Origin: an uncultured Bacteroidia bacterium
GTDB lineage: Bacteria; Bacteroidota; Bacteroidia; Bacteroidales; UBA932
Assembly: GCA_902781705.1 (NCBI GenBank)
Contig: CACZKE010000011.1
Coordinates: 1 to 64,000, forward strand
Direction of reading: 5' to 3'
Length of the DNA stretch: 64,000 nt
Positions within the stretch are counted from its first letter, which is position 1. Every line of letters begins with the position of its first letter. A program made the translations under genes and the position numbers. Under the pieces are notes generated by a model. It was given only the letters and a program-made list of their open reading frames with translations. It was not told the DNA's origin and did not search any database. This document shows, one piece after another, positions 1 to 64,000 of the stretch.

Positions 1-55
1 ATTTCATCGCTTTCTCATAGTAGAGATCGCGCTTACTTGAAAATCTGAAGTCCAT

Positions 56-490
56 TTGTTGATCGCATTTGCGAGTCAACTTTTTTCAGGGAAAGACAGT
101 TATCACTTTACGGGCACATTCTTTTTGATTATCGTTTCTGTCTTGTTTCTTTTTCTCGTATTTGGTTTTTTGATCAAAGTACTAAGAAATAACAAAGAAG
201 AAATGAACAGAGTTGAGTTTCGTGTAAATCCAGAAGGATTATTCTATCTGAATCATTACAACGGAAAGAGTTTTTCCCTGAATTGGAACGAAATCCGGAT
301 GATTCGCCCTGTCTTGTTTTATAATTATAAACGAAGACTGGATATTATTCCTATTAAAGGAAAGATAAAAACTATTGATCTTAAGGACTATACTTTCCGG
401 CTTAACCCATATGCTTTGAGGCGATCCATTGTTCATTATTCTGGACGAGATACTATTTGGAAAAGTAAAGGCCCCCTATTCCTTTGGTAA
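56..490 (+). CDS. Hypothetical single-pass membrane protein
   Basis: The product is about 144 aa if translation starts at the TTG at 56; an in-frame stop lies at 38-40 and the first ATG (203) would remove the membrane segment. A strongly hydrophobic stretch at residues 21-42 is followed by a soluble beta-rich region with a WNEI motif, loosely like the small PH-like membrane proteins of Bacteroidetes. I do not recognise the family. Base composition is clearly more AT-rich than in the rest of the window. The lack of a good ATG start and the closeness of the window edge leave open a truncated or frameshifted gene. Confidence 0.45.
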   Translation: MLIAFASQLFSGKDSYHFTGTFFLIIVSVLFLFLVFGFLIKVLRNNKEEMNRVEFRVNPEGLFYLNHYNGKSFSLNWNEIRMIRPVLFYNYKRRLDIIPIKGKIKTIDLKDYTFRLNPYALRRSIVHYSGRDTIWKSKGPLFLW

Positions 491-883
491 GTGTGCGATA
501 TCTAATGCGATTGATAATGAATGTCATTGTCTGGGCGTAAAGGATAGATCCTGCATGTGCGGAGGAGGATAGAAATGGAACGCGTCCACATCGACCTTTG
601 ATTTTGTAACTGGGCAGCACTCCACATACTTCTGCCGATTCACTACGTTGAGTTTGATTAGAGGGCAAAACTACAGAGTTCTATGACTGCCTCGCCCGTA
701 GAATGTAAGTTGGTGACAATGAACGCGTTATGCAAAAGTACCCGGGAAAATTGTCCCGGGTACTTTCGCGTAAGTTGTTGGCGTTGAGTTTGTTCCATTT
801 TGCGCAAGGGAGCACCCCGTGCTTTAAAGATCCCGGCCTCTTCGCTCTCATGGGCATCGTTCAATATAAACCCGGTAAAAACC
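491..883. other. Gene-free stretch at the left end
   Basis: I see no credible coding frame here. The short frames have atypical composition and no family resemblance. The only structure is a perfect 13-bp hairpin at 735-766. Confidence 0.5.
735..766. terminator. 13-bp perfect hairpin, possible terminator
   Basis: AAAGTACCCGGGA at 735-747 pairs perfectly with 754-766 around a 6-nt loop. It resembles the GTACC...GGTAC terminators later in the window (44187-44220, 35298-35325), also in the TTTCGCG/TTTTGCG sequence after the stem. It follows the small gene at 56-490, but at some distance. Confidence 0.45.
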
Positions 884-916
884 TTGCCCCCGGTGCTGTC
901 GCAGCGCCGGGGGCAA
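884..916 (-). terminator. Rho-independent-type terminator of the minus-strand GH43 remnant
   Basis: TTGCCCCCGG (884-893) pairs with CCGGGGGCAA (907-916), with an inner GCTG/CAGC stem. Read on the minus strand it is followed by GGTTTTT. It lies 18 bp beyond the stop of the GH43 remnant. Confidence 0.65.
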
Positions 917-934
917 AACCAACCAAACATTATA

Positions 935-1262
935 CTAATCATCCAACCCCTCAATCGTCCGGATCGTTCCGTCCTCGTTGTAGGTGAGTTCGCATACTTT
1001 CAGGCTGCGGAGGCGGTTGATGCCCTGGGAGGGGGCGCTGTCGTGGTGGAAGAGCCACCATTTGCCGCCGAACTCCACGATGCTGTGGTGCGTGGTCCAG
1101 CCGATGACCGGGGTGAGGATCTTTCCCTGGTAGGTGAAAGGCCCGTAGGGGCTGTCGCCGATGGCGTAGCACAGGCAGTGCGTGTCGCCGGTGGAGTAGC
1201 TGAAGTAATACTTTCCGCCCCGCTTGTGGACCCAGGCGGCTTCGAAGAATTCAAGCAGGACT
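935..1262 (-). pseudogene. C-terminal remnant of a GH43 glycosidase
   Basis: The minus strand encodes about 108 residues typical of the end of a GH43 beta-propeller: an EFFEAAWVHKR segment, YYFSYSTGDTH, a DSPYGPFTYQG blade, GWTTHHSIVEF and an LRSLKVCEL ending, closed by TAG at 935-937. Everything N-terminal of EFFEAAW is missing, including the catalytic Asp and the blades before it. Upstream of about 1250 the frame continues through sequence that belongs to a SusD C-terminus on the other strand, so the 179-aa open frame reaching 1474 is not one protein. The break coincides with GAATTC at 1247-1252. Confidence 0.75.
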
Positions 1263-1411
1263 TCATGCAGCGCTACAACGATACCGGCGGCGGATTCTTC
1301 AAGATTCCGGAGGACCAGGTGACCCTGTCCGAAGGCGTCCTGGAGCAGAACCCGGGCTGGGGCGACGGCACCACCTGGGCCAAGGGAGACCTTCCGTACA
1401 GTTTCAAATAG
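1246..1411 (+). pseudogene. C-terminal remnant of a SusD/RagB-family lipoprotein
   Basis: The last ~53 codons of a plus-strand frame carry the diagnostic SusD ending: FFKIPEDQVTLSEG followed by VLEQNPGW, then a short tail and TAG at 1409-1411. SusD proteins end in this way (IP..E/Q..l..g.L.QNPGW). The ~500 residues that should precede it are absent, because upstream of about 1250 the same bases encode the opposite-strand GH43 remnant. A terminator follows at 1439-1470, consistent with the 3' end of a genuine operon. Confidence 0.65.
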
Positions 1412-1438
1412 AATGGTTGGTTGATAAATGGTTGGAAA

Positions 1439-1470
1439 GGGACCGCTGCCGGAAGGGGCGGTCCCTTTTT
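1439..1470 (+). terminator. Terminator after the SusD remnant
   Basis: GGGACCGC (1439-1446) pairs with GCGGTCCC (1458-1465), followed by TTTTT. It separates the plus-strand SusD remnant from the convergent GH43 gene ending at 1474. Confidence 0.75.
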
Positions 1471-1473
1471 CCA

Positions 1474-3033
1474 TCAGTACACCCGCTGGCGGAACCAGTC
1501 GAAGTCGGCCGTGCCGCCCTCCTCGAGCGTGGCGAAGTTATAAAGGGCGCTGCGGTAGCCGGTGAAGTAATCCAGCGTGTAGCGCATGCGGAGCGTGTCG
1601 GGGAATTCGGTCCACTCCTCGCCGTCCGGAGAATACCCGAAGAAAGCGGTATCGGCCTCCTCGCCTTCTTTCTGCGGGGTGAAGACGTAGCGGATCCGGA
1701 GCTGGACCCGCTCGCCGGAGAAGGGGACTGCGGCCAGGATTCCCTCCTGCTGCCGGAGGACGATCTGCCGGGATCCGTCCGGGGCGACGGCTACGCCGAT
1801 GCGGCCGCTCTGGCTCTGGAAGGCGCATAGGCCCGCTTCGTCGCCGGGCTTCATGCCCGAAGCGTCCAGCAGGGTTTCGCTGATGCAGCGGGGACCGACG
1901 GTGCGCTGGGTGAGGGTGCCGCGGGCGTCGGCGATGCCGGCGGCTTTCGCAGCGCGAAGGCGCAGCCAGCCGGGCCTTTCCGTGAGCGACCACCCTTCGG
2001 GGGCTTTGTGGTTCCACTGCCAGACAAGGGCGAGGCGGTCCGCATCGAACTCGTCGGAATCCCAGACGTAGTCGCGTCCGGCTGCCGGGAGGTTCACCGT
2101 GACTTCCTCGAGGGGCACGCCGTTCTTTCCCATCATGGGCCAGCCATCGACCCAGGTGACGGGCTGGATGGTGGGAATGCGGCCGACGGCGCCGTGGTCC
2201 TGGAACTGGATGGCGTACCAGTCCCCGGCAGGCGTGTCGATGATCGGTCCTTGTGCGATGCCGTCGCTGCGGCCGCCCAGGGTGCCCTGGAGCACGACCT
2301 TGGACTCGTACGGCCCGTCGATGGTCTTGCTCCGCCAGACGGTCGCCGTGCGGGGCTTGTCCTTGGGCCAGTCGATCTCCAGCACGTAATAATAGTCGCC
2401 GATATGGTAGAAGTGCGCCCCTTCCGCCCGGAGGCCCATGCCTTCCTTCGGCGCCCGGATGATGATCCGTTCCTCCGCCCCGGCCTTGACGGCGCTCCCG
2501 TCCGGCTCCAGTTCGATGAGGTGCAGGTCACCGTTGCCCCAGACCACCCAGAGGCGGCCTTCGTCGAAGAGCAGGGAGGCGTCGTGCATGAAGTAGCCGT
2601 CGATGACGTTCCTCTCCCAGGGACCGTTCACGATGTCCGCCGTCCGGAACAGGTAGGTCTTCTGTTGGTCGTTCGCCACGAAGAGGGCGTAGTACATGCC
2701 GTCCTGATAGCGGAGGGATGTCGCCCATTGGCCTTTCCCGTAGGCGTTTTTCCCGTCCCGGAGGTTGTAGATATCGTCATCCTCCAGCAGGTCGTAGATG
2801 TAACTCACTGTCTCCCAATGCACCAGGTCGCGGGAGCGCATGATCGGCGCGCCCGGGCAGAAGTACATCGTCGTGGAAACCATGTAGTAGTCTTCCCCCA
2901 CGCGGATGACGTCATTGTCCGGGATGTCTGTATAGGTGAGGGGATTCACGGCGACCTGGGAGGTCTCCGGAGAAACAGCGCAGCCTGCCGCGAGGACGAG
3001 GCAGGCTGCCAGTAACAGATGGATGTGCTTCAT
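1474..3033 (-). CDS. GH43 glycoside hydrolase lipoprotein (arabinofuranosidase/xylosidase type)
   Basis: The protein is 519 aa. A lipoprotein signal peptide ends in LAAGC (Cys18), so it is probably anchored in the periplasm or at the cell surface. The five-bladed GH43 propeller fills roughly residues 30-320: DIPDNDVIRVG holds the catalytic base region, HDASLLF the pKa-modulating Asp, and EGAHFY the likely general acid Glu. A beta-sandwich C-terminal domain (GH43_C2-like, about 330-519) follows and usually completes the active site. The order of domains fits alpha-L-arabinofuranosidase or beta-xylosidase; the linkage cannot be fixed from sequence. It is the last intact gene of the minus-strand locus, 1 bp after the GH51 gene, and should remove side chains or terminal residues from imported oligosaccharides. 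Confidence 0.88.
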   Translation of the reverse strand: MKHIHLLLAACLVLAAGCAVSPETSQVAVNPLTYTDIPDNDVIRVGEDYYMVSTTMYFCPGAPIMRSRDLVHWETVSYIYDLLEDDDIYNLRDGKNAYGKGQWATSLRYQDGMYYALFVANDQQKTYLFRTADIVNGPWERNVIDGYFMHDASLLFDEGRLWVVWGNGDLHLIELEPDGSAVKAGAEERIIIRAPKEGMGLRAEGAHFYHIGDYYYVLEIDWPKDKPRTATVWRSKTIDGPYESKVVLQGTLGGRSDGIAQGPIIDTPAGDWYAIQFQDHGAVGRIPTIQPVTWVDGWPMMGKNGVPLEEVTVNLPAAGRDYVWDSDEFDADRLALVWQWNHKAPEGWSLTERPGWLRLRAAKAAGIADARGTLTQRTVGPRCISETLLDASGMKPGDEAGLCAFQSQSGRIGVAVAPDGSRQIVLRQQEGILAAVPFSGERVQLRIRYVFTPQKEGEEADTAFFGYSPDGEEWTEFPDTLRMRYTLDYFTGYRSALYNFATLEEGGTADFDWFRQRVY

Positions 3034-3034
3034 T

Positions 3035-4579
3035 CTACTGAATTTCCAGCACGACGACGGAAGCGGCCGGGAGGGTGAGTTTCACGCCCTTGCCGGAGGC
3101 TTTCGCACCGGTGAACGCCGCGGGGGCGACGGCCGGCGCCTTGCCGAACTCGTTGTACGCGTTGATCTTGTCGGCCTTGAGGATCTCACCGGTGACGGCC
3201 TTCGGCTTCAGGGAGTCGAAGGCGAGCTCCACGGTGACGGCCTTGTCCAGGTACGGGTTCGCCAGGGAGACATGGAGCTTGCCGGCGGCGTCGCGGGAGA
3301 CGCAGGCGCTGAAGTCGTCCATGATCCGGCCTTCGGCGGAGACGATGTTGCCGGTGGTGTAGTCGGCAGGGACGTAGGTGGCGTTCTGGTGGACATTGAA
3401 CATCCGGAAGACGTGGTAGGTCGGGGTGAGGACCATCTTCTCGCCGTCGGTGAGGACCATCGCCTGGAGCACGTTCACGATCTGGGCGATGTTCGCCATC
3501 TTCAGACGGTCGGTGTGCTTCTGGAAGATATTCAGGTTCAGGGCGGCGACCATCGCGTCACGCATCGTGTTCTGCTGGAAGAGCCAGCCCGGGTTGGTAC
3601 CCGGCTCCACGTCGAACCAGGTGCCCCATTCGTCCAGGATGAGGGCGACTTTCTTGTCCGGATCGTAGGCGTCCATGATGGCGAAGTGGTTCTCGAGGAC
3701 CTCCTCGATCTCGCAGGTCTTGGCGAGGACGTTGTAGTACTCCTCGGGGGTGAACTGCGTCGCGGAACCCTTGCTGCCGCTCCAGCCCTTGCAGGTGTAG
3801 TAGTGCAGGGAGAGGGCGTCCATCTTGTTCCGGGCGTTTTTCATCATCACCTTCGTCCAGTTGTAGTCATAGTCGGAAGCGCCGCAGGCCACCTTGTACA
3901 GGCGGTTGCCGCTGTAGTTGCGGGCGTAGAGGGCGTAGCGCTTGTACACGTCGGAGTAGTAGTCCGCGGTCATGTCGCCGCCGCAGCCCCAGGACTCGTT
4001 GCCCACGCCCAGGTACTTGACCTTCCAGGGCTCCTTGCGGCCGTTCTTGGCGCGGAGCTCGGCCATCGACCCTTCCTTGGCGGTCATGTACTCGACCCAC
4101 TTGGCCAGTTCCTCGACGGTGCCGGAACCCACGTTGCCGGAGATGTAGGGCTCGATGCCCAGCATCTCGCAGAGGTTCAGGAACTCGTGCGTACCGAAGG
4201 AGTTGTCCTCCACGGTGCTGCCCCAGTTGTTGTTGACGAGTTTCTTGCGGTTTTCCTGCGGGCCGATGCCGTCCATCCAGTGGTACTCGTCGGCAAAGCA
4301 GCCGCCGGGCCAGCGGAGCACGGGGACTTTCAGGGCCTTGAAGGCCTCGAGCACGTCCGTGCGGTAACCGTCCACGTTGGGAATGGCGGAGTCCTTGCCC
4401 ACCCAGATTCCCTCGTAGATGCATTTCCCGAGGTGCTCGGAGAACTGGCCGTAGATTTCGGCCGGGATCGTCGGCTGGTCCTTCGCTGTCTCATGGACGG
4501 AAACCTTGACCTGCGCAAAGGCGGTCAGGGCGGCGGCCAGCACCGCGATGAGGGTCAGAGTCTTCTTTATCATAATCAT
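3035..4579 (-). CDS. GH51 alpha-L-arabinofuranosidase
   Basis: The product is about 514 aa from the ATG at 4579; a second ATG lies two codons on, and the open frame extends a little further upstream without a good start. A cleavable signal peptide ([17 protein letters not shown]...FAQ) sends it to the periplasm. GH51 hallmarks are YGQFSEHLG near the N-terminus, [12 protein letters not shown], the acid/base Glu in [11 protein letters not shown] and the nucleophile Glu in [15 protein letters not shown], then a C-terminal beta domain. GH51 enzymes release terminal alpha-L-arabinofuranose from arabinan and arabinoxylan. It lies between two GH43 genes in one operon, which argues for arabinan or arabinan-rich pectin side chains as the target. 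Confidence 0.92.
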
Positions 4580-4685
4580 TATCAAGTTATTAGTCTCAAT
4601 ACACAAAAATAGGTGATTTCTCGCGTATCGGGTGTGAAAAATGGTTCATTTGCTATGAAGAACAAACCATTTCTCCCTGGAAAGG

Positions 4686-6365
4686 TCATTTGACCTTCTT
4701 TCCCCACCAGGTGGCGTCCAGGGACTTCTCCGTTCCGGCGTACACGATGGTCGCCTTGCGGGGTGCGGCTTCCCAGTCGGCCTCTCGGGCGACGACCACG
4801 ACCACTTTCGGACCGGAGGCGGGCGCAAGCGTCAGATACTGGGTGCTCTCGTCGAAGGTCCAGGTGCCGGTGATCGCGCCGCTCATCTGGCCGCCGGCGG
4901 CGAGCGTCAGCGTCTGGGCGGTGTCCATCACGCCCTGCTGGTACGTGAGGTTGATGTGCTCCCAGGTACCGGCGATCTCGGCGGAGGTCACCTTGGTGTT
5001 GTCCAGGCCCGCAAAGCGCTCGGGAAGGGCGATCGGCCACAGGTCGTTGAGGCTGTCGGCGGAGGAGGGGCACCAGACGATCCGGCGGATATGGCCCATC
5101 ATCAGGGCGTTGGAACTCTCGTTGCCGTTCACGCCGGCCGGGAGGCGGCCCTGCGAGGCGTAGAACCAGTCGCCGGTGCCGTCCTGCTGGAAGATGCCGC
5201 AGTGGGAGATGCCCACCCAGCCGTCGCCTTCCGAGAACTTGTACGGATGGGTCACGATGGGATAGGCCACGCCGCCGGCGGTGATGTCGGTCCCCTTGAT
5301 GTCCACGTACGGGCCCTCGATCTTTTCGCTGCGGGCCACGCGGGTGTTGTAGGGGATATCCAGGCCGTCATAGGCCATGAACAGGTAGTAGTAGCCGTTG
5401 TTATAGATGATCTCCGGGGCTTCGCTGCCCTGCCAGTGCGACCAGGTCCCAGTGGGGACACGGGTGGCGATGCGGACGCCGAAGCGGGACTGGAGGTCGG
5501 CCACATCACCGTTGGCCCAGGGGTTGCCGAGGTCCTTCACGGGCTTGCCGGTGGCTGGATTGATCTCCAGGAGCGCGAAGCCGCTGTGCCAGGAACCGTA
5601 GATGAGCCAGTGCTTGCCGTCGGGGGCGACGATGTAGGTCGGGTCGATGGCGTTGTAGTAGAAGTAGGCGTTGCCGTAGTCGCCGCCGGCGCTGGCGCGG
5701 CCCCAGTCACCTGCGGCCTTGGCCGTGGAGGAGCACACCACGAAGCCCTTGTCCTCCCAGGCTTCCGGGTTGGACGGGTCGGTGGTCTCGGCCATTCCGA
5801 TGAAGGCGCGCTCGGTCCAGCTGCCGTCGAAGGCGGTGCCGCCGGTCTTGATGCAGTTGTCCACCACGATGCTGTAGTACATGCGGAGCTTGCCGTCCAC
5901 CACGCGGATGACCGGAGCCCAGTACCCGTACACGGGGTTCTCGATGGCGGGCAGGTCCATCCGGGCGCGGATGTTGTTCAGGGAGTCCTTCACCCACGCC
6001 GGGGCGGTGCTCATCGGCCCGTACACGTGGGTCCAGTTCACGAGGTCCTTGGAGCGTTTGCCCTGGTACTGGCGGCCGATGGCGGCCTTGTCGTGCTCGT
6101 TTCCGTACGAGGCGGAAGTGCCGAACATATAGTAGTATCCGTCATAGTAGGCGACGGAGGGGTCGTGGACGTTGGCCAGGTTCCAGTTCGGGTGGAAATC
6201 CCAGTTGGCGATGGCGGAGTAGTCGTCGGCGTACGTCGGGATGCCGTTCTCGACGGCGCCCTCGTAGTCTTCCTTGGTCATGATGCCCACGCCGTTGTCC
6301 TTGGTGCAGGAGGCGGCAGCCAGGAGGCCGCAGAGGGCCGCTGCGAGATAGAGTCTGTTTTTCAT
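4686..6365 (-). CDS. GH43 arabinan endo-1,5-alpha-L-arabinanase-like lipoprotein
   Basis: The protein is 559 aa with a lipobox AAASC (Cys20). GH43 motifs are NVHDPSVAYYDGYYYMFGT (catalytic base region), GYWAPVIRV, NAIDPTYIVAPDGKHWLIYGSW and SEAPEIIYNNGYYYLF (acid Glu region). The last ~100 residues, starting at AGTWEHINLTY, look like a small lipocalin-like beta domain, a pairing seen in Bacteroidetes endo-arabinanases. As a lipoprotein following SusD it probably cuts the arabinan backbone at the cell surface so that SusC/D can import the pieces. The endo mode is inferred from family resemblance. Confidence 0.87.
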   Translation of the reverse strand: MKNRLYLAAALCGLLAAASCTKDNGVGIMTKEDYEGAVENGIPTYADDYSAIANWDFHPNWNLANVHDPSVAYYDGYYYMFGTSASYGNEHDKAAIGRQYQGKRSKDLVNWTHVYGPMSTAPAWVKDSLNNIRARMDLPAIENPVYGYWAPVIRVVDGKLRMYYSIVVDNCIKTGGTAFDGSWTERAFIGMAETTDPSNPEAWEDKGFVVCSSTAKAAGDWGRASAGGDYGNAYFYYNAIDPTYIVAPDGKHWLIYGSWHSGFALLEINPATGKPVKDLGNPWANGDVADLQSRFGVRIATRVPTGTWSHWQGSEAPEIIYNNGYYYLFMAYDGLDIPYNTRVARSEKIEGPYVDIKGTDITAGGVAYPIVTHPYKFSEGDGWVGISHCGIFQQDGTGDWFYASQGRLPAGVNGNESSNALMMGHIRRIVWCPSSADSLNDLWPIALPERFAGLDNTKVTSAEIAGTWEHINLTYQQGVMDTAQTLTLAAGGQMSGAITGTWTFDESTQYLTLAPASGPKVVVVVAREADWEAAPRKATIVYAGTEKSLDATWWGKKVK

Positions 6366-6381
6366 GATCCTTCTTCGTTAA

Positions 6382-8208
6382 TTAGTTCAGGGACGTCACC
6401 GGCCGGATGGGCCAGGAAGGCGTGTTGGACGTATTGGTATTGGCCGAATTGCCGTGCAGTTTCGGGTTCTCGTTGAGCGTGCCCTGGAAAATCGGGAAAT
6501 ACTCGTGGCCCTCGCGGAAATAGGAGGTGTAGGAGTCGTCGGTGCAAGGGATGCCGGAGGCGGCGTTCTTGGCGGCGAGGTTCTCGGTCGTGATGGGCAC
6601 GGGATTCTCCTGGTTATACTTCTCGAACAGGTAGCGGCTGTGCTCGGCGATCTGGCGCAGGCGGTCGGTGTTGTAGAAGAAGCCCCAGCGGATGAGGTCG
6701 ATGCCGCGGCCGTTCTCCAGGCCGAACTCCTTCGGGCGCTCGACATTGGCGATCTGCTCGAAGAGCTTGTTGGCGTTGCCGGCGAAGTCTGAAAGCTGGA
6801 GCGGGGCCAGGGCGGCGCGGGTGCGGACCGCGTTGATCCAGTCGATGGCCTGCTGGGTGGGACCGTTCACCTCGTTCTCGCACTCGGCGGCGCGCAGGAG
6901 GACATCGGCATAGCGCATCAGGCGGACGTTGATGCCGCAGTGCAGGCCGGTGACGACGCTGCTGTACAGGCCGGTGCGGGCGTTGGTCCATTTGGCTACA
7001 GGGATGCCGCCGTTGTCATTGTTGGTCCGGATGAGGGCCTTGTTCGCATCGGTGATGACCATCTGGTACACCTCGTTCTTGCGCGGGTCTCCGTTCGGAT
7101 AGGCGGCCGTCGCCACGCCCGTGTAGGTGTTGTACTCGGCCTCGTAGGAGAGGACCGTCCAGTACAGGCGGGGATCCAGGCGGCCGTCGGTGCAGCGCTC
7201 GGCCTTGAACAGGTTGTAGAGCCAGTTGCTCACGGCGACATCGCTCCAGCCGCCGAAGTTGCCGGGACCGAAATTGGCCTCCAGGGCGTGTCCCTGCGTG
7301 GCGTTGGAAGAGATGTTCACCGGGGTCCATTCCTCGTCGGTGCCGCCGGTGCCGTAGTCCATGAACTGGACTTCGAACAGGCTCTCGGCGTTGTTCTCGT
7401 CGGCCGCGCCTTCGCGGAAGTTGGCGCCGTAGTCGGCCATCAGCTCATAGTGGCCGTAGCGCTCGCTGCCGCCGTACGCGGAGTTCAAGAGGTCCTTCAG
7501 GACGGCGAGGGCGTCACTGTACTTGTGGCGGAACATCAGCACGCGGGCGTAGTAGCCGGCAGCGGCGCCGCAGGTGGCGCGGCCCTTGGCCCATTCACCG
7601 CCGACATCGCGCTTGGGCAGGAGGGTCATCGCTTCGGTGAGGTCCTTCTCCACCTGGTCCAGGATCTCGTCCTGCGGCACGTTCTCGGAGTAGATGGTCT
7701 CCAGGGAACCGTACTGGGCGTAATCCGTGAACAGCGGGACGGTCTGGTAGTAAGTGGCCAGCGTGTAGTAGGCGAGGGCGCGGAGGAACAGGGCCTCGCC
7801 GCGCATCCGCTTGTAGCTTTCCTTGAGGTTCTCCTCCTCGCCGGTGATCTTGGAGAGGACGAAGTTGCAGCGGTTCACCACGTGGAAGCAGTCGCGCCAG
7901 ATCCACTGGTCGGTGATGTCGATGGTTCCCGGGGAATTCAGGTGGTCGGCCGGGAGGTACCAGGCGTTCTGGGGGTTCCAGGCCTCGTCGCCGCGGACGA
8001 CGTCGTGCATGTAGCCCACGCGGGCGAAAGTGCCCTCGAGGCGGATTCGGTTGTAGCAGGCGATCACGGCCTCCTGGAGGTCGGACTCGGTATTGCCGAA
8101 GTCGTAGGTGGTCTGGTTGTTCACGTTCTTCACGGCCAGCTGCTTGTCACAGGAGGCGAAAACGGCGAGGACGGTGAGGGAAGCCAGGATGTACGATATC
8201 TTTTTCAT
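6382..8208 (-). CDS. SusD/RagB-family surface glycan-binding lipoprotein
   Basis: The protein is about 608 aa from the MKKISYILASL start at 8208; the open frame also allows MLET at 8220, abutting the susC stop. The lipobox is VFASC (Cys20). The SusD N-terminal helical region shows NVNNQTTYDFGNTESDLQEAVIACY-type sequence and the RMRGEALFLRALAYYTLATYY helix; later come GRGIDLIRWG and a C-terminal region ending PSWPIRPVTSLN. SusD proteins sit as a lid over the SusC barrel and capture oligosaccharides. It lies 12 bp after susC and 16 bp before the GH43 gene. Confidence 0.93.
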   Translation of the reverse strand: MKKISYILASLTVLAVFASCDKQLAVKNVNNQTTYDFGNTESDLQEAVIACYNRIRLEGTFARVGYMHDVVRGDEAWNPQNAWYLPADHLNSPGTIDITDQWIWRDCFHVVNRCNFVLSKITGEEENLKESYKRMRGEALFLRALAYYTLATYYQTVPLFTDYAQYGSLETIYSENVPQDEILDQVEKDLTEAMTLLPKRDVGGEWAKGRATCGAAAGYYARVLMFRHKYSDALAVLKDLLNSAYGGSERYGHYELMADYGANFREGAADENNAESLFEVQFMDYGTGGTDEEWTPVNISSNATQGHALEANFGPGNFGGWSDVAVSNWLYNLFKAERCTDGRLDPRLYWTVLSYEAEYNTYTGVATAAYPNGDPRKNEVYQMVITDANKALIRTNNDNGGIPVAKWTNARTGLYSSVVTGLHCGINVRLMRYADVLLRAAECENEVNGPTQQAIDWINAVRTRAALAPLQLSDFAGNANKLFEQIANVERPKEFGLENGRGIDLIRWGFFYNTDRLRQIAEHSRYLFEKYNQENPVPITTENLAAKNAASGIPCTDDSYTSYFREGHEYFPIFQGTLNENPKLHGNSANTNTSNTPSWPIRPVTSLN

Positions 8209-8220
8209 GGTCTCAAGCAT

Positions 8221-11200
8221 TTAGAAGGACAGGTTCACGCCCAGCATGAAGGTCATCGGGGCCGGATACGAGCAGTAGTTGAAGCCCGGGGTGAAGACGC
8301 CGCCGGCGAAGTCGATGTTGTAGCCGCGGTAGGCGGTGAGGGTGTAGAGGTTCTGGCCCGACAGATAGACGCGGGCGCTGGAAAGGAACGCGTTCTCGAA
8401 CCACTTGGCCGGGAAATTGTAGCCGAGCTCGACGTTCGCGATCTTCCAGTAGGCGCCGTTCTGCAGGAAGCGGGAGCTGAAGAAGTCGTTGTTCACGGTG
8501 CCGTCTGCGCTGTTCGCGACGCGCGGCACGTTGGTATTCGTATTTTCAGGCGTCCACGCGTTCACGAGGTCCACGCTCTTGTTGTTGATGCCGTAGGAAC
8601 TGTGCAGGGCCTGGTCCACATAGTCCACGAGCTTGTGGCCCGCGGCGCCGTAGGTGGACAGGGTGAGGTCGATGTTCTTGTACTCGAAGCGGGCGCTCAG
8701 GCCGAAGGTGACCTTGGGCATGCCGCTGCCGAGGAAGGTGCGGTCGTCTGCCGTGATCTGGCCGTCGTTGTTGATGTCGCGGTACGCTACGTCGCCGGGA
8801 TGGGCGCCGTTCTGGATCACGAAGCCGCCGTTCTCGTTGATGTGGTGGTCGATCTCGTACTGGTTCTGGAAGATGCCCTCATAGACATAGCCGTAGAAGC
8901 GGCCCACTTCCTCACCCACGACGGTGCGGCACATCGCGTCGTCCCGGGAGACGGAGCCCATGCCCAGGGAGGTCACGACGTTCTTCGGGAACGTGACGTT
9001 GCCGGAGAGGTCGTACTTGAATTCGCGGCTGTAGTTGCGGTAGCTGGCGCTCAGTTCGACACCGGAGTTCACCATCGTGGCGGCGTTCATCGTCACGCTG
9101 CCGTTGGTGGCGCCGGCCTCGGCCGGGACCGGGACGGAGTACAGCAGGTCCTCGGAGACGTTGCGGTAGTAGTCCGCGTTGAACTCGAAGGCGCCGCCGA
9201 ACATGGAATAGTCCATACCGATGTCCAGGGACTTCTTCTTTTCCCAGCGGATGAATTCGTTCACGTAGTTGGAGATGGCCGAGCCGGTGACCTTCTGGCC
9301 GCCGAAGCTGTAGGTGTAGTTGCCGCGGGCCATCGTGTCCATGAAGGCGTAGTCGCCGATGTTCTCGTTACCCAGGATACCGTAGCTGGCACGGAACTTC
9401 AGGAGGCTCACGAGTTGCGGATCCACGGCGAAGAAGGGCTCCTTGTCCACTCTCCAACCCACGGAGAAGGACGGGAACCAGTCGTAGCGGTTCACGCTGA
9501 GGCGGGAGGAACCGTCCCGGCGGACCGTGGCCTGGAAGAGGTAGCGGCCATCGTAATCGTAGTTGATACGGCCGATGAGGGAGGCCAGCACGTGCTCGCT
9601 CTCATAGGAACTGGCGTCGCGGTCGGTGGCGTTGCCCACCTGGAGGTAGTACGGCTCCGGCATGTTGTTGCCCCAGCCCGAGAGGGTATGGTAGCGCTCC
9701 CGCTGGAAGGTCATGCCCACCACGGTGTTCAGGTGATGGTTGCCCATCTTGCCGTCATAGGTGAGGTAGTTCTCCACCAGGAAGTCGGAGTAGTTGTTGT
9801 AGTTCTCGCTCAGGCGCTCGTTGCTCTTCGCCAGGTAGTTGGCGTTGGAAAGGATGAAGGCCGGCAGGAAGGTGAATCCCTTCACGAAGGAGCGGCTGTA
9901 GGAGAGGTTCAGGTTGTAGTCCAGCTTGTGGTTGTCGCTCTTCACGCCCACCATTCCCAGCAGGTCCACGGTGGCGCTGCCGGTCGCGACCACGCGGTCC
10001 ACGGTGGATTTGCGCTGGATGAGGGTGTTGTACAGCAGCGGGTTGGCGATACGGATGTCGCCGTGGATGGCATCATAGTAGGTGCCGAAGCCGTAGGCGT
10101 CGTAGGTGTAGTCGGAGGCGGCGCCCACGACCCGGTCCAGGAACCAGGTGCTTTCGTCGTAGGCCTTGATGGTCGGTGGCATGAACAGGGTCGTCGCCAT
10201 GATCGGGTACTGGGTGCCGTACAGGCCCTGGACGTACTCGTTGGCATTGGAGGAGGACATGTTGTCCTGGTCGGAGTGGGAATAGACGATGCCGGTGCGG
10301 AGCTTGACGAACTTCACGTCCATCGTGTTGTTCACGCGGGCGGTGAAGCGGTCGAAGTTCGGGCCCGCGCCCACGAGGGTGCCCTTCTGGCTGAAGTAGT
10401 CGAGGCCCACGTTGAAGGTGCTGTTCTCGCCGCCGCCGGAGAGGTTCACGTTGTGGTTCTGGCGGATGCCCGTCTTGAACATCTCGTCGAACCAGTCGGT
10501 GTTGTTGGTGGCGGGATCCAGGTAGCTCTCGGAACCCTTCACATAGCCGGCGGGAACCTTGTCGCCGAGGCCGTTGTTCTCGTAGGACATCCGGATGTAG
10601 TCGCCGTACTGGGCGGCGTCCATCACGTCATACACACCCTTGCGGATCTGGTCTACGCCCGCGTAGCCGCGGTATTCCACGCGGATGGGCTGGTTCTTCT
10701 TGCCGTTCTTGGTGGTGATGATCACGACGCCGTTCGCCGCGCGGGAACCGTAGATGGCGGCCGCGGAGGCGTCCTTGAGGACCTGGATGGTCTCGATGTC
10801 GTTCGGGGAGAAGTCGCGGATGGTCGTACCCATCGGCACGCCGTCGATCACGTACAGCGGGCTGGTGTCGCCGAAGGAGCCGATACCGCGGATGCGGACG
10901 GCCGGGTCGGCGCCCGGCTGGCCGTCGGAGGTGATCTGGACACCGGCGACCTTACCCTCGAGCATGGAGGAGATGTTGGAGTGGGAGACCTTCTTCATCT
11001 CGTCGGCGTCGACGATGGCGACCGAACCGGTCAGGTCCACCTTCTTCTGGGAGCCGTAACCCACGACGACCACCTGGTCGAGGAGCGTGGTCTCGGTCTT
11101 CATCGTGATGGTTCCGAGGTTTCCGTTCGGGCCCACGGTGATTTCCACCGTCTGGAAGCCCACGGAGATGAACTGGAGGACGGAGCCTTCCGGCACCGTG

Positions 11201-11421
11201 AGGGTGAAGTTGCCGTCCAGGTCGGCCGTGGTGCCGGTCGTGGTGTCCTTCACCACGATGCCGGTCCCGAGGAGGGGTTCGCCGAGCTCGTCCACGACGG
11301 TGCCCGTGACGGTCACGTTGTTCTGCGCGAAGGCCGCATAGCCGCCGTCCCTGCCGCTGAAAGCGGCCGGCGCGAGGGCCAGGAGGGCGCAAAGGAATAT
11401 CGTATTAAACAGGTTTTTCAT
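8221..11421 (-). CDS. SusC/RagA-family TonB-linked outer-membrane transporter
   Basis: The protein is 1066 aa. After a signal peptide ending around AFAQ comes a carboxypeptidase-regulatory-like domain (VTVTGTVVDELGEPL...). The TonB-box region and plug follow (VVVGYGSQKKVDLTGSV, PLYVIDGVPMG, IETIQVLKDASAAAIYGSR, ANGVVIITTKNGKK), then a long beta-barrel ending in a hydrophobic aromatic C-terminus (MLGVNLSF). The motifs LKDASAAAIYGSRAANG are diagnostic of SusC. With the downstream SusD it forms the energy-dependent importer of oligosaccharides for this locus. Confidence 0.96.
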   Translation of the reverse strand: MKNLFNTIFLCALLALAPAAFSGRDGGYAAFAQNNVTVTGTVVDELGEPLLGTGIVVKDTTTGTTADLDGNFTLTVPEGSVLQFISVGFQTVEITVGPNGNLGTITMKTETTLLDQVVVVGYGSQKKVDLTGSVAIVDADEMKKVSHSNISSMLEGKVAGVQITSDGQPGADPAVRIRGIGSFGDTSPLYVIDGVPMGTTIRDFSPNDIETIQVLKDASAAAIYGSRAANGVVIITTKNGKKNQPIRVEYRGYAGVDQIRKGVYDVMDAAQYGDYIRMSYENNGLGDKVPAGYVKGSESYLDPATNNTDWFDEMFKTGIRQNHNVNLSGGGENSTFNVGLDYFSQKGTLVGAGPNFDRFTARVNNTMDVKFVKLRTGIVYSHSDQDNMSSSNANEYVQGLYGTQYPIMATTLFMPPTIKAYDESTWFLDRVVGAASDYTYDAYGFGTYYDAIHGDIRIANPLLYNTLIQRKSTVDRVVATGSATVDLLGMVGVKSDNHKLDYNLNLSYSRSFVKGFTFLPAFILSNANYLAKSNERLSENYNNYSDFLVENYLTYDGKMGNHHLNTVVGMTFQRERYHTLSGWGNNMPEPYYLQVGNATDRDASSYESEHVLASLIGRINYDYDGRYLFQATVRRDGSSRLSVNRYDWFPSFSVGWRVDKEPFFAVDPQLVSLLKFRASYGILGNENIGDYAFMDTMARGNYTYSFGGQKVTGSAISNYVNEFIRWEKKKSLDIGMDYSMFGGAFEFNADYYRNVSEDLLYSVPVPAEAGATNGSVTMNAATMVNSGVELSASYRNYSREFKYDLSGNVTFPKNVVTSLGMGSVSRDDAMCRTVVGEEVGRFYGYVYEGIFQNQYEIDHHINENGGFVIQNGAHPGDVAYRDINNDGQITADDRTFLGSGMPKVTFGLSARFEYKNIDLTLSTYGAAGHKLVDYVDQALHSSYGINNKSVDLVNAWTPENTNTNVPRVANSADGTVNNDFFSSRFLQNGAYWKIANVELGYNFPAKWFENAFLSSARVYLSGQNLYTLTAYRGYNIDFAGGVFTPGFNYCSYPAPMTFMLGVNLSF

Positions 11422-11436
11422 ATCGCGTGGCGGTTA

Positions 11437-13965
11437 TCAGTCGAAATCAAGGTAGGAAGCTTCGGTGACGAAGGCGAACTGCACGTCGGCGCTGTCCACC
11501 GTGATGTTGTCGTAGTACTGGAAGTGGGTTTCGCCGTTGGCATAGACCACGTAGTAGCGGACGGAGGCCTTGCCGTTGCCGCTGTTGGCGACGGTCACGG
11601 TGACGTGGGAGCCTTCGATGTTCGCGGCGAAGCCTTCCCAGGTCCAGTTGCTGGCGAGGTTCCAGCCCAGTTCGGCGAGACCATCCGCGGTGTTGGTCGC
11701 GTAGAGCCAGCCGAAGTGGTCCATGCGGACGACGCCGTACTCGGTTCCGTCGGCCTTGCGGACGATGGTGCAGGGGCTCTGGTGGTTCAGCTGCGCGAGC
11801 GAATGGACCTCCATGCCGACGCTCAGGCTCTCGCCCGCGGCGACGGTCCAGTCCTTGGAGAAGGTGCTCCACCAGGCGTTGCTGAAGTCGTCGGCGCCCA
11901 CGCGGGCGGCCTGCTTCGCCTGGTCGCTCGCGGCGATGGTGAGGGCGCCCTTGGCGGTCAGCGGCTCGCCGCCGGCCGGGGTGTAGGTCACCGTGAAGGC
12001 GTCGGCATAAGTGCCGGGGGTGGCGTCATAGACCACCTTGTCGCCCGTGAAGCTGACGGTATAGCCGCCCGGAAGGGTGATTTCCTCGCCATTGGCGCGG
12101 GTGGCCTTCACGACGACGTTCTCGGGGGAGAGGGTGACGACCTTCGTCCCGCCCACGACCTTGGCCGTGGCGCCGGCGGAGATGCTCACGATCTTGGTGG
12201 GATCCTGCGGATCGGGCTCCGGAACAGAATAGTCGCCGGGCACGAGGACCGCGTAGCAGTTGTCCACGGTGAAGGAGAGATACACGTCGTCCGGATCGTT
12301 GATGGCGATGTTCTTGTACAGCTGGTAGTGCTCCTCGCCGTTGGCCCAGAGGACATTGTAGCGGATGACGGCGTTGTCGCCGTTGTTGGTGGCCGTAATG
12401 GTGACGTGGGCGTTTGTGAGCATCGGGAGGAAGAGATCCCAGTTCCAGTCGCTTTCCTTGTTTTCGTCGGCATTGACGAAGCTGGAGCCCCAGCCGTAGT
12501 TGTCGATACGGACCACGGCATATTCGCCGGCGCCGCCGAGGGTGAGGTCACCCTTGCGGAGGATGGCGACGGGCGCCTGCCAGTTGGAGGCCGCGACGGA
12601 ATAGACGTCCATCTCGAAGGAGACGCTTTCGCCCTGCGCGACCTTCCGGTCGGGCGCGAAGTAGGTCCACCAGGCGGAGTTCAGTTCCGGCACGCCCAGG
12701 GCGAGACCGCCCTTGACGAGGTTGATGCGGGTGGTGGCGGTGACGGCCTTGGAGCCGGGCTTGTAGGTGAAGGTCACATCCTGCTCACCCTCCACGAGGG
12801 CGATCGGGGAGACGGTCACGTCGTCCAGGGTGAGGTCCACGGTGGTGCCGCCCTGATAGGTCGCCTGCAGCTGGATGCCGTACGGACGGAAGTCCAGGCC
12901 GGTATTGTCGTAGAAATAGTAGGTATTGTGCGAAGGCTCCTGCGTGATGGTCAGGCTCTCCAGGTCGGCCACCAGCTCGAAGTTGTAGTAGCCGGCGGCG
13001 GCCTCGGTGAGGACGCCCTTCTTGGAGCGGCTGTAGGTCACGACCACGGTCTTGTTGCCGGGCGTGGTGAGATCCGGTTCGGTGATGCTCACGGCCTCCT
13101 TGTCCACCTGCATGGAAGAGCCGTCCTTGAAGAAGACGGTCACGACGGCCGTGCCCCAGAAGTCCATCTCCTCCGGATTCTCGCTGTAGTTGACGGCCTT
13201 GGGATAGTCCGTGACGACGAGGTAGTCCGGGTCGGAATCCGGGATGATCGGGTAGTCCGAAGTGGCGAGGAAAGCGCTCTCGAGCACGAAATGGTCGTGG
13301 TCGGCCACCAGGAAGGCGTTGATGTCGTCCACGAAGGAGACGGCCTGGCTGTAGGTCTCGGTGATCACCGTGCCGTCCGTCGCGGTGGCGACCGCCTTCA
13401 CATAGGCGGTACCCTCGCTGGCGTGGTCCACGGTCATCTCCACGTCGGCTCCGTTCATCTTGGCGCGGAAGTTCTCCCACCAGGCGTCGCTGTCAGGGGC
13501 GACCCCGTCCATGTCGAGGGAGACGCCGGTGTTGGAACCGTTGTCCCCGCTTCCCCATTTCCACATGTCGGAGCGGAGGACGAAATACTCGGAGTAACCG
13601 TCGCCGCCGCGCTCTTTCGCGTTCGTGACAGCGAGAACCCAGTTCTGGTAGTTGGCCTCTCCGAGGGAGTAGTTCTTGAATTTGAGAACGAGTTTTTTCG
13701 CCACCGGAATGGTGAAGTACTGGCTGAAGTCCGCCCACCAGCCGGAATTGTTGTCTTCCTGGCCGACAACGGCGGGGGAGATTTCAATCGGCACGGCATC
13801 GTCGGGGACGACGTTCTGGGCCTCCTTCTCCGCCTTGTAGGAGGCGATTTTGTCAGCCAGGTCTTCCGGAGCGTCGATGGCGTAGGGCTCCAGGCCCGTA
13901 CAGCCGGAAAGAACCCACATGACAGCGGCGCAGAGGGCGCCCAGCATCAATTTTCGGGTTTTCAT
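11437..13965 (-). CDS. Surface glycan-binding-like lipoprotein with a triplicated module
   Basis: The protein is 842 aa with a lipobox VLSGC (Cys22). It contains three related ~150-170-residue modules, at roughly 75-238, 425-600 and 690-842. Each opens with an xWWxxF motif (GWWADF, AWWTYF, AWWSTF), has an R-x-D/S...W strand in its middle (VVRIDNYGW, VVRMDHFGW) and closes with a V-x-ANG-E-x-x-Y-like segment (LWANGEEHYQLYKNI, VYANGETHFQYYDNI). Regions of bacterial Ig-like type separate the modules. No catalytic motif is visible. Its place directly before susC, together with lipidation and aromatic-rich repeats, suggests a surface glycan-binding protein. It is the first gene of the operon, 15 bp ahead of susC. 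I know no named family for the module. Confidence 0.75.
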   Translation of the reverse strand: MKTRKLMLGALCAAVMWVLSGCTGLEPYAIDAPEDLADKIASYKAEKEAQNVVPDDAVPIEISPAVVGQEDNNSGWWADFSQYFTIPVAKKLVLKFKNYSLGEANYQNWVLAVTNAKERGGDGYSEYFVLRSDMWKWGSGDNGSNTGVSLDMDGVAPDSDAWWENFRAKMNGADVEMTVDHASEGTAYVKAVATATDGTVITETYSQAVSFVDDINAFLVADHDHFVLESAFLATSDYPIIPDSDPDYLVVTDYPKAVNYSENPEEMDFWGTAVVTVFFKDGSSMQVDKEAVSITEPDLTTPGNKTVVVTYSRSKKGVLTEAAAGYYNFELVADLESLTITQEPSHNTYYFYDNTGLDFRPYGIQLQATYQGGTTVDLTLDDVTVSPIALVEGEQDVTFTYKPGSKAVTATTRINLVKGGLALGVPELNSAWWTYFAPDRKVAQGESVSFEMDVYSVAASNWQAPVAILRKGDLTLGGAGEYAVVRIDNYGWGSSFVNADENKESDWNWDLFLPMLTNAHVTITATNNGDNAVIRYNVLWANGEEHYQLYKNIAINDPDDVYLSFTVDNCYAVLVPGDYSVPEPDPQDPTKIVSISAGATAKVVGGTKVVTLSPENVVVKATRANGEEITLPGGYTVSFTGDKVVYDATPGTYADAFTVTYTPAGGEPLTAKGALTIAASDQAKQAARVGADDFSNAWWSTFSKDWTVAAGESLSVGMEVHSLAQLNHQSPCTIVRKADGTEYGVVRMDHFGWLYATNTADGLAELGWNLASNWTWEGFAANIEGSHVTVTVANSGNGKASVRYYVVYANGETHFQYYDNITVDSADVQFAFVTEASYLDFD

Positions 13966-14033
13966 GTTTGATGGTTTAGTTGGTTATTGGTTGAAAAATA
14001 TATTTTTCGGTGCTTTTATGCAGTGTACGGCCG

Positions 14034-14041
14034 CAAAAATA
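14034..14041 (-). promoter_or_regulatory. Putative -7 box of the arabinan-locus promoter
   Basis: The minus strand reads TATTTTTG here, matching the Bacteroidetes -7 consensus TAnnTTTG, 68 bp upstream of the first gene of the locus. No convincing -33 TTTG lies at the standard distance, as expected for an activator-dependent promoter. Confidence 0.5.
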
Positions 14042-14046
14042 CGGAC

Positions 14047-14074
14047 AAATCGCACGCGCGGGGTGTACGATTTG
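14047..14074. promoter_or_regulatory. Candidate operator dyad upstream of the locus
   Basis: CAAATCG (14047-14053) and CGATTTG (14068-14074) form an inverted repeat just upstream of the putative -7 box. GTGTACG also occurs twice, at 14023-14029 and 14063-14069, 40 bp apart (about four helical turns). A similar GCGTACATTTG occurs at 17066-17076 before the second GH51. The location fits a binding site for the adjacent AraC-type regulator; this is inference. Confidence 0.35.
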
Positions 14075-14101
14075 CCAAAAAAGGTGGATTTTTGACCACC
14101 C

Positions 14102-17044
14102 CTATTCGGAGAAGGAACTGGGGGAGACGCCGAATTCTTTCGTAAAACAGCGGCTGAAATACTTGGGGTCGTTGAATCCGACCTCGTAGGCAATCTCGGA
14201 AATGTTCATGAGCTTGCTGCCCCGGTTGTTCAGGAGCATCTCCCGGGCGACCGACAGGCGGTAGGTCCGGATGAACTGGGCGATGGGCTGGCCGAAGCTC
14301 TCCTGGATGCGTTTGTTCAGGAGCGTCTTGCTCATGCCCATGGCGGCGCAGAAGGCCGTGACGTCCAGGTCCGGATTCTTGTACAGGGAACGGAGCGTTC
14401 CGATCACCTTCGTGGCGAAGGGATCCTCCTGGGGCTCCTGGGCGGAGAGGAGCCGGTGTCCGGCCAGTTCCTCGTTCTGGCGGATCAGGACCTCGTTCTG
14501 TTGGCGCAGTTCCTCCGCCTTCGCTTCCACGAGTTTTTTCTGCTGCGAGATTTCCCGGGTCCGTTCCTCCACCGTCCGCTGGAGCAGTTCCTGCCGGCGG
14601 ACGAGCGCGCGGGTGCGCCAGGTGGAAACCAGATAGACGGTAACGATCGCCAGTCCCACGCACAGGAGGAGGAACCACCAGGTCTTATAATAATAAGGAG
14701 CGACCTTCACGGCCAGGGAAAGGACCTCGGAGGGTTCGCCGGCGGGTTGCTGCGTGCGCACCACGAACCGGTAGTCTCCGTGGGGCAGGGAGGAATAGGT
14801 CGCCTCGTGACGGCCCTGGGGCAGGGCCTTCCAGCCGGTGTCGAATCCCTCCAGCCGGTATTCGAAGGCCGGGCGGGAGCCGGCGGCCGTGAGCTGGGCG
14901 AATTCAAAGTCGATGGACCGGTTCCTTTCATGGAGTCTCACTTCCTGCAGGAAAGGATCCCGGTAATCCCGGTCGTCCACGCTGATCCGGGTGAATCGGA
15001 ACGGACTTTCGGAGGTGTCGCTGCCTGTCTTGCCGGGGTTCACGACGGAGAGCCCTTCCGCCTGGCCGAAGTAGAGCATCCCGTCCGCGCCGGTGCAGGC
15101 ATTGTTCCAATGGAAGCGGGTGCTGGCCAGGCCGTCTTCCCGGTAGTAGGCGGAAATCTGCCCGGTGACAGGGTTCAGCCGGTTCAGCCCATGCTCGGTA
15201 CTGATCCAGATGTTACCTTCCGCATCTTCCGCAAGGCCCCGTACCCGGTCGTTGGACAGCCCCTGGCGGTTCGTATAGGCCTGGAAGGCGTAGGATCTGT
15301 CCTCCTCCCGGACGGCCTTGTACACGCCGCCGCCGTTGCTTCCGAGCCAGACAGCCCCGTCCGCGGCCTCGATGACGAAGCACACCATTTCCCGGACGCC
15401 GGATTCCGGGGCATCCAGCCGGTACGGATAGTGCCGGAAGGGGAAGGTTCCGTCCGTTTTCCGGGAATCGGGCTGAAGGTCAAAGACATAGACCCCTTCC
15501 CGGCAGCCGATCCAAAGGTTTCCGCGGCTGTCCAGGCAGGAACCGATGCACCCGCTGGCCTGCTCCTCCAGGGCGGGGAACCACGTGTCCTTCCCGGAAT
15601 CGTAGCAGTATATGCCCAGGTTGGAACCGACCCAAAGCAGGCCGTTCCTCCCGTCGTAGTCCAGCGACCCGATATAGTCCAGCCGGGGATTGCCCGGTTG
15701 AAGATGCTTCAGGACCGGGTAGGGACCCTTGCGGGAGACGATGTCGATGCCGCCGCCCCAGGTGCCCACCGCCATCCGGTCTCCGGGCAGTTCGCAGAGG
15801 GCGCTGACGCTGTTGTGGCACAGCCCGCCCCGTTCGTGGGTGAGGTGCCGGAAGTCCCGGCTCCCGGGCTCCCGGATGTTCAGGCCGCCTTCCACGGTCC
15901 CGGCCCAAAGGCGGCCGTCCCGGTCCTCGAGAACGGCGTTGACGGCGCCGGTAGAAAGGGATTGCGGGTTCTTGGTATCGTGAGAGAGGTTCGTGACTGC
16001 AAGTTGTTTGGGGGAGAGGACCTGCAGGCCGGCCGTCTCGGTCCCCAGCAGCACGTCCGACCCGAAAACGCGGACGCAGTTGATGACGTCCCCGCCCACG
16101 CGCTCGAAACCGTCCGTGACCGGATTGTACAGGTTATAGCCGTGCAGGGTGGTCGCGATGAGCTGCCCTGCCGGGGTCCGGGCCAGGCTGGTGACGAAAT
16201 TCTGGGTCAGGGAATGCGGGTCGGTGGCAGAATAGGTATAGTGTTTCCACTGCCCCGTGGGCCGGTTCAGGAAATATAGGCCGTCCTCCGTGGACACCCA
16301 GAGTTCCTGTCCGGCGGGCAGGAAATCGGACAGGTAGGTGCGCTCTCCGTAGCGGAATCCCGGGACGGGCTCTTCCGCGTCCAGGACGCCCGGACGGACC
16401 TCCCGGATCCGGTACAGGCGTCCCTGCAGCCCCACCCAGACCGTTCCGTCCCCGTCCACGTCCTGGAAGAGGAGATTGACGGGGGAGAGCCCGTCATGGC
16501 TGTAGGACAGGACTTCCGCCACGTTCCCGTCTCCGTCGAAACCGACCCGGTGCAGGGTTTTCCCGGTCTTGTACCAGATGTGCCCGGCGGCGTCGGAAGT
16601 CAGGAAGGAACAGAATTTTCCGGCGTCCTCCTCCAGGGCGGGATGGGAGACCGGCAGGAGTTCCAGGGATTTCAGGTCCAGCAGGTCCAGTCCCCCTTCC
16701 GAGGCGATCCACAGCCGGTGGAAACGGTCCTCGCAGACATTGCGGACGAAGTTGCTCTTCAGCGGCCGGGACGAGGTGGAACTGAAGGTGAGGAACTGGT
16801 AACCGTCGTACCGGCACAGGCCGCCGCCCGAGGTGGCGATCCACAGGAAGCCGGCGCTGTCGCGAAACAGGTCGTCAATATAGTTGCACGGAAGCCCTTC
16901 CTCCATGGACAGGACCGTAGAGATCTTCCGGTCGGTAAAAGATTCCTGCCCGCGGGAGGACGGGGATACGGCCAGTCCGCCCAGGACAGCGGCCAGGATA
17001 AGAAAGGATTTTACACCTCCAAAGTACATTTGTCCACCTAACAT
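14102..17044 (-). CDS. Membrane-tethered reg_prop/Y_Y_Y sensor with AraC DNA-binding domain (no kinase)
   Basis: The protein is 980 aa (an ATG at 17029 is also possible). A signal peptide is followed by repeated beta-propeller blades of the two-component-regulator-propeller type (DSAGFLWIATSGGGL, DRFHRLWIASEGGL, DGRLWAGTVEGGL, EGNIWISTEHGL) over about residues 40-650. A Y_Y_Y domain follows (FEYRLEGFDTGWK...), then one transmembrane helix (TWWFLLLCVGLAIVTVYLV), a coiled coil (about 800-860) and an AraC double helix-turn-helix (MNISEIAYEVGFNDPKYFSRCF). Classical Bacteroides hybrid two-component systems have a histidine kinase and receiver between the helix and the AraC domain; both are absent here. 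It probably senses periplasmic arabino-oligosaccharides and activates the flanking operons directly. Confidence 0.88.
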   Translation of the reverse strand: MLGGQMYFGGVKSFLILAAVLGGLAVSPSSRGQESFTDRKISTVLSMEEGLPCNYIDDLFRDSAGFLWIATSGGGLCRYDGYQFLTFSSTSSRPLKSNFVRNVCEDRFHRLWIASEGGLDLLDLKSLELLPVSHPALEEDAGKFCSFLTSDAAGHIWYKTGKTLHRVGFDGDGNVAEVLSYSHDGLSPVNLLFQDVDGDGTVWVGLQGRLYRIREVRPGVLDAEEPVPGFRYGERTYLSDFLPAGQELWVSTEDGLYFLNRPTGQWKHYTYSATDPHSLTQNFVTSLARTPAGQLIATTLHGYNLYNPVTDGFERVGGDVINCVRVFGSDVLLGTETAGLQVLSPKQLAVTNLSHDTKNPQSLSTGAVNAVLEDRDGRLWAGTVEGGLNIREPGSRDFRHLTHERGGLCHNSVSALCELPGDRMAVGTWGGGIDIVSRKGPYPVLKHLQPGNPRLDYIGSLDYDGRNGLLWVGSNLGIYCYDSGKDTWFPALEEQASGCIGSCLDSRGNLWIGCREGVYVFDLQPDSRKTDGTFPFRHYPYRLDAPESGVREMVCFVIEAADGAVWLGSNGGGVYKAVREEDRSYAFQAYTNRQGLSNDRVRGLAEDAEGNIWISTEHGLNRLNPVTGQISAYYREDGLASTRFHWNNACTGADGMLYFGQAEGLSVVNPGKTGSDTSESPFRFTRISVDDRDYRDPFLQEVRLHERNRSIDFEFAQLTAAGSRPAFEYRLEGFDTGWKALPQGRHEATYSSLPHGDYRFVVRTQQPAGEPSEVLSLAVKVAPYYYKTWWFLLLCVGLAIVTVYLVSTWRTRALVRRQELLQRTVEERTREISQQKKLVEAKAEELRQQNEVLIRQNEELAGHRLLSAQEPQEDPFATKVIGTLRSLYKNPDLDVTAFCAAMGMSKTLLNKRIQESFGQPIAQFIRTYRLSVAREMLLNNRGSKLMNISEIAYEVGFNDPKYFSRCFTKEFGVSPSSFSE

Positions 17045-17058
17045 TCTCCAAACTTACG

Positions 17059-17066
17059 TATTTTTG
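17059..17066 (+). promoter_or_regulatory. Putative -7 box of the second GH51 gene
   Basis: TATTTTTG lies 39 bp before the GH51 start, in the 61-bp gap between the divergent regulator and GH51 genes. Confidence 0.45.
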
Positions 17067-17105
17067 CGTACATTTGAAAATCTAAAGCTAATTACAACCG
17101 TATCT

Positions 17106-19082
17106 ATGACCCGGACTCAAGTTCTTCTCACGGCGGCAGCCCTCCTTGTCGGAGCGGCGGCTCTTGCGCAGACCCACCGCATGGACATCGACCTCAAGAA
17201 GGTCGGCGCACCCATCCAGCCTACGATGTACGGCATTTTCTTCGAGGACATCAACTTCGCGGCCGACGGCGGCCTGTACGCCGAGCTCGTGAAGAACCGT
17301 TCCTTCGAGTTCCCGCAGGATCCCCTCCAGGGCTGGAAGGCCTTCGGCAAGGTGGAAGTGAAGGATGACGGTCCCTTCGACCGCTGCCCGCACTATGTCC
17401 GCCTGTATGACCCCGGCCATCCGCACAAGTGGACCGGCCTCGATAACGAAGGCTTCTTCGGCATCGGCGTGAAGGGCGGGGAAACCTACCGCTTCACCGT
17501 GTGGGCCCGCGTTCCGGACGGCGGCTCCTCCGAACTCCGCATCGAACTGGTGAACACCGCCTCCATGGGCGAGGACCAGTTCGTCTGCCAGGCCCCCCTC
17601 ACCATTTCCGGCAAGGAATGGAAGCAGTATGAGGTGATCCTCACCCCGGACACCACCCTGGCGAAATCGGTCCTGCGGATCTTCCTCGTGGGCGAGCGCA
17701 ATACCGTGGACCTCGAGCACGTTTCCCTGTTCCCGACCGATACCTGGATGGGCCACCGCAACGGTATGCGCAAGGACCTGGCGCAGGCCCTGGCGGACCT
17801 CAAGCCCGGCATCTTCCGTTTCCCCGGCGGCTGCATCGTGGAAGGCGCGGACCTGGACACCCGTTACAACTGGAAGAACACCGTCGGCCCGGTGGAGAAC
17901 CGCCCGATCAACGAGAACCGCTGGGAATACACCTTCCCGCACCGCTTCTTCCCGGATTACTTCCAGAGTTACGGCCTCGGCTTCTTCGAGTTCTTCCAAC
18001 TCTCCGAAGAGATCGGTTCCGAACCGCTTCCGATCCTGAGCTGCGGCCTCGCCTGCCAGTTCCAGAACGACGACCCCGCCGCGCACTGCCCGGTGGACGA
18101 ACTCCAGCCCTTCATCCAGGACGCCCTGGACCTCATCGAGTTCGCGAACGGCCCCGTCACCACCACCTGGGGCAAGGTCCGCGCCGACATGGGCCATCCG
18201 GCTCCCTTCAACCTCAAGTTCATCGGCATCGGCAACGAGCAATGGGACGCCATCTATCCCGAACACCTGGAGCCGTTCGTGAAGGCCATCCGCGCCGCTT
18301 ATCCGGACATCAAGATCGTGGGCACCAGCGGCCCGAACTCCGAGGGTGACCAGTTCGACTACCTCTGGCCCGAGATGAAGCGCCTCGGCGCCGACCTCGT
18401 GGACGAGCACTTCTACCGTCCCGAGAAGTGGTTCCTCGCCCAGGGTGCCCGCTACGACAACTACGACCGCAAGGGTCCCAAGGTGTTCGCCGGCGAGTAC
18501 GCCTGCCATGGCGCCGGCCGGAAGTACAACCACTTCAACGCCTCCCTCCTTGAGGCGGCCTTCATGACCACCATCGAGCGCAACGCCGACATCGTGCACA
18601 TGGCCACCTACGCTCCGCTCTTCGCCCATGTCGAGGGCTGGCAGTGGCGTCCGGACCTCATCTGGTTCGACAACCTCCGCTCCATGCGCACCGCCAGCTG
18701 GCACGTCCAGCACCTGTACAGCGAGTACAAGGGCCAGAACGCCCTGACCCTCAAGATGGACGGTGTCAACGTGACCGGCGCCCCCGGCCAGGACGGCCTC
18801 TTCGCCAGCGCCGTCAAGGACGGTGACAAGGTCTATGTAAAGGTCATCAACACCTCCGACAAGCCGCAGGACGTGGAATTCGCCTTCAACGGCCTCAAGA
18901 AGAAGGAAACCGTGAAGGCCGTCGAGTGCGTCAAGTTCCACTCCGACCTCCTGTACCGGGACAACACCCTGGACGCCCCCGACCTCATCACGCCGGTCAA
19001 GGCCGCCTTCACCGGCGAGGGCAAGACCCTCTCCGCCACCGTGGAGCCCCTCACCTTTGCGATCTACATCCTGACGAAGTAA
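17106..19082 (+). CDS. GH51 alpha-L-arabinofuranosidase with N-terminal CBM4-like region
   Basis: The product is 658 aa from the ATG at 17106; the open frame runs further upstream into the regulator's 5' end, but the signal peptide (MTRTQVLLTAAALLVGAAALAQ) fixes the start. GH51 features are MYGIFFEDINFAADGGLYAEL, IFRFPGGCIVEG, the acid/base Glu in IGIGNEQWD and the nucleophile Glu in VFAGEYACH. Residues of about 90-200 form an inserted carbohydrate-binding beta-sandwich (YRFTVWARVPDG...WKQYEVILTP), the plant/bacterial type of GH51 architecture, unlike the shorter GH51 at 3035-4579. It is transcribed alone and divergently from the regulator, suggesting shared control with the main locus. Confidence 0.93.
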   Translation: MTRTQVLLTAAALLVGAAALAQTHRMDIDLKKVGAPIQPTMYGIFFEDINFAADGGLYAELVKNRSFEFPQDPLQGWKAFGKVEVKDDGPFDRCPHYVRLYDPGHPHKWTGLDNEGFFGIGVKGGETYRFTVWARVPDGGSSELRIELVNTASMGEDQFVCQAPLTISGKEWKQYEVILTPDTTLAKSVLRIFLVGERNTVDLEHVSLFPTDTWMGHRNGMRKDLAQALADLKPGIFRFPGGCIVEGADLDTRYNWKNTVGPVENRPINENRWEYTFPHRFFPDYFQSYGLGFFEFFQLSEEIGSEPLPILSCGLACQFQNDDPAAHCPVDELQPFIQDALDLIEFANGPVTTTWGKVRADMGHPAPFNLKFIGIGNEQWDAIYPEHLEPFVKAIRAAYPDIKIVGTSGPNSEGDQFDYLWPEMKRLGADLVDEHFYRPEKWFLAQGARYDNYDRKGPKVFAGEYACHGAGRKYNHFNASLLEAAFMTTIERNADIVHMATYAPLFAHVEGWQWRPDLIWFDNLRSMRTASWHVQHLYSEYKGQNALTLKMDGVNVTGAPGQDGLFASAVKDGDKVYVKVINTSDKPQDVEFAFNGLKKKETVKAVECVKFHSDLLYRDNTLDAPDLITPVKAAFTGEGKTLSATVEPLTFAIYILTK

Positions 19083-19117
19083 AGGAAGTATCCGATTCGG
19101 AAAACGTTATCTTTTTG

Positions 19118-19160
19118 AGGATGACCGGAAAGTCAGAGCGACTGAAGGTCATCCTCTTTC
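19118..19160 (+). terminator. Terminator after the second GH51 gene
   Basis: GAGGATGACC (19118-19127) pairs with GGTCATCCTC (19147-19156), followed by TTTC, 36 bp past the stop codon. Confidence 0.65.
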
Positions 19161-19183
19161 TTTGCATATTGATGAGTTCGGGA

Positions 19184-19250
19184 GTCCGGGAACACCATCC
19201 CGGAGTGGAGCGTAGCGGAACGGAGTCCCCCGGGCACCCCATACCCGGAC
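19184..19250. repeat. Palindromic intergenic repeat with GGAGCGnAGCGGA core
   Basis: GTCCGGG (19184-19190) and CCCGGAC (19244-19250) are outer inverted arms. Inside is a perfect small hairpin, TCCGGGA (19185-19191) with TCCCGGA (19198-19204), followed by TGGAGCGTAGCGGAAC. This inner core resembles the loop of the larger inverted repeats at 22547-22672 and 36822-36907 and the 39-bp coding repeats. Confidence 0.4.
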
Positions 19251-19278
19251 CCATAAGTATATTCGGGATATGATTGTA

Positions 19279-20142
19279 TCAGTGGGCGTCGATCCAGCGG
19301 ATCGAGGGGTCGCGGCGCCACCAGGTGAGTTGGCGCTTGGCGTAGTGGCGGGTGTTGCGCTGGATGAGGCGGACGGTGGTATCGAGGTCCTGCTTGCCGT
19401 CGAAGTAGTCGAACATCTCCCGGTAGCCGACGGTTTGCAGGGCGGGAAGGTCGCGGTAGGGGAGCAGGCTCCGGGCCTCTTCCTCCAGTCCTTCCTCCAT
19501 CATCTTTTCCACGCGCGCATTGATGCGCGCGTAAAGTTCCTCGCGGGGACGCTGGAGGCCGATTTTTTCGATGGTGAAATTCCGGTCCTTGACCGTCCGC
19601 GTCTTGAAGGAAGAGAAGGGCTGTCCCGTGTACAGGCACACTTCCAGGGCGCGGATGACGCGCTGCCCGTTGGACAGGTCGATTTCCTCGCAGGTGACGG
19701 GGTCCAGTTCCCGCAGTTGCTCCGCCAGGACTTCCACGCCCTCGTCACGGAGGCACTCCATGAGGTGTTCCCGTAGCATCAGGGGTACTTCCGGGAAGTC
19801 GTCCAGGCCGTAGCACAGGGCGTCGATGTACATCATGGACCCGCCGGTCACGACCAGCGTTTCATGCCCCTCCGCAAACAGGCGCTCGATGAGGTCCATG
19901 GCATCGGCCTCATACATGCCGGCGGTGTAGTTCCGTGTGACGGGAATCGTCCGGATGAAATAATGCGGCACCGCCGCGAGTTCCTCCGGGGAGGGAACGG
20001 CCGTGCCGATACACATTTCCCTGTACAACTGCCGGGAATCGCAGGAGATGACGGGACTTCCCAACTCCAGTGCCTTGCGGATGCTGTAGGAAGTCTTTCC
20101 GACGGCGGTCGGTCCGAGGATCACCAGGAGCCGCCTCGCCAT
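19279..20142 (-). CDS. miaA: tRNA dimethylallyltransferase
   Basis: The protein is 287 aa. It transfers a dimethylallyl group to A37 of tRNAs that read UNN codons. The N-terminus carries the P-loop GPTAVGKTSYSI; then come the VISCDSRQLYREM segment, TGGSMMYIDALCYGLDD, the NGQRVIRALEVCLYTGQPFS motif and the C-terminal YAKRQLTWWRRD signature. Length is close to the family norm (~300). It lies 3 bp downstream of the PRiA4_ORF3-like gene and is probably co-transcribed with it. Confidence 0.95.
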   Translation of the reverse strand: MARRLLVILGPTAVGKTSYSIRKALELGSPVISCDSRQLYREMCIGTAVPSPEELAAVPHYFIRTIPVTRNYTAGMYEADAMDLIERLFAEGHETLVVTGGSMMYIDALCYGLDDFPEVPLMLREHLMECLRDEGVEVLAEQLRELDPVTCEEIDLSNGQRVIRALEVCLYTGQPFSSFKTRTVKDRNFTIEKIGLQRPREELYARINARVEKMMEEGLEEEARSLLPYRDLPALQTVGYREMFDYFDGKQDLDTTVRLIQRNTRHYAKRQLTWWRRDPSIRWIDAH

Positions 20143-20145
20143 CCG

Positions 20146-20715
20146 CTATTCGTTTTCGTCGTAGATTTCCTTGCCTTCCTCGTCGTCGTCGTCCTCTTCC
20201 TCCTCGTCCTCGTCGTCTTCGTCGTCGAAATCTTCGTCGTCGAGGTCCAGGCCGTCCTTGGGCTTCTCGCCCGGAAGATGGCGCATCTCGTCCGGCAGGT
20301 CCTCGTAGGCGACGTAACCGTTCTCGAACTCGATGGGGTTCGGACCCTTGGAGGAGACGATGACCGGATAATCGGGCCGGACGGTGACGCCCTCGACCTC
20401 ACCTTCCACGGTGATGTTCACGCTCTTGCGGTTCGTGACGTCGTAGAAATACACGAAGTCGGTCGCGCCGGCCTTGACGGCCTTCTCCAGGGAGATCTGG
20501 TCCACGGTACCGGAGCCCAGGTCGAACAGGCCGTAGCGGCCCACGACTTCGCCCAGGGGGTCCAGGGCCTTGAACATGATGAGTTGGTCCTGCGGGAACT
20601 CCATGTCCGAACGCATCTGCTTATGAAGGGTATAGAGTGTCGTGGCTCCGTTTACGTGGTAAACGCGGAAGAATCCTTTGATGCCGGTGAGGGTCACTCT
20701 GATCTGGAATACCAT
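20146..20715 (-). CDS. PRiA4_ORF3-like protein with acidic tail
   Basis: The protein is 189 aa. Residues 1-150 (FQIRVTLTGIKGFFRVYHV..., TLYTLHKQM, DFVYFYDV) resemble the plasmid pRiA4b ORF-3-like family (PF07929), whose members occur on mobile elements and in chromosomes and have no firm function. The last ~35 residues are almost all Asp/Glu, suggesting a flexible acidic tail. It precedes miaA by 3 bp and has its own TATCTTTG promoter box. I assign the family from overall pattern and infer no function. Confidence 0.65.
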   Translation of the reverse strand: MVFQIRVTLTGIKGFFRVYHVNGATTLYTLHKQMRSDMEFPQDQLIMFKALDPLGEVVGRYGLFDLGSGTVDQISLEKAVKAGATDFVYFYDVTNRKSVNITVEGEVEGVTVRPDYPVIVSSKGPNPIEFENGYVAYEDLPDEMRHLPGEKPKDGLDLDDEDFDDEDDEDEEEEDDDDEEGKEIYDENE

Positions 20716-20743
20716 AGTTTTTTCAAGTCTCTGTTTTGTAGTT

Positions 20744-20751
20744 CAAAGATA
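20744..20751 (-). promoter_or_regulatory. -7 box for the PRiA4_ORF3-like gene and miaA
   Basis: The minus strand reads TATCTTTG, a perfect match to TAnnTTTG, 28 bp upstream of the ATG at 20715. Confidence 0.6.
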
Positions 20752-20794
20752 CAACAAATTTTCGGTCCCGATTGCAAAATATCGCAAAAAACGC

Positions 20795-20802
20795 TACTTT
20801 CG
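20795..20802 (+). promoter_or_regulatory. -7-like box for the YigZ-family gene
   Basis: TACTTTCG, one base off TAnnTTTG, lies immediately before the GTG start codons at 20802 and 20808. This would give a leaderless or nearly leaderless message. Confidence 0.4.
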
Positions 20803-20807
20803 TGGAA

Positions 20808-21407
20808 GTGGAATATTTCGACGCATACCGGAGCATCGCTGCCCGGAGCGAGGGACTGTTCAAGGACAACGGTTCCCGGTTCATCGCGCTCGCATATCCC
20901 GTGGAAACGGAGGATGAGGTGCGGGAGATCGTCGCCGCCCTGAAGAAGGAGTATCACGACGCCCGCCACCACTGCTACGCCTACCGGCTGGGATACAAGG
21001 GCGACCGGTTCCGGGCCAATGACGACGGCGAGCCCTCCGGCTCGGCCGGCCGCCCGATCCTCGGGCAGATCGACTCCCTGGGCCTGAGCGACGTCCTCGT
21101 GGTCGTCGTCCGGTATTTCGGCGGCATCAAACTGGGGATTCCGGGGCTCATCCGGGCCTACAAGACTTCCACCGCTGATGCGCTGGGACAGGCGGAAATC
21201 GTGGAGAAGGTGGCGGGGAAACGGTTTCGCCTCACCTTCGACTACCTGTCGATGAACGGGGTGATGAAGGTCCTGAAGGACCTGGGCCTCACCCCGGCCG
21301 GGCAGGACTTCGGCCTGCAGTGCTCGCTGGAGGTGCGCGTGCGCCTGGCCCTGGAGGAAGATTTCCGCAGCCGGCTCGCTGAAGTTGCAGTTTTGGAGGA
21401 AATATAG
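20808..21407 (+). CDS. YigZ/IMPACT-family protein
   Basis: The product is about 199 aa if translation begins at the GTG at 20808; a GTG at 20802 and a TTG at 20772 are alternatives and there is no ATG. The UPF0029/IMPACT core is clear: SEGLFKDNGSRFIALAYPV, the HHCYAYRLG motif, DDGEPSGSAGRPIL and VVVVRYFGGIKLGIPGLIRAY, followed by a small ferredoxin-like C-terminal domain (YLSMNGVMKVLKDLGL). Homologues are linked to translation regulation in eukaryotes, but the bacterial role is unsettled. It is transcribed divergently from the PRiA4_ORF3-like gene. Confidence 0.88.
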   Translation: MEYFDAYRSIAARSEGLFKDNGSRFIALAYPVETEDEVREIVAALKKEYHDARHHCYAYRLGYKGDRFRANDDGEPSGSAGRPILGQIDSLGLSDVLVVVVRYFGGIKLGIPGLIRAYKTSTADALGQAEIVEKVAGKRFRLTFDYLSMNGVMKVLKDLGLTPAGQDFGLQCSLEVRVRLALEEDFRSRLAEVAVLEEI

Positions 21408-21428
21408 GAAAATCAATAATAAATCATT

Positions 21429-21436
21429 ATCTTTCG
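21429..21436 (+). promoter_or_regulatory. -7-like box for serC
   Basis: TATCTTTC (one mismatch to TAnnTTTG) lies 27 bp before the serC ATG. Confidence 0.4.
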
Positions 21437-21463
21437 GAACGAAATTGATAACACTTTGAAATC

Positions 21464-22537
21464 ATGAAAAAAGTCCATGTCTTCAATGCCGGCCCCTGCC
21501 TCCTGCCGCAGGTCGCCATCGACAATGCCATCGAGGCCCTGAAGGATTTCAGCGGCACCGGCGTTTCCGTCCTTTCCATTTCCCACCGCACCAAGGAGTG
21601 GGATGCCGTGATGGACGGGACCCGCGCCCTCTGGAAGGAACTTCTCCATATCCCCGACACCCATGAGGTCGTCTTCCTGGGCGGCGGCGCCTCCCTGCAG
21701 TTCCTCTATGTGGCGATGAACTACCTGGAGAAGAAGGCCGCCTACCTGGATACGGGCGTCTGGGCCCACAAGGCCCTCAAGGAGGCCCAGGGCATCGGCG
21801 ACGCTTACGCCATCGCCTGCTCCAAGGACAAGAACTACACCTATATCCCGAAGGGATTCGAGATCCCGGCCGACCTTGACTATCTGCATATCACCACGAA
21901 CAACACGATCTACGGCACCGAGATCCACGAGGACATCGACTGCCCGTGCCCGCTCATCGCGGACATGTCCTCCGACATCATGTCCCGTCCCGTGGACGTT
22001 TCCAAGTACGACCTCATCTACGGCGGCGCGCAGAAGAACGTCGGCCCGGCCGGCGTCATCTTCGCCATCATCCGGAAGGACTCCCTGGGCCGCGTGAGCC
22101 GCTACATCCCCACGATGCTCGACTACCGCACCCACATCGACAAACTCTCGATGTTCAACACCCCGCCCGTGTTCTCCATCTATGTGATGTACGAGACCCT
22201 CAAGTGGCTCAAGGGCATCGGCGGCGTCGAGGCCATCCACGAGATCAACAAGAAGAAGGCGCAACTCCTCTATGACGAAATCGACCGCAACCCGCTCTTC
22301 GTGGGCACCGCGGTGAAGGAAGACCGTTCCCTGATGAACGTCTGCTTCGTGATGGCCCCCGGCTACGAAGCCCTGCAGGACGAGTTCATGGCCTTCGCCA
22401 AGGATCACGGCATGATCGGCATCAAGGGCCACCGCTCCGTCGGCGGCTTCCGTGCCTCCCTCTACAACGCCTGCACCGTCGAGGACGTCCAGGCCCTGGT
22501 CGATTGCATGAAAGAATTTGAAGCCCTGAAGAAATAA
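21464..22537 (+). CDS. serC: Phosphoserine aminotransferase
   Basis: The protein is 357 aa. It converts 3-phosphohydroxypyruvate and glutamate to O-phosphoserine in serine synthesis; homologues also act in pyridoxine synthesis. NAGPCLLP opens the protein, GGGASLQF binds the cofactor phosphate, and Lys191 in [12 protein letters not shown] is the PLP lysine; the C-terminal [14 protein letters not shown] segment binds substrate carboxylate. It heads the serC-serA-DUF1015 cluster typical of Bacteroidetes, here spread out by repeats and an inserted transposase-like gene. Confidence 0.97.
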
Positions 22538-22546
22538 TGTAGTGCA

Positions 22547-22672
22547 GGGACCGGTATATCTGAAACCTGTGGCCACCCTCGGCCACATAAGAGGGAGGGG
22601 CCCGAAGTCGGCGTGAGCCGGCTTTGGGAGGGGCCGGAGCGAAGCGGAGGCGGTTTCAGATATACTGGTCCC
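22547..22672. repeat. 126-bp inverted repeat between serC and serA
   Basis: The 21-nt arms at 22547-22567 and 22652-22672 are complementary except for one G-T pair, around an 84-nt internal region. That region has its own hairpin (GTGGCC...GGCCAC) and a GGAGCGAAGCGGAGGC core. No frame is coding. It may be a non-autonomous palindromic element or a structured mRNA segment between the two genes. Confidence 0.65.
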
Positions 22673-22704
22673 GGAACGGAATCATTTCTTCATCATAATA
22701 CTGA

Positions 22705-23631
22705 ATGAATATGAAAGTCTTGTTAGCTACCCAGAAGCCTTTCGCCGCCAAGGCGGTGGAAGGGATCGTGAATATCCTCACCGAGGCCGGCCACGAAGTC
22801 GTGAAACTCGAAAAGTACGAGGAGCAGAAAGACCTCGTCGCGGCCGTGGCCGACGTGGAGGCCATGATCATCCGTTCCGACAAGGTGACGGCCGAGGTCA
22901 TCGCCGCCGCCCCGAAACTCAAGATCGTCGTCCGCGCCGGCGCGGGATACGACAATGTCGATCTCGCCGCTGCTACGGAGCACGGCGTCGTGGTGATGAA
23001 CACCCCGGGCCAGAACTCCAATGCCGTCGCCGAGCTCGCCCTCGGCATGATGATCTTCATGGCGCGCACGCACTTCACCCCGGCGACCGGCAGCGAACTG
23101 CAGGGCAAGCGCCTGGGCGTCCAGGCCTACGGCAACGTGGGCCGGCTGGTGGGCCAGAAGGCCAAGGCCCTCGGCATGACCATCCATGCCCTGGATCCGT
23201 TCCTTTCCGACGAGCAGATCATCGCCGGCGGCGCCGAGCCCGTCCACTCCGTGGAGGAACTGTATGCGAACTCCGACTACCTGTCCATCCACATCCCGGC
23301 CCTTCCCGCCACGATCCGTTCCATCGGCTATGACCTCATCACGAAGATGCCCAAGGGCGCCACGCTCGTGAACACCGCCCGCAAGGAAGTCATCGACGAG
23401 GAAGGCCTCCTGAAGGCCCTCGAGGAGCGCCCGGACCTGAAATACGTCACCGACGTCATGCCGGACAACTACGACAAGCTCACGAAGAACTTCGGCTACC
23501 GCGTCTTCGCGACGCCCAAGAAGATGGGCGCCCAGACCGCCGAGGCCAACATCAACGCCGGCCTCGCCGCCGCCCGCCAGATCGCCGACTTCTTCGCCAC
23601 CGGCTGCACGAAGTTCCAGGTGAACAAGTAG
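22705..23631 (+). CDS. serA: D-3-phosphoglycerate dehydrogenase (short type, Lys in place of catalytic His)
   Basis: The protein is 308 aa (an ATG two codons in is an alternative). It catalyses the first step of serine synthesis, NAD-dependent oxidation of 3-phosphoglycerate. The D-2-hydroxyacid dehydrogenase fold shows VRAGAGYDNVDLAAA, the nucleotide-binding GKRLGVQAYGNVGRLVGQKA, and the substrate Arg in VNTARKEVIDEEGLL. The position that is normally a catalytic His before a glycine-rich turn reads ATPKKMGAQTAEAN, so a Lys replaces it. This is a known feature of the Bacteroidetes/Entamoeba subgroup. There is no ACT regulatory domain. Confidence 0.95.
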   Translation: MNMKVLLATQKPFAAKAVEGIVNILTEAGHEVVKLEKYEEQKDLVAAVADVEAMIIRSDKVTAEVIAAAPKLKIVVRAGAGYDNVDLAAATEHGVVVMNTPGQNSNAVAELALGMMIFMARTHFTPATGSELQGKRLGVQAYGNVGRLVGQKAKALGMTIHALDPFLSDEQIIAGGAEPVHSVEELYANSDYLSIHIPALPATIRSIGYDLITKMPKGATLVNTARKEVIDEEGLLKALEERPDLKYVTDVMPDNYDKLTKNFGYRVFATPKKMGAQTAEANINAGLAAARQIADFFATGCTKFQVNK

Positions 23632-23637
23632 CGTTTC

Positions 23638-23792
23638 AGGCCTGCGGGGTGCCGCCCTGGAACTGCCTGATATTCAATTTATAACAATTAGCTTAACCGC
23701 AGGCCTGCCCAAAAAGCGACAGGCCTGCGGTTCTGCTTTTTATACACGTCTGACAGTCAGATGGTTCTGGTACCTTCTCCCGCAGGCCTCGC
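23638..23792. repeat. REP-like element copy A (four half-sites)
   Basis: The 155-bp element lies between the convergent serA and RAYT-like genes. Half-sites are AGGCCTGCGGGG (23638), AACCGCAGGCCT (23695-23706), AGGCCTGCGGTT (23721-23732) and CTCCCGCAGGCCTCGC (23777-23792). The two middle sites form a perfect 12-bp hairpin with a 14-nt loop, and the outer two are complementary to each other. Spacing (57, 26 and 56 bp between starts) matches copies B and C, while the spacer sequences do not. The central hairpin followed by CTGCTTTTTAT could also end serA transcription. Confidence 0.85.
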
Positions 23793-23815
23793 TGTATGCT
23801 CATCAGAGGCGATGG

Positions 23816-24703
23816 TCAAAGTACGGACTCCAGCACTTCCGGATCGATGCCCAGCAACCGGGAAATCTGTTTTTTAGGGGCACTGAAACGGAATGCCAAT
23901 GTCCGGGCCATGCGCAGAAGGTCCTTCCGTCCCAGTTGATGCGGAGAGTCCACGTGCAGTTCATTCCGGCATACGGCAAGCACTTTCTCCTGCATTTCAC
24001 TATCCGTGAAAGCCAGTTGCTCTTCCATGCCATGTGATTGCGCTATGACGGATTCCAAGTCATATCTGCGCAGGCGGTCGAACATGGTCAGGCCGGATCC
24101 GACAATCTGTTCCACAGCCCGGTAATCCACGAAACATTTGTTGAGGATGCGCCCCTCCACGTGTTCCCAGTCCGCTGGAATCGTCGCGTGCGTGCCCAGC
24201 ATGTCCCTGGCTGCTTCCGGACCAAGAAAGCGGACGCCCTTCATGAAGGAAAGGTAGGGATTGAAATACACTTCGAACGGAGCCCATTCATACGAGAATG
24301 GGCTGTCGATCCGCGCCTTGTATGCATTGCGGAGCAGGTATGCCACTTCGTTCAGAAGCATCTGGGAGTCCTTGACATGCTGGACATCCGCTCCGTCGGC
24401 TTTGAGAACACCTCGGATGCCATATCGGCTTTTCAACATCATGGCAAGCCGGTGCAACACCCAGTTGAAATATGCGAGACAATCTTCGTAGCGGCCTTTT
24501 ACCAACAGATGCAAATGGTTGTCCATCAGCGTATAGCAAAGGATCCGAACCCGGAATTTCAACGTGCCGATGGCCAGTGTGTTTACTCCATAGATAAAGT
24601 CTTCCGGTAAACGGAAGATCCGGGTCCGGAGTTGATGTTCCGTGGTAAACATGAAAACGGAATCTTTTCCGGGACAAGGATCTTTGAATTGTTTGATGTT
24701 CAT
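23816..24703 (-). CDS. RAYT-like HUH (Y1) transposase protein
   Basis: The protein is 295 aa. The HUH nuclease core of the IS200-like Y1 superfamily is visible: CYTLMDNHLHLLVKG carries His63 and His65, and the helix NEVAYLLRNAYKARI (about 119-132) holds Tyr122, the best candidate nucleophile by analogy with the YIxxNP motif of REP-associated tyrosine transposases. The C-terminal ~90 residues end in a helix-turn-helix-like segment (PKKQISRLLGIDPEVLESV). It is a single copy with no IS200-type ends, but elements A and B lie 23 and 24 bp from the gene's two ends. That arrangement is typical of REP/RAYT loci, so it more likely acts on palindromes elsewhere than being a self-mobile IS. Nuclease activity is inferred. 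Confidence 0.75.
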   Translation of the reverse strand: MNIKQFKDPCPGKDSVFMFTTEHQLRTRIFRLPEDFIYGVNTLAIGTLKFRVRILCYTLMDNHLHLLVKGRYEDCLAYFNWVLHRLAMMLKSRYGIRGVLKADGADVQHVKDSQMLLNEVAYLLRNAYKARIDSPFSYEWAPFEVYFNPYLSFMKGVRFLGPEAARDMLGTHATIPADWEHVEGRILNKCFVDYRAVEQIVGSGLTMFDRLRRYDLESVIAQSHGMEEQLAFTDSEMQEKVLAVCRNELHVDSPHQLGRKDLLRMARTLAFRFSAPKKQISRLLGIDPEVLESVL

Positions 24704-24727
24704 GTCCTTTCGTGACTTGTTCCGAAG

Positions 24728-24882
24728 AGGCCTGCGGCAATCTCTTTTGGAAATGCCTGGCTACAAGGGATTTGCAAAACCGCTAACCGCAGGTGCCCTG
24801 TTTTTTTGAGAGGCTTGCGGGAGGAAACTGTATAGGTAATTGACATTTAAGATGTTACAAACGATTCTCCCGCAGGCCTCGC
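24728..24882. repeat. REP-like element copy B
   Basis: This 155-bp copy starts 24 bp upstream of the RAYT-like start codon. Half-sites are AGGCCTGCGG (24728), AACCGCAGG (24785), AGGCTTGCGGG (24811) and CTCCCGCAGGCCTCGC (24867-24882). Spacing is identical to copy A (57/26/56). The middle hairpin is degenerate and carries a T7 run in its loop. The element ends 9 bp before the stop of the SANT-like gene. Confidence 0.8.
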
Positions 24883-24891
24883 AAAACGGAC

Positions 24892-25323
24892 TCAAGAGGA
24901 CAAGCCGTTGTCCGGATCTTCGCGCTCCGGAGCGGCGGACTCTTCGCCCGAAGCCGTTCCGGGCTCCAGCCCTGCGCGGAGGAGGACGAGGCGCGTGACG
25001 ATTGCGCGCTCGGAGCGGCCGAACAGTTCGGCCATCTCGGCGAAGGTGGCGCCGGCGCGGTACATGGAGAGGAGCGTCTCCTCGTCCTGCTCCGTCCAGG
25101 GACGGGCGGACGGTTTGGAAACATACAGGCCCAGGGCCTGCAACTTCATCCGGACGGCGTTCGGGGAACGGCCCAGTTGTGTGGCCATTTCGCTGCGCGG
25201 AAGGTTGTCCGCCGCCATCTGCCGGAGCTCGGCCACTTCGTCAGGGGACCAGGGTTCATTGAAGCGGCCGTATCGCTGCTTCATCTGCCCGTACTGTTCG
25301 GGCGTAAGGAAAAAAGTTCTCAT
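24892..25323 (-). CDS. Small protein with two SANT/Myb-like helix-turn-helix units
   Basis: The product is 143 aa from the ATG at 25323; the open frame extends upstream, but only antisense to the DUF1015 gene. Two similar ~40-residue units are visible: PWSPDEVAELRQMAADNLPRSEMATQLGRS...AVRMKLQALGL and PWTEQDEETLLSMYRAGATFAEMAELFGRSERAIVTRLVLLRAGL. Both have the W-x(n)-L...A..LGRS..AV/I..RL pattern of SANT/Myb or GcrA-like DNA-binding domains, which suggests a small DNA-binding protein. The C-terminal 25 residues are acidic and probably disordered. It lies next to the RAYT-like gene and element B and is the second gene separating serA from DUF1015. Confidence 0.7.
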   Translation of the reverse strand: MRTFFLTPEQYGQMKQRYGRFNEPWSPDEVAELRQMAADNLPRSEMATQLGRSPNAVRMKLQALGLYVSKPSARPWTEQDEETLLSMYRAGATFAEMAELFGRSERAIVTRLVLLRAGLEPGTASGEESAAPEREDPDNGLSS

Positions 25324-25481
25324 ACTCGACACTATTTTTGACACCTGCAAGTTACGGAGGGCTATCCGTCTAAGCAAAAGCGGGTACGGATAAAGTCCGG
25401 AATCAGCCTCCCAGCGGGCCAGAGGGCTGACCGAACCCCGGAATTTTACGGTCAGAATCTGAAAAATCCCGGAAAAATGGC

Positions 25482-25489
25482 TATCTTTG
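25482..25489 (+). promoter_or_regulatory. -7 box for the DUF1015 gene
   Basis: TATCTTTG, a perfect match to TAnnTTTG, lies 29 bp upstream of the ATG at 25519. The gene therefore has its own promoter, although it belongs to the serC-serA group. Confidence 0.6.
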
Positions 25490-25518
25490 GGAACGATTAA
25501 CCACATAACTGAACCCTC

Positions 25519-26781
25519 ATGGTACGAGTAAAACCCTTTGCGGCCATCCGTCCGCCGAAAAACCTGGTCACCGAAGTGGCCGCCCCGCCGTATGACGTCC
25601 TGAATTCCGAAGAGGCCCTCGCCATGGCCGGCGAGAAGTCCCTCCTGCATATCACCAAGCCCGAGATCGACTTCGCCCCCATCGCCGGCGAGCACGAGCA
25701 GCGCACCTATGACAAGGCCGTGGAGAACTTCAAGGCCTGGCGCGAAAAGGGCTGGCTGGTCCAGGACCCGAAGCCCATGTACTACGTCTATGCGCAGACC
25801 ATGGGCAAGCGCACCCAGTACGGCATCGTCCTCTGTGCCCATACCGACGACTACGCCGAGGGCATCATCAAGAAGCACGAACTCACCCGCAAGGACAAGG
25901 AGGACGACCGCATGATCCATGTCCGCATCCAGAACGCGAACATCGAGCCCGTCTTCTTCGCCTTCAAGGACAATGCGGAACTCGCCGGAATCGTCGCGAA
26001 AGCGGCCGCCGGCAAGCCCGAATACAAGTTCACCGACGAGAACAAGTTCGTCCACACCTTCTGGGTGATCGACGATGACGCCACCATCGCCCGCATCACG
26101 GAACTCTTCACCACCCAGGTCGATGCCTTCTACGTCGCCGACGGCCACCATCGCACTGCCGCGGCCGCCCGCGTGGGCGCCGAGAAGCGGGCCCAGAACC
26201 CGAACCACACCGGCAACGAGGAGTACAACTACTTCATGGCCGTGTGCTTCCCGGAGAGCGAACTCGCCATCATCGACTACAACCGCGTCGTGAAGGACCT
26301 GAACGGATACACCCCGGAAGACTTCCTGAAGGCCCTGGAAGAGGATTTCGAGGTGAACGTCGCCACGAAGCCCCGCTGCGGCCGCCCGGCGAAACCCTTC
26401 GCCCCGACCGCCCTCCACAACTTCTCCATGTACCTTGGCGACAAGTGGTACAGCCTCACCGCCAAGCCCGGCCGCTATGACGACAACGATCCGATCGGCG
26501 TCCTGGACGTGACCATCCTGTCCAACCTCGTTCTGGACAAACTGCTGGGAATCAAGGATCTGCGGACCGACAAGCGCATCGACTTCGTGGGCGGTATCCG
26601 CGGCCTCGGCGAGCTCGCCCGCCGCGTGGATTCCGGCGAGATGAAGGTCGCCTTCGCCCTATATCCCGTGTCCATGCAGCAGCTCATCAATATCGCCGAC
26701 ACGGGCAACATCATGCCCCCGAAGACCACCTGGTTCGAGCCCAAACTCCGCAGCGGCCTGGCGATCCACGAGTTGGTTTAG
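25519..26781 (+). CDS. DUF1015-family protein with an ADGHHR motif
   Basis: The protein is 420 aa, the usual length for DUF1015 (PF06245). The family start RVKPFAAIRPPKNLVTEVAAPPYDVL is intact, and VADGHHRTAAAAR in the middle resembles the DGHHR motif of ParB/Srx-fold enzymes such as the ADP-dependent serine kinase SerK. No reaction is established for this family that I know of. Constant linkage to serC and serA in Bacteroidetes points to serine or phosphoserine metabolism; that and the ParB link are inference. Confidence 0.88.
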   Translation: MVRVKPFAAIRPPKNLVTEVAAPPYDVLNSEEALAMAGEKSLLHITKPEIDFAPIAGEHEQRTYDKAVENFKAWREKGWLVQDPKPMYYVYAQTMGKRTQYGIVLCAHTDDYAEGIIKKHELTRKDKEDDRMIHVRIQNANIEPVFFAFKDNAELAGIVAKAAAGKPEYKFTDENKFVHTFWVIDDDATIARITELFTTQVDAFYVADGHHRTAAAARVGAEKRAQNPNHTGNEEYNYFMAVCFPESELAIIDYNRVVKDLNGYTPEDFLKALEEDFEVNVATKPRCGRPAKPFAPTALHNFSMYLGDKWYSLTAKPGRYDDNDPIGVLDVTILSNLVLDKLLGIKDLRTDKRIDFVGGIRGLGELARRVDSGEMKVAFALYPVSMQQLINIADTGNIMPPKTTWFEPKLRSGLAIHELV

Positions 26782-26816
26782 TTGTCCGGGTGCCATCCCG
26801 CATCGCTTCCTTCGGG

Positions 26817-26973
26817 CGGCCTGCGGGAAGTGCTCTTGTAACAAACAAGAAATCAATCATATAGAAAATTGCAGACCGCAGGCCTACCGGAAATACTGGA
26901 GGCCTGCGGTTGCTCTTTTCGTATTGCGTTGAATATCGGGTAATTACGGGGAAGTCTCCCGCAACCCCCTCGC
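26817..26973. repeat. REP-like element copy C
   Basis: This copy lies between the convergent DUF1015 and recQ genes. Half-sites are GGCCTGCGGG (26818), ACCGCAGGCCT (26875-26885), AGGCCTGCGGT (26900-26910) and a degenerate CTCCCGCA...CCTCGC (26956-26973). The spacing again is 57, 26 and 56 bp when aligned to copies A and B. The central 11-bp hairpin followed by TGCTCTTTTCG may act as a bidirectional terminator. Confidence 0.8.
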
Positions 26974-26984
26974 AACCGACAGGA

Positions 26985-29180
26985 TTAATTCGCCACCTCG
27001 CAGAGGAACTTGATGCGCACGAGGCGGATTTCCAGGTCCTCGTAGTCGTCGCGGAGGGCGGCGAGGGCGTCCTGGAGAGAGTCGGAGGCGGCTTCCTCCT
27101 TGAACCAGTCGTAGATTTCGTCCACGACGTCTTCGTCCAGTTTTTCCCGGATGTAATAGTCGATGTCCAGCCGGGTGCCGGTGGAAACGATGGCCTCGAT
27201 CTCCGTCAGGAGGTCGTCCATGTCCAGCCCCTTCGCAGCGGCGATGTCCTCGAGGGCCATCTTGCGGTCGATGCTCTGGATGATATACACCTTGTTCCCG
27301 GAACGGGAGGCCACGGATTTCACCACGAAGTCGTCCGGGCGGAGGATATCGTTCTCCTCCACATAGCGGGCGATCAGCTCCAGGAACGGCTTTCCGTATT
27401 TGCGGGCCTTTCCTTCGCCCACGCCCTGGCAGCCGCGGAGTTCCTCGAAGGTGAGCGGATACAGGATGGACATGTCCTCCAGGGACGGGTCCGTGAAGAT
27501 GATCCAGGGCTGGAGGCCGCGGCGTCGGGCTTCGTCCTTGCGCAGGTCCTTGAGCATGGACAGGAGCGTCTGGTCACCGCCTCCGCCACCCCGCACGGCG
27601 GCCGGGTCGTCATCCTCGTCATCTCCCTCGCCGGTGAAGGTGCGGTCCTCCACCAGCATCAGTTCGTGCGGATGCAGGAAGAACTCCAGGCCCTCGTCCG
27701 TGGCGCGGATGAGTCCGTAGTTGTCGATGTCCTTGTCCAGGAAATGCAGGATGAGCCCCTGGTGGATGACGGCGGACCAGAAGCGGACGTCGTGGTCCTT
27801 CCCGGCGCCGAAGAATTCCAGCCGGTCGTGGTGGTAGGACTTGATGAGCGCGTTCGGCACCCCCGCAAGGATGCTGGCGAGGTGCTCGAGCTTGAAGTGT
27901 TCCCGGAGCGTGTCGATGAGTTCGATCGCGAGGCACATTTCCTCCTGGCCGTTGAACCGGGCCTTGGGATGGAGGCAGTTGTCGCAACTGCCGCAGTTGT
28001 CCTGCGGGTAGTCTTCGCCGAAGTAATTGAGCAGCAGTTTCCTGCGGCACTGGCTGGATTCCGCGTAGGCGACCGTCTCCCCGAGAAGCTGCTTGCCGAT
28101 CTCCTGTTCGGAGACGGGCTTCCCCTGCATGAACTTCTCCAGTTTCTGGATGTCCTTGTAACTGTAATAGGTGATGCACTGGCCTTCCTGCCCGTCGCGG
28201 CCCGCCCGGCCGGTTTCCTGGTAGTAGCCCTCGATGCTCTTGGGAATGTCGTAGTGGATGACGAACCGCACGTCCGGCTTGTCGATGCCCATGCCGAAGG
28301 CGATCGTGGCCACGATCACCCGCACGTCCTCCATCAGGAAGCGGTCCTGGTTCTCCGCCCGCGTCTTCGCGTCCAGGCCGGCGTGGTAGGGGAGCGCCTC
28401 GATGCCGTTGATGGTCAGAAGTTGAGCCAGTTCCTCCACTTTCTTCCGGCTCAGGCAGTAGATGATGCCCGACTTCCCGGGGTTCTGGCGGATGAAACGG
28501 ATGATGTCCTTCTCCGGCTCCACCTTGTCCCGGATCTCGTAATACAGGTTCGGGCGGTTGAAAGAGGACTTGAACACCGTGGCGTCCGTGATGCGGAGGT
28601 TCTTGAGGATGTCGCTCTGGACCTTGGGCGTCGCCGTGGCGGTGAGGGCGATGACCGGGGCCGGCTGGATCTCCTCGATGATGGAACGGATCTTCCGGTA
28701 TTCCGGCCGGAAGTCATGGCCCCATTCGGAGATGCAGTGCGCCTCGTCCACGGCGTAGAAGGAGATGTGGATCTTCTTCAGCAGGTCGATGTTCTCCTCC
28801 TTCGTCAGGGACTCCGGTGCGACGTACAGGAGTTTCGTGACTCCGCTCAGCAGGTCCTCCTGCACCTCGGCGAGTTGGGTGCGGCTCAGGGAGGAATTGA
28901 GGAAATGGGCGATCCCGTCGTCCTTTTCCACGAAGCCCCGGATGGCGTCCACCTGGTTCTTCATCAGGGCGATGAGCGGGGAGATGACGATGGCCGTTCC
29001 TTCCATCACGAGGGCGGGAAGTTGGTAGCACAGGGATTTGCCGCCGCCCGTGGGCATCAGGACAAACGCATTCCCTCCCTCGACAAGGTGACGGATGATC
29101 CGTTCCTGGTCGCCCTTGAAGGAGTCGAAGCCGAAAAACTGTTTCAACTTGGACTGGAGGATGGAGGGATCGAAGGACAT
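26985..29180 (-). CDS. recQ: ATP-dependent DNA helicase RecQ
   Basis: The product is about 731 aa from the ATG at 29180 (MSFDPSILQSKLKQFFGF). It unwinds DNA 3'-5' in recombination and replication-fork repair. Walker A is MPTGGGKSLCYQ and Walker B DEAHCISEWGHDFRPEY; other helicase motifs are ALTATAT, VIVATIAFGMGIDKPDVRFV and YYQETGRAGRDG. The RecQ zinc-binding region includes CGSCDNC, followed by the winged helix and one HRDC domain (about 550-630). Typical Bacteroidetes RecQ length. Confidence 0.96.
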   Translation of the reverse strand: MSFDPSILQSKLKQFFGFDSFKGDQERIIRHLVEGGNAFVLMPTGGGKSLCYQLPALVMEGTAIVISPLIALMKNQVDAIRGFVEKDDGIAHFLNSSLSRTQLAEVQEDLLSGVTKLLYVAPESLTKEENIDLLKKIHISFYAVDEAHCISEWGHDFRPEYRKIRSIIEEIQPAPVIALTATATPKVQSDILKNLRITDATVFKSSFNRPNLYYEIRDKVEPEKDIIRFIRQNPGKSGIIYCLSRKKVEELAQLLTINGIEALPYHAGLDAKTRAENQDRFLMEDVRVIVATIAFGMGIDKPDVRFVIHYDIPKSIEGYYQETGRAGRDGQEGQCITYYSYKDIQKLEKFMQGKPVSEQEIGKQLLGETVAYAESSQCRRKLLLNYFGEDYPQDNCGSCDNCLHPKARFNGQEEMCLAIELIDTLREHFKLEHLASILAGVPNALIKSYHHDRLEFFGAGKDHDVRFWSAVIHQGLILHFLDKDIDNYGLIRATDEGLEFFLHPHELMLVEDRTFTGEGDDEDDDPAAVRGGGGGDQTLLSMLKDLRKDEARRRGLQPWIIFTDPSLEDMSILYPLTFEELRGCQGVGEGKARKYGKPFLELIARYVEENDILRPDDFVVKSVASRSGNKVYIIQSIDRKMALEDIAAAKGLDMDDLLTEIEAIVSTGTRLDIDYYIREKLDEDVVDEIYDWFKEEAASDSLQDALAALRDDYEDLEIRLVRIKFLCEVAN

Positions 29181-29332
29181 AGTCGGTTTCTTAGATGGAC
29201 AATATAACAAAATTTTGGAGCAAATCCCAAAATTATTCCTCTTTATCCTTTAAAATATTCGTGAAATGCGCGTCCGGCGCAACAAAATCATACACTTACT
29301 AAAAAAATTGAGTCAATTCCGGAAAAAAGCAC

Positions 29333-29340
29333 TAACTTTG
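29333..29340 (+). promoter_or_regulatory. -7 box for the FKBP operon
   Basis: TAACTTTG matches TAnnTTTG and lies 60 bp before the FKBP ATG. The AT-rich stretch 29280-29330 before it contains a TTG at a slightly long -33 spacing. The leader has a small imperfect hairpin at about 29344-29365. Confidence 0.55.
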
Positions 29341-29400
29341 CAGGATAGCGGCTCAAAGCGAGTCGCTACCGGAAAAGACAACTTTTAAATGGTATAAAAA

Positions 29401-30159
29401 ATGAAGATTTCCCAGATTTTCGCCACTCTGTCGGCCGCCGTGCTGATGGTGGCTTGCGGCACCCCCGCCGCCGAAGGAAGCAAGGAAGTTCGCGACCTTC
29501 TTCCCAACAAGGCCCAGATCGACTCCACCTCCTACCTCGTGGGCGTGAACTTCGGTTCCTGGATCAAGGGCAACGATTTCGGTGACCTCAACTACGACCA
29601 GATGATCAAGGGTATCAAGGACTTCATGAAGGCCCAGGGTACCCCGCAGGACTCCACCTTCGGCAAGCAGTTCAAGATCGACCCCAACGAGATGAATACC
29701 GTCCTGGACGGCTTCATCCAGAAGCGCCGCGCCTACACCGGTGCCCTGAACAAGGAGAAGGGTGCCGACTATATCGCCAACTTCCTCAAGGGAGAGGGCA
29801 CCGCCCAGACCGAGAGCGGCCTCGCTTACAAGATCATCGAGCCCGGTAACGAGAACAAGCCCGTCGCCGACCAGGACACCGTGTGGGTGAACTACAAGGG
29901 CACCCTCATCGACGGTACCGTGTTCGACCAGAACGACAACATCAACTTCCAGCTCAACCGCGTGATCAAGGGCTGGGGCGAAGGCCTCAAGCTCGTCGGT
30001 GAAGGCGGCAAGATCCAGCTCGTCATCCCCGGTGACCTCGCTTACGGCGAGTACGGCACCCGCGGCATCGCTCCGAACAGCACCCTCGTCTTCGACGTGG
30101 ATCTGAACAAGGTCGGTCACTATGTGGCCCCGGCCGAAGAACCCGCCAAGAAGAAGTAA
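29401..30159 (+). CDS. FKBP-type peptidyl-prolyl cis-trans isomerase, lipoprotein
   Basis: The protein is 252 aa with a lipobox LMVACG (Cys19), hence probably periplasmic on a lipid anchor. A helical FKBP_N dimerisation region (about 30-140) is followed by the catalytic FKBP domain: VWVNYKGTLIDGTVFDQ, VIKGWGEGLKLVGEGGKIQLVIP, LAYGEYGTRGIAPNSTLVFDV. It should assist folding of exported proteins (Mip/FkpA type). The DUF3127 gene follows after 2 bp. Confidence 0.94.
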   Translation: MKISQIFATLSAAVLMVACGTPAAEGSKEVRDLLPNKAQIDSTSYLVGVNFGSWIKGNDFGDLNYDQMIKGIKDFMKAQGTPQDSTFGKQFKIDPNEMNTVLDGFIQKRRAYTGALNKEKGADYIANFLKGEGTAQTESGLAYKIIEPGNENKPVADQDTVWVNYKGTLIDGTVFDQNDNINFQLNRVIKGWGEGLKLVGEGGKIQLVIPGDLAYGEYGTRGIAPNSTLVFDVDLNKVGHYVAPAEEPAKKK

Positions 30160-30161
30160 GC

Positions 30162-30596
30162 ATGGCACTCGAAATCGAAGGAACCCTCTTCCAGAAGCTT
30201 CCCGTCCAGTCCGGGAACTCCGCGCGCGGCCCCTGGTCCAAGCAGGAGTTCGTCCTGGAATATCCGGACGGCAACTACACCGCCAAGGCCTGTTTCATGG
30301 CCTGGGGCGTGGAAAAGGTCCAGGACCTGGCCAAGTACCAGGTCGGTGACAAGGTGAAGGTCTCCTTCAACCTCAAGAGCCGCGAGTACAACGGCCGCTG
30401 GTACAACGACCTCCGGATCTGGAAGATCGCTCCCGCCGGCGCCGCTCAGCCCGAAGCCCCCGCCGCCCCGGCCCGTCCGGCGCAGCAGGTGGCCCCGGCT
30501 TACCAGCAGCCCGCCCCGCAGGCCTGGCCCTCCGCTCCGGCTCCCACCCTCGAGGACATGCCCGCCGAGGACGGCGGGGAAGACCTCCCCTTCTAA
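30162..30596 (+). CDS. DUF3127 OB-fold protein with SSB-like C-terminal tail
   Basis: The protein is 144 aa. Residues 1-90 form a DUF3127 domain, a predicted small OB-fold (EIEGTLFQKLPVQSGNSARGPWSKQEFVLEYPDGNY..., YNGRWYNDLRIWKI) common in Bacteroidetes. A Pro/Ala/Gln-rich linker follows, then the acidic tip EDMPAEDGGEDLPF. That layout copies bacterial single-stranded DNA-binding protein, whose DDIPF tip recruits repair and replication partners. No function is proven. It is 2 bp after the FKBP gene and shortly before dnaG. Confidence 0.85.
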   Translation: MALEIEGTLFQKLPVQSGNSARGPWSKQEFVLEYPDGNYTAKACFMAWGVEKVQDLAKYQVGDKVKVSFNLKSREYNGRWYNDLRIWKIAPAGAAQPEAPAAPARPAQQVAPAYQQPAPQAWPSAPAPTLEDMPAEDGGEDLPF

Positions 30597-30672
30597 GCCG
30601 TTCCCGACCGCATCGAAATGAAGCCCGACGCTCCCTCCGAGCGCCGGGCTTTCGCATGTGGGGAAGATTTCT

Positions 30673-30680
30673 TATATTTG
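30673..30680 (+). promoter_or_regulatory. -7 box ahead of the small membrane protein and dnaG-metG
   Basis: TATATTTG matches TAnnTTTG, 25 bp upstream of the ATG at 30706. It probably drives the membrane protein-dnaG-metG run. Confidence 0.55.
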
Positions 30681-30705
30681 CAGACTATACGAAATTCAGG
30701 CTGCA

Positions 30706-31011
30706 ATGACGCAATCAAACCATACGCTCATCACTTTGGCGAAGGACGCGCTGTTCGTCCTGCTGGGCTGTTTCCTCATCGTGCGGACACCGTTCCTCGG
30801 GAAGATTCTCGGGGCGCTGGCTGTCATCTGGTACGGCCGGGACCTGTGGTACCGGGGAAAGGCCTGGCTGGGGACGAAGGAGCCCAAGCGGGATACCGTG
30901 GAACGGCCGAATGAGGCCGCCCGCGACGCGGATGCCCCCATCATCGACGACGGCAAGATCCAGGTGACGGACCTCTCCGGCGCCAAGGAAGTGGAGTTCG
31001 AGAAGGAATAG
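30706..31011 (+). CDS. Small membrane protein of unknown function
   Basis: The product is 101 aa from the ATG at 30706, chosen because the -7 box at 30673-30680 lies inside the longer open frame. A hydrophobic hairpin (LITLAKDALFVLLGCFLIV... and ILGALAVIWYGRDLWYRG) makes two probable membrane segments; the rest is charged and ends in EVEFEKE. I do not recognise the family. It lies 4 bp before dnaG. Confidence 0.65.
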   Translation: MTQSNHTLITLAKDALFVLLGCFLIVRTPFLGKILGALAVIWYGRDLWYRGKAWLGTKEPKRDTVERPNEAARDADAPIIDDGKIQVTDLSGAKEVEFEKE

Positions 31012-31015
31012 GCCC

Positions 31016-32995
31016 ATGATCCCGCAGGAGACGGTACAGCTCATCCTGGACACCGCCCGTGTCGAGGACGTCGTAGGCGATTTCGTGACGCTGAAGCGCC
31101 GCGGAAGCAGCCTGTGGGCGTGCTGTCCCTTCCACAATGAAAAGACGCCCTCCTTCCACGTGGAGCCCTCCCGGGGCATCTACAAGTGCTTCGGTTGCGG
31201 AAAGTCCGGCACCGCCGTGGGCTTCGTGATGGAGTATGAGAAACTCTCCTACACGGAAGCGCTCAAGTATCTGGCCCGCAAATACCACATCGAAGTCAAG
31301 GAAAAGGAGGAGACGGCCGAGGACATCGCCGCCCGCCAGCGGAACGAGAGCCTGATGGCCGTTTCGGAGTTCGCCTTCAACTTCTACAAGGACCAGCTGA
31401 AGACCGACGAAGGCCGTTCGGTCGCGGTCCAGTATTTCCATTCCCGCGGGCTCGAGGACGAGACCATCGACAAGTACGGGCTGGGATGGGCCCCGAAGAC
31501 CAAAAACGCCTTTACCGAGGCGGCGAAAGCGGCGGGCTACAAGGACGAGTACCTGACGGAGACCGGTCTTTGCGCCCAGTGGGACACGGACGGCTCCCTG
31601 CACGACCGCTTCTATGACCGGGTGATGTTCCCGATCCATTCGGTCAGCGGCCGCGTCATCGCCTTCGGCGGACGCACCCTCTTTACCGACAAGACCGTCG
31701 CCAAGTACGTGAACTCCAAGGAGTCGGAGATCTATGTCAAGTCCCGCTCCCTGTACGGCATCTACTTCGCCAAGGGCGCCATCTCCCGGGCCGACAAGTG
31801 CTACCTCGTGGAAGGCTACCTGGACGTCCTGTCCATGCACCAGCTGGGCATCGTCAATACCGTGGCCTCCAGCGGCACCTCCCTGACCGTGGAGCAGATC
31901 CGCCTCATCAAGCGCTTCACCGAGAACATCACCATCATGTACGACGGCGACTCGGCAGGGATTCACGCCGCGCTCCGCGGCATCGACATGGTCCTTCGCG
32001 AGGGAATGAACGTGAAAGTGGTCCTCATCCCGGACGGGGACGACCCGGACTCCTATGCCCGGAAACACTCCCTGGAGGAGGTGGAGGCCTTCATCGCCGC
32101 GAACGAGCAGGACTTCATTGCCTTCAAGGCGGACCTCCTGCTGGGGGAGGCCGGCAACGACCCGCTCAAGCGCGCCAACCTGATCAACGATATCGCCGAT
32201 TCCGTTGCTGGCATCCCCGATGCCGTCAAGCGTTCGGTCTATGTCGATACGGTCGCGGAGAAGTTCCACATCGAGTCGGACATCCTCTTCGACCGGATCC
32301 GCCGCACCCGCGAGAAGACGGTGGACGAGGAGCGGGCGAGTGCGCGGCGCGAGGCCGCCCGCCGGGAATACGGCCCCCAGCCCGCCACGGAGCAGGCCGC
32401 CACCTATACGCCGCCGGTGAACGAACTCCGCGCCTTGGAAAGCCAGAATTCCATCCTGGCCCCTTCGGAACGGGAACTGCTGGGTTTCATCCTCACGGAC
32501 GGGCGCACGCCGCTCGTGTTCGAGTCGGATTCCGAGTTCTTCGACCCCGACGGGGCCCAGACCGTGGCCGAGTTCATCGACGCCGCCTTTGCCGCCGACG
32601 ACATCGCTTTCGCCAACGACGCCTACCGTCTCACCTACGACGCCTATTTCACCCTCTACGACGAGGGGAAATCCCAGGACGAGATCATCCGGACCCTCCT
32701 GAACGGGGAGGACGACCAGGTCCGTTTCGTGACGAGCCAACTCTCGGACGACAAGTACGAGTTGTCCGTGAAGAAGTTCCAGGCGGCCCTCACCACCCGC
32801 GAGTCCTGGCTCACGAACTACGTCCCCAAGGCGATCCTTGCCTATCACGACAAGCGCCTCGCATCGGAACAGCAGTCGCTCCTGCGGGAGCTCGCCACGG
32901 CCGGCCCCGACCGCCAGCGGGAGATCCTCACCACCCTGGAGCGCATCAATACCCTGAAGAAAAAGATCAACATCAAATTAGGAAGACTCAAATGA
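31016..32995 (+). CDS. dnaG: DNA primase
   Basis: The protein is 659 aa and makes RNA primers at the replication fork. The N-terminal CHC2 zinc finger has [17 protein letters not shown] and [10 protein letters not shown] (Cys37, His40, Cys58, Cys61). The TOPRIM catalytic core carries [13 protein letters not shown] and the acidic MYDGDSAG and [10 protein letters not shown] motifs. The C-terminal helical region (about 460-659) should bind DnaB. Its stop overlaps the metG start (ATGA), suggesting translational coupling. Confidence 0.97.
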
Positions 32996-35256
32996 CCCAC
33001 AAGAGAACCCTCGTGACCTGCGCGCTTCCGTACGCCAACGGTCCCGTCCATATCGGCCACCTGGCCGGTGCCTACATCCCCGGTGACATCTACGTCCGCT
33101 ACCTCCGGATGCGGGGCGAGGACGTCGTCTTCGTCTGCGGCTCCGACGAGCACGGCGTGCCCATCACCATCAAGGCCCGCGCCCAGGGCGTCACCCCGCA
33201 GGACATCGTGGACAAGTACCACAGCGTGATGAAGGACGCCTTCACGGGCCTCGGCATCAACTTTGACATCTACTCCCGGACGACGTCGAAGGTCCATGAC
33301 GAGAATGCGTCGGAGTTCTTCCGCAAACTCTACGACGACGACAAGTTCATCACCAAGGAGACCGAGCAGTATTACGACGAGGAGGCGAAGACCTTCCTCG
33401 CGGACCGTTACATCGTGGGCACCTGCCCCAAGTGCGGCAATCCCGGCGCCTACGGGGACCAGTGCGAGAAGTGCGGATCCACGCTGAGCCCGGAAGAGCT
33501 CATCGACCCCAAGTCCGCCCTGTCCGGCTCCACGCCCAAGAAGGTGAAGACCAAGCACTGGTACCTTCCGCTGGACCAGTACGAGCCCTGGCTCCGCGAC
33601 TGGATCCTGGAGCAGCACAAGGAGTGGAAGACCAACGTCTATGGCCAGTGCAAGAGCTGGCTGGACGGCGGCCTGCAGCCCCGCGCCGTCTCCCGCGACC
33701 TGGACTGGGGCGTCCCCGTCCCTGTCGACGGTGCCGAGGGCAAGGTCCTCTACGTCTGGTTCGACGCCCCCATCGGCTACATCTCCAACACCAAGGAACT
33801 CCTCCCTCAGAGTTGGGAGAAGTGGTGGAAGGACCCGGAAACCCGGCTGGTGCATTTCATCGGCAAGGACAACATCGTCTTCCACTGCATCGTGTTCCCG
33901 TCCATGCTCAAGGCCTACGGCGACTACATCCTCCCGGAGAACGTTCCGGCCAACGAGTTCCTGAACCTCGAGGGCGACAAGATCTCCACCTCCCGCAACT
34001 GGGCCGTCTGGGTCCACGAGTACGAGGAGCAGTTCCCGGGCCAGGAGGACGTCCTGCGCTACGTCCTGACGGCGAACGCCCCGGAGACCAAGGACAACGA
34101 CTTCACCTGGAAGGACTTCCAGCAGCGCAACAACTCCGAGCTCGTGGCCGTGTTCGGCAACTTCGTGAACCGCGCCGTCGTCCTCACGCACAAGTACTTC
34201 GGCGGTCTCGTCCCGGAGAACCGGAAACCCGAAGCCATTGACGCCGAGACCCTTGCCTCCATCGTCCCCTGCAAGGAGGCCCTGGAGAAATACGTGGAGA
34301 CCTTCCACTTCCGCGAGGCCCTGAAGGAGGCGATGAACATCGCCCGCATCGGCAACAAGTACATCTCCGACATGGAGCCCTGGAAGGTGGCGAAGACCGA
34401 CATGGACCGCACCGCCTCCATCCTCTACACCTGCCTCCAGATCTGCGCCGACCTCGCCATCGCCTTCGAGCCCTTCACCCCCTTCAGCGCCGAGAAACTC
34501 CGCACGATCCTCCGCGTGGGCCTCGACGCCGGCACCGACCACCGCGCCGGCGAAGGCACCCCGACGGAGAACTTCTACAAGCCGGGCGAGGGCAAGGCCC
34601 TGCATACGCGAGATTTCTCCGCGCGGCCTGACGGCCTTGGTCGAAATGACAATGGTCTTGTCATTTCGAGCGAAGCCTCCTCTGTCATTTCGAGCGGAGC
34701 CGAAGGCGGAGTCGAGAAATCTATCGTCCTCCGCTGGGACATGCTCGGCACCCCCGAACTCCTGCCCGCCGGGCACGCCCTGGGCGAGTCCGTCCTCCTG
34801 TTCCAGAAGATCGAGGACGCCGTCGTGGATGCCCAGATCGCCCGCCTCCAGGCCATCAAGGCCGAGCGCGAAGCCGCCGAGGCCGCCAAGGCCGCTGCGG
34901 AAGCCGCGAAGAAGGTAGAGCCGCAGAAGGAGGAAGTGTCCTTCGACGATTTCGGCCGCATGGACATCCGCACCGCCACCGTCCTGGAGGCCGAGCGCGT
35001 CCCCAAGACGGACAAACTCCTGAAACTCACCATCGACACGGGCATCGACACCCGGACCATCGTCTCCGGCATCGCGGAGTACTACAGCCCCGAGGACATG
35101 CTGGGCAAGCAGATCTGCATCCTGGCGAACCTCGCCCCGCGCAAGATCCGCGGCATCGAGTCCAAGGGCATGATCCTCATGGCCAAGCAGGGCGACGGCA
35201 AGATGCGCTTCATCACCCCGCAGGAAGCCGTCACCAACGGCGCCGTCATCGGCTGA
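32992..35256 (+). CDS. metG: Methionyl-tRNA synthetase carrying an in-frame repeat insertion
   Basis: The product is 754 aa from the ATG that overlaps the dnaG stop. The class I HIGH motif is [15 protein letters not shown], the zinc knuckles are [17 protein letters not shown], and [15 protein letters not shown] is the KMSKS-equivalent. An anticodon-binding helical domain and a C-terminal EMAP-II/Trbp111 tRNA-binding domain ([20 protein letters not shown]...) follow. Residues of about 540-577, at the end of the anticodon domain, are encoded by palindromic repeats at 34610-34722 and break the normal join before [16 protein letters not shown]. The insertion keeps the frame open, so the enzyme is probably functional. 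Confidence 0.96.
34610..34722. repeat. Coding palindromic repeat cluster inside metG
   Basis: A complete 39-bp unit starting GTCATTTCGAGCGGAG lies at 34684-34722 and is read as [14 protein letters not shown] partial direct copy lies at about 34669-34680 and a diverged inverted copy at 34610-34650 (AGATTTCTC...TCGAAATGACA). Together they form a large palindrome that is translated through. The 39-bp unit recurs in the same frame in dnaX (39677-39715) and lptB (41048-41086). Confidence 0.85.
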
Positions 35257-35297
35257 CCGTCCCGGCTAACTGCTTGATACATAGTGTGCTAATAACT

Positions 35298-35328
35298 ATT
35301 CCCTGGTGCAGATGTACCAGGGAATATT
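35298..35328. terminator. Bidirectional terminator between metG and the SPFH gene
   Basis: ATTCCCTGGT (35298-35307) pairs with ACCAGGGAAT (35316-35325) between the convergent metG and SPFH genes, followed by ATTGTTT. Confidence 0.7.
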
Positions 35329-35366
35329 GTTTAACCCGTTGGGATAGAAATACTTAGGCGAGACGC

Positions 35367-36239
35367 CTATTTGCTCAAGTTGATGAACGGAAGGGCGTTG
35401 GAGCCGTTGTAGGTCGGAAGTTCGCCGTTCCACTTCTCGATGGCGTACTGCTGGACGATGAGCCCGTTCAGGGAGGCCGCGACCACGCGGTTGTAGTAGG
35501 CCTCGCCGTCACCCTGGATCTTCAGGGCTTCGGCCTCACCCTGGGCCTTGGCGATGGCGATCTTCGCCTCGGCCTCGGCTTCCTTCACCTTGTTTTCCGC
35601 CTTGAGGGCGTTCTGGACCGCTTCGTTCTTCGCATTGATGGCCTCGGTCAGGGAAGCCGGCGGATCGATCTTCGTCGTGAACTCGCGGACGATGAACCCT
35701 TCGCGGTTCATGGATTCGTCCAGACGGGCGCGGACCTCGGTCTCGAACTTGGCGCGGTTGGCCATGAGTTCGTCGGACGTGTAGTTGTTCGCGCAGGTAC
35801 GGTAGGCCTCGAAGATGCAGGTGTTGATATAGCCCATTTCCAGTTCCCGGACCGGTTTGCGGTATTTCACGAAGATGTCGACGGCCTTGTTCTCGTCGAT
35901 CTGGTAGGCCAGGGTCGGGGTCATGGAGAAGATGGCCGCATCCTTCGGGTTCACCGTGAACGGATCATAGGTGACTCGCTGGATATAAGTAGGATACTCG
36001 AAGATACTTTCCGTGATGGGGTTGTACCACACCCAGCCGCGGCAGGTGCCTTCCACGCCGCCCTTGAGTTCGGAGTTGGACGACCATTTCTTGAAACGGA
36101 TACCCACCGACGCGGAGTCGATGGTCGTGCAGCAGGATGCCATCAGGATGATGGCGAGGACAGTGACGCCCAGGGAAATCCAGGTGGCCTTCCCCAGTTT
36201 GCTTCCCCTGCGGGGATTGACGGTTTTGGTGGCTTGCAT
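35367..36239 (-). CDS. SPFH/prohibitin-family membrane protein
   Basis: The product is 290 aa from the ATG at 36239; the frame stays open further upstream, antisense to the M16 gene. One N-terminal transmembrane segment (WISLGVTVLAIILMASCC) is followed by the SPFH/Band 7 domain (TIDSASVGIRFKKW..., FVKYRKPVRELEMGYINT) and a long Ala/Glu/Lys coiled coil (NALKAENKVKEAEAEAKIAIAKAQGEAEALKIQGDGEAYY). Such proteins form large ring assemblies in the membrane and are linked to protein quality control. It is 11 bp downstream of the M16 peptidase gene, probably in the same operon. Confidence 0.9.
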   Translation of the reverse strand: MQATKTVNPRRGSKLGKATWISLGVTVLAIILMASCCTTIDSASVGIRFKKWSSNSELKGGVEGTCRGWVWYNPITESIFEYPTYIQRVTYDPFTVNPKDAAIFSMTPTLAYQIDENKAVDIFVKYRKPVRELEMGYINTCIFEAYRTCANNYTSDELMANRAKFETEVRARLDESMNREGFIVREFTTKIDPPASLTEAINAKNEAVQNALKAENKVKEAEAEAKIAIAKAQGEAEALKIQGDGEAYYNRVVAASLNGLIVQQYAIEKWNGELPTYNGSNALPFINLSK

Positions 36240-36250
36240 ATGGATAGCGT

Positions 36251-37528
36251 TTACAGGTAGATCAAGCGTGAAAGGCTTGCCGGATCGAAGAGCCGGCGGG
36301 CCATGGCCTGCAGGGCCTCGGGCGTCACGGCTTCGATGCGGGCGCGGGTCTCGGCGGAGGAGTCGATGCGGCCCCACGAGAGGAGGGACTTGCCCATGGA
36401 CAGGCACTGCGCCTCCCCGCTGGCGGAAGAAATGGCGAGTTGGCCGAGGAGTTGCCGTTTCGCGGCCTTCAGGAACCGTTCCGACAGCGGCACTTCCCGC
36501 AGGCGCTCCAGGATCTTGTCCAGCGCCTTGAGGCAGCGCTCCAGGTTGGGCTTGTCGCAGCCGAAACTGATGGCGGCGATGCCCGTATCGGCGTACTGCG
36601 TATAGGAACACTCCACCCCGTACACCCAACCGTTCTTCTCGCGCAACTCTTTATTGAGCAGGGAGTTCGATGCCGGCCCGCCCAGGATGTTGCATAGCAC
36701 GGCCGCGGTGATCCGGTCCTCCTCCTCATACAGCGACGGCGCCCGGTTGCCGATCACGGCGTTCACCTCGTGGTTGCGTTTGTCCACGGTTTTGTCGAAT
36801 GGGGGAAAAGAAGGCGCGGCGGGTGCGGCAGGGCATACCCTTTCCGGAGCATATGCCCGTATTGGGTCGCGAAGCGACGCGGAGGAAAGGGTATGTCCTG
36901 CCGCACCGAAAACGCGTTCAGACAGGTGAATGATCCGCTTCTCCAGCACTTTCTCATCGATATCCGCGACGACCGTGAAAGCCATGCGGTCCGGGGTGAA
37001 GAAGGTGCGGACGAAACGGCGGAGGTCCTCCGGCGTGATGCGTCTGACGGAGGCGGTGGTGCCCAGGATGGGATTGCCCAGCGGATGGCCTTCGAAGAGC
37101 ATGCCCTCGAACCGGTCATAGACGTCTTCCACCGGGTTGTCCTTGTAGGAGATGATTTCGTCCAGGACTACGCCCCGTTCGGTTTCGATCTCGTCGTCCG
37201 GGAAAGTGGGTTCCGTCGCCAGTTCAAAGAGGAGCCGGGCGGCCTTGCCGAGGTCCTCCTTCAGGACGGTGGCATGCAGAACGATTTCCTCCTTGGTCGT
37301 GTAGGCATTGAGCTCTCCGCCCAGACGGTCCAGGTAACTGCCGATCACCGAGGCACTTTTGCGCTTCGTACCCCGGAAGATCGTGTGTTCGGTGAAATGG
37401 GCGATACCGCCCCGGAAACCGGCTTCGTCCCGGGTCCCGCAGCGGATGCTCAGGGCGCACCAGCCCACGGAAGATGCGCTTCTCCGGACGGCGTAGCGCA
37501 GTCCGGAAGGTGCCGTGCCGCTCCGCAT
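36251..37528 (-). CDS. M16-family zinc peptidase with an inverted repeat in the reading frame
   Basis: The product is 425 aa from the ATG at 37528, which overlaps the stop of the preceding gene (TAATG). The inverted zinc motif HxxEH is HFTEH at residues 44-48, with the third-ligand region ETERGVVLDEI after ~70 residues; a second M16 domain follows (GGPASNSLLNKELREKNGWVYGVECSY). There is no signal peptide, so it is probably cytoplasmic. Residues of about 208-236, in the linker between the two M16 domains, are encoded by a near-perfect 24-bp inverted repeat (36822-36907) and have the unusual composition expected from it. Length fits the single-chain, half-size M16B type. Confidence 0.9.
   Translation of the reverse strand: MRSGTAPSGLRYAVRRSASSVGWCALSIRCGTRDEAGFRGGIAHFTEHTIFRGTKRKSASVIGSYLDRLGGELNAYTTKEEIVLHATVLKEDLGKAARLLFELATEPTFPDDEIETERGVVLDEIISYKDNPVEDVYDRFEGMLFEGHPLGNPILGTTASVRRITPEDLRRFVRTFFTPDRMAFTVVADIDEKVLEKRIIHLSERVFGAAGHTLSSASLRDPIRAYAPERVCPAAPAAPSFPPFDKTVDKRNHEVNAVIGNRAPSLYEEEDRITAAVLCNILGGPASNSLLNKELREKNGWVYGVECSYTQYADTGIAAISFGCDKPNLERCLKALDKILERLREVPLSERFLKAAKRQLLGQLAISSASGEAQCLSMGKSLLSWGRIDSSAETRARIEAVTPEALQAMARRLFDPASLSRLIYL
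36822..36907. repeat. 86-bp inverted repeat inside the M16 peptidase gene
   Basis: Arms at 36822-36845 and 36884-36907 match at 23 of 24 positions around a 38-nt loop containing GTCGCGAAGCGACGCGGA. The element contains no stop in the gene's frame and encodes part of the inter-domain linker. Its loop resembles the cores at 19184-19250 and 22547-22672. Confidence 0.85.
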
Positions 37529-38364
37529 TACCGCTTCTTGGACATGCGCCGCAGGTCCTCGGTGAGGAAGCCCGCGGGAGCGCGGTCCGTCATCTTGTGC
37601 TTGCGGATGTAATAGACGGTATCCGTATCTGCCTCGATGAGGAGTTTGTAGCACCAGGTGCCGGCGGCAACGGTGTAACTCACGAGGGTGTTGTAGGTCT
37701 TGTCGGTATAGACCTTGTCGGCCTCGTCGGCCTCGCAGAGGATGATGTCCTCGTCGAGATACTTCGCCTTGTCTTTTTCCGAGACGGCGGTGGAAAGGTC
37801 CTCCTGGGCCAGATAGATCCGCTTGATGCCGCCCTTCCTGTCGTATTTCTCGTTGAACCAGTTCATTCCGGAATACGCGGTGCGCTCGGATTCCATGGCG
37901 GCGAGGGCGAATTCCTGGATGCCCTTGACATAGGCGGAAAGGAATACGACCTCCCGGCCGATGCTGCCGTCCGCCGGGCAGAGCGGCAGGGAGATGACCT
38001 CGGTGCGGAGCGGGATGTTGTCGCCCGATTCGGCACCGCCTTTTTCCAGGGTCAGGAAGCGTACCATGGGCTCCTCTTCGCCCTTGGCCTGTCCCTCGGT
38101 CACGAGGAGGAAATAGTAGGCGTCGGAACCTTTGAGGGAATTGTATTCCGCGGCGGAGCAGAACTCGAAGGGGGAGGCGGTCCATAGTTGGACCACTTCC
38201 TGCCGCAGGGCACCGTCCAGGACATCCCCACCGGCCATCACGACCTTCGTAATCTTATCGGTAAAATCGGAAAACAGGTGTTTCCGGGTGGTCACCTTTC
38301 CCTGTTGGGCAAAGAGACCCGCGCTCACGAGAAGGAGCGCCAGTGCTGTCATCAATCGCTTCAT
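37528..38364 (-). CDS. Secreted protein of unknown function
   Basis: The protein is 278 aa with a cleavable signal peptide (MKRLMTALALLLVSAGLFAQ). The remainder is mixed alpha/beta, with Tyr-rich segments such as DAYYFLLVTEGQAKG and TDTVYYIRKHKMTDRAPAGF. I recognise no domain or catalytic motif. Its stop overlaps the M16 start, so it appears to lead a three-gene operon with the M16 peptidase and the SPFH protein. It has a near-ideal promoter (38381-38411). Confidence 0.75.
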   Translation of the reverse strand: MKRLMTALALLLVSAGLFAQQGKVTTRKHLFSDFTDKITKVVMAGGDVLDGALRQEVVQLWTASPFEFCSAAEYNSLKGSDAYYFLLVTEGQAKGEEEPMVRFLTLEKGGAESGDNIPLRTEVISLPLCPADGSIGREVVFLSAYVKGIQEFALAAMESERTAYSGMNWFNEKYDRKGGIKRIYLAQEDLSTAVSEKDKAKYLDEDIILCEADEADKVYTDKTYNTLVSYTVAAGTWCYKLLIEADTDTVYYIRKHKMTDRAPAGFLTEDLRRMSKKR

Positions 38365-38380
38365 AGTCGAACTCTTTCTG

Positions 38381-38411
38381 CAAAGATAGTGCTACGGCCC
38401 GGTTTTTCAAA
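38381..38411 (-). promoter_or_regulatory. Canonical Bacteroidetes promoter (TTTG-N19-TATCTTTG)
   Basis: On the minus strand the -33 TTTG (38408-38411) and the -7 TATCTTTG (38381-38388) are exactly 19 bp apart, 16 bp before the ATG at 38364. This is one of the two best primary-sigma promoters in the window. Confidence 0.75.
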
Positions 38412-38420
38412 ATAACTTCT

Positions 38421-38428
38421 TATCTTTG
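38421..38428 (+). promoter_or_regulatory. -7 box for dnaX, close to the ATG
   Basis: TATCTTTG ends only 6 bp before the dnaX ATG at 38435. Transcription would start at or next to the AUG, giving a leaderless message. It faces away from the promoter at 38381-38411. Confidence 0.6.
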
Positions 38429-38434
38429 TAGATT

Positions 38435-40228
38435 ATGAGTGAGTACATCGTATCGGCACGGAAATACAGGCCGGACTCCTTTGAGACCCTGCTGGGGCAG
38501 GATACCATCGCCCGGACCCTCTCGAACTCCATCAAGCGGGGACAGCTGGCCCACGCCTACCTGTTCTGCGGCCCGCGCGGGGTGGGGAAGACCACGACGG
38601 CGCGCATCTTCGCGAAGATGATCAACTGCGCGCATCCGGGGCCCGACATGGAGCCCTGCGGGGAGTGCGAGTCCTGCATCTCCTTCCAGGAAGGGCGCTC
38701 CTACTGCATCCACGAGCTGGACGCCGCGTCCAACAACTCCGTGGACGACATCAAGTCCCTGATGGAGAAAGTGCAGGTGCCGCCGCAGGTGGGAAAGTAC
38801 AGCGTGTACATCATCGACGAGGTCCACATGCTGTCCCAGGCCGCCTTCAACGCCTTCCTCAAGACGCTGGAGGAGCCCCCGGCGCACGCCATCTTCATCC
38901 TGGCGACGACCGAAAAGCACAAGATCCTCCCGACCATCCTTTCCCGCTGCCAGACCTACGATTTCAACCGCATCGGCATTCCCGACATGGTGAAGAACCT
39001 CCGCGGCATCGCGGCGAAGGAAGGGATCACCATCGACGACGAATCCCTCCATGTCATCGCCTCCAAGGCCGACGGCGCCATGCGCGACGCCCTCACCATC
39101 TTCGACCAGACCGTCGCCTTCTGCGGCACCGACGTCAAGTATGCCGATGTCATCCGGAACCTCAACGTCCTGGACCACGAATACAGCTTCTCCCTGGTCG
39201 ATAACTTCCTCGCCGGCAACTACGGGGCCGCCCTCACCACCTTCGACGAGGTGCTCCGGAAGGGTTTCAACGCCTTGCATTTCGTCGCGGCGCTGAGTGC
39301 GCACCTGCGGGATCTCATCGTCGCCCGGACCGCCGGGCTGGAGGCCCTGCTGGAGCTTCCGGATTCCCTGAAACAGCGCTACCGCGAACAGGCCGGCCGC
39401 TGCCCGCTCCGCTTCCTGTACGACGCCCTCGGCGTCACCACCGCCTGCGAGACCGGCTACAAGGCCGCCGTGAATCCCCGGCTCCATATCGAGTTCGCCC
39501 TCATGAAACTCAGTTTCCTGATCCAGGCGCCGGAGCCTGTTGCGGGGGCTAAACCGGTTGCTACACAACCTGTTGCACCTCAGCAGCCCGCTGACAAGAC
39601 AGCCGTCGCTCCCAAGCCGGCTCCTGAGATTCCTTCACCTGCTCCGCAGGTTCGGAATGACAAACCGGAAGCCCCTGTCATTTCGAGCGGAGGCGAAGCC
39701 GGAGTCGAGAAATCTGCCGCCACCCCGGTGCAACCGACTCCTGAACGTCGCAAACGGACGCCGAAAACCGGTTCCGCCCTGTCCATGAACGCCATCATGG
39801 ACGAGAAGGAGGAGAAGCCCCAGGAGGAAGAGACCGTCGCCGTGGAGGAGACGTTGCCGGACAGAGCCGCCGTCCAGGAAGCCTGGAAGGCCCTCGTGGG
39901 CAAGTTCTCCGACCGGCCGCGCCTCGCGAACGCCCTCGCACAGGCGAAACTCCGCGAGGAGGAGGGCGAAGGCGTCAAGTCCGTGCACTTCTCCGTCTCC
40001 AATGCCGCGCAGAAGCAGTGGATCGAGGAAAAGATGCTCCGCGACCTGGAACGCCAGTTCCGGGAACTGCTCTCCTGCCACAAGGTGAACCTCCATGTGG
40101 ACGACATTCCCGAGGAGGATACCGGCGAGCGGGTCCCCTATATGCCCGAAGAGAAGGCGAAGGTCCTGATGGACACCAATCCCGAAGTCAGAGAACTCGT
40201 GGCCGCCCTCGGCCTCGATACCAAATAA
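38435..40228 (+). CDS. dnaX: DNA polymerase III subunit gamma/tau
   Basis: The protein is 597 aa, the clamp-loader ATPase of the replisome. Walker A is FCGPRGVGKTTTARI, the zinc module is CAHPGPDMEPCGECESC, Walker B IIDEVHMLSQAAF, and LSRCQTYDF is the SRC sensor. Domain III (about 240-365) precedes a Pro/Ala-rich linker and a Bacteroidetes-type C-terminal domain (about 470-597). The linker contains VISSGGEAGVEKS (residues 415-427), encoded by a copy of the 39-bp palindromic unit. lptB follows 9 bp later. Confidence 0.96.
   Translation: MSEYIVSARKYRPDSFETLLGQDTIARTLSNSIKRGQLAHAYLFCGPRGVGKTTTARIFAKMINCAHPGPDMEPCGECESCISFQEGRSYCIHELDAASNNSVDDIKSLMEKVQVPPQVGKYSVYIIDEVHMLSQAAFNAFLKTLEEPPAHAIFILATTEKHKILPTILSRCQTYDFNRIGIPDMVKNLRGIAAKEGITIDDESLHVIASKADGAMRDALTIFDQTVAFCGTDVKYADVIRNLNVLDHEYSFSLVDNFLAGNYGAALTTFDEVLRKGFNALHFVAALSAHLRDLIVARTAGLEALLELPDSLKQRYREQAGRCPLRFLYDALGVTTACETGYKAAVNPRLHIEFALMKLSFLIQAPEPVAGAKPVATQPVAPQQPADKTAVAPKPAPEIPSPAPQVRNDKPEAPVISSGGEAGVEKSAATPVQPTPERRKRTPKTGSALSMNAIMDEKEEKPQEEETVAVEETLPDRAAVQEAWKALVGKFSDRPRLANALAQAKLREEEGEGVKSVHFSVSNAAQKQWIEEKMLRDLERQFRELLSCHKVNLHVDDIPEEDTGERVPYMPEEKAKVLMDTNPEVRELVAALGLDTK
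39677..39715. repeat. 39-bp coding palindromic unit inside dnaX
   Basis: The unit starts GTCATTTCGAGCGGAGG and ends GAGTCGAGAAATCT. It is exactly 13 codons and lies in the same frame as the copies in metG and lptB. It sits in the disordered linker. Confidence 0.85.
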
Positions 40229-40237
40229 GTGTAAACC

Positions 40238-41104
40238 ATGAAGTTACGTGCTGAGAACCTGGTCAAGAAATACGGCGTCCGGACAGTCGTGAAGGGCGTC
40301 TCGATGGAAGTGAACCAGGGCGAGATCGTGGGCTTCCTGGGCCCCAACGGCGCCGGCAAGACCACCAGTTTCTATATGATCACCGGCCAGATCGTCCCGA
40401 ATGAAGGGCGCATCTTCATCGACGATGACGAGCTTACCGGCCTTCCCATGTACAAGCGCTCCCAGAAGGGCGTGGGCTACCTGCCGCAGGAAGCGTCCGT
40501 CTTCCGCCAGATGTCCGTGGAGGACAACATCATGTCCGTCATGGAAATGACCCGGATGACGAAGGCCGAGCGGGAAGCCCGCCTGGAGCAGCTCATCGAC
40601 GAGTTCAACCTTTCCAAGGTCCGCAAGTCCAAGGGCATCCAGCTCTCCGGCGGCGAGCGCCGCCGCTGCGAAATCGCACGCGCCCTCGCCGTGGACCCGA
40701 AGTTCATCCTCCTGGACGAACCCTTCGCGGGCGTGGACCCCATCGCCGTGGAGGATATCCAGTACATCATCGCGAAACTCAAGTACCGCAACATCGGCGT
40801 CATCATCACCGACCACAACGTGGGCGAGACCCTCGCCATCACGGACCGCGCCTACCTCCTCTACGAGGGCACCATCCTCCAGGAAGGCACCCCGGAAGAA
40901 CTCGCTGCCGATGAGGACGTCCGCACCAAGTACCTCGGCTCCGGCTTCGTCCTCAAGCGCTCCAAGAGCGTCGAGCGCGCCCGTCGCGAAGCCGAGGCCG
41001 CCCGCGCCGCAGAAGCCGAATCCGCCCGTGCCGCCGAGGTCCCCCCTGTCATTCCGAGCGAAGCCGAAGGCGGAGTCGAGAAATCTTCTGCCCCCTCCGA
41101 CTAG
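40238..41104 (+). CDS. lptB: LPS export ABC transporter ATP-binding protein LptB with a C-terminal extension
   Basis: The protein is 288 aa against ~240-255 for typical LptB. It powers extraction of lipopolysaccharide from the inner membrane with LptFG. Walker A is [14 protein letters not shown], the ABC signature [16 protein letters not shown], Walker [14 protein letters not shown] and the switch His lies in [22 protein letters not shown]. After residue ~243 comes an Ala/Arg/Glu-rich helix-like tail, then [18 protein letters not shown], whose core is encoded by the 39-bp repeat. The repeat therefore forms the last part of the protein. Confidence 0.95.
41048..41086. repeat. 39-bp coding palindromic unit at the 3' end of lptB
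   Basis: The unit starts GTCATTCCGAGCGAAGCC and ends GAGTCGAGAAATCT. It is in the same frame as the metG and dnaX copies ([13 protein letters not shown]), five codons from the stop. Confidence 0.85.
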
Positions 41105-41167
41105 TTTGGCACGCACCTTGCAATTAGCTAAGCCGGTTAGTTATTATAGTTGGTTTAGTTGATAAGG

Positions 41168-41207
41168 TACAATAAAGGCGAGCCGCTTCCGGCCCGCCCT
41201 TATTGTA
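41168..41207. terminator. Bidirectional terminator between lptB and ispH
   Basis: TACAATAAAGGCGAGCC and GGCCCGCCCTTATTGTA form a long hairpin with a few mismatches and A/T flanks, between convergent genes. Confidence 0.7.
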
Positions 41208-41289
41208 TTATGGCTGGCCGGTTTCCGATCATCATATCTTGGGATTCAATTATATAGCTTTTCAGAGGTGCACAGGTTGAGAGAGACGC

Positions 41290-42156
41290 TTAGATCAACT
41301 TGACCGCCGCGGCGACGGCTTCCAAGAGCCATTTCGGGGTGGAGGTGGCGCCGCAGACGCCTACGCGGTCGACGGAGCGGAACCAGGCCGGGGCGATGTC
41401 GCCGGGGCCGCCGATGCGCCAGGTGCGGGGATTTACGCTGCGGCACAGGTCGAAGAGGACCTTGCCGTTGGAACTGGCCTCGCCGGCGACGAAGAGAAGG
41501 ATGTCGTGCGAAAGGGCGAAGTCGACCAGATGCTCATGCCGGTTCGCGACCTGGGCGCAGATGGTGTCGTGGACCGTCACCCGGGAACCGAGGGAACGGA
41601 CGCGGTCGCAGATTTCCGCGTATTCGGAGGGACTTTTGGTGGTCTGGGAGAAAATTTCCACGGGCTGGGAGAAGTCGATGCGGGGAAGGGCCGCTTCCAG
41701 CATGGCCCGGTTCTCCACGACGATGGCGTCCCCGTCCACCTGACCCAACAGGCCGAGGACCTCGGCATGGCCGATCTTCCCGAAGATGAGGAGGGTTCCC
41801 TGGAGGCCGCCTTCGTGCAGGCGGGCGTAGGCCTCCCGGATATGCTGCTGGAGTTTGAGTACGACGGGGCAGGTGCAGTCGATGAGCGTGAGCCCGCGTT
41901 CCCGCGCCCCGGCATAGGTCGAGGGCGGTTCCCCATGGGCCCGGATCAAGACGGTTTCGCCTTCAGGGACTTCCGACAGGGACGCGACCGTACGGAGCCC
42001 CTTCGCCCCGAGACGGTCGAGTTCGGCTTCGTTGTGGACGATGGCGCCCAGGGAGTAGAGATGGTCCTCCCCGCCCAGGAAACTTTCCGCGCGGGAAATG
42101 GCCCGGATGACCCCGCCGCAGAAACCGGAACCGGGGTCGATGTCCACCGTCACCAT
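41290..42156 (-). CDS. ispH: 4-hydroxy-3-methylbut-2-enyl diphosphate reductase
   Basis: The product is 288 aa from the ATG at 42156 (MVTVDIDPGSGFCGGV). It is the final step of the MEP isoprenoid pathway, using a [4Fe-4S] cluster bound by three conserved cysteines: GFCGGV (Cys13), DCTCPVV and VGVCGATSTPKW. HGEPPSTYAGARERGLTLID fits the family. It overlaps the end of cmk by 7 bp; cmk-ispH pairing is common in Bacteroidetes. Confidence 0.95.
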   Translation of the reverse strand: MVTVDIDPGSGFCGGVIRAISRAESFLGGEDHLYSLGAIVHNEAELDRLGAKGLRTVASLSEVPEGETVLIRAHGEPPSTYAGARERGLTLIDCTCPVVLKLQQHIREAYARLHEGGLQGTLLIFGKIGHAEVLGLLGQVDGDAIVVENRAMLEAALPRIDFSQPVEIFSQTTKSPSEYAEICDRVRSLGSRVTVHDTICAQVANRHEHLVDFALSHDILLFVAGEASSNGKVLFDLCRSVNPRTWRIGGPGDIAPAWFRSVDRVGVCGATSTPKWLLEAVAAAVKLI

Positions 42157-42866
42157 TTCAGGGACGGGGCCTCGTAGAGCAGGAACTTGCCCTGGATGAC
42201 CCCAAGGCACCAGACCAGTTCCTCATGCAGGGTCATGTGGGTGTTGTCCATCACATAGGCGTCCTCCGGCTGACGGAGGGGAGAAGTCTCGCGGTGGGAG
42301 TCGATGTAGTCGCGCTCCGCCAGGTTCTTGACGATGTCCTCGAAGACCGGCGTGTCACCTTTGGCAACCATCTCGTCGTAGCGCCGCTGGGCACGGACAT
42401 TCTCGTCGGCAATCATGAACACCTTCAGCTCCGCGTTCGGGAACACGGTGGTGCCGATGTCGCGGCCGTCCATGATGACGCGGCCGCCCTCGGAGAAGGC
42501 GCGGAGCTTCGCGTCCACATAGGCCCGCACAAAGGCGATGGCCGACACGGGACTCACGTACGAGGACACGGCGAGGGTGCGGATCTCCGTCTCGATGCAG
42601 CGCTCGCCGAGATACAGGAGCGTCTTCCCTTCCTCGTTCCGGAAATGCAGGTCCAGCGTGTCGATGACCGCTTTCAGGGCCGCCTCGTCGATGGTGCCGT
42701 CCTCCGCAATCAAACCGTTCTCCATCGCAAAGAGGGTGACGCCGCGATACATGGCGCCGCTGTCCAGGTACAGGAAGTCGAATTCCTTCGCCACCATCTT
42801 GGCGAAGGTGCTCTTGCCGGTGGCTGAAAAGCCGTCCACGGCGATGATGATATCAGGAACGTTCAT
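42150..42866 (-). CDS. cmk: Cytidylate kinase
   Basis: The product is 238 aa from the ATG at 42866; an upstream open frame is only antisense to the response-regulator gene. It phosphorylates CMP and dCMP. The P-loop is VDGFSATGKSTFAK, the CMP-binding region includes YLDSGAMYRGVTL, and VIMDGRDIGTTVFPNAELKVFM and REDYIDSHRETSPL-type motifs follow. It is slightly longer than the usual ~225 aa because of a short C-terminal tail that overlaps ispH. Confidence 0.94.
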   Translation of the reverse strand: MNVPDIIIAVDGFSATGKSTFAKMVAKEFDFLYLDSGAMYRGVTLFAMENGLIAEDGTIDEAALKAVIDTLDLHFRNEEGKTLLYLGERCIETEIRTLAVSSYVSPVSAIAFVRAYVDAKLRAFSEGGRVIMDGRDIGTTVFPNAELKVFMIADENVRAQRRYDEMVAKGDTPVFEDIVKNLAERDYIDSHRETSPLRQPEDAYVMDNTHMTLHEELVWCLGVIQGKFLLYEAPSLKW

Positions 42867-42936
42867 AATCTTTCTCTCACTCAAGATTACAAATGTAGAA
42901 AAAAGTTCCGATATTTGCATAAATGATTGTCTGTCT

Positions 42937-44085
<1,149 letters not shown>

Positions 44086-44186
44086 TCCCGGCCCTGTTTA
44101 ATCCTGGATCAACGGCAGCAGAAAGCCGCGGCGGTCAGGATGATATAGGCGTCTTTCTTAACCGGTTGAATATCAGCACAATAACG

Positions 44187-44220
44187 AAAACTCCCTGGTA
44201 CATTTGTACCAGGGAGTTTT
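44187..44220. terminator. Perfect 15-bp bidirectional terminator
   Basis: AAAACTCCCTGGTAC (44187-44201) pairs perfectly with 44206-44220 around an ATTT loop, with A/T tracts on both sides. It lies between the convergent response-regulator and efp genes. Confidence 0.85.
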
Positions 44221-44259
44221 GCGTAACTATTTGAGCGTAAGTCTATTGACTGCGACGCT

Positions 44260-44829
44260 TTATTTCACGCGCTGGCCGTAGGAACGGTCGGTGGTGTTCA
44301 CGGTGATGATTTCGCCGGTCTCGATGAAGAGCGGAACCATGATCTTGGCGCCGGTCTCGAGGGTGACCTCCTTGAGGGCGGAGGTGGAGGCGGTGTTGCC
44401 CTTCACGGCAGGCTCGCTGTAGGTGACCTCGAGGGTGACGTAGGTCGGGAGTTCGCAGGTGAGGCAGCGCTCTTCGGGCTCGGTGAGGAACATCATCTCC
44501 ACGCGCTGGCCTTCTTTCATGAGGTCGGCGTTCTCCACGACGTCGTGGGGAAGGGTGATCTGCTCGTAGGTCTCCTCGTGCATGAAGTTGAAGGCCTCGC
44601 CGTCATCATAGAGATACTGGTAGGGGCGGCGTTCCACGGTGATGGTGTCGAGCTTGACACCGGCGGTGAAGGTGTTCTCGAGGATACGGCCGTTTTCGAG
44701 GTTGCGGAGTTTCGTCTTGACAAAGGCGGGACCCTTGCCGGGTTTCACGTGCTGGAAATACACCACGACGCAAGGTTTGCCGTTGTACATGATGTACATT
44801 CCGTTCTTGAGATCAGCTGTTGTTGCCAT
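44260..44829 (-). CDS. efp: Elongation factor P
   Basis: The protein is 189 aa with three beta-barrel domains. EF-P relieves ribosome stalling at proline stretches. HVKPGKGPAFVKTKLRNL carries the tip loop with the Lys that is the usual modification site; VERRPYQYLYDDGEAFNFMHEETYEQI is the second barrel, and the ending VPLFIETGEIITVNTTDRSYGQRV is typical. A strong promoter lies upstream (44872-44902). Confidence 0.97.
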   Translation of the reverse strand: MATTADLKNGMYIMYNGKPCVVVYFQHVKPGKGPAFVKTKLRNLENGRILENTFTAGVKLDTITVERRPYQYLYDDGEAFNFMHEETYEQITLPHDVVENADLMKEGQRVEMMFLTEPEERCLTCELPTYVTLEVTYSEPAVKGNTASTSALKEVTLETGAKIMVPLFIETGEIITVNTTDRSYGQRVK

Positions 44830-44871
44830 AAAAAATATAAAAGTTAATCGTTAATTCACGAATAGTTTCGC

Positions 44872-44902
44872 AAAATTAACGATTTACGCGTTTTTATCCA
44901 AA
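44872..44902 (-). promoter_or_regulatory. Canonical promoter of efp (TTTG-N19-TAATTTTG)
   Basis: On the minus strand the -33 TTTG (44899-44902) and the -7 TAATTTTG (44872-44879) are 19 bp apart, about 43 bp before the efp ATG, in very AT-rich DNA. Confidence 0.7.
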
Positions 44903-44907
44903 TTTTG

Positions 44908-45321
44908 TTAATACACTTCCGTTTGCCGGTCGATTTTCAACTGCTGGATCTGGAAGGTTCCGTCGGCCTTGGCGGAGACGAAGATGGTCACCAGGAAGAC
45001 CTCGCCGCCGGCGGAAAGTTGTCCGAGGGCGTATTTCATGTTGGACCGGGAGGCCTTGTGGGAAATGTCGAAGGAACGGGGGGTGTAGGCCTCGAAGAAG
45101 GTCTTCACGATCTGGCGGGCCTGCGTCTTGGAGCAGTTGCGCGTGGAGGAGATGATGGAGACTTCGAGGTTGTCCGCGAACCAGGCGGAGAGGGAACCGG
45201 CGTCGCCCTGGGCGATGTATTTGCCGATGGGGACGAAGACGTCATAGCCTTTGTCCTGGGCGGAAAGTCCCGCGAGCGAGAGCAGCAGCGAGGCTGCAAG
45301 CAGTGTGATGAGCCGTTTCAC
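44908..45321 (-). CDS. DUF4783-family exported protein
   Basis: The product is 137 aa from a GTG at 45321 (VKRLITLLAASLLLSLAGLSAQ signal peptide). The rest matches small Bacteroidetes DUF4783 proteins: a cystatin/NTF2-like fold with VFVPIGKYIAQGDAGSLSAWFADNLEVSI and QARQIVKTFFEAYTPRSFDISHKA. Function is unknown. It is divergent from rlmH. Confidence 0.8.
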   Translation of the reverse strand: MKRLITLLAASLLLSLAGLSAQDKGYDVFVPIGKYIAQGDAGSLSAWFADNLEVSIISSTRNCSKTQARQIVKTFFEAYTPRSFDISHKASRSNMKYALGQLSAGGEVFLVTIFVSAKADGTFQIQQLKIDRQTEVY

Positions 45322-45356
45322 GGGATGTCTTTCTTGCAAATACCGAGCCGAAAGAC

Positions 45357-45364
45357 TATCTTTG
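45357..45364 (+). promoter_or_regulatory. -7 box for rlmH, close to the ATG
   Basis: TATCTTTG lies 8 bp before the rlmH ATG, with TTG 20 bp upstream of it. It predicts a leaderless or nearly leaderless transcript. Confidence 0.6.
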
Positions 45365-45372
45365 TGACCAAG

Positions 45373-45846
45373 ATGGAGGTGAAACTCGTCACGGTCGGCA
45401 AGACCGATGTCGCCTGGGTGAAGGCGGGCCTGGACCTGTATGTGTCCCGGCTCCGGCACTATGTGCCTTTCTCGCTCGTGGAAATCCCCCAACTCAAGAA
45501 CGTATCGGCCTTTACGGAGGAGCAGATCAAGGAAAAGGAAGGCGAACTCATCCTCAGGCAACTTGCTCCCGGGGATGCCGTTTACCTGCTGGACGAGCAT
45601 GGGAAGGAATACCGGTCCGTCGAGTGGGCGGACTGGATTTCGCAGCGCCTCGCCCGGGGCGGGAAGGCCCTTGTCTTCGTCATCGGCGGCGCCTACGGCT
45701 TCTCCCGGAAGGTCTATGAACGGGCGGAGGGAAAGGTCTCCCTGTCCAAGATGACCTTCTCGCACCAGATGGTGAGAACGATTTTTGCAGAGCAACTCTA
45801 CCGTGCGTTCACGATTATCCGGGGAGAGCCCTATCACCATGAGTAA
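45373..45846 (+). CDS. rlmH: 23S rRNA pseudouridine-1915 N3-methyltransferase
   Basis: The product is 157 aa from the ATG at 45373. It is a SPOUT-class methyltransferase that modifies helix 69 of 23S rRNA. LLDEHGKEYRSVEWADWISQRL, VFVIGGAYGFSRKVYERA (SAM-binding knot) and LSKMTFSHQMVRTIFAEQLYRAFTIIRGEPYHHE are diagnostic. Its last codons overlap the start of the histidine kinase gene by 8 bp. Confidence 0.97.
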   Translation: MEVKLVTVGKTDVAWVKAGLDLYVSRLRHYVPFSLVEIPQLKNVSAFTEEQIKEKEGELILRQLAPGDAVYLLDEHGKEYRSVEWADWISQRLARGGKALVFVIGGAYGFSRKVYERAEGKVSLSKMTFSHQMVRTIFAEQLYRAFTIIRGEPYHHE

Positions 45847-48800
45847 GCAGGCCCGCATACGGCTCTGGGCCGGGGTGGCGGTCATCGCCGTCGCCCTGGT
45901 GCTGCTGGCGGCGTCCCTGCTGTCGGGGCAGTCGCATCCCGACACCGCCTCCGCCGCCAAGGAACTCGGGGCGCGGGTGGAAAAGCGGGTGAATCTCCTG
46001 GAAGAGTATGTCAATCAGGCCCTTACTTCGTCACCGGATGCTCCCTTCCGTCTGGAGAACCTTCCGGAAGACATGGTCCTGTACCGCTACCGCGAGGACA
46101 CGCTCCAGTCCTGGAACCACCAGTTCCCCATCCGGAACGACGACATCCGCAGCCGGACCGTCGTGCAGCGCCTCGGGGATGCGCGGGGAAACACCGTCTC
46201 GCCCCTGTCGGCCCTCACTTCCACCCTGAATTATGTCAATTACGGCCCCAAGTGGTTCCTGGCCAAGTCCGTCCGCGAAGGGGAAATTACCGTCATCGCC
46301 GGTTTGGAGGTGGTCAACGAACTGAACGCCGGCTCCTTCAACGGGGTGAATCCCCGTTTCCGCCTGGGCGACCGGTATTCGGTATATCCGCTCACCGGCA
46401 GCATCGGCGTGCCGGTGGTGGTGAACGGGGCGCCGGTGTTCAAGGTCACGGCCGAAGCGGCCCAGAATCCGGAACGGCACGACCCGCTCCTGTTCTGGAT
46501 CTCGGTCCTGCTCCTGCTGGGCGGTACGCTGCTCCTGCTGTCGGTCCGTCCCACGATTCCGCTGGGTGGGGTCGTCATGGCGGTCCAGACGGCCTTTATC
46601 GCCGGCCTGTACCTGTACGGGCAGAAACTCGGACAGGCCTCGCAGTTGTTCTCGCCCCTGCTGTACGCCGACGGCGCCTTTTTCTATTCGCTCGGGGCCG
46701 TGGTCCTGCTGAATCTCCTCATCGTATCGGCCGTCCTGAGCCTGTACCTCGTACGGAAGCGCCTGCTGGAGTGGTTCCGCCGGAAGGACTCCCGCTGGGC
46801 GGAGGCGGTCGCCGTCGTGCTGATCCTCGGCGTCCTTGCCGCCATCGGCACCTATATCCACGTGACTTTCAAGAGCATCGTCTTCAATTCCGGCATCTGC
46901 CTGGAACTGTACAAGGTGAATCTCCTGGACCGGTACACGGCGGTGGTGTATGTCTCCTTCCTTTCCGTCACGCTCACGCTTCCGCTGCTCATGCAACTGA
47001 TTTCGCCGCTGCTGCGGAGCCTGCTGGGCCTTCGGTACGACATCTTTTCCCGGGCCGGACGGCTGGTGCTTTCCGTGGTGACGGCCGCCTATTTCGTCAT
47101 CGCATCCTCCTACCTGGGATTCCAGAAGGAACAGAACCGCGTGGAGGTGTGGGCGAACCGGCTGGCGATGGACCGGGACATTGCGCTGGAAATCCAACTC
47201 CGGGCTGCGGAAGGGGCCATTGCGGCGGACGGGGTGATCGGCACCCTGTCGGTCCTGGAGAACAGTTACGACCTCATCCGGGGACGCATCGCGAACTCCT
47301 ACCTGACCCGCGTTTCGCAGGACTATGACATCTCCGCCCTGGTCGCGACGCCTTCGCCCGCGACGGACGCCCTGTTCAACGAACGGATCCGCGGCGGGGT
47401 GCGCCTGTCGGACAACTCGCATTTCTTCTACAGCACCGGGGCCAACGGGCGGGCGCGCTATTCGGGTCTTTTTACCTATTACACTCCAGGCTACGGCTCC
47501 TCCTCGGTCCTCGTCCTGGTGGAATCCAAGTCCAACCGCGAGAACCGGGGCTACCTGAGCCTGCTGGGCCTGTCGGAACCCGGCCGCGTGTCGCTTCCGC
47601 CGGTGTATTCCTATGCCCGCTACGTCTCGGGCCACCTGGTCCTGTACAAGGGCGATTATGCCTATCCCACGCTGTTCACCGAGTCCTTCCGGGATGTGCT
47701 GGGGGACCTTCCCAAGGGACATGTCACCCAGGAAGGGTATCTGCACTTCATCCAGGCGGTATCCGAGGACGAGCAGGTCGTCATTTCCCGCGAGAAGACG
47801 GAGGTGCTGAACTACATCGTGGAAGGCGTCCTGTTCGCCATCGTCGCCTACCTGCTCCTGAGCCTGATGGCCTTCCGGGTGCGCCGAAGGGGCGGCGAAC
47901 GGCATTATTTCCGGACCCGTATCAGCGTAGTGCTGTACGTGTCCCTCATCCTGACGCTCGTGGCGATGGCCGCTTTCAGCGTGTACTTCGTGTACCGCCG
48001 CAACAACGCGGACATGCAGAACATCATGACCTCGCGGATCACCACGCTCCAGTCCATGCTCCAGGGCAGTTTCCGGGGGGTGACGGAGGAATCGGACCTC
48101 CGCAGCACGGCGGCGCGCACGGCCATCGAGCAGGTCGGGAACGACCTCAAGTGCGACATCACCCTGTTCACCCCGGACGGGCGCATGGTCCTGTCCACGA
48201 CCCCGGAGGTCTATGACCGGATGATCGCCGGCTGCCGTCTGTCCGAGAACGCCTATTACAGCATCGTCCGGGAGCACCGCCGGTACAGCATCCAGCCCGA
48301 GCGGATGGGCAACCGGCGCTACTATGCCCTTTATGCGCCGGTCATGAATGCCGACGGGAACATGGCAGCCATCGTCTCCACCCCCTATACCGAGCAGAGT
48401 TACGACTTCGAGAACGAGGCCCTCGTCCATATCCTTTCGATCATCACGGTCTTCCTCCTCCTCCTGCTGCTGGCGCGGGTCGTGGCCGGGGAGGTCATCG
48501 ACCGCATGTTCCGTCCGCTCAGCGAGATGGGCCGGAAGATGAACGTCTCCGACGTGGACCACCTCGAATACATCGTCTATGACCAGGAGGACGAGATCAC
48601 GTCCCTCGTCAGGGCCTACAACCTGATGGTCCACGACTTGTCGGATTCCACCCGGCAGCTGGCCCAGGCCGAACGCGACAAGGCCTGGAGCGCGATGGCT
48701 CGCCAGGTGGCCCACGAGATCAAGAACCCCCTCACCCCGATCAAACTCAAACTCCAGATGCTCATCCGGATGAAGCAGACGGGGAACCCCGCCTGGGAGG

Positions 48801-49351
48801 AAAAGTTCGACGAGGTCTCCGCCTCCGTCCTGGAGCACATCGACATCCTGGCCGATACCGCCAACGAATTCTCCACCTTCGCGAAACTCTATTCCGAGGA
48901 GCCCGTCCGGATCGACCTCGACGCGCTGGTCCGGGAGGAAGTGTCCATGTTCGACGCCCGCGAGGACATCACCTTCGAGTACTTCGGCCTGGAAGGGGCC
49001 GAGGTCATGGGCCCGAAACCGCAACTCACCCGCGTCCTGGTGAACCTCGTGACCAATGCGGTGCAGGCCCTGGAAGGCCGGGAGGACGGCCGTATCCGGG
49101 TTTCCCTCCGGAACTCCTCAAAGGAAGGTTTCTACGACATCGTCGTGGAGGACAGCGGCCCCGGCGTGAAGGAAGAGAACCGCGTGAAACTGTTCACGCC
49201 GGACTTTACCACCAAGTCCCACGGAACGGGCCTCGGCCTCGCCATCTGCCGCAATATCGTGGACCGCTGCGGCGGGGAAATCTCCTATTCCAAATCTTTC
49301 GCCCTCGGGGGCGCCTGTTTCACCGTCCGGTATCCGAAATTGTCGAAATAA
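45839..49351 (+). CDS. Large multi-pass sensor histidine kinase
   Basis: The product is 1170 aa from the ATG at 45839, overlapping rlmH. An N-terminal membrane anchor and extracytoplasmic segment are followed by a cluster of about six membrane helices (residues ~220-450), a second extracytoplasmic domain, two more helices flanking a sensor loop (about 650-880) and a HAMP-like linker. The kinase core has the H-box ARQVAHEIKNPLTPIKL, N-box LVNLVTNAVQAL, G1 VEDSGPGV, F-box LFTPDFTTKSHG and G2 GTGLGLAICRNIV. The layout resembles NtrY-type kinases. The nearby orphan sigma-54 response regulator (42937-44085) is the natural partner candidate, which is inference. Confidence 0.92.
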   Translation: MSKQARIRLWAGVAVIAVALVLLAASLLSGQSHPDTASAAKELGARVEKRVNLLEEYVNQALTSSPDAPFRLENLPEDMVLYRYREDTLQSWNHQFPIRNDDIRSRTVVQRLGDARGNTVSPLSALTSTLNYVNYGPKWFLAKSVREGEITVIAGLEVVNELNAGSFNGVNPRFRLGDRYSVYPLTGSIGVPVVVNGAPVFKVTAEAAQNPERHDPLLFWISVLLLLGGTLLLLSVRPTIPLGGVVMAVQTAFIAGLYLYGQKLGQASQLFSPLLYADGAFFYSLGAVVLLNLLIVSAVLSLYLVRKRLLEWFRRKDSRWAEAVAVVLILGVLAAIGTYIHVTFKSIVFNSGICLELYKVNLLDRYTAVVYVSFLSVTLTLPLLMQLISPLLRSLLGLRYDIFSRAGRLVLSVVTAAYFVIASSYLGFQKEQNRVEVWANRLAMDRDIALEIQLRAAEGAIAADGVIGTLSVLENSYDLIRGRIANSYLTRVSQDYDISALVATPSPATDALFNERIRGGVRLSDNSHFFYSTGANGRARYSGLFTYYTPGYGSSSVLVLVESKSNRENRGYLSLLGLSEPGRVSLPPVYSYARYVSGHLVLYKGDYAYPTLFTESFRDVLGDLPKGHVTQEGYLHFIQAVSEDEQVVISREKTEVLNYIVEGVLFAIVAYLLLSLMAFRVRRRGGERHYFRTRISVVLYVSLILTLVAMAAFSVYFVYRRNNADMQNIMTSRITTLQSMLQGSFRGVTEESDLRSTAARTAIEQVGNDLKCDITLFTPDGRMVLSTTPEVYDRMIAGCRLSENAYYSIVREHRRYSIQPERMGNRRYYALYAPVMNADGNMAAIVSTPYTEQSYDFENEALVHILSIITVFLLLLLLARVVAGEVIDRMFRPLSEMGRKMNVSDVDHLEYIVYDQEDEITSLVRAYNLMVHDLSDSTRQLAQAERDKAWSAMARQVAHEIKNPLTPIKLKLQMLIRMKQTGNPAWEEKFDEVSASVLEHIDILADTANEFSTFAKLYSEEPVRIDLDALVREEVSMFDAREDITFEYFGLEGAEVMGPKPQLTRVLVNLVTNAVQALEGREDGRIRVSLRNSSKEGFYDIVVEDSGPGVKEENRVKLFTPDFTTKSHGTGLGLAICRNIVDRCGGEISYSKSFALGGACFTVRYPKLSK

Positions 49352-49356
49352 TTTCG

Positions 49357-49364
49357 TATCTTTG
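49357..49364 (+). promoter_or_regulatory. -7 box for engB-prs
   Basis: TATCTTTG lies 22 bp upstream of the engB ATG, immediately after the histidine kinase stop. Confidence 0.6.
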
Positions 49365-49386
49365 TGCCCGTCAAACGGAGGGGACC

Positions 49387-49983
49387 ATGAAGATCAAGAC
49401 CGCCATATTTTCCGGCAGCAGCACGCGGGTGGAGCAGAAACCCGCACGCAAGCTGCCCGAATTCGCGTTCATCGGCCGGTCCAACGTGGGAAAATCCTCC
49501 CTGATCAACGCCCTTACCGGCAACGCCAAACTGGCCAAGACCTCCCAGACCCCGGGCAAGACCCAGCTCGTGAACCATTTCCTGATCAACGACAACTGGT
49601 ACCTCGTGGACCTTCCCGGCTACGGCTACGCCCGCCTTCCGGACAAGGAGCGGGCGAAACTCCGCCACATCATCTGGGACTACATCAACCGCAGCGAGGA
49701 ACTCGTCATGCTTTTCGTCCTCCTGGATTCGCGGCATGACATGCAGGAAGTGGACCTGCGCTTCATCGCGGAACTGGGGGAGAAGGGGATTCCCTTCGGA
49801 CTGGTTTTCACCAAGGCGGACAAGCAGGGCTCCACGGTCACGGCCGCCCAGGTGGAGAAGAACAAGGCGCGCCTTCTCGAGGAGTGGGAGGACCTTCCGC
49901 CCGTCTTCGTGACCTCCTCGGTGAACGGCCAGGGGAAGGAAGGGCTTTTGGATTATATCGGAACCGTACTTCAGACCTTATGA
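49387..49983 (+). CDS. engB: Ribosome-biogenesis GTPase EngB (YsxC/YihA)
   Basis: The protein is 198 aa. G1 is FIGRSNVGKSSLINALT, the switch I/G2 region TSQTPGKTQLVNHF, G3 DLPGYGYA, G4 TKADK, and G5 VTSSVNGQG. It is needed for assembly of the large ribosomal subunit. The stop overlaps the prs start (ATGA). Confidence 0.96.
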   Translation: MKIKTAIFSGSSTRVEQKPARKLPEFAFIGRSNVGKSSLINALTGNAKLAKTSQTPGKTQLVNHFLINDNWYLVDLPGYGYARLPDKERAKLRHIIWDYINRSEELVMLFVLLDSRHDMQEVDLRFIAELGEKGIPFGLVFTKADKQGSTVTAAQVEKNKARLLEEWEDLPPVFVTSSVNGQGKEGLLDYIGTVLQTL

Positions 49984-50975
49984 TAAACGATGTTCACAAG
50001 CACAGGATGGCCATTTTCTCCTGTGAAGCCACCCGGTATTTCGCCGAGAAGGTGGTTGCGGCCATGAACCGGCTCAAAGGGCCGGAGGAACCCGAAGTGG
50101 TCCTCGGACCGCTGGAAGTTACCCACTTCAGTGACGGTGAGTTCGTCCCGTTCTTCGCGGAAAGCGTGCGGGGCGCCACCTGTTTCATCATCCAGTCCAC
50201 GTTCCCGCCCACCGACAACCTGATGGAACTCCTCCTCTCGATCGATGCGGCGAAGCGCGCCTCTGCGAACAAAGTTATCGCCGTGCTCCCGTATTTCGGA
50301 TGGGCCCGCCAGGACCGCAAGGACAAGCCGCGCGTGTCCATCGGCGCGAAACTCGTCGCGAACATGCTCAAGGCGGCCGGTACGGACGCCATCATGACCT
50401 GCGACCTGCATGCCGACCAGATCCAGGGCTTCTTCGACCTCCCGGTGAACCATCTCTACGCGAGCTATGACTTCCTGGACCTGCTGAAGAAGATGCAGAA
50501 GCAGGATCCGGACCGTTTCACCATCGCCGCGCCCGACATGGGCGGCGCCAAGCGGGCCAACGCCTATGCGAAGCACCTACACTGCCCGGTGGTCATCTGC
50601 CACAAGACCCGCGCCCGGGCCAACGTGGTGGAACGCATCGTTCCGATCGGTGAGGTCGAGGGCCGCGACATCGTGATCATCGACGACATCATCGACACGG
50701 CCGGCACCCTGACCGCGGCGGCCAACGAACTCGTGAAGCGGGGCGCCCGCAGCGTCCGCGCCTTCGCCACGCACGCCGTCCTCTCCGGCCCAGCGTACGA
50801 GCGCATCGACGCCTCCGCCCTCTCCGAGGTGTACGTGACCGACACCATTCCCCTGAATCCCGAGAAGCGCGCCCTCCAGGGCAAGATCCGCGTGGTCTCC
50901 CTGGCCGAGACCTTCGCCCGGATGATCCTCAGGGTCTATAACTACGAACCGATTTCCTCCGAATTCCCGCTGTAA
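49980..50975 (+). CDS. prs: Ribose-phosphate pyrophosphokinase
   Basis: The product is 331 aa from the ATG overlapping the engB stop; MAIFSCEATRYF at 50007 is an alternative. It makes PRPP from ribose-5-phosphate and ATP. THFSDGEFVPFFAESVRG, ANKVIAVLPYFGWARQDRKDKPRVSIGAKLVANML, CDLHADQIQGFFDLPVNHLYA and the PRPP loop IVIIDDIIDTAGTLTAAA are all intact. It is close to the family length. Confidence 0.96.
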   Translation: MINDVHKHRMAIFSCEATRYFAEKVVAAMNRLKGPEEPEVVLGPLEVTHFSDGEFVPFFAESVRGATCFIIQSTFPPTDNLMELLLSIDAAKRASANKVIAVLPYFGWARQDRKDKPRVSIGAKLVANMLKAAGTDAIMTCDLHADQIQGFFDLPVNHLYASYDFLDLLKKMQKQDPDRFTIAAPDMGGAKRANAYAKHLHCPVVICHKTRARANVVERIVPIGEVEGRDIVIIDDIIDTAGTLTAAANELVKRGARSVRAFATHAVLSGPAYERIDASALSEVYVTDTIPLNPEKRALQGKIRVVSLAETFARMILRVYNYEPISSEFPL

Positions 50976-50981
50976 AGTCCC

Positions 50982-51230
50982 ATGAAAGTATTTCTGGCCG
51001 CCATCGTCTTCGTAGGCCTCGCCGTGCTGCTGCTCGGGGTCAATATCTTCTTTTTCAACCGTCCCTTCCCGGACGGGGAGATATCGACCAATCCCGAGAT
51101 GCGCAAGCGCGGCATCAAGTGCGCGAAGCAGGAAGAGTTGGAAATGCTGGCCGCACAGAAGAGGAAGAAGGTGTGCAGCGGGAACTATTCCGATGCCTGC
51201 ACTTCCTGCTCTCTATTCGGGAAGGAATAA
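50982..51230 (+). CDS. Small membrane protein with C-terminal cysteines
   Basis: The protein is 82 aa. One N-terminal membrane segment (FLAAIVFVGLAVLLLGVNIFFF) is followed by a cytosolic tail with four cysteines, three of them in KKVCSGNYSDACTSCSLFG. Related short proteins occur widely in Bacteroidetes, without a known function. The cysteine pattern suggests metal or Fe-S binding, unproven. It is 6 bp after prs. Confidence 0.7.
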   Translation: MKVFLAAIVFVGLAVLLLGVNIFFFNRPFPDGEISTNPEMRKRGIKCAKQEELEMLAAQKRKKVCSGNYSDACTSCSLFGKE

Positions 51231-51240
51231 CGTAACTACT

Positions 51241-52473
51241 ATGAAATCAACCTCTTCCAGAGATGTGAAACCATTGGGCAGGCTCCTTCGGGGCCTGCTC
51301 AAGGTTCTCGTCAGTATCCTGTTCCTGCTGTTCCTCGCCATCCTGGTGACAGGCGTCAGCCCCATCTATGATTTCCGGGCTCCGGCGCCGTTTGCCGGCG
51401 ATGATATCTACAACCCTTACCGGGACTTGGACACGGCATACTGCTGGAAGCGGGCGAGTCTCCACACCCACACGCGGGTCAAGGGCCCCTTCCCGCCCAA
51501 CGAGAGCGAGGCCTGGCCGCAGGAGGTGTACGACGCCTACCGGAAACTGGGCTACGACATCGTCACCTTCTCCAATCACAACGAGATCACGGCCCATCCG
51601 TTCGACTCCACGCTCCAGGTCAATGTCTATGAACAGGGCTACAGCCCTTTCAAGTTCCACAAACTGGTGTTCGGAAGCGACCGGGTGAAGCACTGGGATC
51701 CGCTGCTCCCGCTGCTCGCGAGCCAGAAGCAGTTCGAACTGGACCGTCTGGCCGAGGGAGCGGACATCATCCAGATCAACCACCCCTACCGGACCGTGGG
51801 CATGTCGGAGGACCACATGGCGAAACTCTCCGGGTACGAACTCACCGAGTTGGATACCCACATCGGCACGGAGAACGAGTACTGGGACTGGGCGCTCAGC
51901 GCCGGGCATTACAGTTACGGCGTGGCGAACGACGACCTCCATCACCCGCAGAACCATTGGCAGATCGGCATCCGCTGCAATTTCCTGTGCACCCCTTCGG
52001 GCCGGTATGAGGACATCCTGGCGAACCTTCGCAACGGGTGCTTCTACTCCATGCGCGTCCCCAACTACGGCGACGGCGACTGGGAAGTCAAGTATGCGAA
52101 AAACAGGGAGTTGCCCTTTATCGAGGACATCGGCCTGAACCGGGATACGGTGTATATGAAACTTTCGGCCCCGGCCGACAGCATCCGCGTGAACGGGCAG
52201 GACCACCGGACGCTCGCCCTCGTGGAAAAGACGGACAGCATCGGCTATGTCTTCCGGGGGGAGGACCATTTCGCGCGCCTGACCGCCTTCTTCCCGGACG
52301 GCGCGGTGATTTACACGAATCCCTTCGCCCGGTATGACGCATCGGTGCAGGCGAGTCCCTTCAGCGATGAGCCGCAGCACATCAACTGGCTCCTGACCGT
52401 CCTTTATAACCTCCTGGTCCTGGGCCTTGTCATCGCCACCCTGGGCCTTTGGTGGAAATACCTGAAGAAATGA
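51241..52473 (+). CDS. PHP-domain phosphoesterase-like membrane protein
   Basis: The product is 410 aa from the ATG at 51241; the frame is open further back into the previous gene. An N-terminal membrane helix (LLKVLVSILFLLFLAILVTG) and a C-terminal one (LLTVLYNLLVLGLVIATLGL) bracket a domain with PHP-type metal motifs: ASLHTHTRV, FSNHNEIT, IQINHPYR and ANDDLHHPQNH. PHP enzymes hydrolyse phosphoesters; the substrate is unknown. Its stop overlaps the start of the next gene (ATGA), so the two may act together at the cell envelope. Confidence 0.8.
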   Translation: MKSTSSRDVKPLGRLLRGLLKVLVSILFLLFLAILVTGVSPIYDFRAPAPFAGDDIYNPYRDLDTAYCWKRASLHTHTRVKGPFPPNESEAWPQEVYDAYRKLGYDIVTFSNHNEITAHPFDSTLQVNVYEQGYSPFKFHKLVFGSDRVKHWDPLLPLLASQKQFELDRLAEGADIIQINHPYRTVGMSEDHMAKLSGYELTELDTHIGTENEYWDWALSAGHYSYGVANDDLHHPQNHWQIGIRCNFLCTPSGRYEDILANLRNGCFYSMRVPNYGDGDWEVKYAKNRELPFIEDIGLNRDTVYMKLSAPADSIRVNGQDHRTLALVEKTDSIGYVFRGEDHFARLTAFFPDGAVIYTNPFARYDASVQASPFSDEPQHINWLLTVLYNLLVLGLVIATLGLWWKYLKK

Positions 52474-53996
52474 GACCGTTCCGGGAAAAGATCAGTCTCG
52501 CCATCTGGAGCCTGACGCTGAGCGTCTTTACGGTGGCGGTTTTCCACGGACCCTTCTTCCGGCAGTTGCGGCAGAGCCTGGAGGGAGGCGCGAACGGTGT
52601 CATCCTCACCGTCAGCGCGGCCGTGCTGCTGCTGGTCCTGGACTTCCTGCTGTATTATCTGCTGGTGTACCTGTTCCGGTTCGTGGGCAAGTGCATCGTG
52701 GCGTTCACCCTGTTCGGGGATGCCGTGATGCTCTATTTCGTGAATACGTATGACGTACTCGTGACCGACGAGATGATGGGCAATGTCATCCATACGCAGT
52801 ACTCCGAGGCATCGGGCTTCTTCTCCTGGACTTTCATCCTGTACGTGCTGCTCGGATGCGTCATTCCCTGCATTTACGTCTTCGGCCGCAAGATCCGGTA
52901 CGGCTCCTGGAAGCGTTTCCTGGGCACCGTGGGCACCTCGGTCGTCCTCCTTCTCGCCGTCGCCTTCGGCAACATGAAGAACTGGCCCTGGATCGACCGG
53001 AATGCCCCGGTGCTGGGAAGTCTCCTCGCCCCCTGGTCCTATACGGTCAATACCTTCCGCTACCTCGGGGCCGAAAAGCGCAAGGCCGTGGAGGAGATCC
53101 CGCTTCCGGACGTGACGGCCGTCTCGGACACCCGCGACGTGTGCGTCCTGGTCATCGGCGAATCGGCCCGGCAGGACCATTTCTCCCTGTACGGATATCC
53201 GAAGGAGACGAATCCCTACACCTCCCGGGACTCCGTCGTGGCCCTGAAGGCCGATGCTTCCGCCACTTACACCATGGCGGGGGTGAAAGCCATCCTTGAA
53301 CCCTACGACAAGGACGAACTCTACGAGATCCTGCCGAACTACCTCCAGCGCGCCGGGGCCGATGTCTCCTGGCGGACGAGCAACTGGGGCGAACCGCCGG
53401 TGCACACGGAAAAGTATTATCACAAGAGCGACCTGAAGGACCGTTTCCCGGAAGAGGACGACCGGTACGACGGCATCCTCCTCGCCGGCCTCCGCGAGGA
53501 CATCCTCGCGAGCGAAGCGGACAAAGTGTTTATTGTCATCCATGGCTACACGAACCACGGACCGGCGTACAACACGAACTATCCGCCCGAATTCGAGGTG
53601 TTTACCCCTGTCAGCAACACCGTGGAGATGTCCAAGGTGAGTCAGGAGGAACTTTTCAACGCCTACGACAACAGCATCGTTTATCAGGACTGGATCGTCC
53701 ATTCGGTCATCGGGACGCTGCGGAGCATTCCGGACCGCCGCGGCTGTGTCCTCTTCGTTTCCGACCACGGCGAGTCCCTGGGCGAGAACAACCTCTACAT
53801 GCACGGGGTGCCCTTCGCCATGGCCCCCCGGGAGCAGATCGAAATCCCCTTCGTGGTCTGGACCTCCGACCCCTCCCTCCGCGTGAAACCGCTGGAAAAG
53901 GTGGGCCAGCATCACGTCTTTCACTCGGTACTGGATTTCTTCGGGATAGAAAGTCCGGTTTTTGACGAAACAATGTGTATCTTTGCGGAAAATTAA
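52470..53996 (+). CDS. Phosphoethanolamine transferase-like (EptA/sulfatase-fold) membrane protein
   Basis: The product is 508 aa from the ATG overlapping the PHP gene stop. Four to five N-terminal helices (about 10-170) precede an alkaline-phosphatase-fold domain: VLVIGESARQDHFSLYGYPKETNP, the probable nucleophile Thr in ADASATYTMAGVKAIL, VFIVIHGYTNHGPAYNTNYP and VLFVSDHGESLGENNLYMHG. EptA-like enzymes transfer phosphoethanolamine to lipid A or other surface glycans. Linkage to a PHP phosphoesterase is unusual. The der promoter lies inside its last codons. Confidence 0.88.
   Translation: MRPFREKISLAIWSLTLSVFTVAVFHGPFFRQLRQSLEGGANGVILTVSAAVLLLVLDFLLYYLLVYLFRFVGKCIVAFTLFGDAVMLYFVNTYDVLVTDEMMGNVIHTQYSEASGFFSWTFILYVLLGCVIPCIYVFGRKIRYGSWKRFLGTVGTSVVLLLAVAFGNMKNWPWIDRNAPVLGSLLAPWSYTVNTFRYLGAEKRKAVEEIPLPDVTAVSDTRDVCVLVIGESARQDHFSLYGYPKETNPYTSRDSVVALKADASATYTMAGVKAILEPYDKDELYEILPNYLQRAGADVSWRTSNWGEPPVHTEKYYHKSDLKDRFPEEDDRYDGILLAGLREDILASEADKVFIVIHGYTNHGPAYNTNYPPEFEVFTPVSNTVEMSKVSQEELFNAYDNSIVYQDWIVHSVIGTLRSIPDRRGCVLFVSDHGESLGENNLYMHGVPFAMAPREQIEIPFVVWTSDPSLRVKPLEKVGQHHVFHSVLDFFGIESPVFDETMCIFAEN
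53978..53985 (+). promoter_or_regulatory. -7 box for der, inside the preceding gene
   Basis: TATCTTTG lies 17 bp before the der ATG and overlaps the last codons (MCIFAEN) of the EptA-like gene. Confidence 0.55.
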
Positions 53997-54002
53997 CGGA
54001 TT

Positions 54003-55310
54003 ATGGCATTAGTAGCGATCGTGGGAAGGCCGAACGTCGGCAAATCCACCCTTTTCAACCGTCTCGTGGGCATGCGTCAGGCGATTGTCGATGAGACCGC
54101 GGGCGTGACCCGTGACCGCCATTACGGCAAGTGCGAATGGTGCGGCACCGAGTTCTCGGTGGTCGATACCGGCGGTTATACCTCCAACTCCGACGACGTC
54201 TTCGAGGACGCCATCCGCCGCCAGGTGGTCATCGCCGTGGAGGAGGCCGACGTGATCCTGTTCATGTGCGAGGCCGCCACCGGCATCACCGACTACGATT
54301 CGGAAATCGCGGACCTGCTGCGCCGCAGCAAGAAGCCCGTCGTCCTTTGCGTGAACAAGGTGGATTCGGGCGAGAAGATGTACGACGCCTTCGACTTCTA
54401 CGGCCTGGGCCTCGGCGAGGTGTGGAGCATCTCCGCCGCCAACGGCTCGGGCACCGGCGACCTCCTGGACGAGATCGTCCGTGTACTGCCCGAGGATGCG
54501 ACGGCCGAGGACGACCATTCCGACCTCCCGCACATCGCCATCGTGGGCCGGCCGAACGTGGGCAAGTCCTCCATGACCAACGCCCTCCTGGGCGAGGAAC
54601 GCAACATCGTCACCCCCGTCGCCGGGACCACCCGCGACTCCATCTCCACGTATTACAACAAGTTCGGCCACGAGTTCGTCCTGGTGGACACCGCCGGCAT
54701 GCGCCGCAAGGCCAAGGTCACAGAGGACCTGGAGTTCTACTCCGTCCTCCGAGCGATGCGCACCATCGAGCATTCCGACGTGTGCATCCTCATGATCGAC
54801 GCCACCCTCGGGATGGAGGCGCAGGACATGAACATCTTCAACATCATCCAGAAGAACCGCAAGGGCTGCGTTATCGTGGTGAACAAGTGGGACCTCTTCG
54901 AGAAGGAGTCCAACACAATGCGCGACTACACCGAGGCCCTGAAGGCCCGCCTGGCCCCGTTCAACGACATTCCGATCGTGTTCACCTCCGTGATCAACAA
55001 ACAGCGCATCCTGGAGGTCCTGAACGCCGCCGCCCATGTGGCGGAGAACATGAAGCGCCGCATCCCCACCTCGGAACTCAACGACGCGATGCTTCCGGAA
55101 ATCGAGAACTATCCGCCGCCGGCCTGGAAGGGCAAGTACATCAAGATCAAGTACGTCACCCAACTTCCGACCCGTACGCCGCAGTTCGCCTTCTTCTGTA
55201 ACCTTCCCCAGTGGGTGAAGGACCCTTACAAGCGTTTCCTCGAGAACAAACTCCGGCAGCACTTTGACTTCACTGGCTGTCCGATCCAGGTCTATACCCG
55301 GGCGAAATAA
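54003..55310 (+). CDS. der: Ribosome-biogenesis GTPase Der (EngA)
   Basis: The protein is 435 aa with tandem GTPase domains: [16 protein letters not shown] with DTGGY and NKVD in the first, [16 protein letters not shown] with DTAGM and NKWD in the second, then a KH-like C-terminal domain. It is required for 50S subunit maturation. A palindromic terminator follows at 55318-55341. Confidence 0.97.
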
Positions 55311-55317
55311 TCAATGG

Positions 55318-55341
55318 TTCCGCGGAAAACTTTCCGCGGAA
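55318..55341 (+). terminator. Terminator after der
   Basis: TTCCGCGGAA (55318-55327) pairs perfectly with 55332-55341 around AACT, followed by TTTC, 7 bp after the der stop. Confidence 0.75.
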
Positions 55342-55347
55342 TTTCAT

Positions 55348-55355
55348 TATATTTG
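55348..55355 (+). promoter_or_regulatory. -7 box for xseA-xseB-glgB
   Basis: TATATTTG matches TAnnTTTG, 21 bp before the xseA ATG and directly after the der terminator. It probably drives a run that continues into the glycogen genes. Confidence 0.6.
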
Positions 55356-55376
55356 TGGGGTAGGAAAATACGGGCT

Positions 55377-56708
55377 ATGCGGAAGGATTACCTGGAGTTG
55401 TCAGAATTGTTGTCCATGGTGAAGGAAGGGGTCGCGGACGCCTTTCCGGACAAGTATTGGGTGAAGGGGGAGATCAGTTCCTGGAGTCCCCGGGCCAACG
55501 GCCACTGTTACCTGAACCTCAGCGAGACGGTGCGGGGGAAGCAGGTGGCCGACATCCGCGCCATGATCTGGAAATGGCATTTTCCGCAACTCAAGGCCTT
55601 TTTCGAGAAGGAGACCGGCCAGACGCTCCAGGCGGGGATCACGGTCCTCGTGCGGGTACAGGTGAATTTCAGTGAACTGTACGGCATCTCCCTGTTTGTC
55701 GATGAAATCGACCCGGCCTTCACGGTCGGGGCCCAGGCCTTGGAGAAGAAGAAGGCCATCGAACGGCTTACCGCCGGGGGATACATGGACATGCAGAAGG
55801 AACTGGAACTCCCGCGGCTTCCGTACCGGCTGGCCGTGATTACGTCCAAGACCGCGGCGGGGTATGGCGACTTCCGCCGCCATCTGCTTGAGAATGAGGC
55901 GGGTTACGCGTTCCGGCTGGACCTGTACGAAGCCCTGATGCAGGGTGAGCAGGCGCCGGCCTCGATCATCGCGGCCCTCCTGGAGGCGCAGGAGGAGGCG
56001 TACGACGCCATCCTCATCCTCCGCGGCGGCGGTTCGGAAATGGACCTTGCCTGTTTCGACGATTACGACCTCGCCGTCGCGATTGCGACCTGTCCGGTGC
56101 CGGTGGTGACCGCCATCGGCCACGACCGGGATTTCCACATCGCCGACATGGTGGCCGGCCGCTATGTCAAGACCCCTACGGCCCTCGCGGACCTCTTCCT
56201 GGACATCTATGCCGATGAGGACGCCCTCCTGGACGCCCTGGAAAAGCGTGTGGGCGGCGCGGTGGCGGAACGTCTGTCGGCCATGGCCCGGCGTGTGGAT
56301 GCGCTCTCGGCCCGGATCCGGGTGGGCCTCGTCGGAAAGGTCCATGCCGGGGAACAGGCGGTGGCTTCCCGCATCGCCCGCGTGCGGCTGGGGCTCACGC
56401 AGAAATTCGCCGCCCTTCAGCGGCTCTCCGACGCTGCGGCGCACCGGCTCCGGTTCGCCGCGACCGCCCGCATCGGCACGGAAATATCGAACCTCGCCCT
56501 GAAGGAAGCCCTCATCAAGGCCTCCGACCCCCGGAAGATCCTGGGACTGGGGTATGTCCTCGTGACCGGCTCCGACAACAAGGTCCTCAAGACCGTGGAC
56601 CGGGTGGCGGTCGGAGACCGGATCGGCGTACGGTTCAGCGACGGCTCGCTTACGGCAAAGGTGGACGAGGTGTATGCGGAGGGCAGGGACAAGGCCGAGA
56701 CGGCATAG
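55377..56708 (+). CDS. xseA: Exodeoxyribonuclease VII large subunit
   Basis: The product is 443 aa from the ATG at 55377; the upstream open frame contains the promoter and terminator. The N-terminal OB-fold (YWVKGEISSWSPRANGHCYLNL) binds single-stranded DNA; LAVITSKTAAGYGDF, ILRGGGSEMDLACFDDYDLAVAIA and VVTAIGHDRDFHIADMVA are the catalytic signatures, followed by a coiled coil. The TAG stop coincides with the edge of the palindromic repeat at 56707. Confidence 0.95.
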   Translation: MRKDYLELSELLSMVKEGVADAFPDKYWVKGEISSWSPRANGHCYLNLSETVRGKQVADIRAMIWKWHFPQLKAFFEKETGQTLQAGITVLVRVQVNFSELYGISLFVDEIDPAFTVGAQALEKKKAIERLTAGGYMDMQKELELPRLPYRLAVITSKTAAGYGDFRRHLLENEAGYAFRLDLYEALMQGEQAPASIIAALLEAQEEAYDAILILRGGGSEMDLACFDDYDLAVAIATCPVPVVTAIGHDRDFHIADMVAGRYVKTPTALADLFLDIYADEDALLDALEKRVGGAVAERLSAMARRVDALSARIRVGLVGKVHAGEQAVASRIARVRLGLTQKFAALQRLSDAAAHRLRFAATARIGTEISNLALKEALIKASDPRKILGLGYVLVTGSDNKVLKTVDRVAVGDRIGVRFSDGSLTAKVDEVYAEGRDKAETA

Positions 56709-56757
56709 ATTTCTCGACAAGCTCGAAATGACAGAAGGGGACAAGCTCGAAATGACA
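56707..56757. repeat. Inverted derivative of the 39-bp palindromic unit at the xseA/xseB junction
   Basis: It begins AGATTTCTCGA (56707-56717), the reverse complement of the unit's end. An 18-bp direct repeat, GACAAGCTCGAAATGACA, follows at 56716-56733 and 56740-56757; its last part matches the reverse complement of the unit's start. The internal core is lost. The element supplies two bases of the xseA TAG and two possible ATG codons in the xseB frame. Confidence 0.7.
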
Positions 56758-56763
56758 AAAGAT

Positions 56764-56952
56764 ATGGAAGAAAAGTTCGATTACGCGAAGGCGGTGGCGC
56801 AACTCGAGGAGATTGCCGCCAAGGTGGAGGATCCTGCGACGAAACTGGACGACATCGACGCGCTGGTGAGCCGCAGCAATGCGCTGCTCAAACAGTGCCG
56901 GGATTATCTGCGGACGGTGAAGGAAAAGATTGATAAACTGGATAAGGAATGA
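56764..56952 (+). CDS. xseB: Exodeoxyribonuclease VII small subunit
   Basis: The product is 62 aa from the ATG at 56764 (MEEKFDYAKAVAQLEEI). ATGs at 56728 and 56752 lie in frame but are repeat-derived, so this start is preferred. The helical hairpin pattern with KVEDPATKLDDIDALVSRSNALLKQCRDYL is the family signature. The stop overlaps the glgB start (ATGA). Confidence 0.92.
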   Translation: MEEKFDYAKAVAQLEEIAAKVEDPATKLDDIDALVSRSNALLKQCRDYLRTVKEKIDKLDKE

Positions 56953-58946
56953 AGAAGATATACGAAACGGACCCGTACCTCGCGCCGTACAAGGAGGCGA
57001 TCGAGGCACGCCATGCCCGCATCGAGGGGATGCGGCGGCATATCGCCGGGGACGGCCTCCTGAAGGATGCCGTGAACAACCACATGTACTACGGCCTGCA
57101 CAGGTGTGACGACGGCTCGTGGGTGTTCCGCGAGTGGGCCCCGAACGCGACGAAGATCTATCTCGTCGGCGATTTCAACAACTGGAAGCGCACGGACGCC
57201 TATGCGCTGAAGCCCATGGGCGGCGGCAACTGGGAACTCACCCTCCCGGCCTTCTTCCTGCAGCACGGCGAACTGTACAAACTGTACATCGAGTGGCCCG
57301 GCGGGGCGGGGGAGCGCCTGCCTTCCTATACCACCCGCGCCGTCCAGGACGAGAACACGAAGGCCTTCGCCGCGCAGGTCTGGGACCCGGCCGAAAAGTA
57401 TGTCTGGAAGCATGGGCACGCCGGGAAGCGCCCCCATCCGATGATCTACGAATGCCACATCGGCATGTCCTCCGAGAAGGAGAAGGTCGCGAGTTTCGAG
57501 GAGTTCCGCACGACGGCCCTTCCCAAGGTGAAGGAACTCGGGTACGACACCCTCCAGATCATGGCCCTGCAGGAGCATCCGTACTACGGCTCCTTCGGTT
57601 ACCAGGTGTCCAATTTCTACGCCCTGAGTTCCCGTTTCGGCACGCCCGAGGAGTTCAAGCACCTGGTCGATGACGCTCACGGAAAGGGCATTGCGGTGGT
57701 GATGGATATCGTCCACAGCCATAGCGTGGACAACGAGGCGGAGGGCCTTTCGCTCTTCGACGGCACGGACCACCTCTACTTCTATTCCGGCCCGCAGGGA
57801 CGCCATCCCGCCTGGGGCTCCCGCTGCTTCGACTACGGCAAGGACGAGACGAAGTACTACCTCCTGTCCAACGTGAAATACTGGATCGAGGAATACCATA
57901 TCGACGGATTCCGTTTCGACGGGGTGACCTCCATGCTCTACTGGGACCATGGGCTCGGGAAGGACTTCATCGGCTATGACAACTACTTCAACCAGGGGGT
58001 AGACGAGAACGCCGTCACTTACCTGGCCCTCGCGAATATCCTGGTGCGGGAGATGAACCCGAACGGCTTCACCATCGCGGAGGACGTTTCCGGCATGGCC
58101 GGGCTCGCCGCCCCGTTGGAGGCCGGCGGCGTGGGCTTCGACTTCCGTATGTCCATGGGTGTCGCCGATTACTGGATCAAGATCGTCAAGGAGCGCAGCG
58201 ACGAGCAGTGGAGCGTAGGCGACATCTGGTGGAACCTCACCAACAAGCGCGCCGACGAGAAGACCATCTCCTACGCCGAGTGCCACGACCAGGCGCTGGT
58301 GGGGGACAAGACACTGATATTCAGACTCATGGACAAGGAGATGTACTTCTCCATGAATACGGATTCCCAGAATCCCGTCGTGGACCGCGGCATCGCCCTC
58401 CACAAGATGATCCGCCTGGTGACGGCGGCGACGGCCGGGGACGGATACCTGAATTTCATGGGCAACGAGTTCGGCCATCCCGAATGGATCGACTTCCCCC
58501 GCGAAGGGAACGGCTGGTCCTACAAGCACGCCCGCCGGCAGTGGTCGCTGGCGGACCCGGATTACCTGCGGTACAAGTACCTCCGGAATTTCGACGAGGC
58601 GATGGTCCATCTCATCCGGGACGAAAAGGTCCTTTTCGACACTCCGGAACTCCTGGTGCAGGACGAGGAGAAGAAAATCTTGATTTTCAGACGCAAAAAC
58701 TGTATCTTTGCGCTGAATTTCTCGGCGGCCGGATCGTACCCCGATTACGGGTTCTCGGCACCGGCCGGAGAGTGGGTGAACATCCTCGACACCGACGAAC
58801 CCGAATTCAACGGGTTCGGTCGGATTGTGTCCGGGGAGCATCACCTTGCCGTGTCCGGGAAATCACCCAACGGCAACCCGCGCTACGGGGATACGCTGTA
58901 TCTGTACCTCCCAGCCCGCAGTGCCTTGGTACTGAAGAAATTGTAA
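56949..58946 (+). CDS. glgB: 1,4-alpha-glucan branching enzyme (GH13)
   Basis: The protein is 665 aa and introduces alpha-1,6 branches into glycogen. A CBM48 N-terminal domain (WVFREWAPNATKIYLVGDFNNWKR) is followed by the GH13 barrel: VVMDIVHSH, the nucleophile Asp in FRFDGVTSMLYW, the acid Glu in TIAEDVSG and YAECHDQALVGDKT, and an all-beta C-terminal domain. It resembles the eukaryote-like branching enzymes usual in Bacteroidetes. Coupled to xseB by a 4-bp overlap, it leads the glycogen gene set that follows. Confidence 0.95.
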   Translation: MKKIYETDPYLAPYKEAIEARHARIEGMRRHIAGDGLLKDAVNNHMYYGLHRCDDGSWVFREWAPNATKIYLVGDFNNWKRTDAYALKPMGGGNWELTLPAFFLQHGELYKLYIEWPGGAGERLPSYTTRAVQDENTKAFAAQVWDPAEKYVWKHGHAGKRPHPMIYECHIGMSSEKEKVASFEEFRTTALPKVKELGYDTLQIMALQEHPYYGSFGYQVSNFYALSSRFGTPEEFKHLVDDAHGKGIAVVMDIVHSHSVDNEAEGLSLFDGTDHLYFYSGPQGRHPAWGSRCFDYGKDETKYYLLSNVKYWIEEYHIDGFRFDGVTSMLYWDHGLGKDFIGYDNYFNQGVDENAVTYLALANILVREMNPNGFTIAEDVSGMAGLAAPLEAGGVGFDFRMSMGVADYWIKIVKERSDEQWSVGDIWWNLTNKRADEKTISYAECHDQALVGDKTLIFRLMDKEMYFSMNTDSQNPVVDRGIALHKMIRLVTAATAGDGYLNFMGNEFGHPEWIDFPREGNGWSYKHARRQWSLADPDYLRYKYLRNFDEAMVHLIRDEKVLFDTPELLVQDEEKKILIFRRKNCIFALNFSAAGSYPDYGFSAPAGEWVNILDTDEPEFNGFGRIVSGEHHLAVSGKSPNGNPRYGDTLYLYLPARSALVLKKL

Positions 58947-58958
58947 AGAAAGACGCAT

Positions 58959-60896
58959 ATGGCTTTTTTGAAATTCAACAAGTCTGAACTCGTCAACCTG
59001 TCCTACTCGCTCAAGCGGGAGATCCTCCTCGCGAGCAAGACCGGCGCCTACTGCAACACGTCCATCGTGACGTGCAACACGCGCCGCTACCACGGCCTCC
59101 TGGCCGTTCCGGTGGACAAGTTCGGAGGCTACCGCTACATGCTGCTGTCCTCCCTTGACGAAAGCCTTACCCTCCGGGGCAAGCGGTTCAACCTGGGCAT
59201 CCACTGCTACGGGGACATCTACGAGCCGCGCGGGCACAAGTACATCGTGGACTTCGACGCCGATCCGGTCCCGGTGGTTACCTACAAGATCGGCGAAATC
59301 GTCTTCCGCAAGAGTCTGGCCCTCACTCCGGACAAGAATCAACTCCTGATCAAATACGAGTTGGTGAACGCTCCGGCGAAGGTGAAACTCGAACTCAAGC
59401 CGTTCCTTTCCTACCGCCGGGTCCACGACCTGACGCAGCAGAACGGGGTCGCCCGCACCGAGGCCGATGCCATCGAGGGCGGCGTGGCCTTCAACCTCTA
59501 TGAAGGCTTCCCGGACCTGAACCTGCAGGTCAGCGGCCCTTCCACCTTCAAGGAGGCCCCCTGCTGGTACAACGGCGTGACCTATTCCGACGAGATGCGC
59601 CGCGGTTTCGACTGCCGCGAGGACCTCTTCGTCCCGGGCGCCTTCGAACTGGAACTCAAGCCCGGCGAGAGCGTCGTCTTCTCCGCCAGCGCCGACGGTC
59701 CCGTCGCCACGGCCGGCCTGAAGCGCCGCTTCACCTCCGTGGTCGGCAAGATCGGCCCCATCACCTCGTTCCACGACCAGCTCGTGCGGGATGCGGACCT
59801 GCTGATCCGCGACAACGGCGGCAAGAAGCAGGTCGTCGCGGGCTATTCCTGGCTGTACACCGGCCTGCTCCGCGAGACCCTCTATTCCCTCGCCGGCCTG
59901 ACCCTGTACGGCAAGGACGACCCGAAGGAGTTCGAGGAAATCCTGGACAACCTCATCGCCGACGAGCCCGAGCGCCTGTTCCACCGCACCACGCAGGTGG
60001 AGGCCCCGCTCTTCATGACCGTGACCCTGCAGCAATATATCGCCTACACCGGCCGTGAGAAACACGTCTGGGAAAAGTACGGCGCCACGCTCAAGGGCAT
60101 CCTCGAGAGTTACCTCCCCGGTCACCGCGCCGAGGTTGCGATGCACCCCAACGGCCTCCTGTGGGCCCAGGTGGACGGCGTCGCCCTTTCGTGGATGAAC
60201 GCCTATATCAACGGACGCGCCGTCACGGAGCGCCCCGGCTACCAGGTGGAGACCAACGCCATGTGGTACAACGCCCTCTGCTTCGCCCTGGACATGGAAG
60301 CGAAGTACGGTGAGAAGGACGGTGCCTTCGTGCGCACCTTCGCCCCGATCCGCGACCTGGTGAAACAGAACTACCAGCCCACCTTCTGGAACGCCGACTT
60401 CGGCTTCCTGGCGGACTATGTGGACGGCTACGGCCAGAACCTGGACCTGCGTCCGAACCAGTTGTGGCCCGTGTCCCTGGACTACAAGCCCGTGGACGAC
60501 GAGGTCGTTGGCGCCGTCATGCGCGTGGTGAACAACGAACTGGTCACCCGCCGCGGCATCCGCAGCCTGTCGCCCCGCGACAACAAGTACAAGGGCGTCT
60601 ATGAGGGCAACCAGATCGAGCGCGACCTCGCCTACAACAACGGCTGCGCCTGGACTTTCCTGCTCGCACAGTACTGCTACGCCAGTTTCAACATGATGGG
60701 CAAGAACTTCGTCAAGCGTGCCGAGTGGCTTACCGAGGGCTTCTACGAGGACCTCTCCAAGCACGGCGTGGGCCACTTCTCCGAACTTTACGACGGAGAC
60801 CCGCCCCACGAGCCGCACGGAGCCATCTCCTCGGCCACGGCGACATCGGCCCTTCTGAATATCAATTGGTTGATCGGTAAATACAAGGAGGAATAA
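58959..60896 (+). CDS. Glycogen debranching enzyme (amylo-alpha-1,6-glucosidase type)
   Basis: The protein is 645 aa. An N-terminal GDE_N-type beta domain (CNTSIVTCNTRRYHGLLAVPVDKFGGYRYMLLSSLDESL) precedes an (alpha/alpha)6 barrel: DLLIRDNGGKKQVVAGYSWLYTGLLRETLYSLAGL, ALSWMNAYINGRAVTERPGYQVETNAMWYNAL and YEGNQIERDLAYNNGCAWTFLLAQY. It removes branch-point glucose during glycogen breakdown. It is 12 bp after glgB and 3 bp before the GT4 gene. Confidence 0.92.
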   Translation: MAFLKFNKSELVNLSYSLKREILLASKTGAYCNTSIVTCNTRRYHGLLAVPVDKFGGYRYMLLSSLDESLTLRGKRFNLGIHCYGDIYEPRGHKYIVDFDADPVPVVTYKIGEIVFRKSLALTPDKNQLLIKYELVNAPAKVKLELKPFLSYRRVHDLTQQNGVARTEADAIEGGVAFNLYEGFPDLNLQVSGPSTFKEAPCWYNGVTYSDEMRRGFDCREDLFVPGAFELELKPGESVVFSASADGPVATAGLKRRFTSVVGKIGPITSFHDQLVRDADLLIRDNGGKKQVVAGYSWLYTGLLRETLYSLAGLTLYGKDDPKEFEEILDNLIADEPERLFHRTTQVEAPLFMTVTLQQYIAYTGREKHVWEKYGATLKGILESYLPGHRAEVAMHPNGLLWAQVDGVALSWMNAYINGRAVTERPGYQVETNAMWYNALCFALDMEAKYGEKDGAFVRTFAPIRDLVKQNYQPTFWNADFGFLADYVDGYGQNLDLRPNQLWPVSLDYKPVDDEVVGAVMRVVNNELVTRRGIRSLSPRDNKYKGVYEGNQIERDLAYNNGCAWTFLLAQYCYASFNMMGKNFVKRAEWLTEGFYEDLSKHGVGHFSELYDGDPPHEPHGAISSATATSALLNINWLIGKYKEE

Positions 60897-60899
60897 GCC

Positions 60900-62189
60900 A
60901 TGAGAGTCCTTATGTTCGGCTGGGAGTTCCCTCCCCATATCGCAGGCGGTCTGGGTACGGCCTGCGAAGGTATCGTCAAGGGCCTGGCGTACAACGGCGT
61001 CGAGACCCTCTTCGTGATGCCGTCCGCTTCCGGTGACGAAGACCAGAGCGCGACGACCATCATCAACGCCAGCGACGTGGCCGTGGACACCGTTTCCGAG
61101 ACCGTCGAGGAATACCTGGACAAGGTCAAGTTCATCCACATCGGCACCAACATGGTCCCCTATGCCACCCCGGAGGAGTTCTCCCGGCTGGTGGAGGAGG
61201 ACAAGCGCCGCCAGGTCAAGGATTTCTCCGTGAGCTACGGCCAGAAATACAAGTTCTCCGGCAAGTACGGCGCGAACCTCATGGAAGAGGTCGCCCGCTA
61301 CGCCATGGTGGGCGGCACCATCGCCCTGCAGCGCAAGGACGAGTTCGACGTCATCCACGCCCATGACTGGCTTACCTACTACGCCGGCATCGCCGCGAAG
61401 GAACTCACCGGAAAGCCCCTGGTGATCCATGTCCATGCCACCTCGTTCGACCGCGGCAGCGTGGACAACATCGACACCCGCGTCTTCGCCATCGAGAAGA
61501 AGGGTATGGAGGTCGCCGACCGCGTCGTGACCGTGTCCAACCTCACCCGCAACATCGTCATCAACCGGTACGGGATCGACCCGGCGAAGGTCGTGACGGT
61601 CCATAACGCCGTGGATTTCAGCGGCCGCGAGAACCTCGTGGTCGAGCGCGGCGTGAAGGAGAAGGTCGTCACTTTCCTCGGCCGCATCACCTACCAGAAG
61701 GGTCCCGAGTACTTCATCGAGGCCGCCGCGAAGGTCCTCAAGCGCACCAAGAACGTGCGTTTCGTGATGGCCGGCAGCGGTGACATGATGAACCGGTGCA
61801 TCCGCCATGCGGCGCGCCTGGGCATCTCCGACCGCTTCCATTTCACCGGTTTCCTCCGCGGAGCCGACGTGCAGAAGATGTTCGCCCTCTCGGACGTGTA
61901 CATCATGCCGTCGATCTCCGAGCCGTTCGGCATCTCGCCCCTGGAGGCGATGCGCACGGGTGTCCCGTCCATCATCTCCAAGCAGTCCGGCGCCGCCGAG
62001 GTCCTCAAGTACGCCTTCAAGGTGGACTTCTGGGACGTCGATGCGATGGCCGACGAGATCTACGCCCTGCTGAACTATCCCGCCCTCGCGCATTTCTCCG
62101 CCCGGGCCGGCTATGACGAGGTGAACACCCTCAAATGGAACGGCGCCACCGCCAAACTCAAGAAAGTGTACGAATCAGTGGTCAAATAA
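60900..62189 (+). CDS. GT4-family glycosyltransferase, glycogen-synthase-like
   Basis: The protein is 429 aa. The N-terminal LMFGWEFPPHIAGGLGTACEGIVKGL is the donor-side glycine loop of GT4/GT5 enzymes; DVIHAHDWLTYYAG, VTFLGRITYQKGPEYFIEAA and the retaining-transferase E-x7-E region SEPFGISPLEAMRTGVPSIIS follow. In Bacteroidetes glycogen clusters such proteins accompany GH57 and GT3 enzymes. It probably works on glycogen or maltodextrin, but the donor is not determined. Confidence 0.9.
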   Translation: MRVLMFGWEFPPHIAGGLGTACEGIVKGLAYNGVETLFVMPSASGDEDQSATTIINASDVAVDTVSETVEEYLDKVKFIHIGTNMVPYATPEEFSRLVEEDKRRQVKDFSVSYGQKYKFSGKYGANLMEEVARYAMVGGTIALQRKDEFDVIHAHDWLTYYAGIAAKELTGKPLVIHVHATSFDRGSVDNIDTRVFAIEKKGMEVADRVVTVSNLTRNIVINRYGIDPAKVVTVHNAVDFSGRENLVVERGVKEKVVTFLGRITYQKGPEYFIEAAAKVLKRTKNVRFVMAGSGDMMNRCIRHAARLGISDRFHFTGFLRGADVQKMFALSDVYIMPSISEPFGISPLEAMRTGVPSIISKQSGAAEVLKYAFKVDFWDVDAMADEIYALLNYPALAHFSARAGYDEVNTLKWNGATAKLKKVYESVVK

Positions 62190-62201
62190 AAACAATACGC
62201 T

Positions 62202-63485
62202 ATGGCATCCAAGAGTATCTGCCTGTATTTCCAGGTCCATCAGCCCACCCGCCTGCGGCTTTACAGATTCTTCGATATCGGCAAGGATTCCCACTACTAT
62301 GACGATTTCGCCAACCGGACCATCCTCCGCCGCGTCGCGCAGAAGTGCTATCTGCCGATGAACGCCCAACTCCTCGAACAGATCAAGGCGGGGAAGGGCA
62401 AGTTCAAGGTGGCCTTCTCCATTTCCGGCTCCGCCCTGGAGCAGTTCCAGCGCTTCGCCCCCGAGGTGATCGACTCCTTCCGGGCCCTGGCCGCCACGGG
62501 CTGCGTGGAATTCCTCTGCGAAACCTATTACCATTCCCTGTCCTCCCTCGCTTCCGAGTCCGAGTTCACCCACCAGGTACTCAAGCACAAGAAGGCCATC
62601 GAGGACCTGTTCGGCGTCACGCCCACCGCGTTCCGCAACACCGAACTCATCTACTCCAACGCCATCGGCGAGATGGTCTATGGCCTGGGGTTCAAGACGA
62701 TGCTCACCGAGGGCGCCCGCCACATCATGGGCTGGCAGAGCCCGAACTTCGTCTATGGCTGCGACACCCAGCCCAAACTGAAACTCCTGCTCCGCAACTA
62801 CGGCCTCTCCGACGACATCGCCTTCCGCTTCTCCAACCGCAGCTGGGACATGTGGCCCCTCACGGCTGACAAGTTCCTCGCCTGGGTGAAGGAATCCGCC
62901 GCGAACGACGACATCGTGAACCTGTTCATGGACTATGAGACCTTCGGCGAGCACCAGAGTTCCGCGAGCGGCATCTTCGAGTTCATGAAGGCCCTCCCCG
63001 AGGCCGTCATCGCCGACGGCACCTTCTCCTTCGTCACCCCGACCGAGGCCACGAAGAAGCACAAGGCCGTTTCCGACATCGACGTCCCGGATCCCATCTC
63101 CTGGGCCGACGAGGAGCGCGACATCACCGCCTGGCTGGGCAACGAACTCCAGCAGGAGGCCTTCAACAAGGTGTATGCGATGACCGAGAAACTCTCCATC
63201 GTGGGCGATCCCGAACTCTGGGAAGATTTCGGCCACCTGCAGGAAAGCGACCACTTCTACTACATGTGCACCAAGTTCTTCTCCGACGGAGAGGTGCACA
63301 AGTACTTCAATCCGTACGACACCCCGTATGAGGCGTTCATCAACTACATGAACGTCATCTCCGACTTCCAGATCCGCCTGGACGAGAAGCGGGCTGCCCT
63401 GGATGTGAAGGAGGCGGTGGCGCAGGAAGTGGCGGCTGCGCCCGTGAAAAAGAAAACTGTGAAAAAAACTGTCAAGAAAAAATAG
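62202..63485 (+). CDS. GH57 family alpha-amylase-like protein with basic tail
   Basis: The protein is 427 aa. GH57 motifs are ICLYFQVHQPTRLRLYRFF (His in the first conserved region), FRNTELIYSNAIGEMVYGLGF (candidate nucleophile Glu), and FMDYETFGEHQ with the acid Asp/Glu region. There is no signal peptide, so it is cytoplasmic. The last ~12 residues are almost all Lys, Thr and Val (VKKKTVKKTVKKK), which may bind polyanions or membranes. It is 12 bp after the GT4 gene and directly abuts the GT3 gene. Confidence 0.9.
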   Translation: MASKSICLYFQVHQPTRLRLYRFFDIGKDSHYYDDFANRTILRRVAQKCYLPMNAQLLEQIKAGKGKFKVAFSISGSALEQFQRFAPEVIDSFRALAATGCVEFLCETYYHSLSSLASESEFTHQVLKHKKAIEDLFGVTPTAFRNTELIYSNAIGEMVYGLGFKTMLTEGARHIMGWQSPNFVYGCDTQPKLKLLLRNYGLSDDIAFRFSNRSWDMWPLTADKFLAWVKESAANDDIVNLFMDYETFGEHQSSASGIFEFMKALPEAVIADGTFSFVTPTEATKKHKAVSDIDVPDPISWADEERDITAWLGNELQQEAFNKVYAMTEKLSIVGDPELWEDFGHLQESDHFYYMCTKFFSDGEVHKYFNPYDTPYEAFINYMNVISDFQIRLDEKRAALDVKEAVAQEVAAAPVKKKTVKKTVKKK

Positions 63486-64000
63486 ATGGATAAACATACG
63501 AATGATCCGGACTACCTGTTCGAAGTAAGCTGGGAGGTTTGCAACAAGGTGGGCGGCATCTATACGGTTGTTGCGACCAAGGCCCTCCACCTGAAATCCC
63601 AACTGGGACGTCACCACATCCTGATCGGACCGGATGTCTGGATGCACCGGGCGAGCAATCCCGATTTCATCGAGGATCCGCTCCTGTTCCGGTCTTGGAA
63701 GCAGCAGGCGGCCGCCGAGGGTCTCCGGCTGCGCGTTGGAAAGTGGAACATACCCGGTACTCCCGTCGCCGTGCTGGTGGACTACAAGACCTTCCTCCCG
63801 CAGGCCGACGGAATCCTGACGGATTTCTGGAATGCCTTCGGGGTGGATTCCCTGACCGGCAACTGGGATTACAAGGAAGCGGCCGTGTTCGGCTACGTTG
63901 CCGGGAAGGTGATCGAAAGTTTCTGGAACTACAACCTCTCGTCAGGCGACCGCGCCGTCGCGCAGTTCCACGAGTGGCAGACGGGCGCCGGCCTGTTGCA
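63486..64000 (+). CDS. GT3-family glycogen synthase (5' part, runs off the window)
   Basis: 171 codons are present, starting at the base after the GH57 stop. LFEVSWEVCNKVGGIYTVVATKA is the GT3 N-terminal signature, followed by HHILIGPDVWM, VLVDYKTFLPQADGI and QFHEWQTGAGLL. GT3 synthases elongate glycogen; these eukaryote-like enzymes are standard in Bacteroidetes. The catalytic region lies beyond the window. Confidence 0.92.
   Translation, partial: MDKHTNDPDYLFEVSWEVCNKVGGIYTVVATKALHLKSQLGRHHILIGPDVWMHRASNPDFIEDPLLFRSWKQQAAAEGLRLRVGKWNIPGTPVAVLVDYKTFLPQADGILTDFWNAFGVDSLTGNWDYKEAAVFGYVAGKVIESFWNYNLSSGDRAVAQFHEWQTGAGLL

Follow-up and report, generated by a model that had tools for sequence, protein, structure and literature searches.

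E. coli carries an intergenic repeat, BIME-1 or RIB, that was reportedly described by Boccard and Prentki in 1993. As summarized in one passage of PMC2817692, it consists of a pair of REPs in inverted orientation that enclose an IHF site. A second relevant system is the REPtron, or RAYT-REP pair; in the portions of Nunvar 2010 and Quentin 2018 that bear on it, an HUH-Y1 gene lies between its own repeats, copies of the repeat occur elsewhere, and the sequence of the repeat tracks the RAYT. Finally, passages of PMC6006769 describe a TnpAY1 subclass 2.6 from Bacteroidetes with an NH[LIV]H motif and flanking "atypical secondary structures" that have genomic copies. Our comparison bears on what RAYTs do for their hosts and on why REPs are retained.

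We analyzed a window of 64,000 nucleotides from an uncultured Bacteroidia bacterium and found three elements (A, B, and C) resembling E. coli BIME-1/RIB, but differently built and located in uncultured gut-type Bacteroidales. Our literature search, confined to one library, found no paper on such elements in Bacteroidales. Each is 150 bp long and comprises two 67-bp dyads separated by 16 bp, and each dyad is laid out as GGCCTGCGG-N49-CCGCAGGCC. The features of the locus are as follows.

23639..23788, unstranded: element A, with dyads at 23639-23705 and 23722-23788 and the 16-bp spacer at 23706-23721
23816..24703, minus strand: RAYT-like gene of the HUH/Y1 type; its 295-aa product has a helical extension at the C terminus
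24729..24878, unstranded: element B, with dyads at 24729-24795 (2 mismatches) and 24812-24878 (1 mismatch)
24892..25323, minus strand: linked gene for a small HTH protein, read as 143 aa
26818..26967, unstranded: element C, with dyads at 26818-26884 and 26901-26967 (2 mismatches)

These coordinates and the dyad layout bear out the initial annotation, which had proposed three elements with four alternating half-sites each and one common geometry. Measured on the 9-mers, the half-site starts lie 58, 25, and 58 bp apart instead of the 57, 26, and 56 bp first given. Elements A and B do flank the HUH gene, at 27 bp (A to its 3' end) and 25 bp (B to its 5' end) rather than at 23 and 24 bp, and C does lie between other convergent genes, a DUF1015-like ORF ending at 26781 (plus strand) and a recQ-like ORF ending at 26985 (minus strand).

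The spacers between half-sites had been described as sharing no obvious sequence. A logo of the units shows otherwise: a conserved dyad sits inside each N49, with the center TTTTGTAA-N4-YTGATWATCAR-N4-TTACAAAA, which reads as a symmetrized IHF consensus. Only 20 of the 67 columns drift. The near-free columns, none of which carries more than 0.14 bit of information, are 11-16 and 25-28 together with their mirror counterparts, and among 30 units the identity between copies is 0.27 in these columns versus 0.65 in the remaining ones. Both halves of the core are conserved, with T30 and A38 present in 28 of 30 units. Aligned with WATCAANNNNTTR, the core has 6.87 of 9 matches in register, compared to 2.13-3.80 at 12 other registers. 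Furthermore, exact matches to the literature IHF consensus occur 3 times in 32 units of the same genome, against 0.12 in shuffles (maximum 2, 500 shuffles), and 18 times in the flanks of 26 RAYT loci, against 0.93 (maximum 5, 200 shuffles). The predicted cores of the window are listed below.

23660..23684, unstranded: predicted IHF-type core of dyad A1, center 23672, score 18.0
23743..23767, unstranded: predicted IHF-type core of dyad A2, center 23755, score 11.1
24750..24774, unstranded: predicted IHF-type core of dyad B1, center 24762, score 9.7
24833..24857, unstranded: predicted IHF-type core of dyad B2, center 24845, score 16.6
26839..26863, unstranded: predicted IHF-type core of dyad C1, center 26851, score 10.8
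26922..26946, unstranded: predicted IHF-type core of dyad C2, center 26934, score 14.3

The argument that a free spacer leaves only helical phase or single-strand geometry to matter is thus unsupported, because the spacer carries an IHF-type site in fixed register, and blocks of sequence at set distances account for most of the fixed length.

Across the whole genome, the core motif has 63 matches, compared to 1 for a reversed control. Among the 50 of 63 matches listed, 6 fall within the RAYT-linked elements; since the core is also present outside of them, it is not RAYT specific. We also observed a second, 65-bp-spaced element type that contains the same core and frames terminator-like hairpins. 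It is quite improbable that the core is read by the C-terminal domain of the RAYT or by the linked HTH protein instead of an HU/IHF protein. The recurrence of the core next to RAYTs of this branch would fit such a reader, as would the matches to a model of the C-terminal domain, which are weak (the best has E 0.56, and no match reached 0.001) and fall predominantly on HTH domains. However, the core is found at many places in other surroundings, it shares its register with the IHF consensus, and among 24 related loci the HTH gene accompanies the RAYT (192-243 bp away) in just 7, namely those in which RAYT identity reaches 60% or more, whereas the core is present in 23 of the 24. For an HU/IHF-family reader, one candidate gene (C1:151850-152116) was detected by PF00216, and PF18291 detects the same gene; a single gene is what the symmetric site of a homodimer would suggest. 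The core may represent a symmetric site that an HU/IHF-family protein of Bacteroidales would recognize by its sequence. That a Bacteroidales HU is sequence specific is our assumption, and it runs counter to a passage of PMC10380432, which confines IHF to a small number of phyla, proteobacteria among them, and describes HU as binding without sequence specificity.

The expectation of further copies at fixed spacing was confirmed, with elements at 16 places in the same genome (at most three mismatches and exact spacing), a search that decayed or length-changed copies would escape. With up to two mismatches, GGCCTGCGG-N49-CCGCAGGCC had 26 forward matches versus 0 for the reversed pattern; with up to three, the numbers were 37 and 9. 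When arms were exact and loops of 35-64 were permitted, all seven matches had N = 49. The spacing is imperfectly rigid, since the units of one doublet (C3:104033/104115) are 82 instead of 83 bp apart, and the second unit has decayed in 2 of 15 doublets. Clean transposition of the element alone found no support, as near-identical copies in three genomes (G003, G085, and G086) share sequence past the element ends.

Placement at convergent 3' ends proved not to be a rule. Of 17 entries, a rough ORF caller, which failed on element C itself, classed 3 as convergent, 6 as tandem, and 2 as divergent, and left 6 unresolved. We consider it very unlikely that the elements are bidirectional transcription terminators or mRNA-end structures. 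An ORF does end within 30 bp to the left in 10 of the 17 entries by the same caller, and the 65-bp-spaced type ties the core to terminator-like hairpins. Nevertheless, terminator-like sites are not enriched around the elements (5 versus 3.9 expected in 23500-27100), no Rfam match was found, and B lies between two genes of the same strand.

Judged by its modeled fold, the gene between A and B is a RAYT. The top Foldseek match was 4er8 (E 1.0e-4), an E. coli RAYT bound to a REP hairpin, followed by IS200/IS608 (TnpA/IS200-type fold). Sequence searches gave no Pfam match to the window protein (Y1_Tnp matches 6 of 28 relatives), 0 matches against solved structures, and 21.7 bits for NCBIfam NF047646, which is below the cut-off of 80. 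The HUH plus single Tyr core is conserved in an alignment of 28 RAYT sequences: H63 in 27 (one gap), H65 in 27 (one Y), and Y122 and N126 in all 28. At position 127, within the Class 2 Y---NP motif, 16 of the 28 sequences have P, 7 have A, 3 have S, and 2 have G; the window protein has A. The gene is single copy, while element copies occur elsewhere. An IS200/IS605 insertion sequence was rejected because no near-identical RAYT copy stands among 10 matches in the same genome, where the other matches are 24-34% identical.

Against the passages of PMC6006769 on subclass 2.6, the locus agrees in phylum, in its NHLH motif, and in having atypical flanking structures with genomic copies, but its HuH-to-Tyr distance is 59 residues (H63 to Y122) versus a median of 82, and its length of 295 aa compares with a median of 179 aa; the 2.6 structures, compared by description only, may be identical to the present elements. 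As portrayed in parts of PMC6006769 and PMC3733652, subclass 2.1/TIRYT shares the C-terminal extension and a HuH-to-Tyr distance within the common range of 58-67, but has NHVH or NH[YF]H motifs and TIRs with GGGGWSAS, and REP-like sequences were not found there for 2.1. Motif, length, and HuH-to-Tyr distance are thus conflicting pointers between the two subclasses.

Under ordinary REP/BIME logic, the half-sites would be stems of single-stranded hairpins cut by the RAYT, with the core as passenger or helper, a reading that we consider unlikely. Such hairpins are cut by E. coli TnpAREP and IS608. The conserved HUH and Tyr residues and the hairpin-bound best fold match speak for it, and 11 elements folded as single-stranded DNA were better than shuffles (z of -2.1 to -5.8). 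Yet the elements are not predicted to fold alike, some forming an outer and a central stem, others two unit stems, and others just the central stem, and no GT[AG]G foot occurs in 62 half-site flanks (8 nt each). Moreover, neither arrangement of the arms showed pairing covariation. Within a unit, the arms pair at 7.80 of 9 positions versus 7.71 when re-dealt between units (340 of 2000 re-pairings reach the observed value), and central pairing is 7.54 versus 7.61 re-dealt (13 doublets). This weakens a pure hairpin reading, in a test of low power given how little the half-sites vary. The 65-bp type served as a positive control (9.73 versus 6.06 of 11; 0 of 5000; 15 elements), a result favored by choosing each element's axis for best pairing.

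The proposal of a REP/BIME-type family stands with regard to RAYT linkage, but the architecture, initially called unrecognized, is partly known from BIME-1/RIB. As in BIME-1/RIB, inverted palindromic half-sites frame an IHF-type site (here by sequence only), and the elements are intergenic and linked to a RAYT of the same protein family. Unlike in BIME-1/RIB, the core is symmetric, each element has two cores with a fixed pitch of 83 bp, the half-sites lack the foot and pairing covariation, and there are 16 places instead of hundreds; REPs usually number over 100. The REPtron traits outlined above recur here as well. Set against the same portions of Nunvar 2010 and Quentin 2018, our elements differ in having neither a REP foot nor a small-loop hairpin unit, and in a constant inner core common to families with unrelated outer sequences.

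That the RAYT-like gene is accompanied by a dispersed family of palindromic elements cognate to it is supported by fold, genomic copies, and relatives. Motif pairs surround related RAYT genes in 21 of 26 loci, and the flanks of these loci hold 78 motif matches versus 4.95 in shuffles. The doublet is absent from five, one of which (L104) lacks any match despite the upstream flank being present. The pitch was not imposed, and of the 39 motif pairs separated by 40-130 bp, 30 fall at 81-86 bp. Outer half-sites differ between families and are alike within one locus (7.14 of 9 within versus 5.41 between loci). Their similarity follows that of the RAYTs (Mantel r 0.25; 99 of 5000 permutations), increasing only above 60% RAYT identity. 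Half-site position 3 is C in 46 of 62 cases in the window's genome and T in 35 of 40 in G003, where the search pattern favors T. In G088, the closest RAYT has GGTTTGGTAC half-sites, yet GGYCTGCGG doublets remain. A search of 60 further genomes of the genus for the GGCCTGCGG form revealed units that contain the inner motif in 2. One is G003, which has the closest RAYT (73%) among 36 genus genomes; the other is G004, where a unit occurs with a best RAYT match of 32% in a genome that is 72% complete.

We give roughly even credence to a reading, drawn from sequence, in which RAYT-specific addresses sit on a constant HU/IHF-type bend scaffold that would work like BIME-1/RIB. We infer that a homodimeric HU/IHF-family protein would bind the symmetric core of the 67-bp dyad and bend the DNA, bringing together the inverted 9-bp half-sites that lie some 29 bp to each side. 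These would be the address read by the neighboring RAYT, perhaps with the linked HTH protein. At 10.5 bp per helical turn, two bends 83 bp apart (about 8 turns) would yield a 150-bp element that carries four addresses. The elements would be kept in place, presumably to the cell's gain, by selection acting on half-sites, cores, and the distances involved, and they could also serve the RAYT in occasional spread or rearrangement. Comparison of families can separate address (half-site) from scaffold (bend site). The reading predicts that each 67-bp site is the meeting point of a single HU-type protein and one RAYT, which is directly testable in vitro. More tentatively, and with some doubt, the system may be one of modular genome marking, in which a domesticated RAYT, joined in one branch by a linked HTH partner, would read some 16 sites as one chromosomal set, each site having two phased HU/IHF-type bends and a variable 9-bp address. 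Shifts in RAYT specificity would then carry the genome-wide addresses along while scaffold and pitch stayed constant, and such behavior would mark maintained functional sites rather than selfish repeats.

In 28 syntenic unit pairs, identity was 426/504 in half-sites, 227/308 in the center, and 315/448 in TTTTGTAA, with 163/336 and 125/224 in the free columns. Free-column identity to G003 was 25/96, a low value that may mean that another copy took over the site instead of the columns drifting in situ. In a generic doublet search of RAYT loci, other RAYT paralogues also carried palindromic doublets, of differing lengths.

Each of the three elements at the RAYT locus (A, 23639-23788; B, 24729-24878; C, 26818-26967) consists of two 67-bp dyads of the form GGCCTGCGG-N49-CCGCAGGCC, with 16 bp between them. 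Using a fixed-spacing pattern with up to 3 mismatches, we found such elements at 16 places in the source genome (3.07 Mb in 43 contigs; the window is on C11), 15 of them doublets and one split across contigs C28 and C26. The spacer is 15 bp in one doublet, and the second unit has decayed in two. In an unbiased spacing check with exact arms and loops of 35-64 permitted, N49 was recovered in 7 of 7 matches. When 32 units were pooled over both strands, the informative columns were 1-9 (GGCCTGCGG), 17-22 (weak), A23 and A24 (strong), and the centre (Y29 T30 G31 A32 T33 W34), while columns 11-16 and 25-28 held at most 0.14 bit.

Judged by its sequence, the 25-bp symmetric core of each dyad appears to be an IHF-type site. 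It reads WATCAR-N4-TTA from the centre outwards on both strands. A passage of PMC10380432 assigns WATCAANNNNTTR, alternatively TAAnnnnTTGATW, to IHF, whereas Table 2 of PMC6907758 has WATCAANNNNTTR in its H-NS row and a different motif in its IHF row. On average 6.87 of the 9 specified consensus positions were matched, compared with 2.13-3.80 at 12 shifted registers, and both core halves are kept (28 of 30 units have T30 and A38). A single gene of the HU/IHF family was detected. Cores are not confined to the RAYT elements: the genome holds 63 matches with up to 2 mismatches (reversed pattern, 1), and among 50 matches listed, 6 lie within these elements. A second element type has two IHF-type cores 65 bp apart:

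690-812, second element type
35252-35372, second element type
44144-44262, second element type

Its cores enclose a perfect or near-perfect terminator-like hairpin, and it has short outer arms (e.g., CCGTC/GACGC or GTCGAATG/CATTCGAC). It was also present in loci L049 and L058 and in 9 of 35 small stretches examined.

This architecture is a recurrent feature of the RAYT branch. The 24 closest RAYT relatives (L085-L108; 37-95% identity) come from Bacteroidales/Bacteroidia MAGs, in many cases recovered from the rumen or other gut sites of ruminants. A core matrix trained on our own units gave 78 matches in the flanks of 26 loci (these 24 plus L030 and L031), against 4.95 in shuffles. Of 39 core pairs 40-130 bp apart, 30 were spaced by 81-86 bp and 13 by exactly 83; the 81-86 bp pair occurred at 21 of the 26 loci, and the matrix found none in the flanks of L099, L104, L107, L108, and L031. 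Exact WATCAANNNNTTR, a count independent of our units, occurred 18 times in these flanks versus 0.93 in shuffled flanks (at most 5 in any of 200 shuffles). Outer half-sites vary widely among loci (e.g., GGTTTGGTAC, GGTTCGGAAC, GTCCATGG, ACCTTCCAT, GGGTTAGCA), agreeing at 7.14 of 9 positions within a locus versus 5.41 between loci. Their similarity correlates modestly with RAYT identity (r 0.25; 99 of 5000), a correlation stemming from locus pairs above 60% identity. More distant paralogues are flanked by palindromes of other kinds, without the core. At L023:750-3560, a 37%-identical RAYT lies within CRISPR-like tandem arrays on both sides of the gene (38-bp palindromic repeat, inter-repeats of ~36 bp, period mostly 74 bp).

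Half-sites paired no better within a unit than when re-dealt (7.80 versus 7.71 of 9), and the same was true of the central and outermost pairs. Predicted single-strand folds of 11 elements were stable, yet unlike one another. The RAYT protein retains its catalytic residues and its fold resembles E. coli RAYT, so ssDNA cleavage is possible; its C-terminal helices only weakly resemble an HTH domain. HU/IHF-type bends could draw the two half-sites of each dyad together, where a RAYT dimer, or else RAYT joined by the HTH protein, might use them. A pair of bends ~8 turns apart would then create one site with four addresses.

Of 37 genus genomes, 33 have a RAYT homologue; none was found in 24 genomes from the rest of the order. 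A search of 60 other genus genomes with the GGCCTGCGG pattern returned 30 forward matches, spread over 18 genomes. Core scores mark six of these as real (14.0-19.7), five of them in G003 and the sixth in G004; the other 24 score -4.9 or lower and are not. Units also occur in G085-G088, found via loci with 63-95% RAYT identity. Strict element-RAYT linkage is weakened because G004 (72% complete) has a unit with no close RAYT detected, and because G088 carries GGYCTGCGG doublets that differ from the half-sites at its nearest RAYT. In G085, whose RAYT is 95% identical to ours, an element between DUF1015 and serA (L234:3705-3852) bears GGTTTGGTACC half-sites of the G088 RAYT type, possibly as a relic. 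The small HTH gene (24892-25323, minus strand) adjoins RAYT in 7 of 24 related loci, all with at least 60% RAYT identity, and in G087 it moves together with RAYT.

Across 28 units matched to units of our genome through flanking synteny, identity was 426/504 in half-sites, 227/308 in the centre, 315/448 in TTTTGTAA, and 163/336 and 125/224 in free columns. Against G003, free columns 11-16 were at chance (25/96), even though the genes flanking element C were 88-92% identical. Such block-wise identity fits selection on blocks and distances or replacement by other copies. In G087, serA-DUF1015-recQ lacks cassette and elements, and RAYT, element, and HTH gene are located elsewhere. The RAYT-HTH-DUF1015 segment is inverted in G085, G088, G089, and G090 relative to our genome, G003, and G086, its ends falling in gaps that hold the elements. 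The split element (L048 end, C28; L055 start, C26) carries in its 16-bp spacer an insertion sequence that we take to be ISL3-like; the inverted ends of this insertion read GGTTCTTCGTCACTTT, and the duplication is 8 bp long (GAACATTG).
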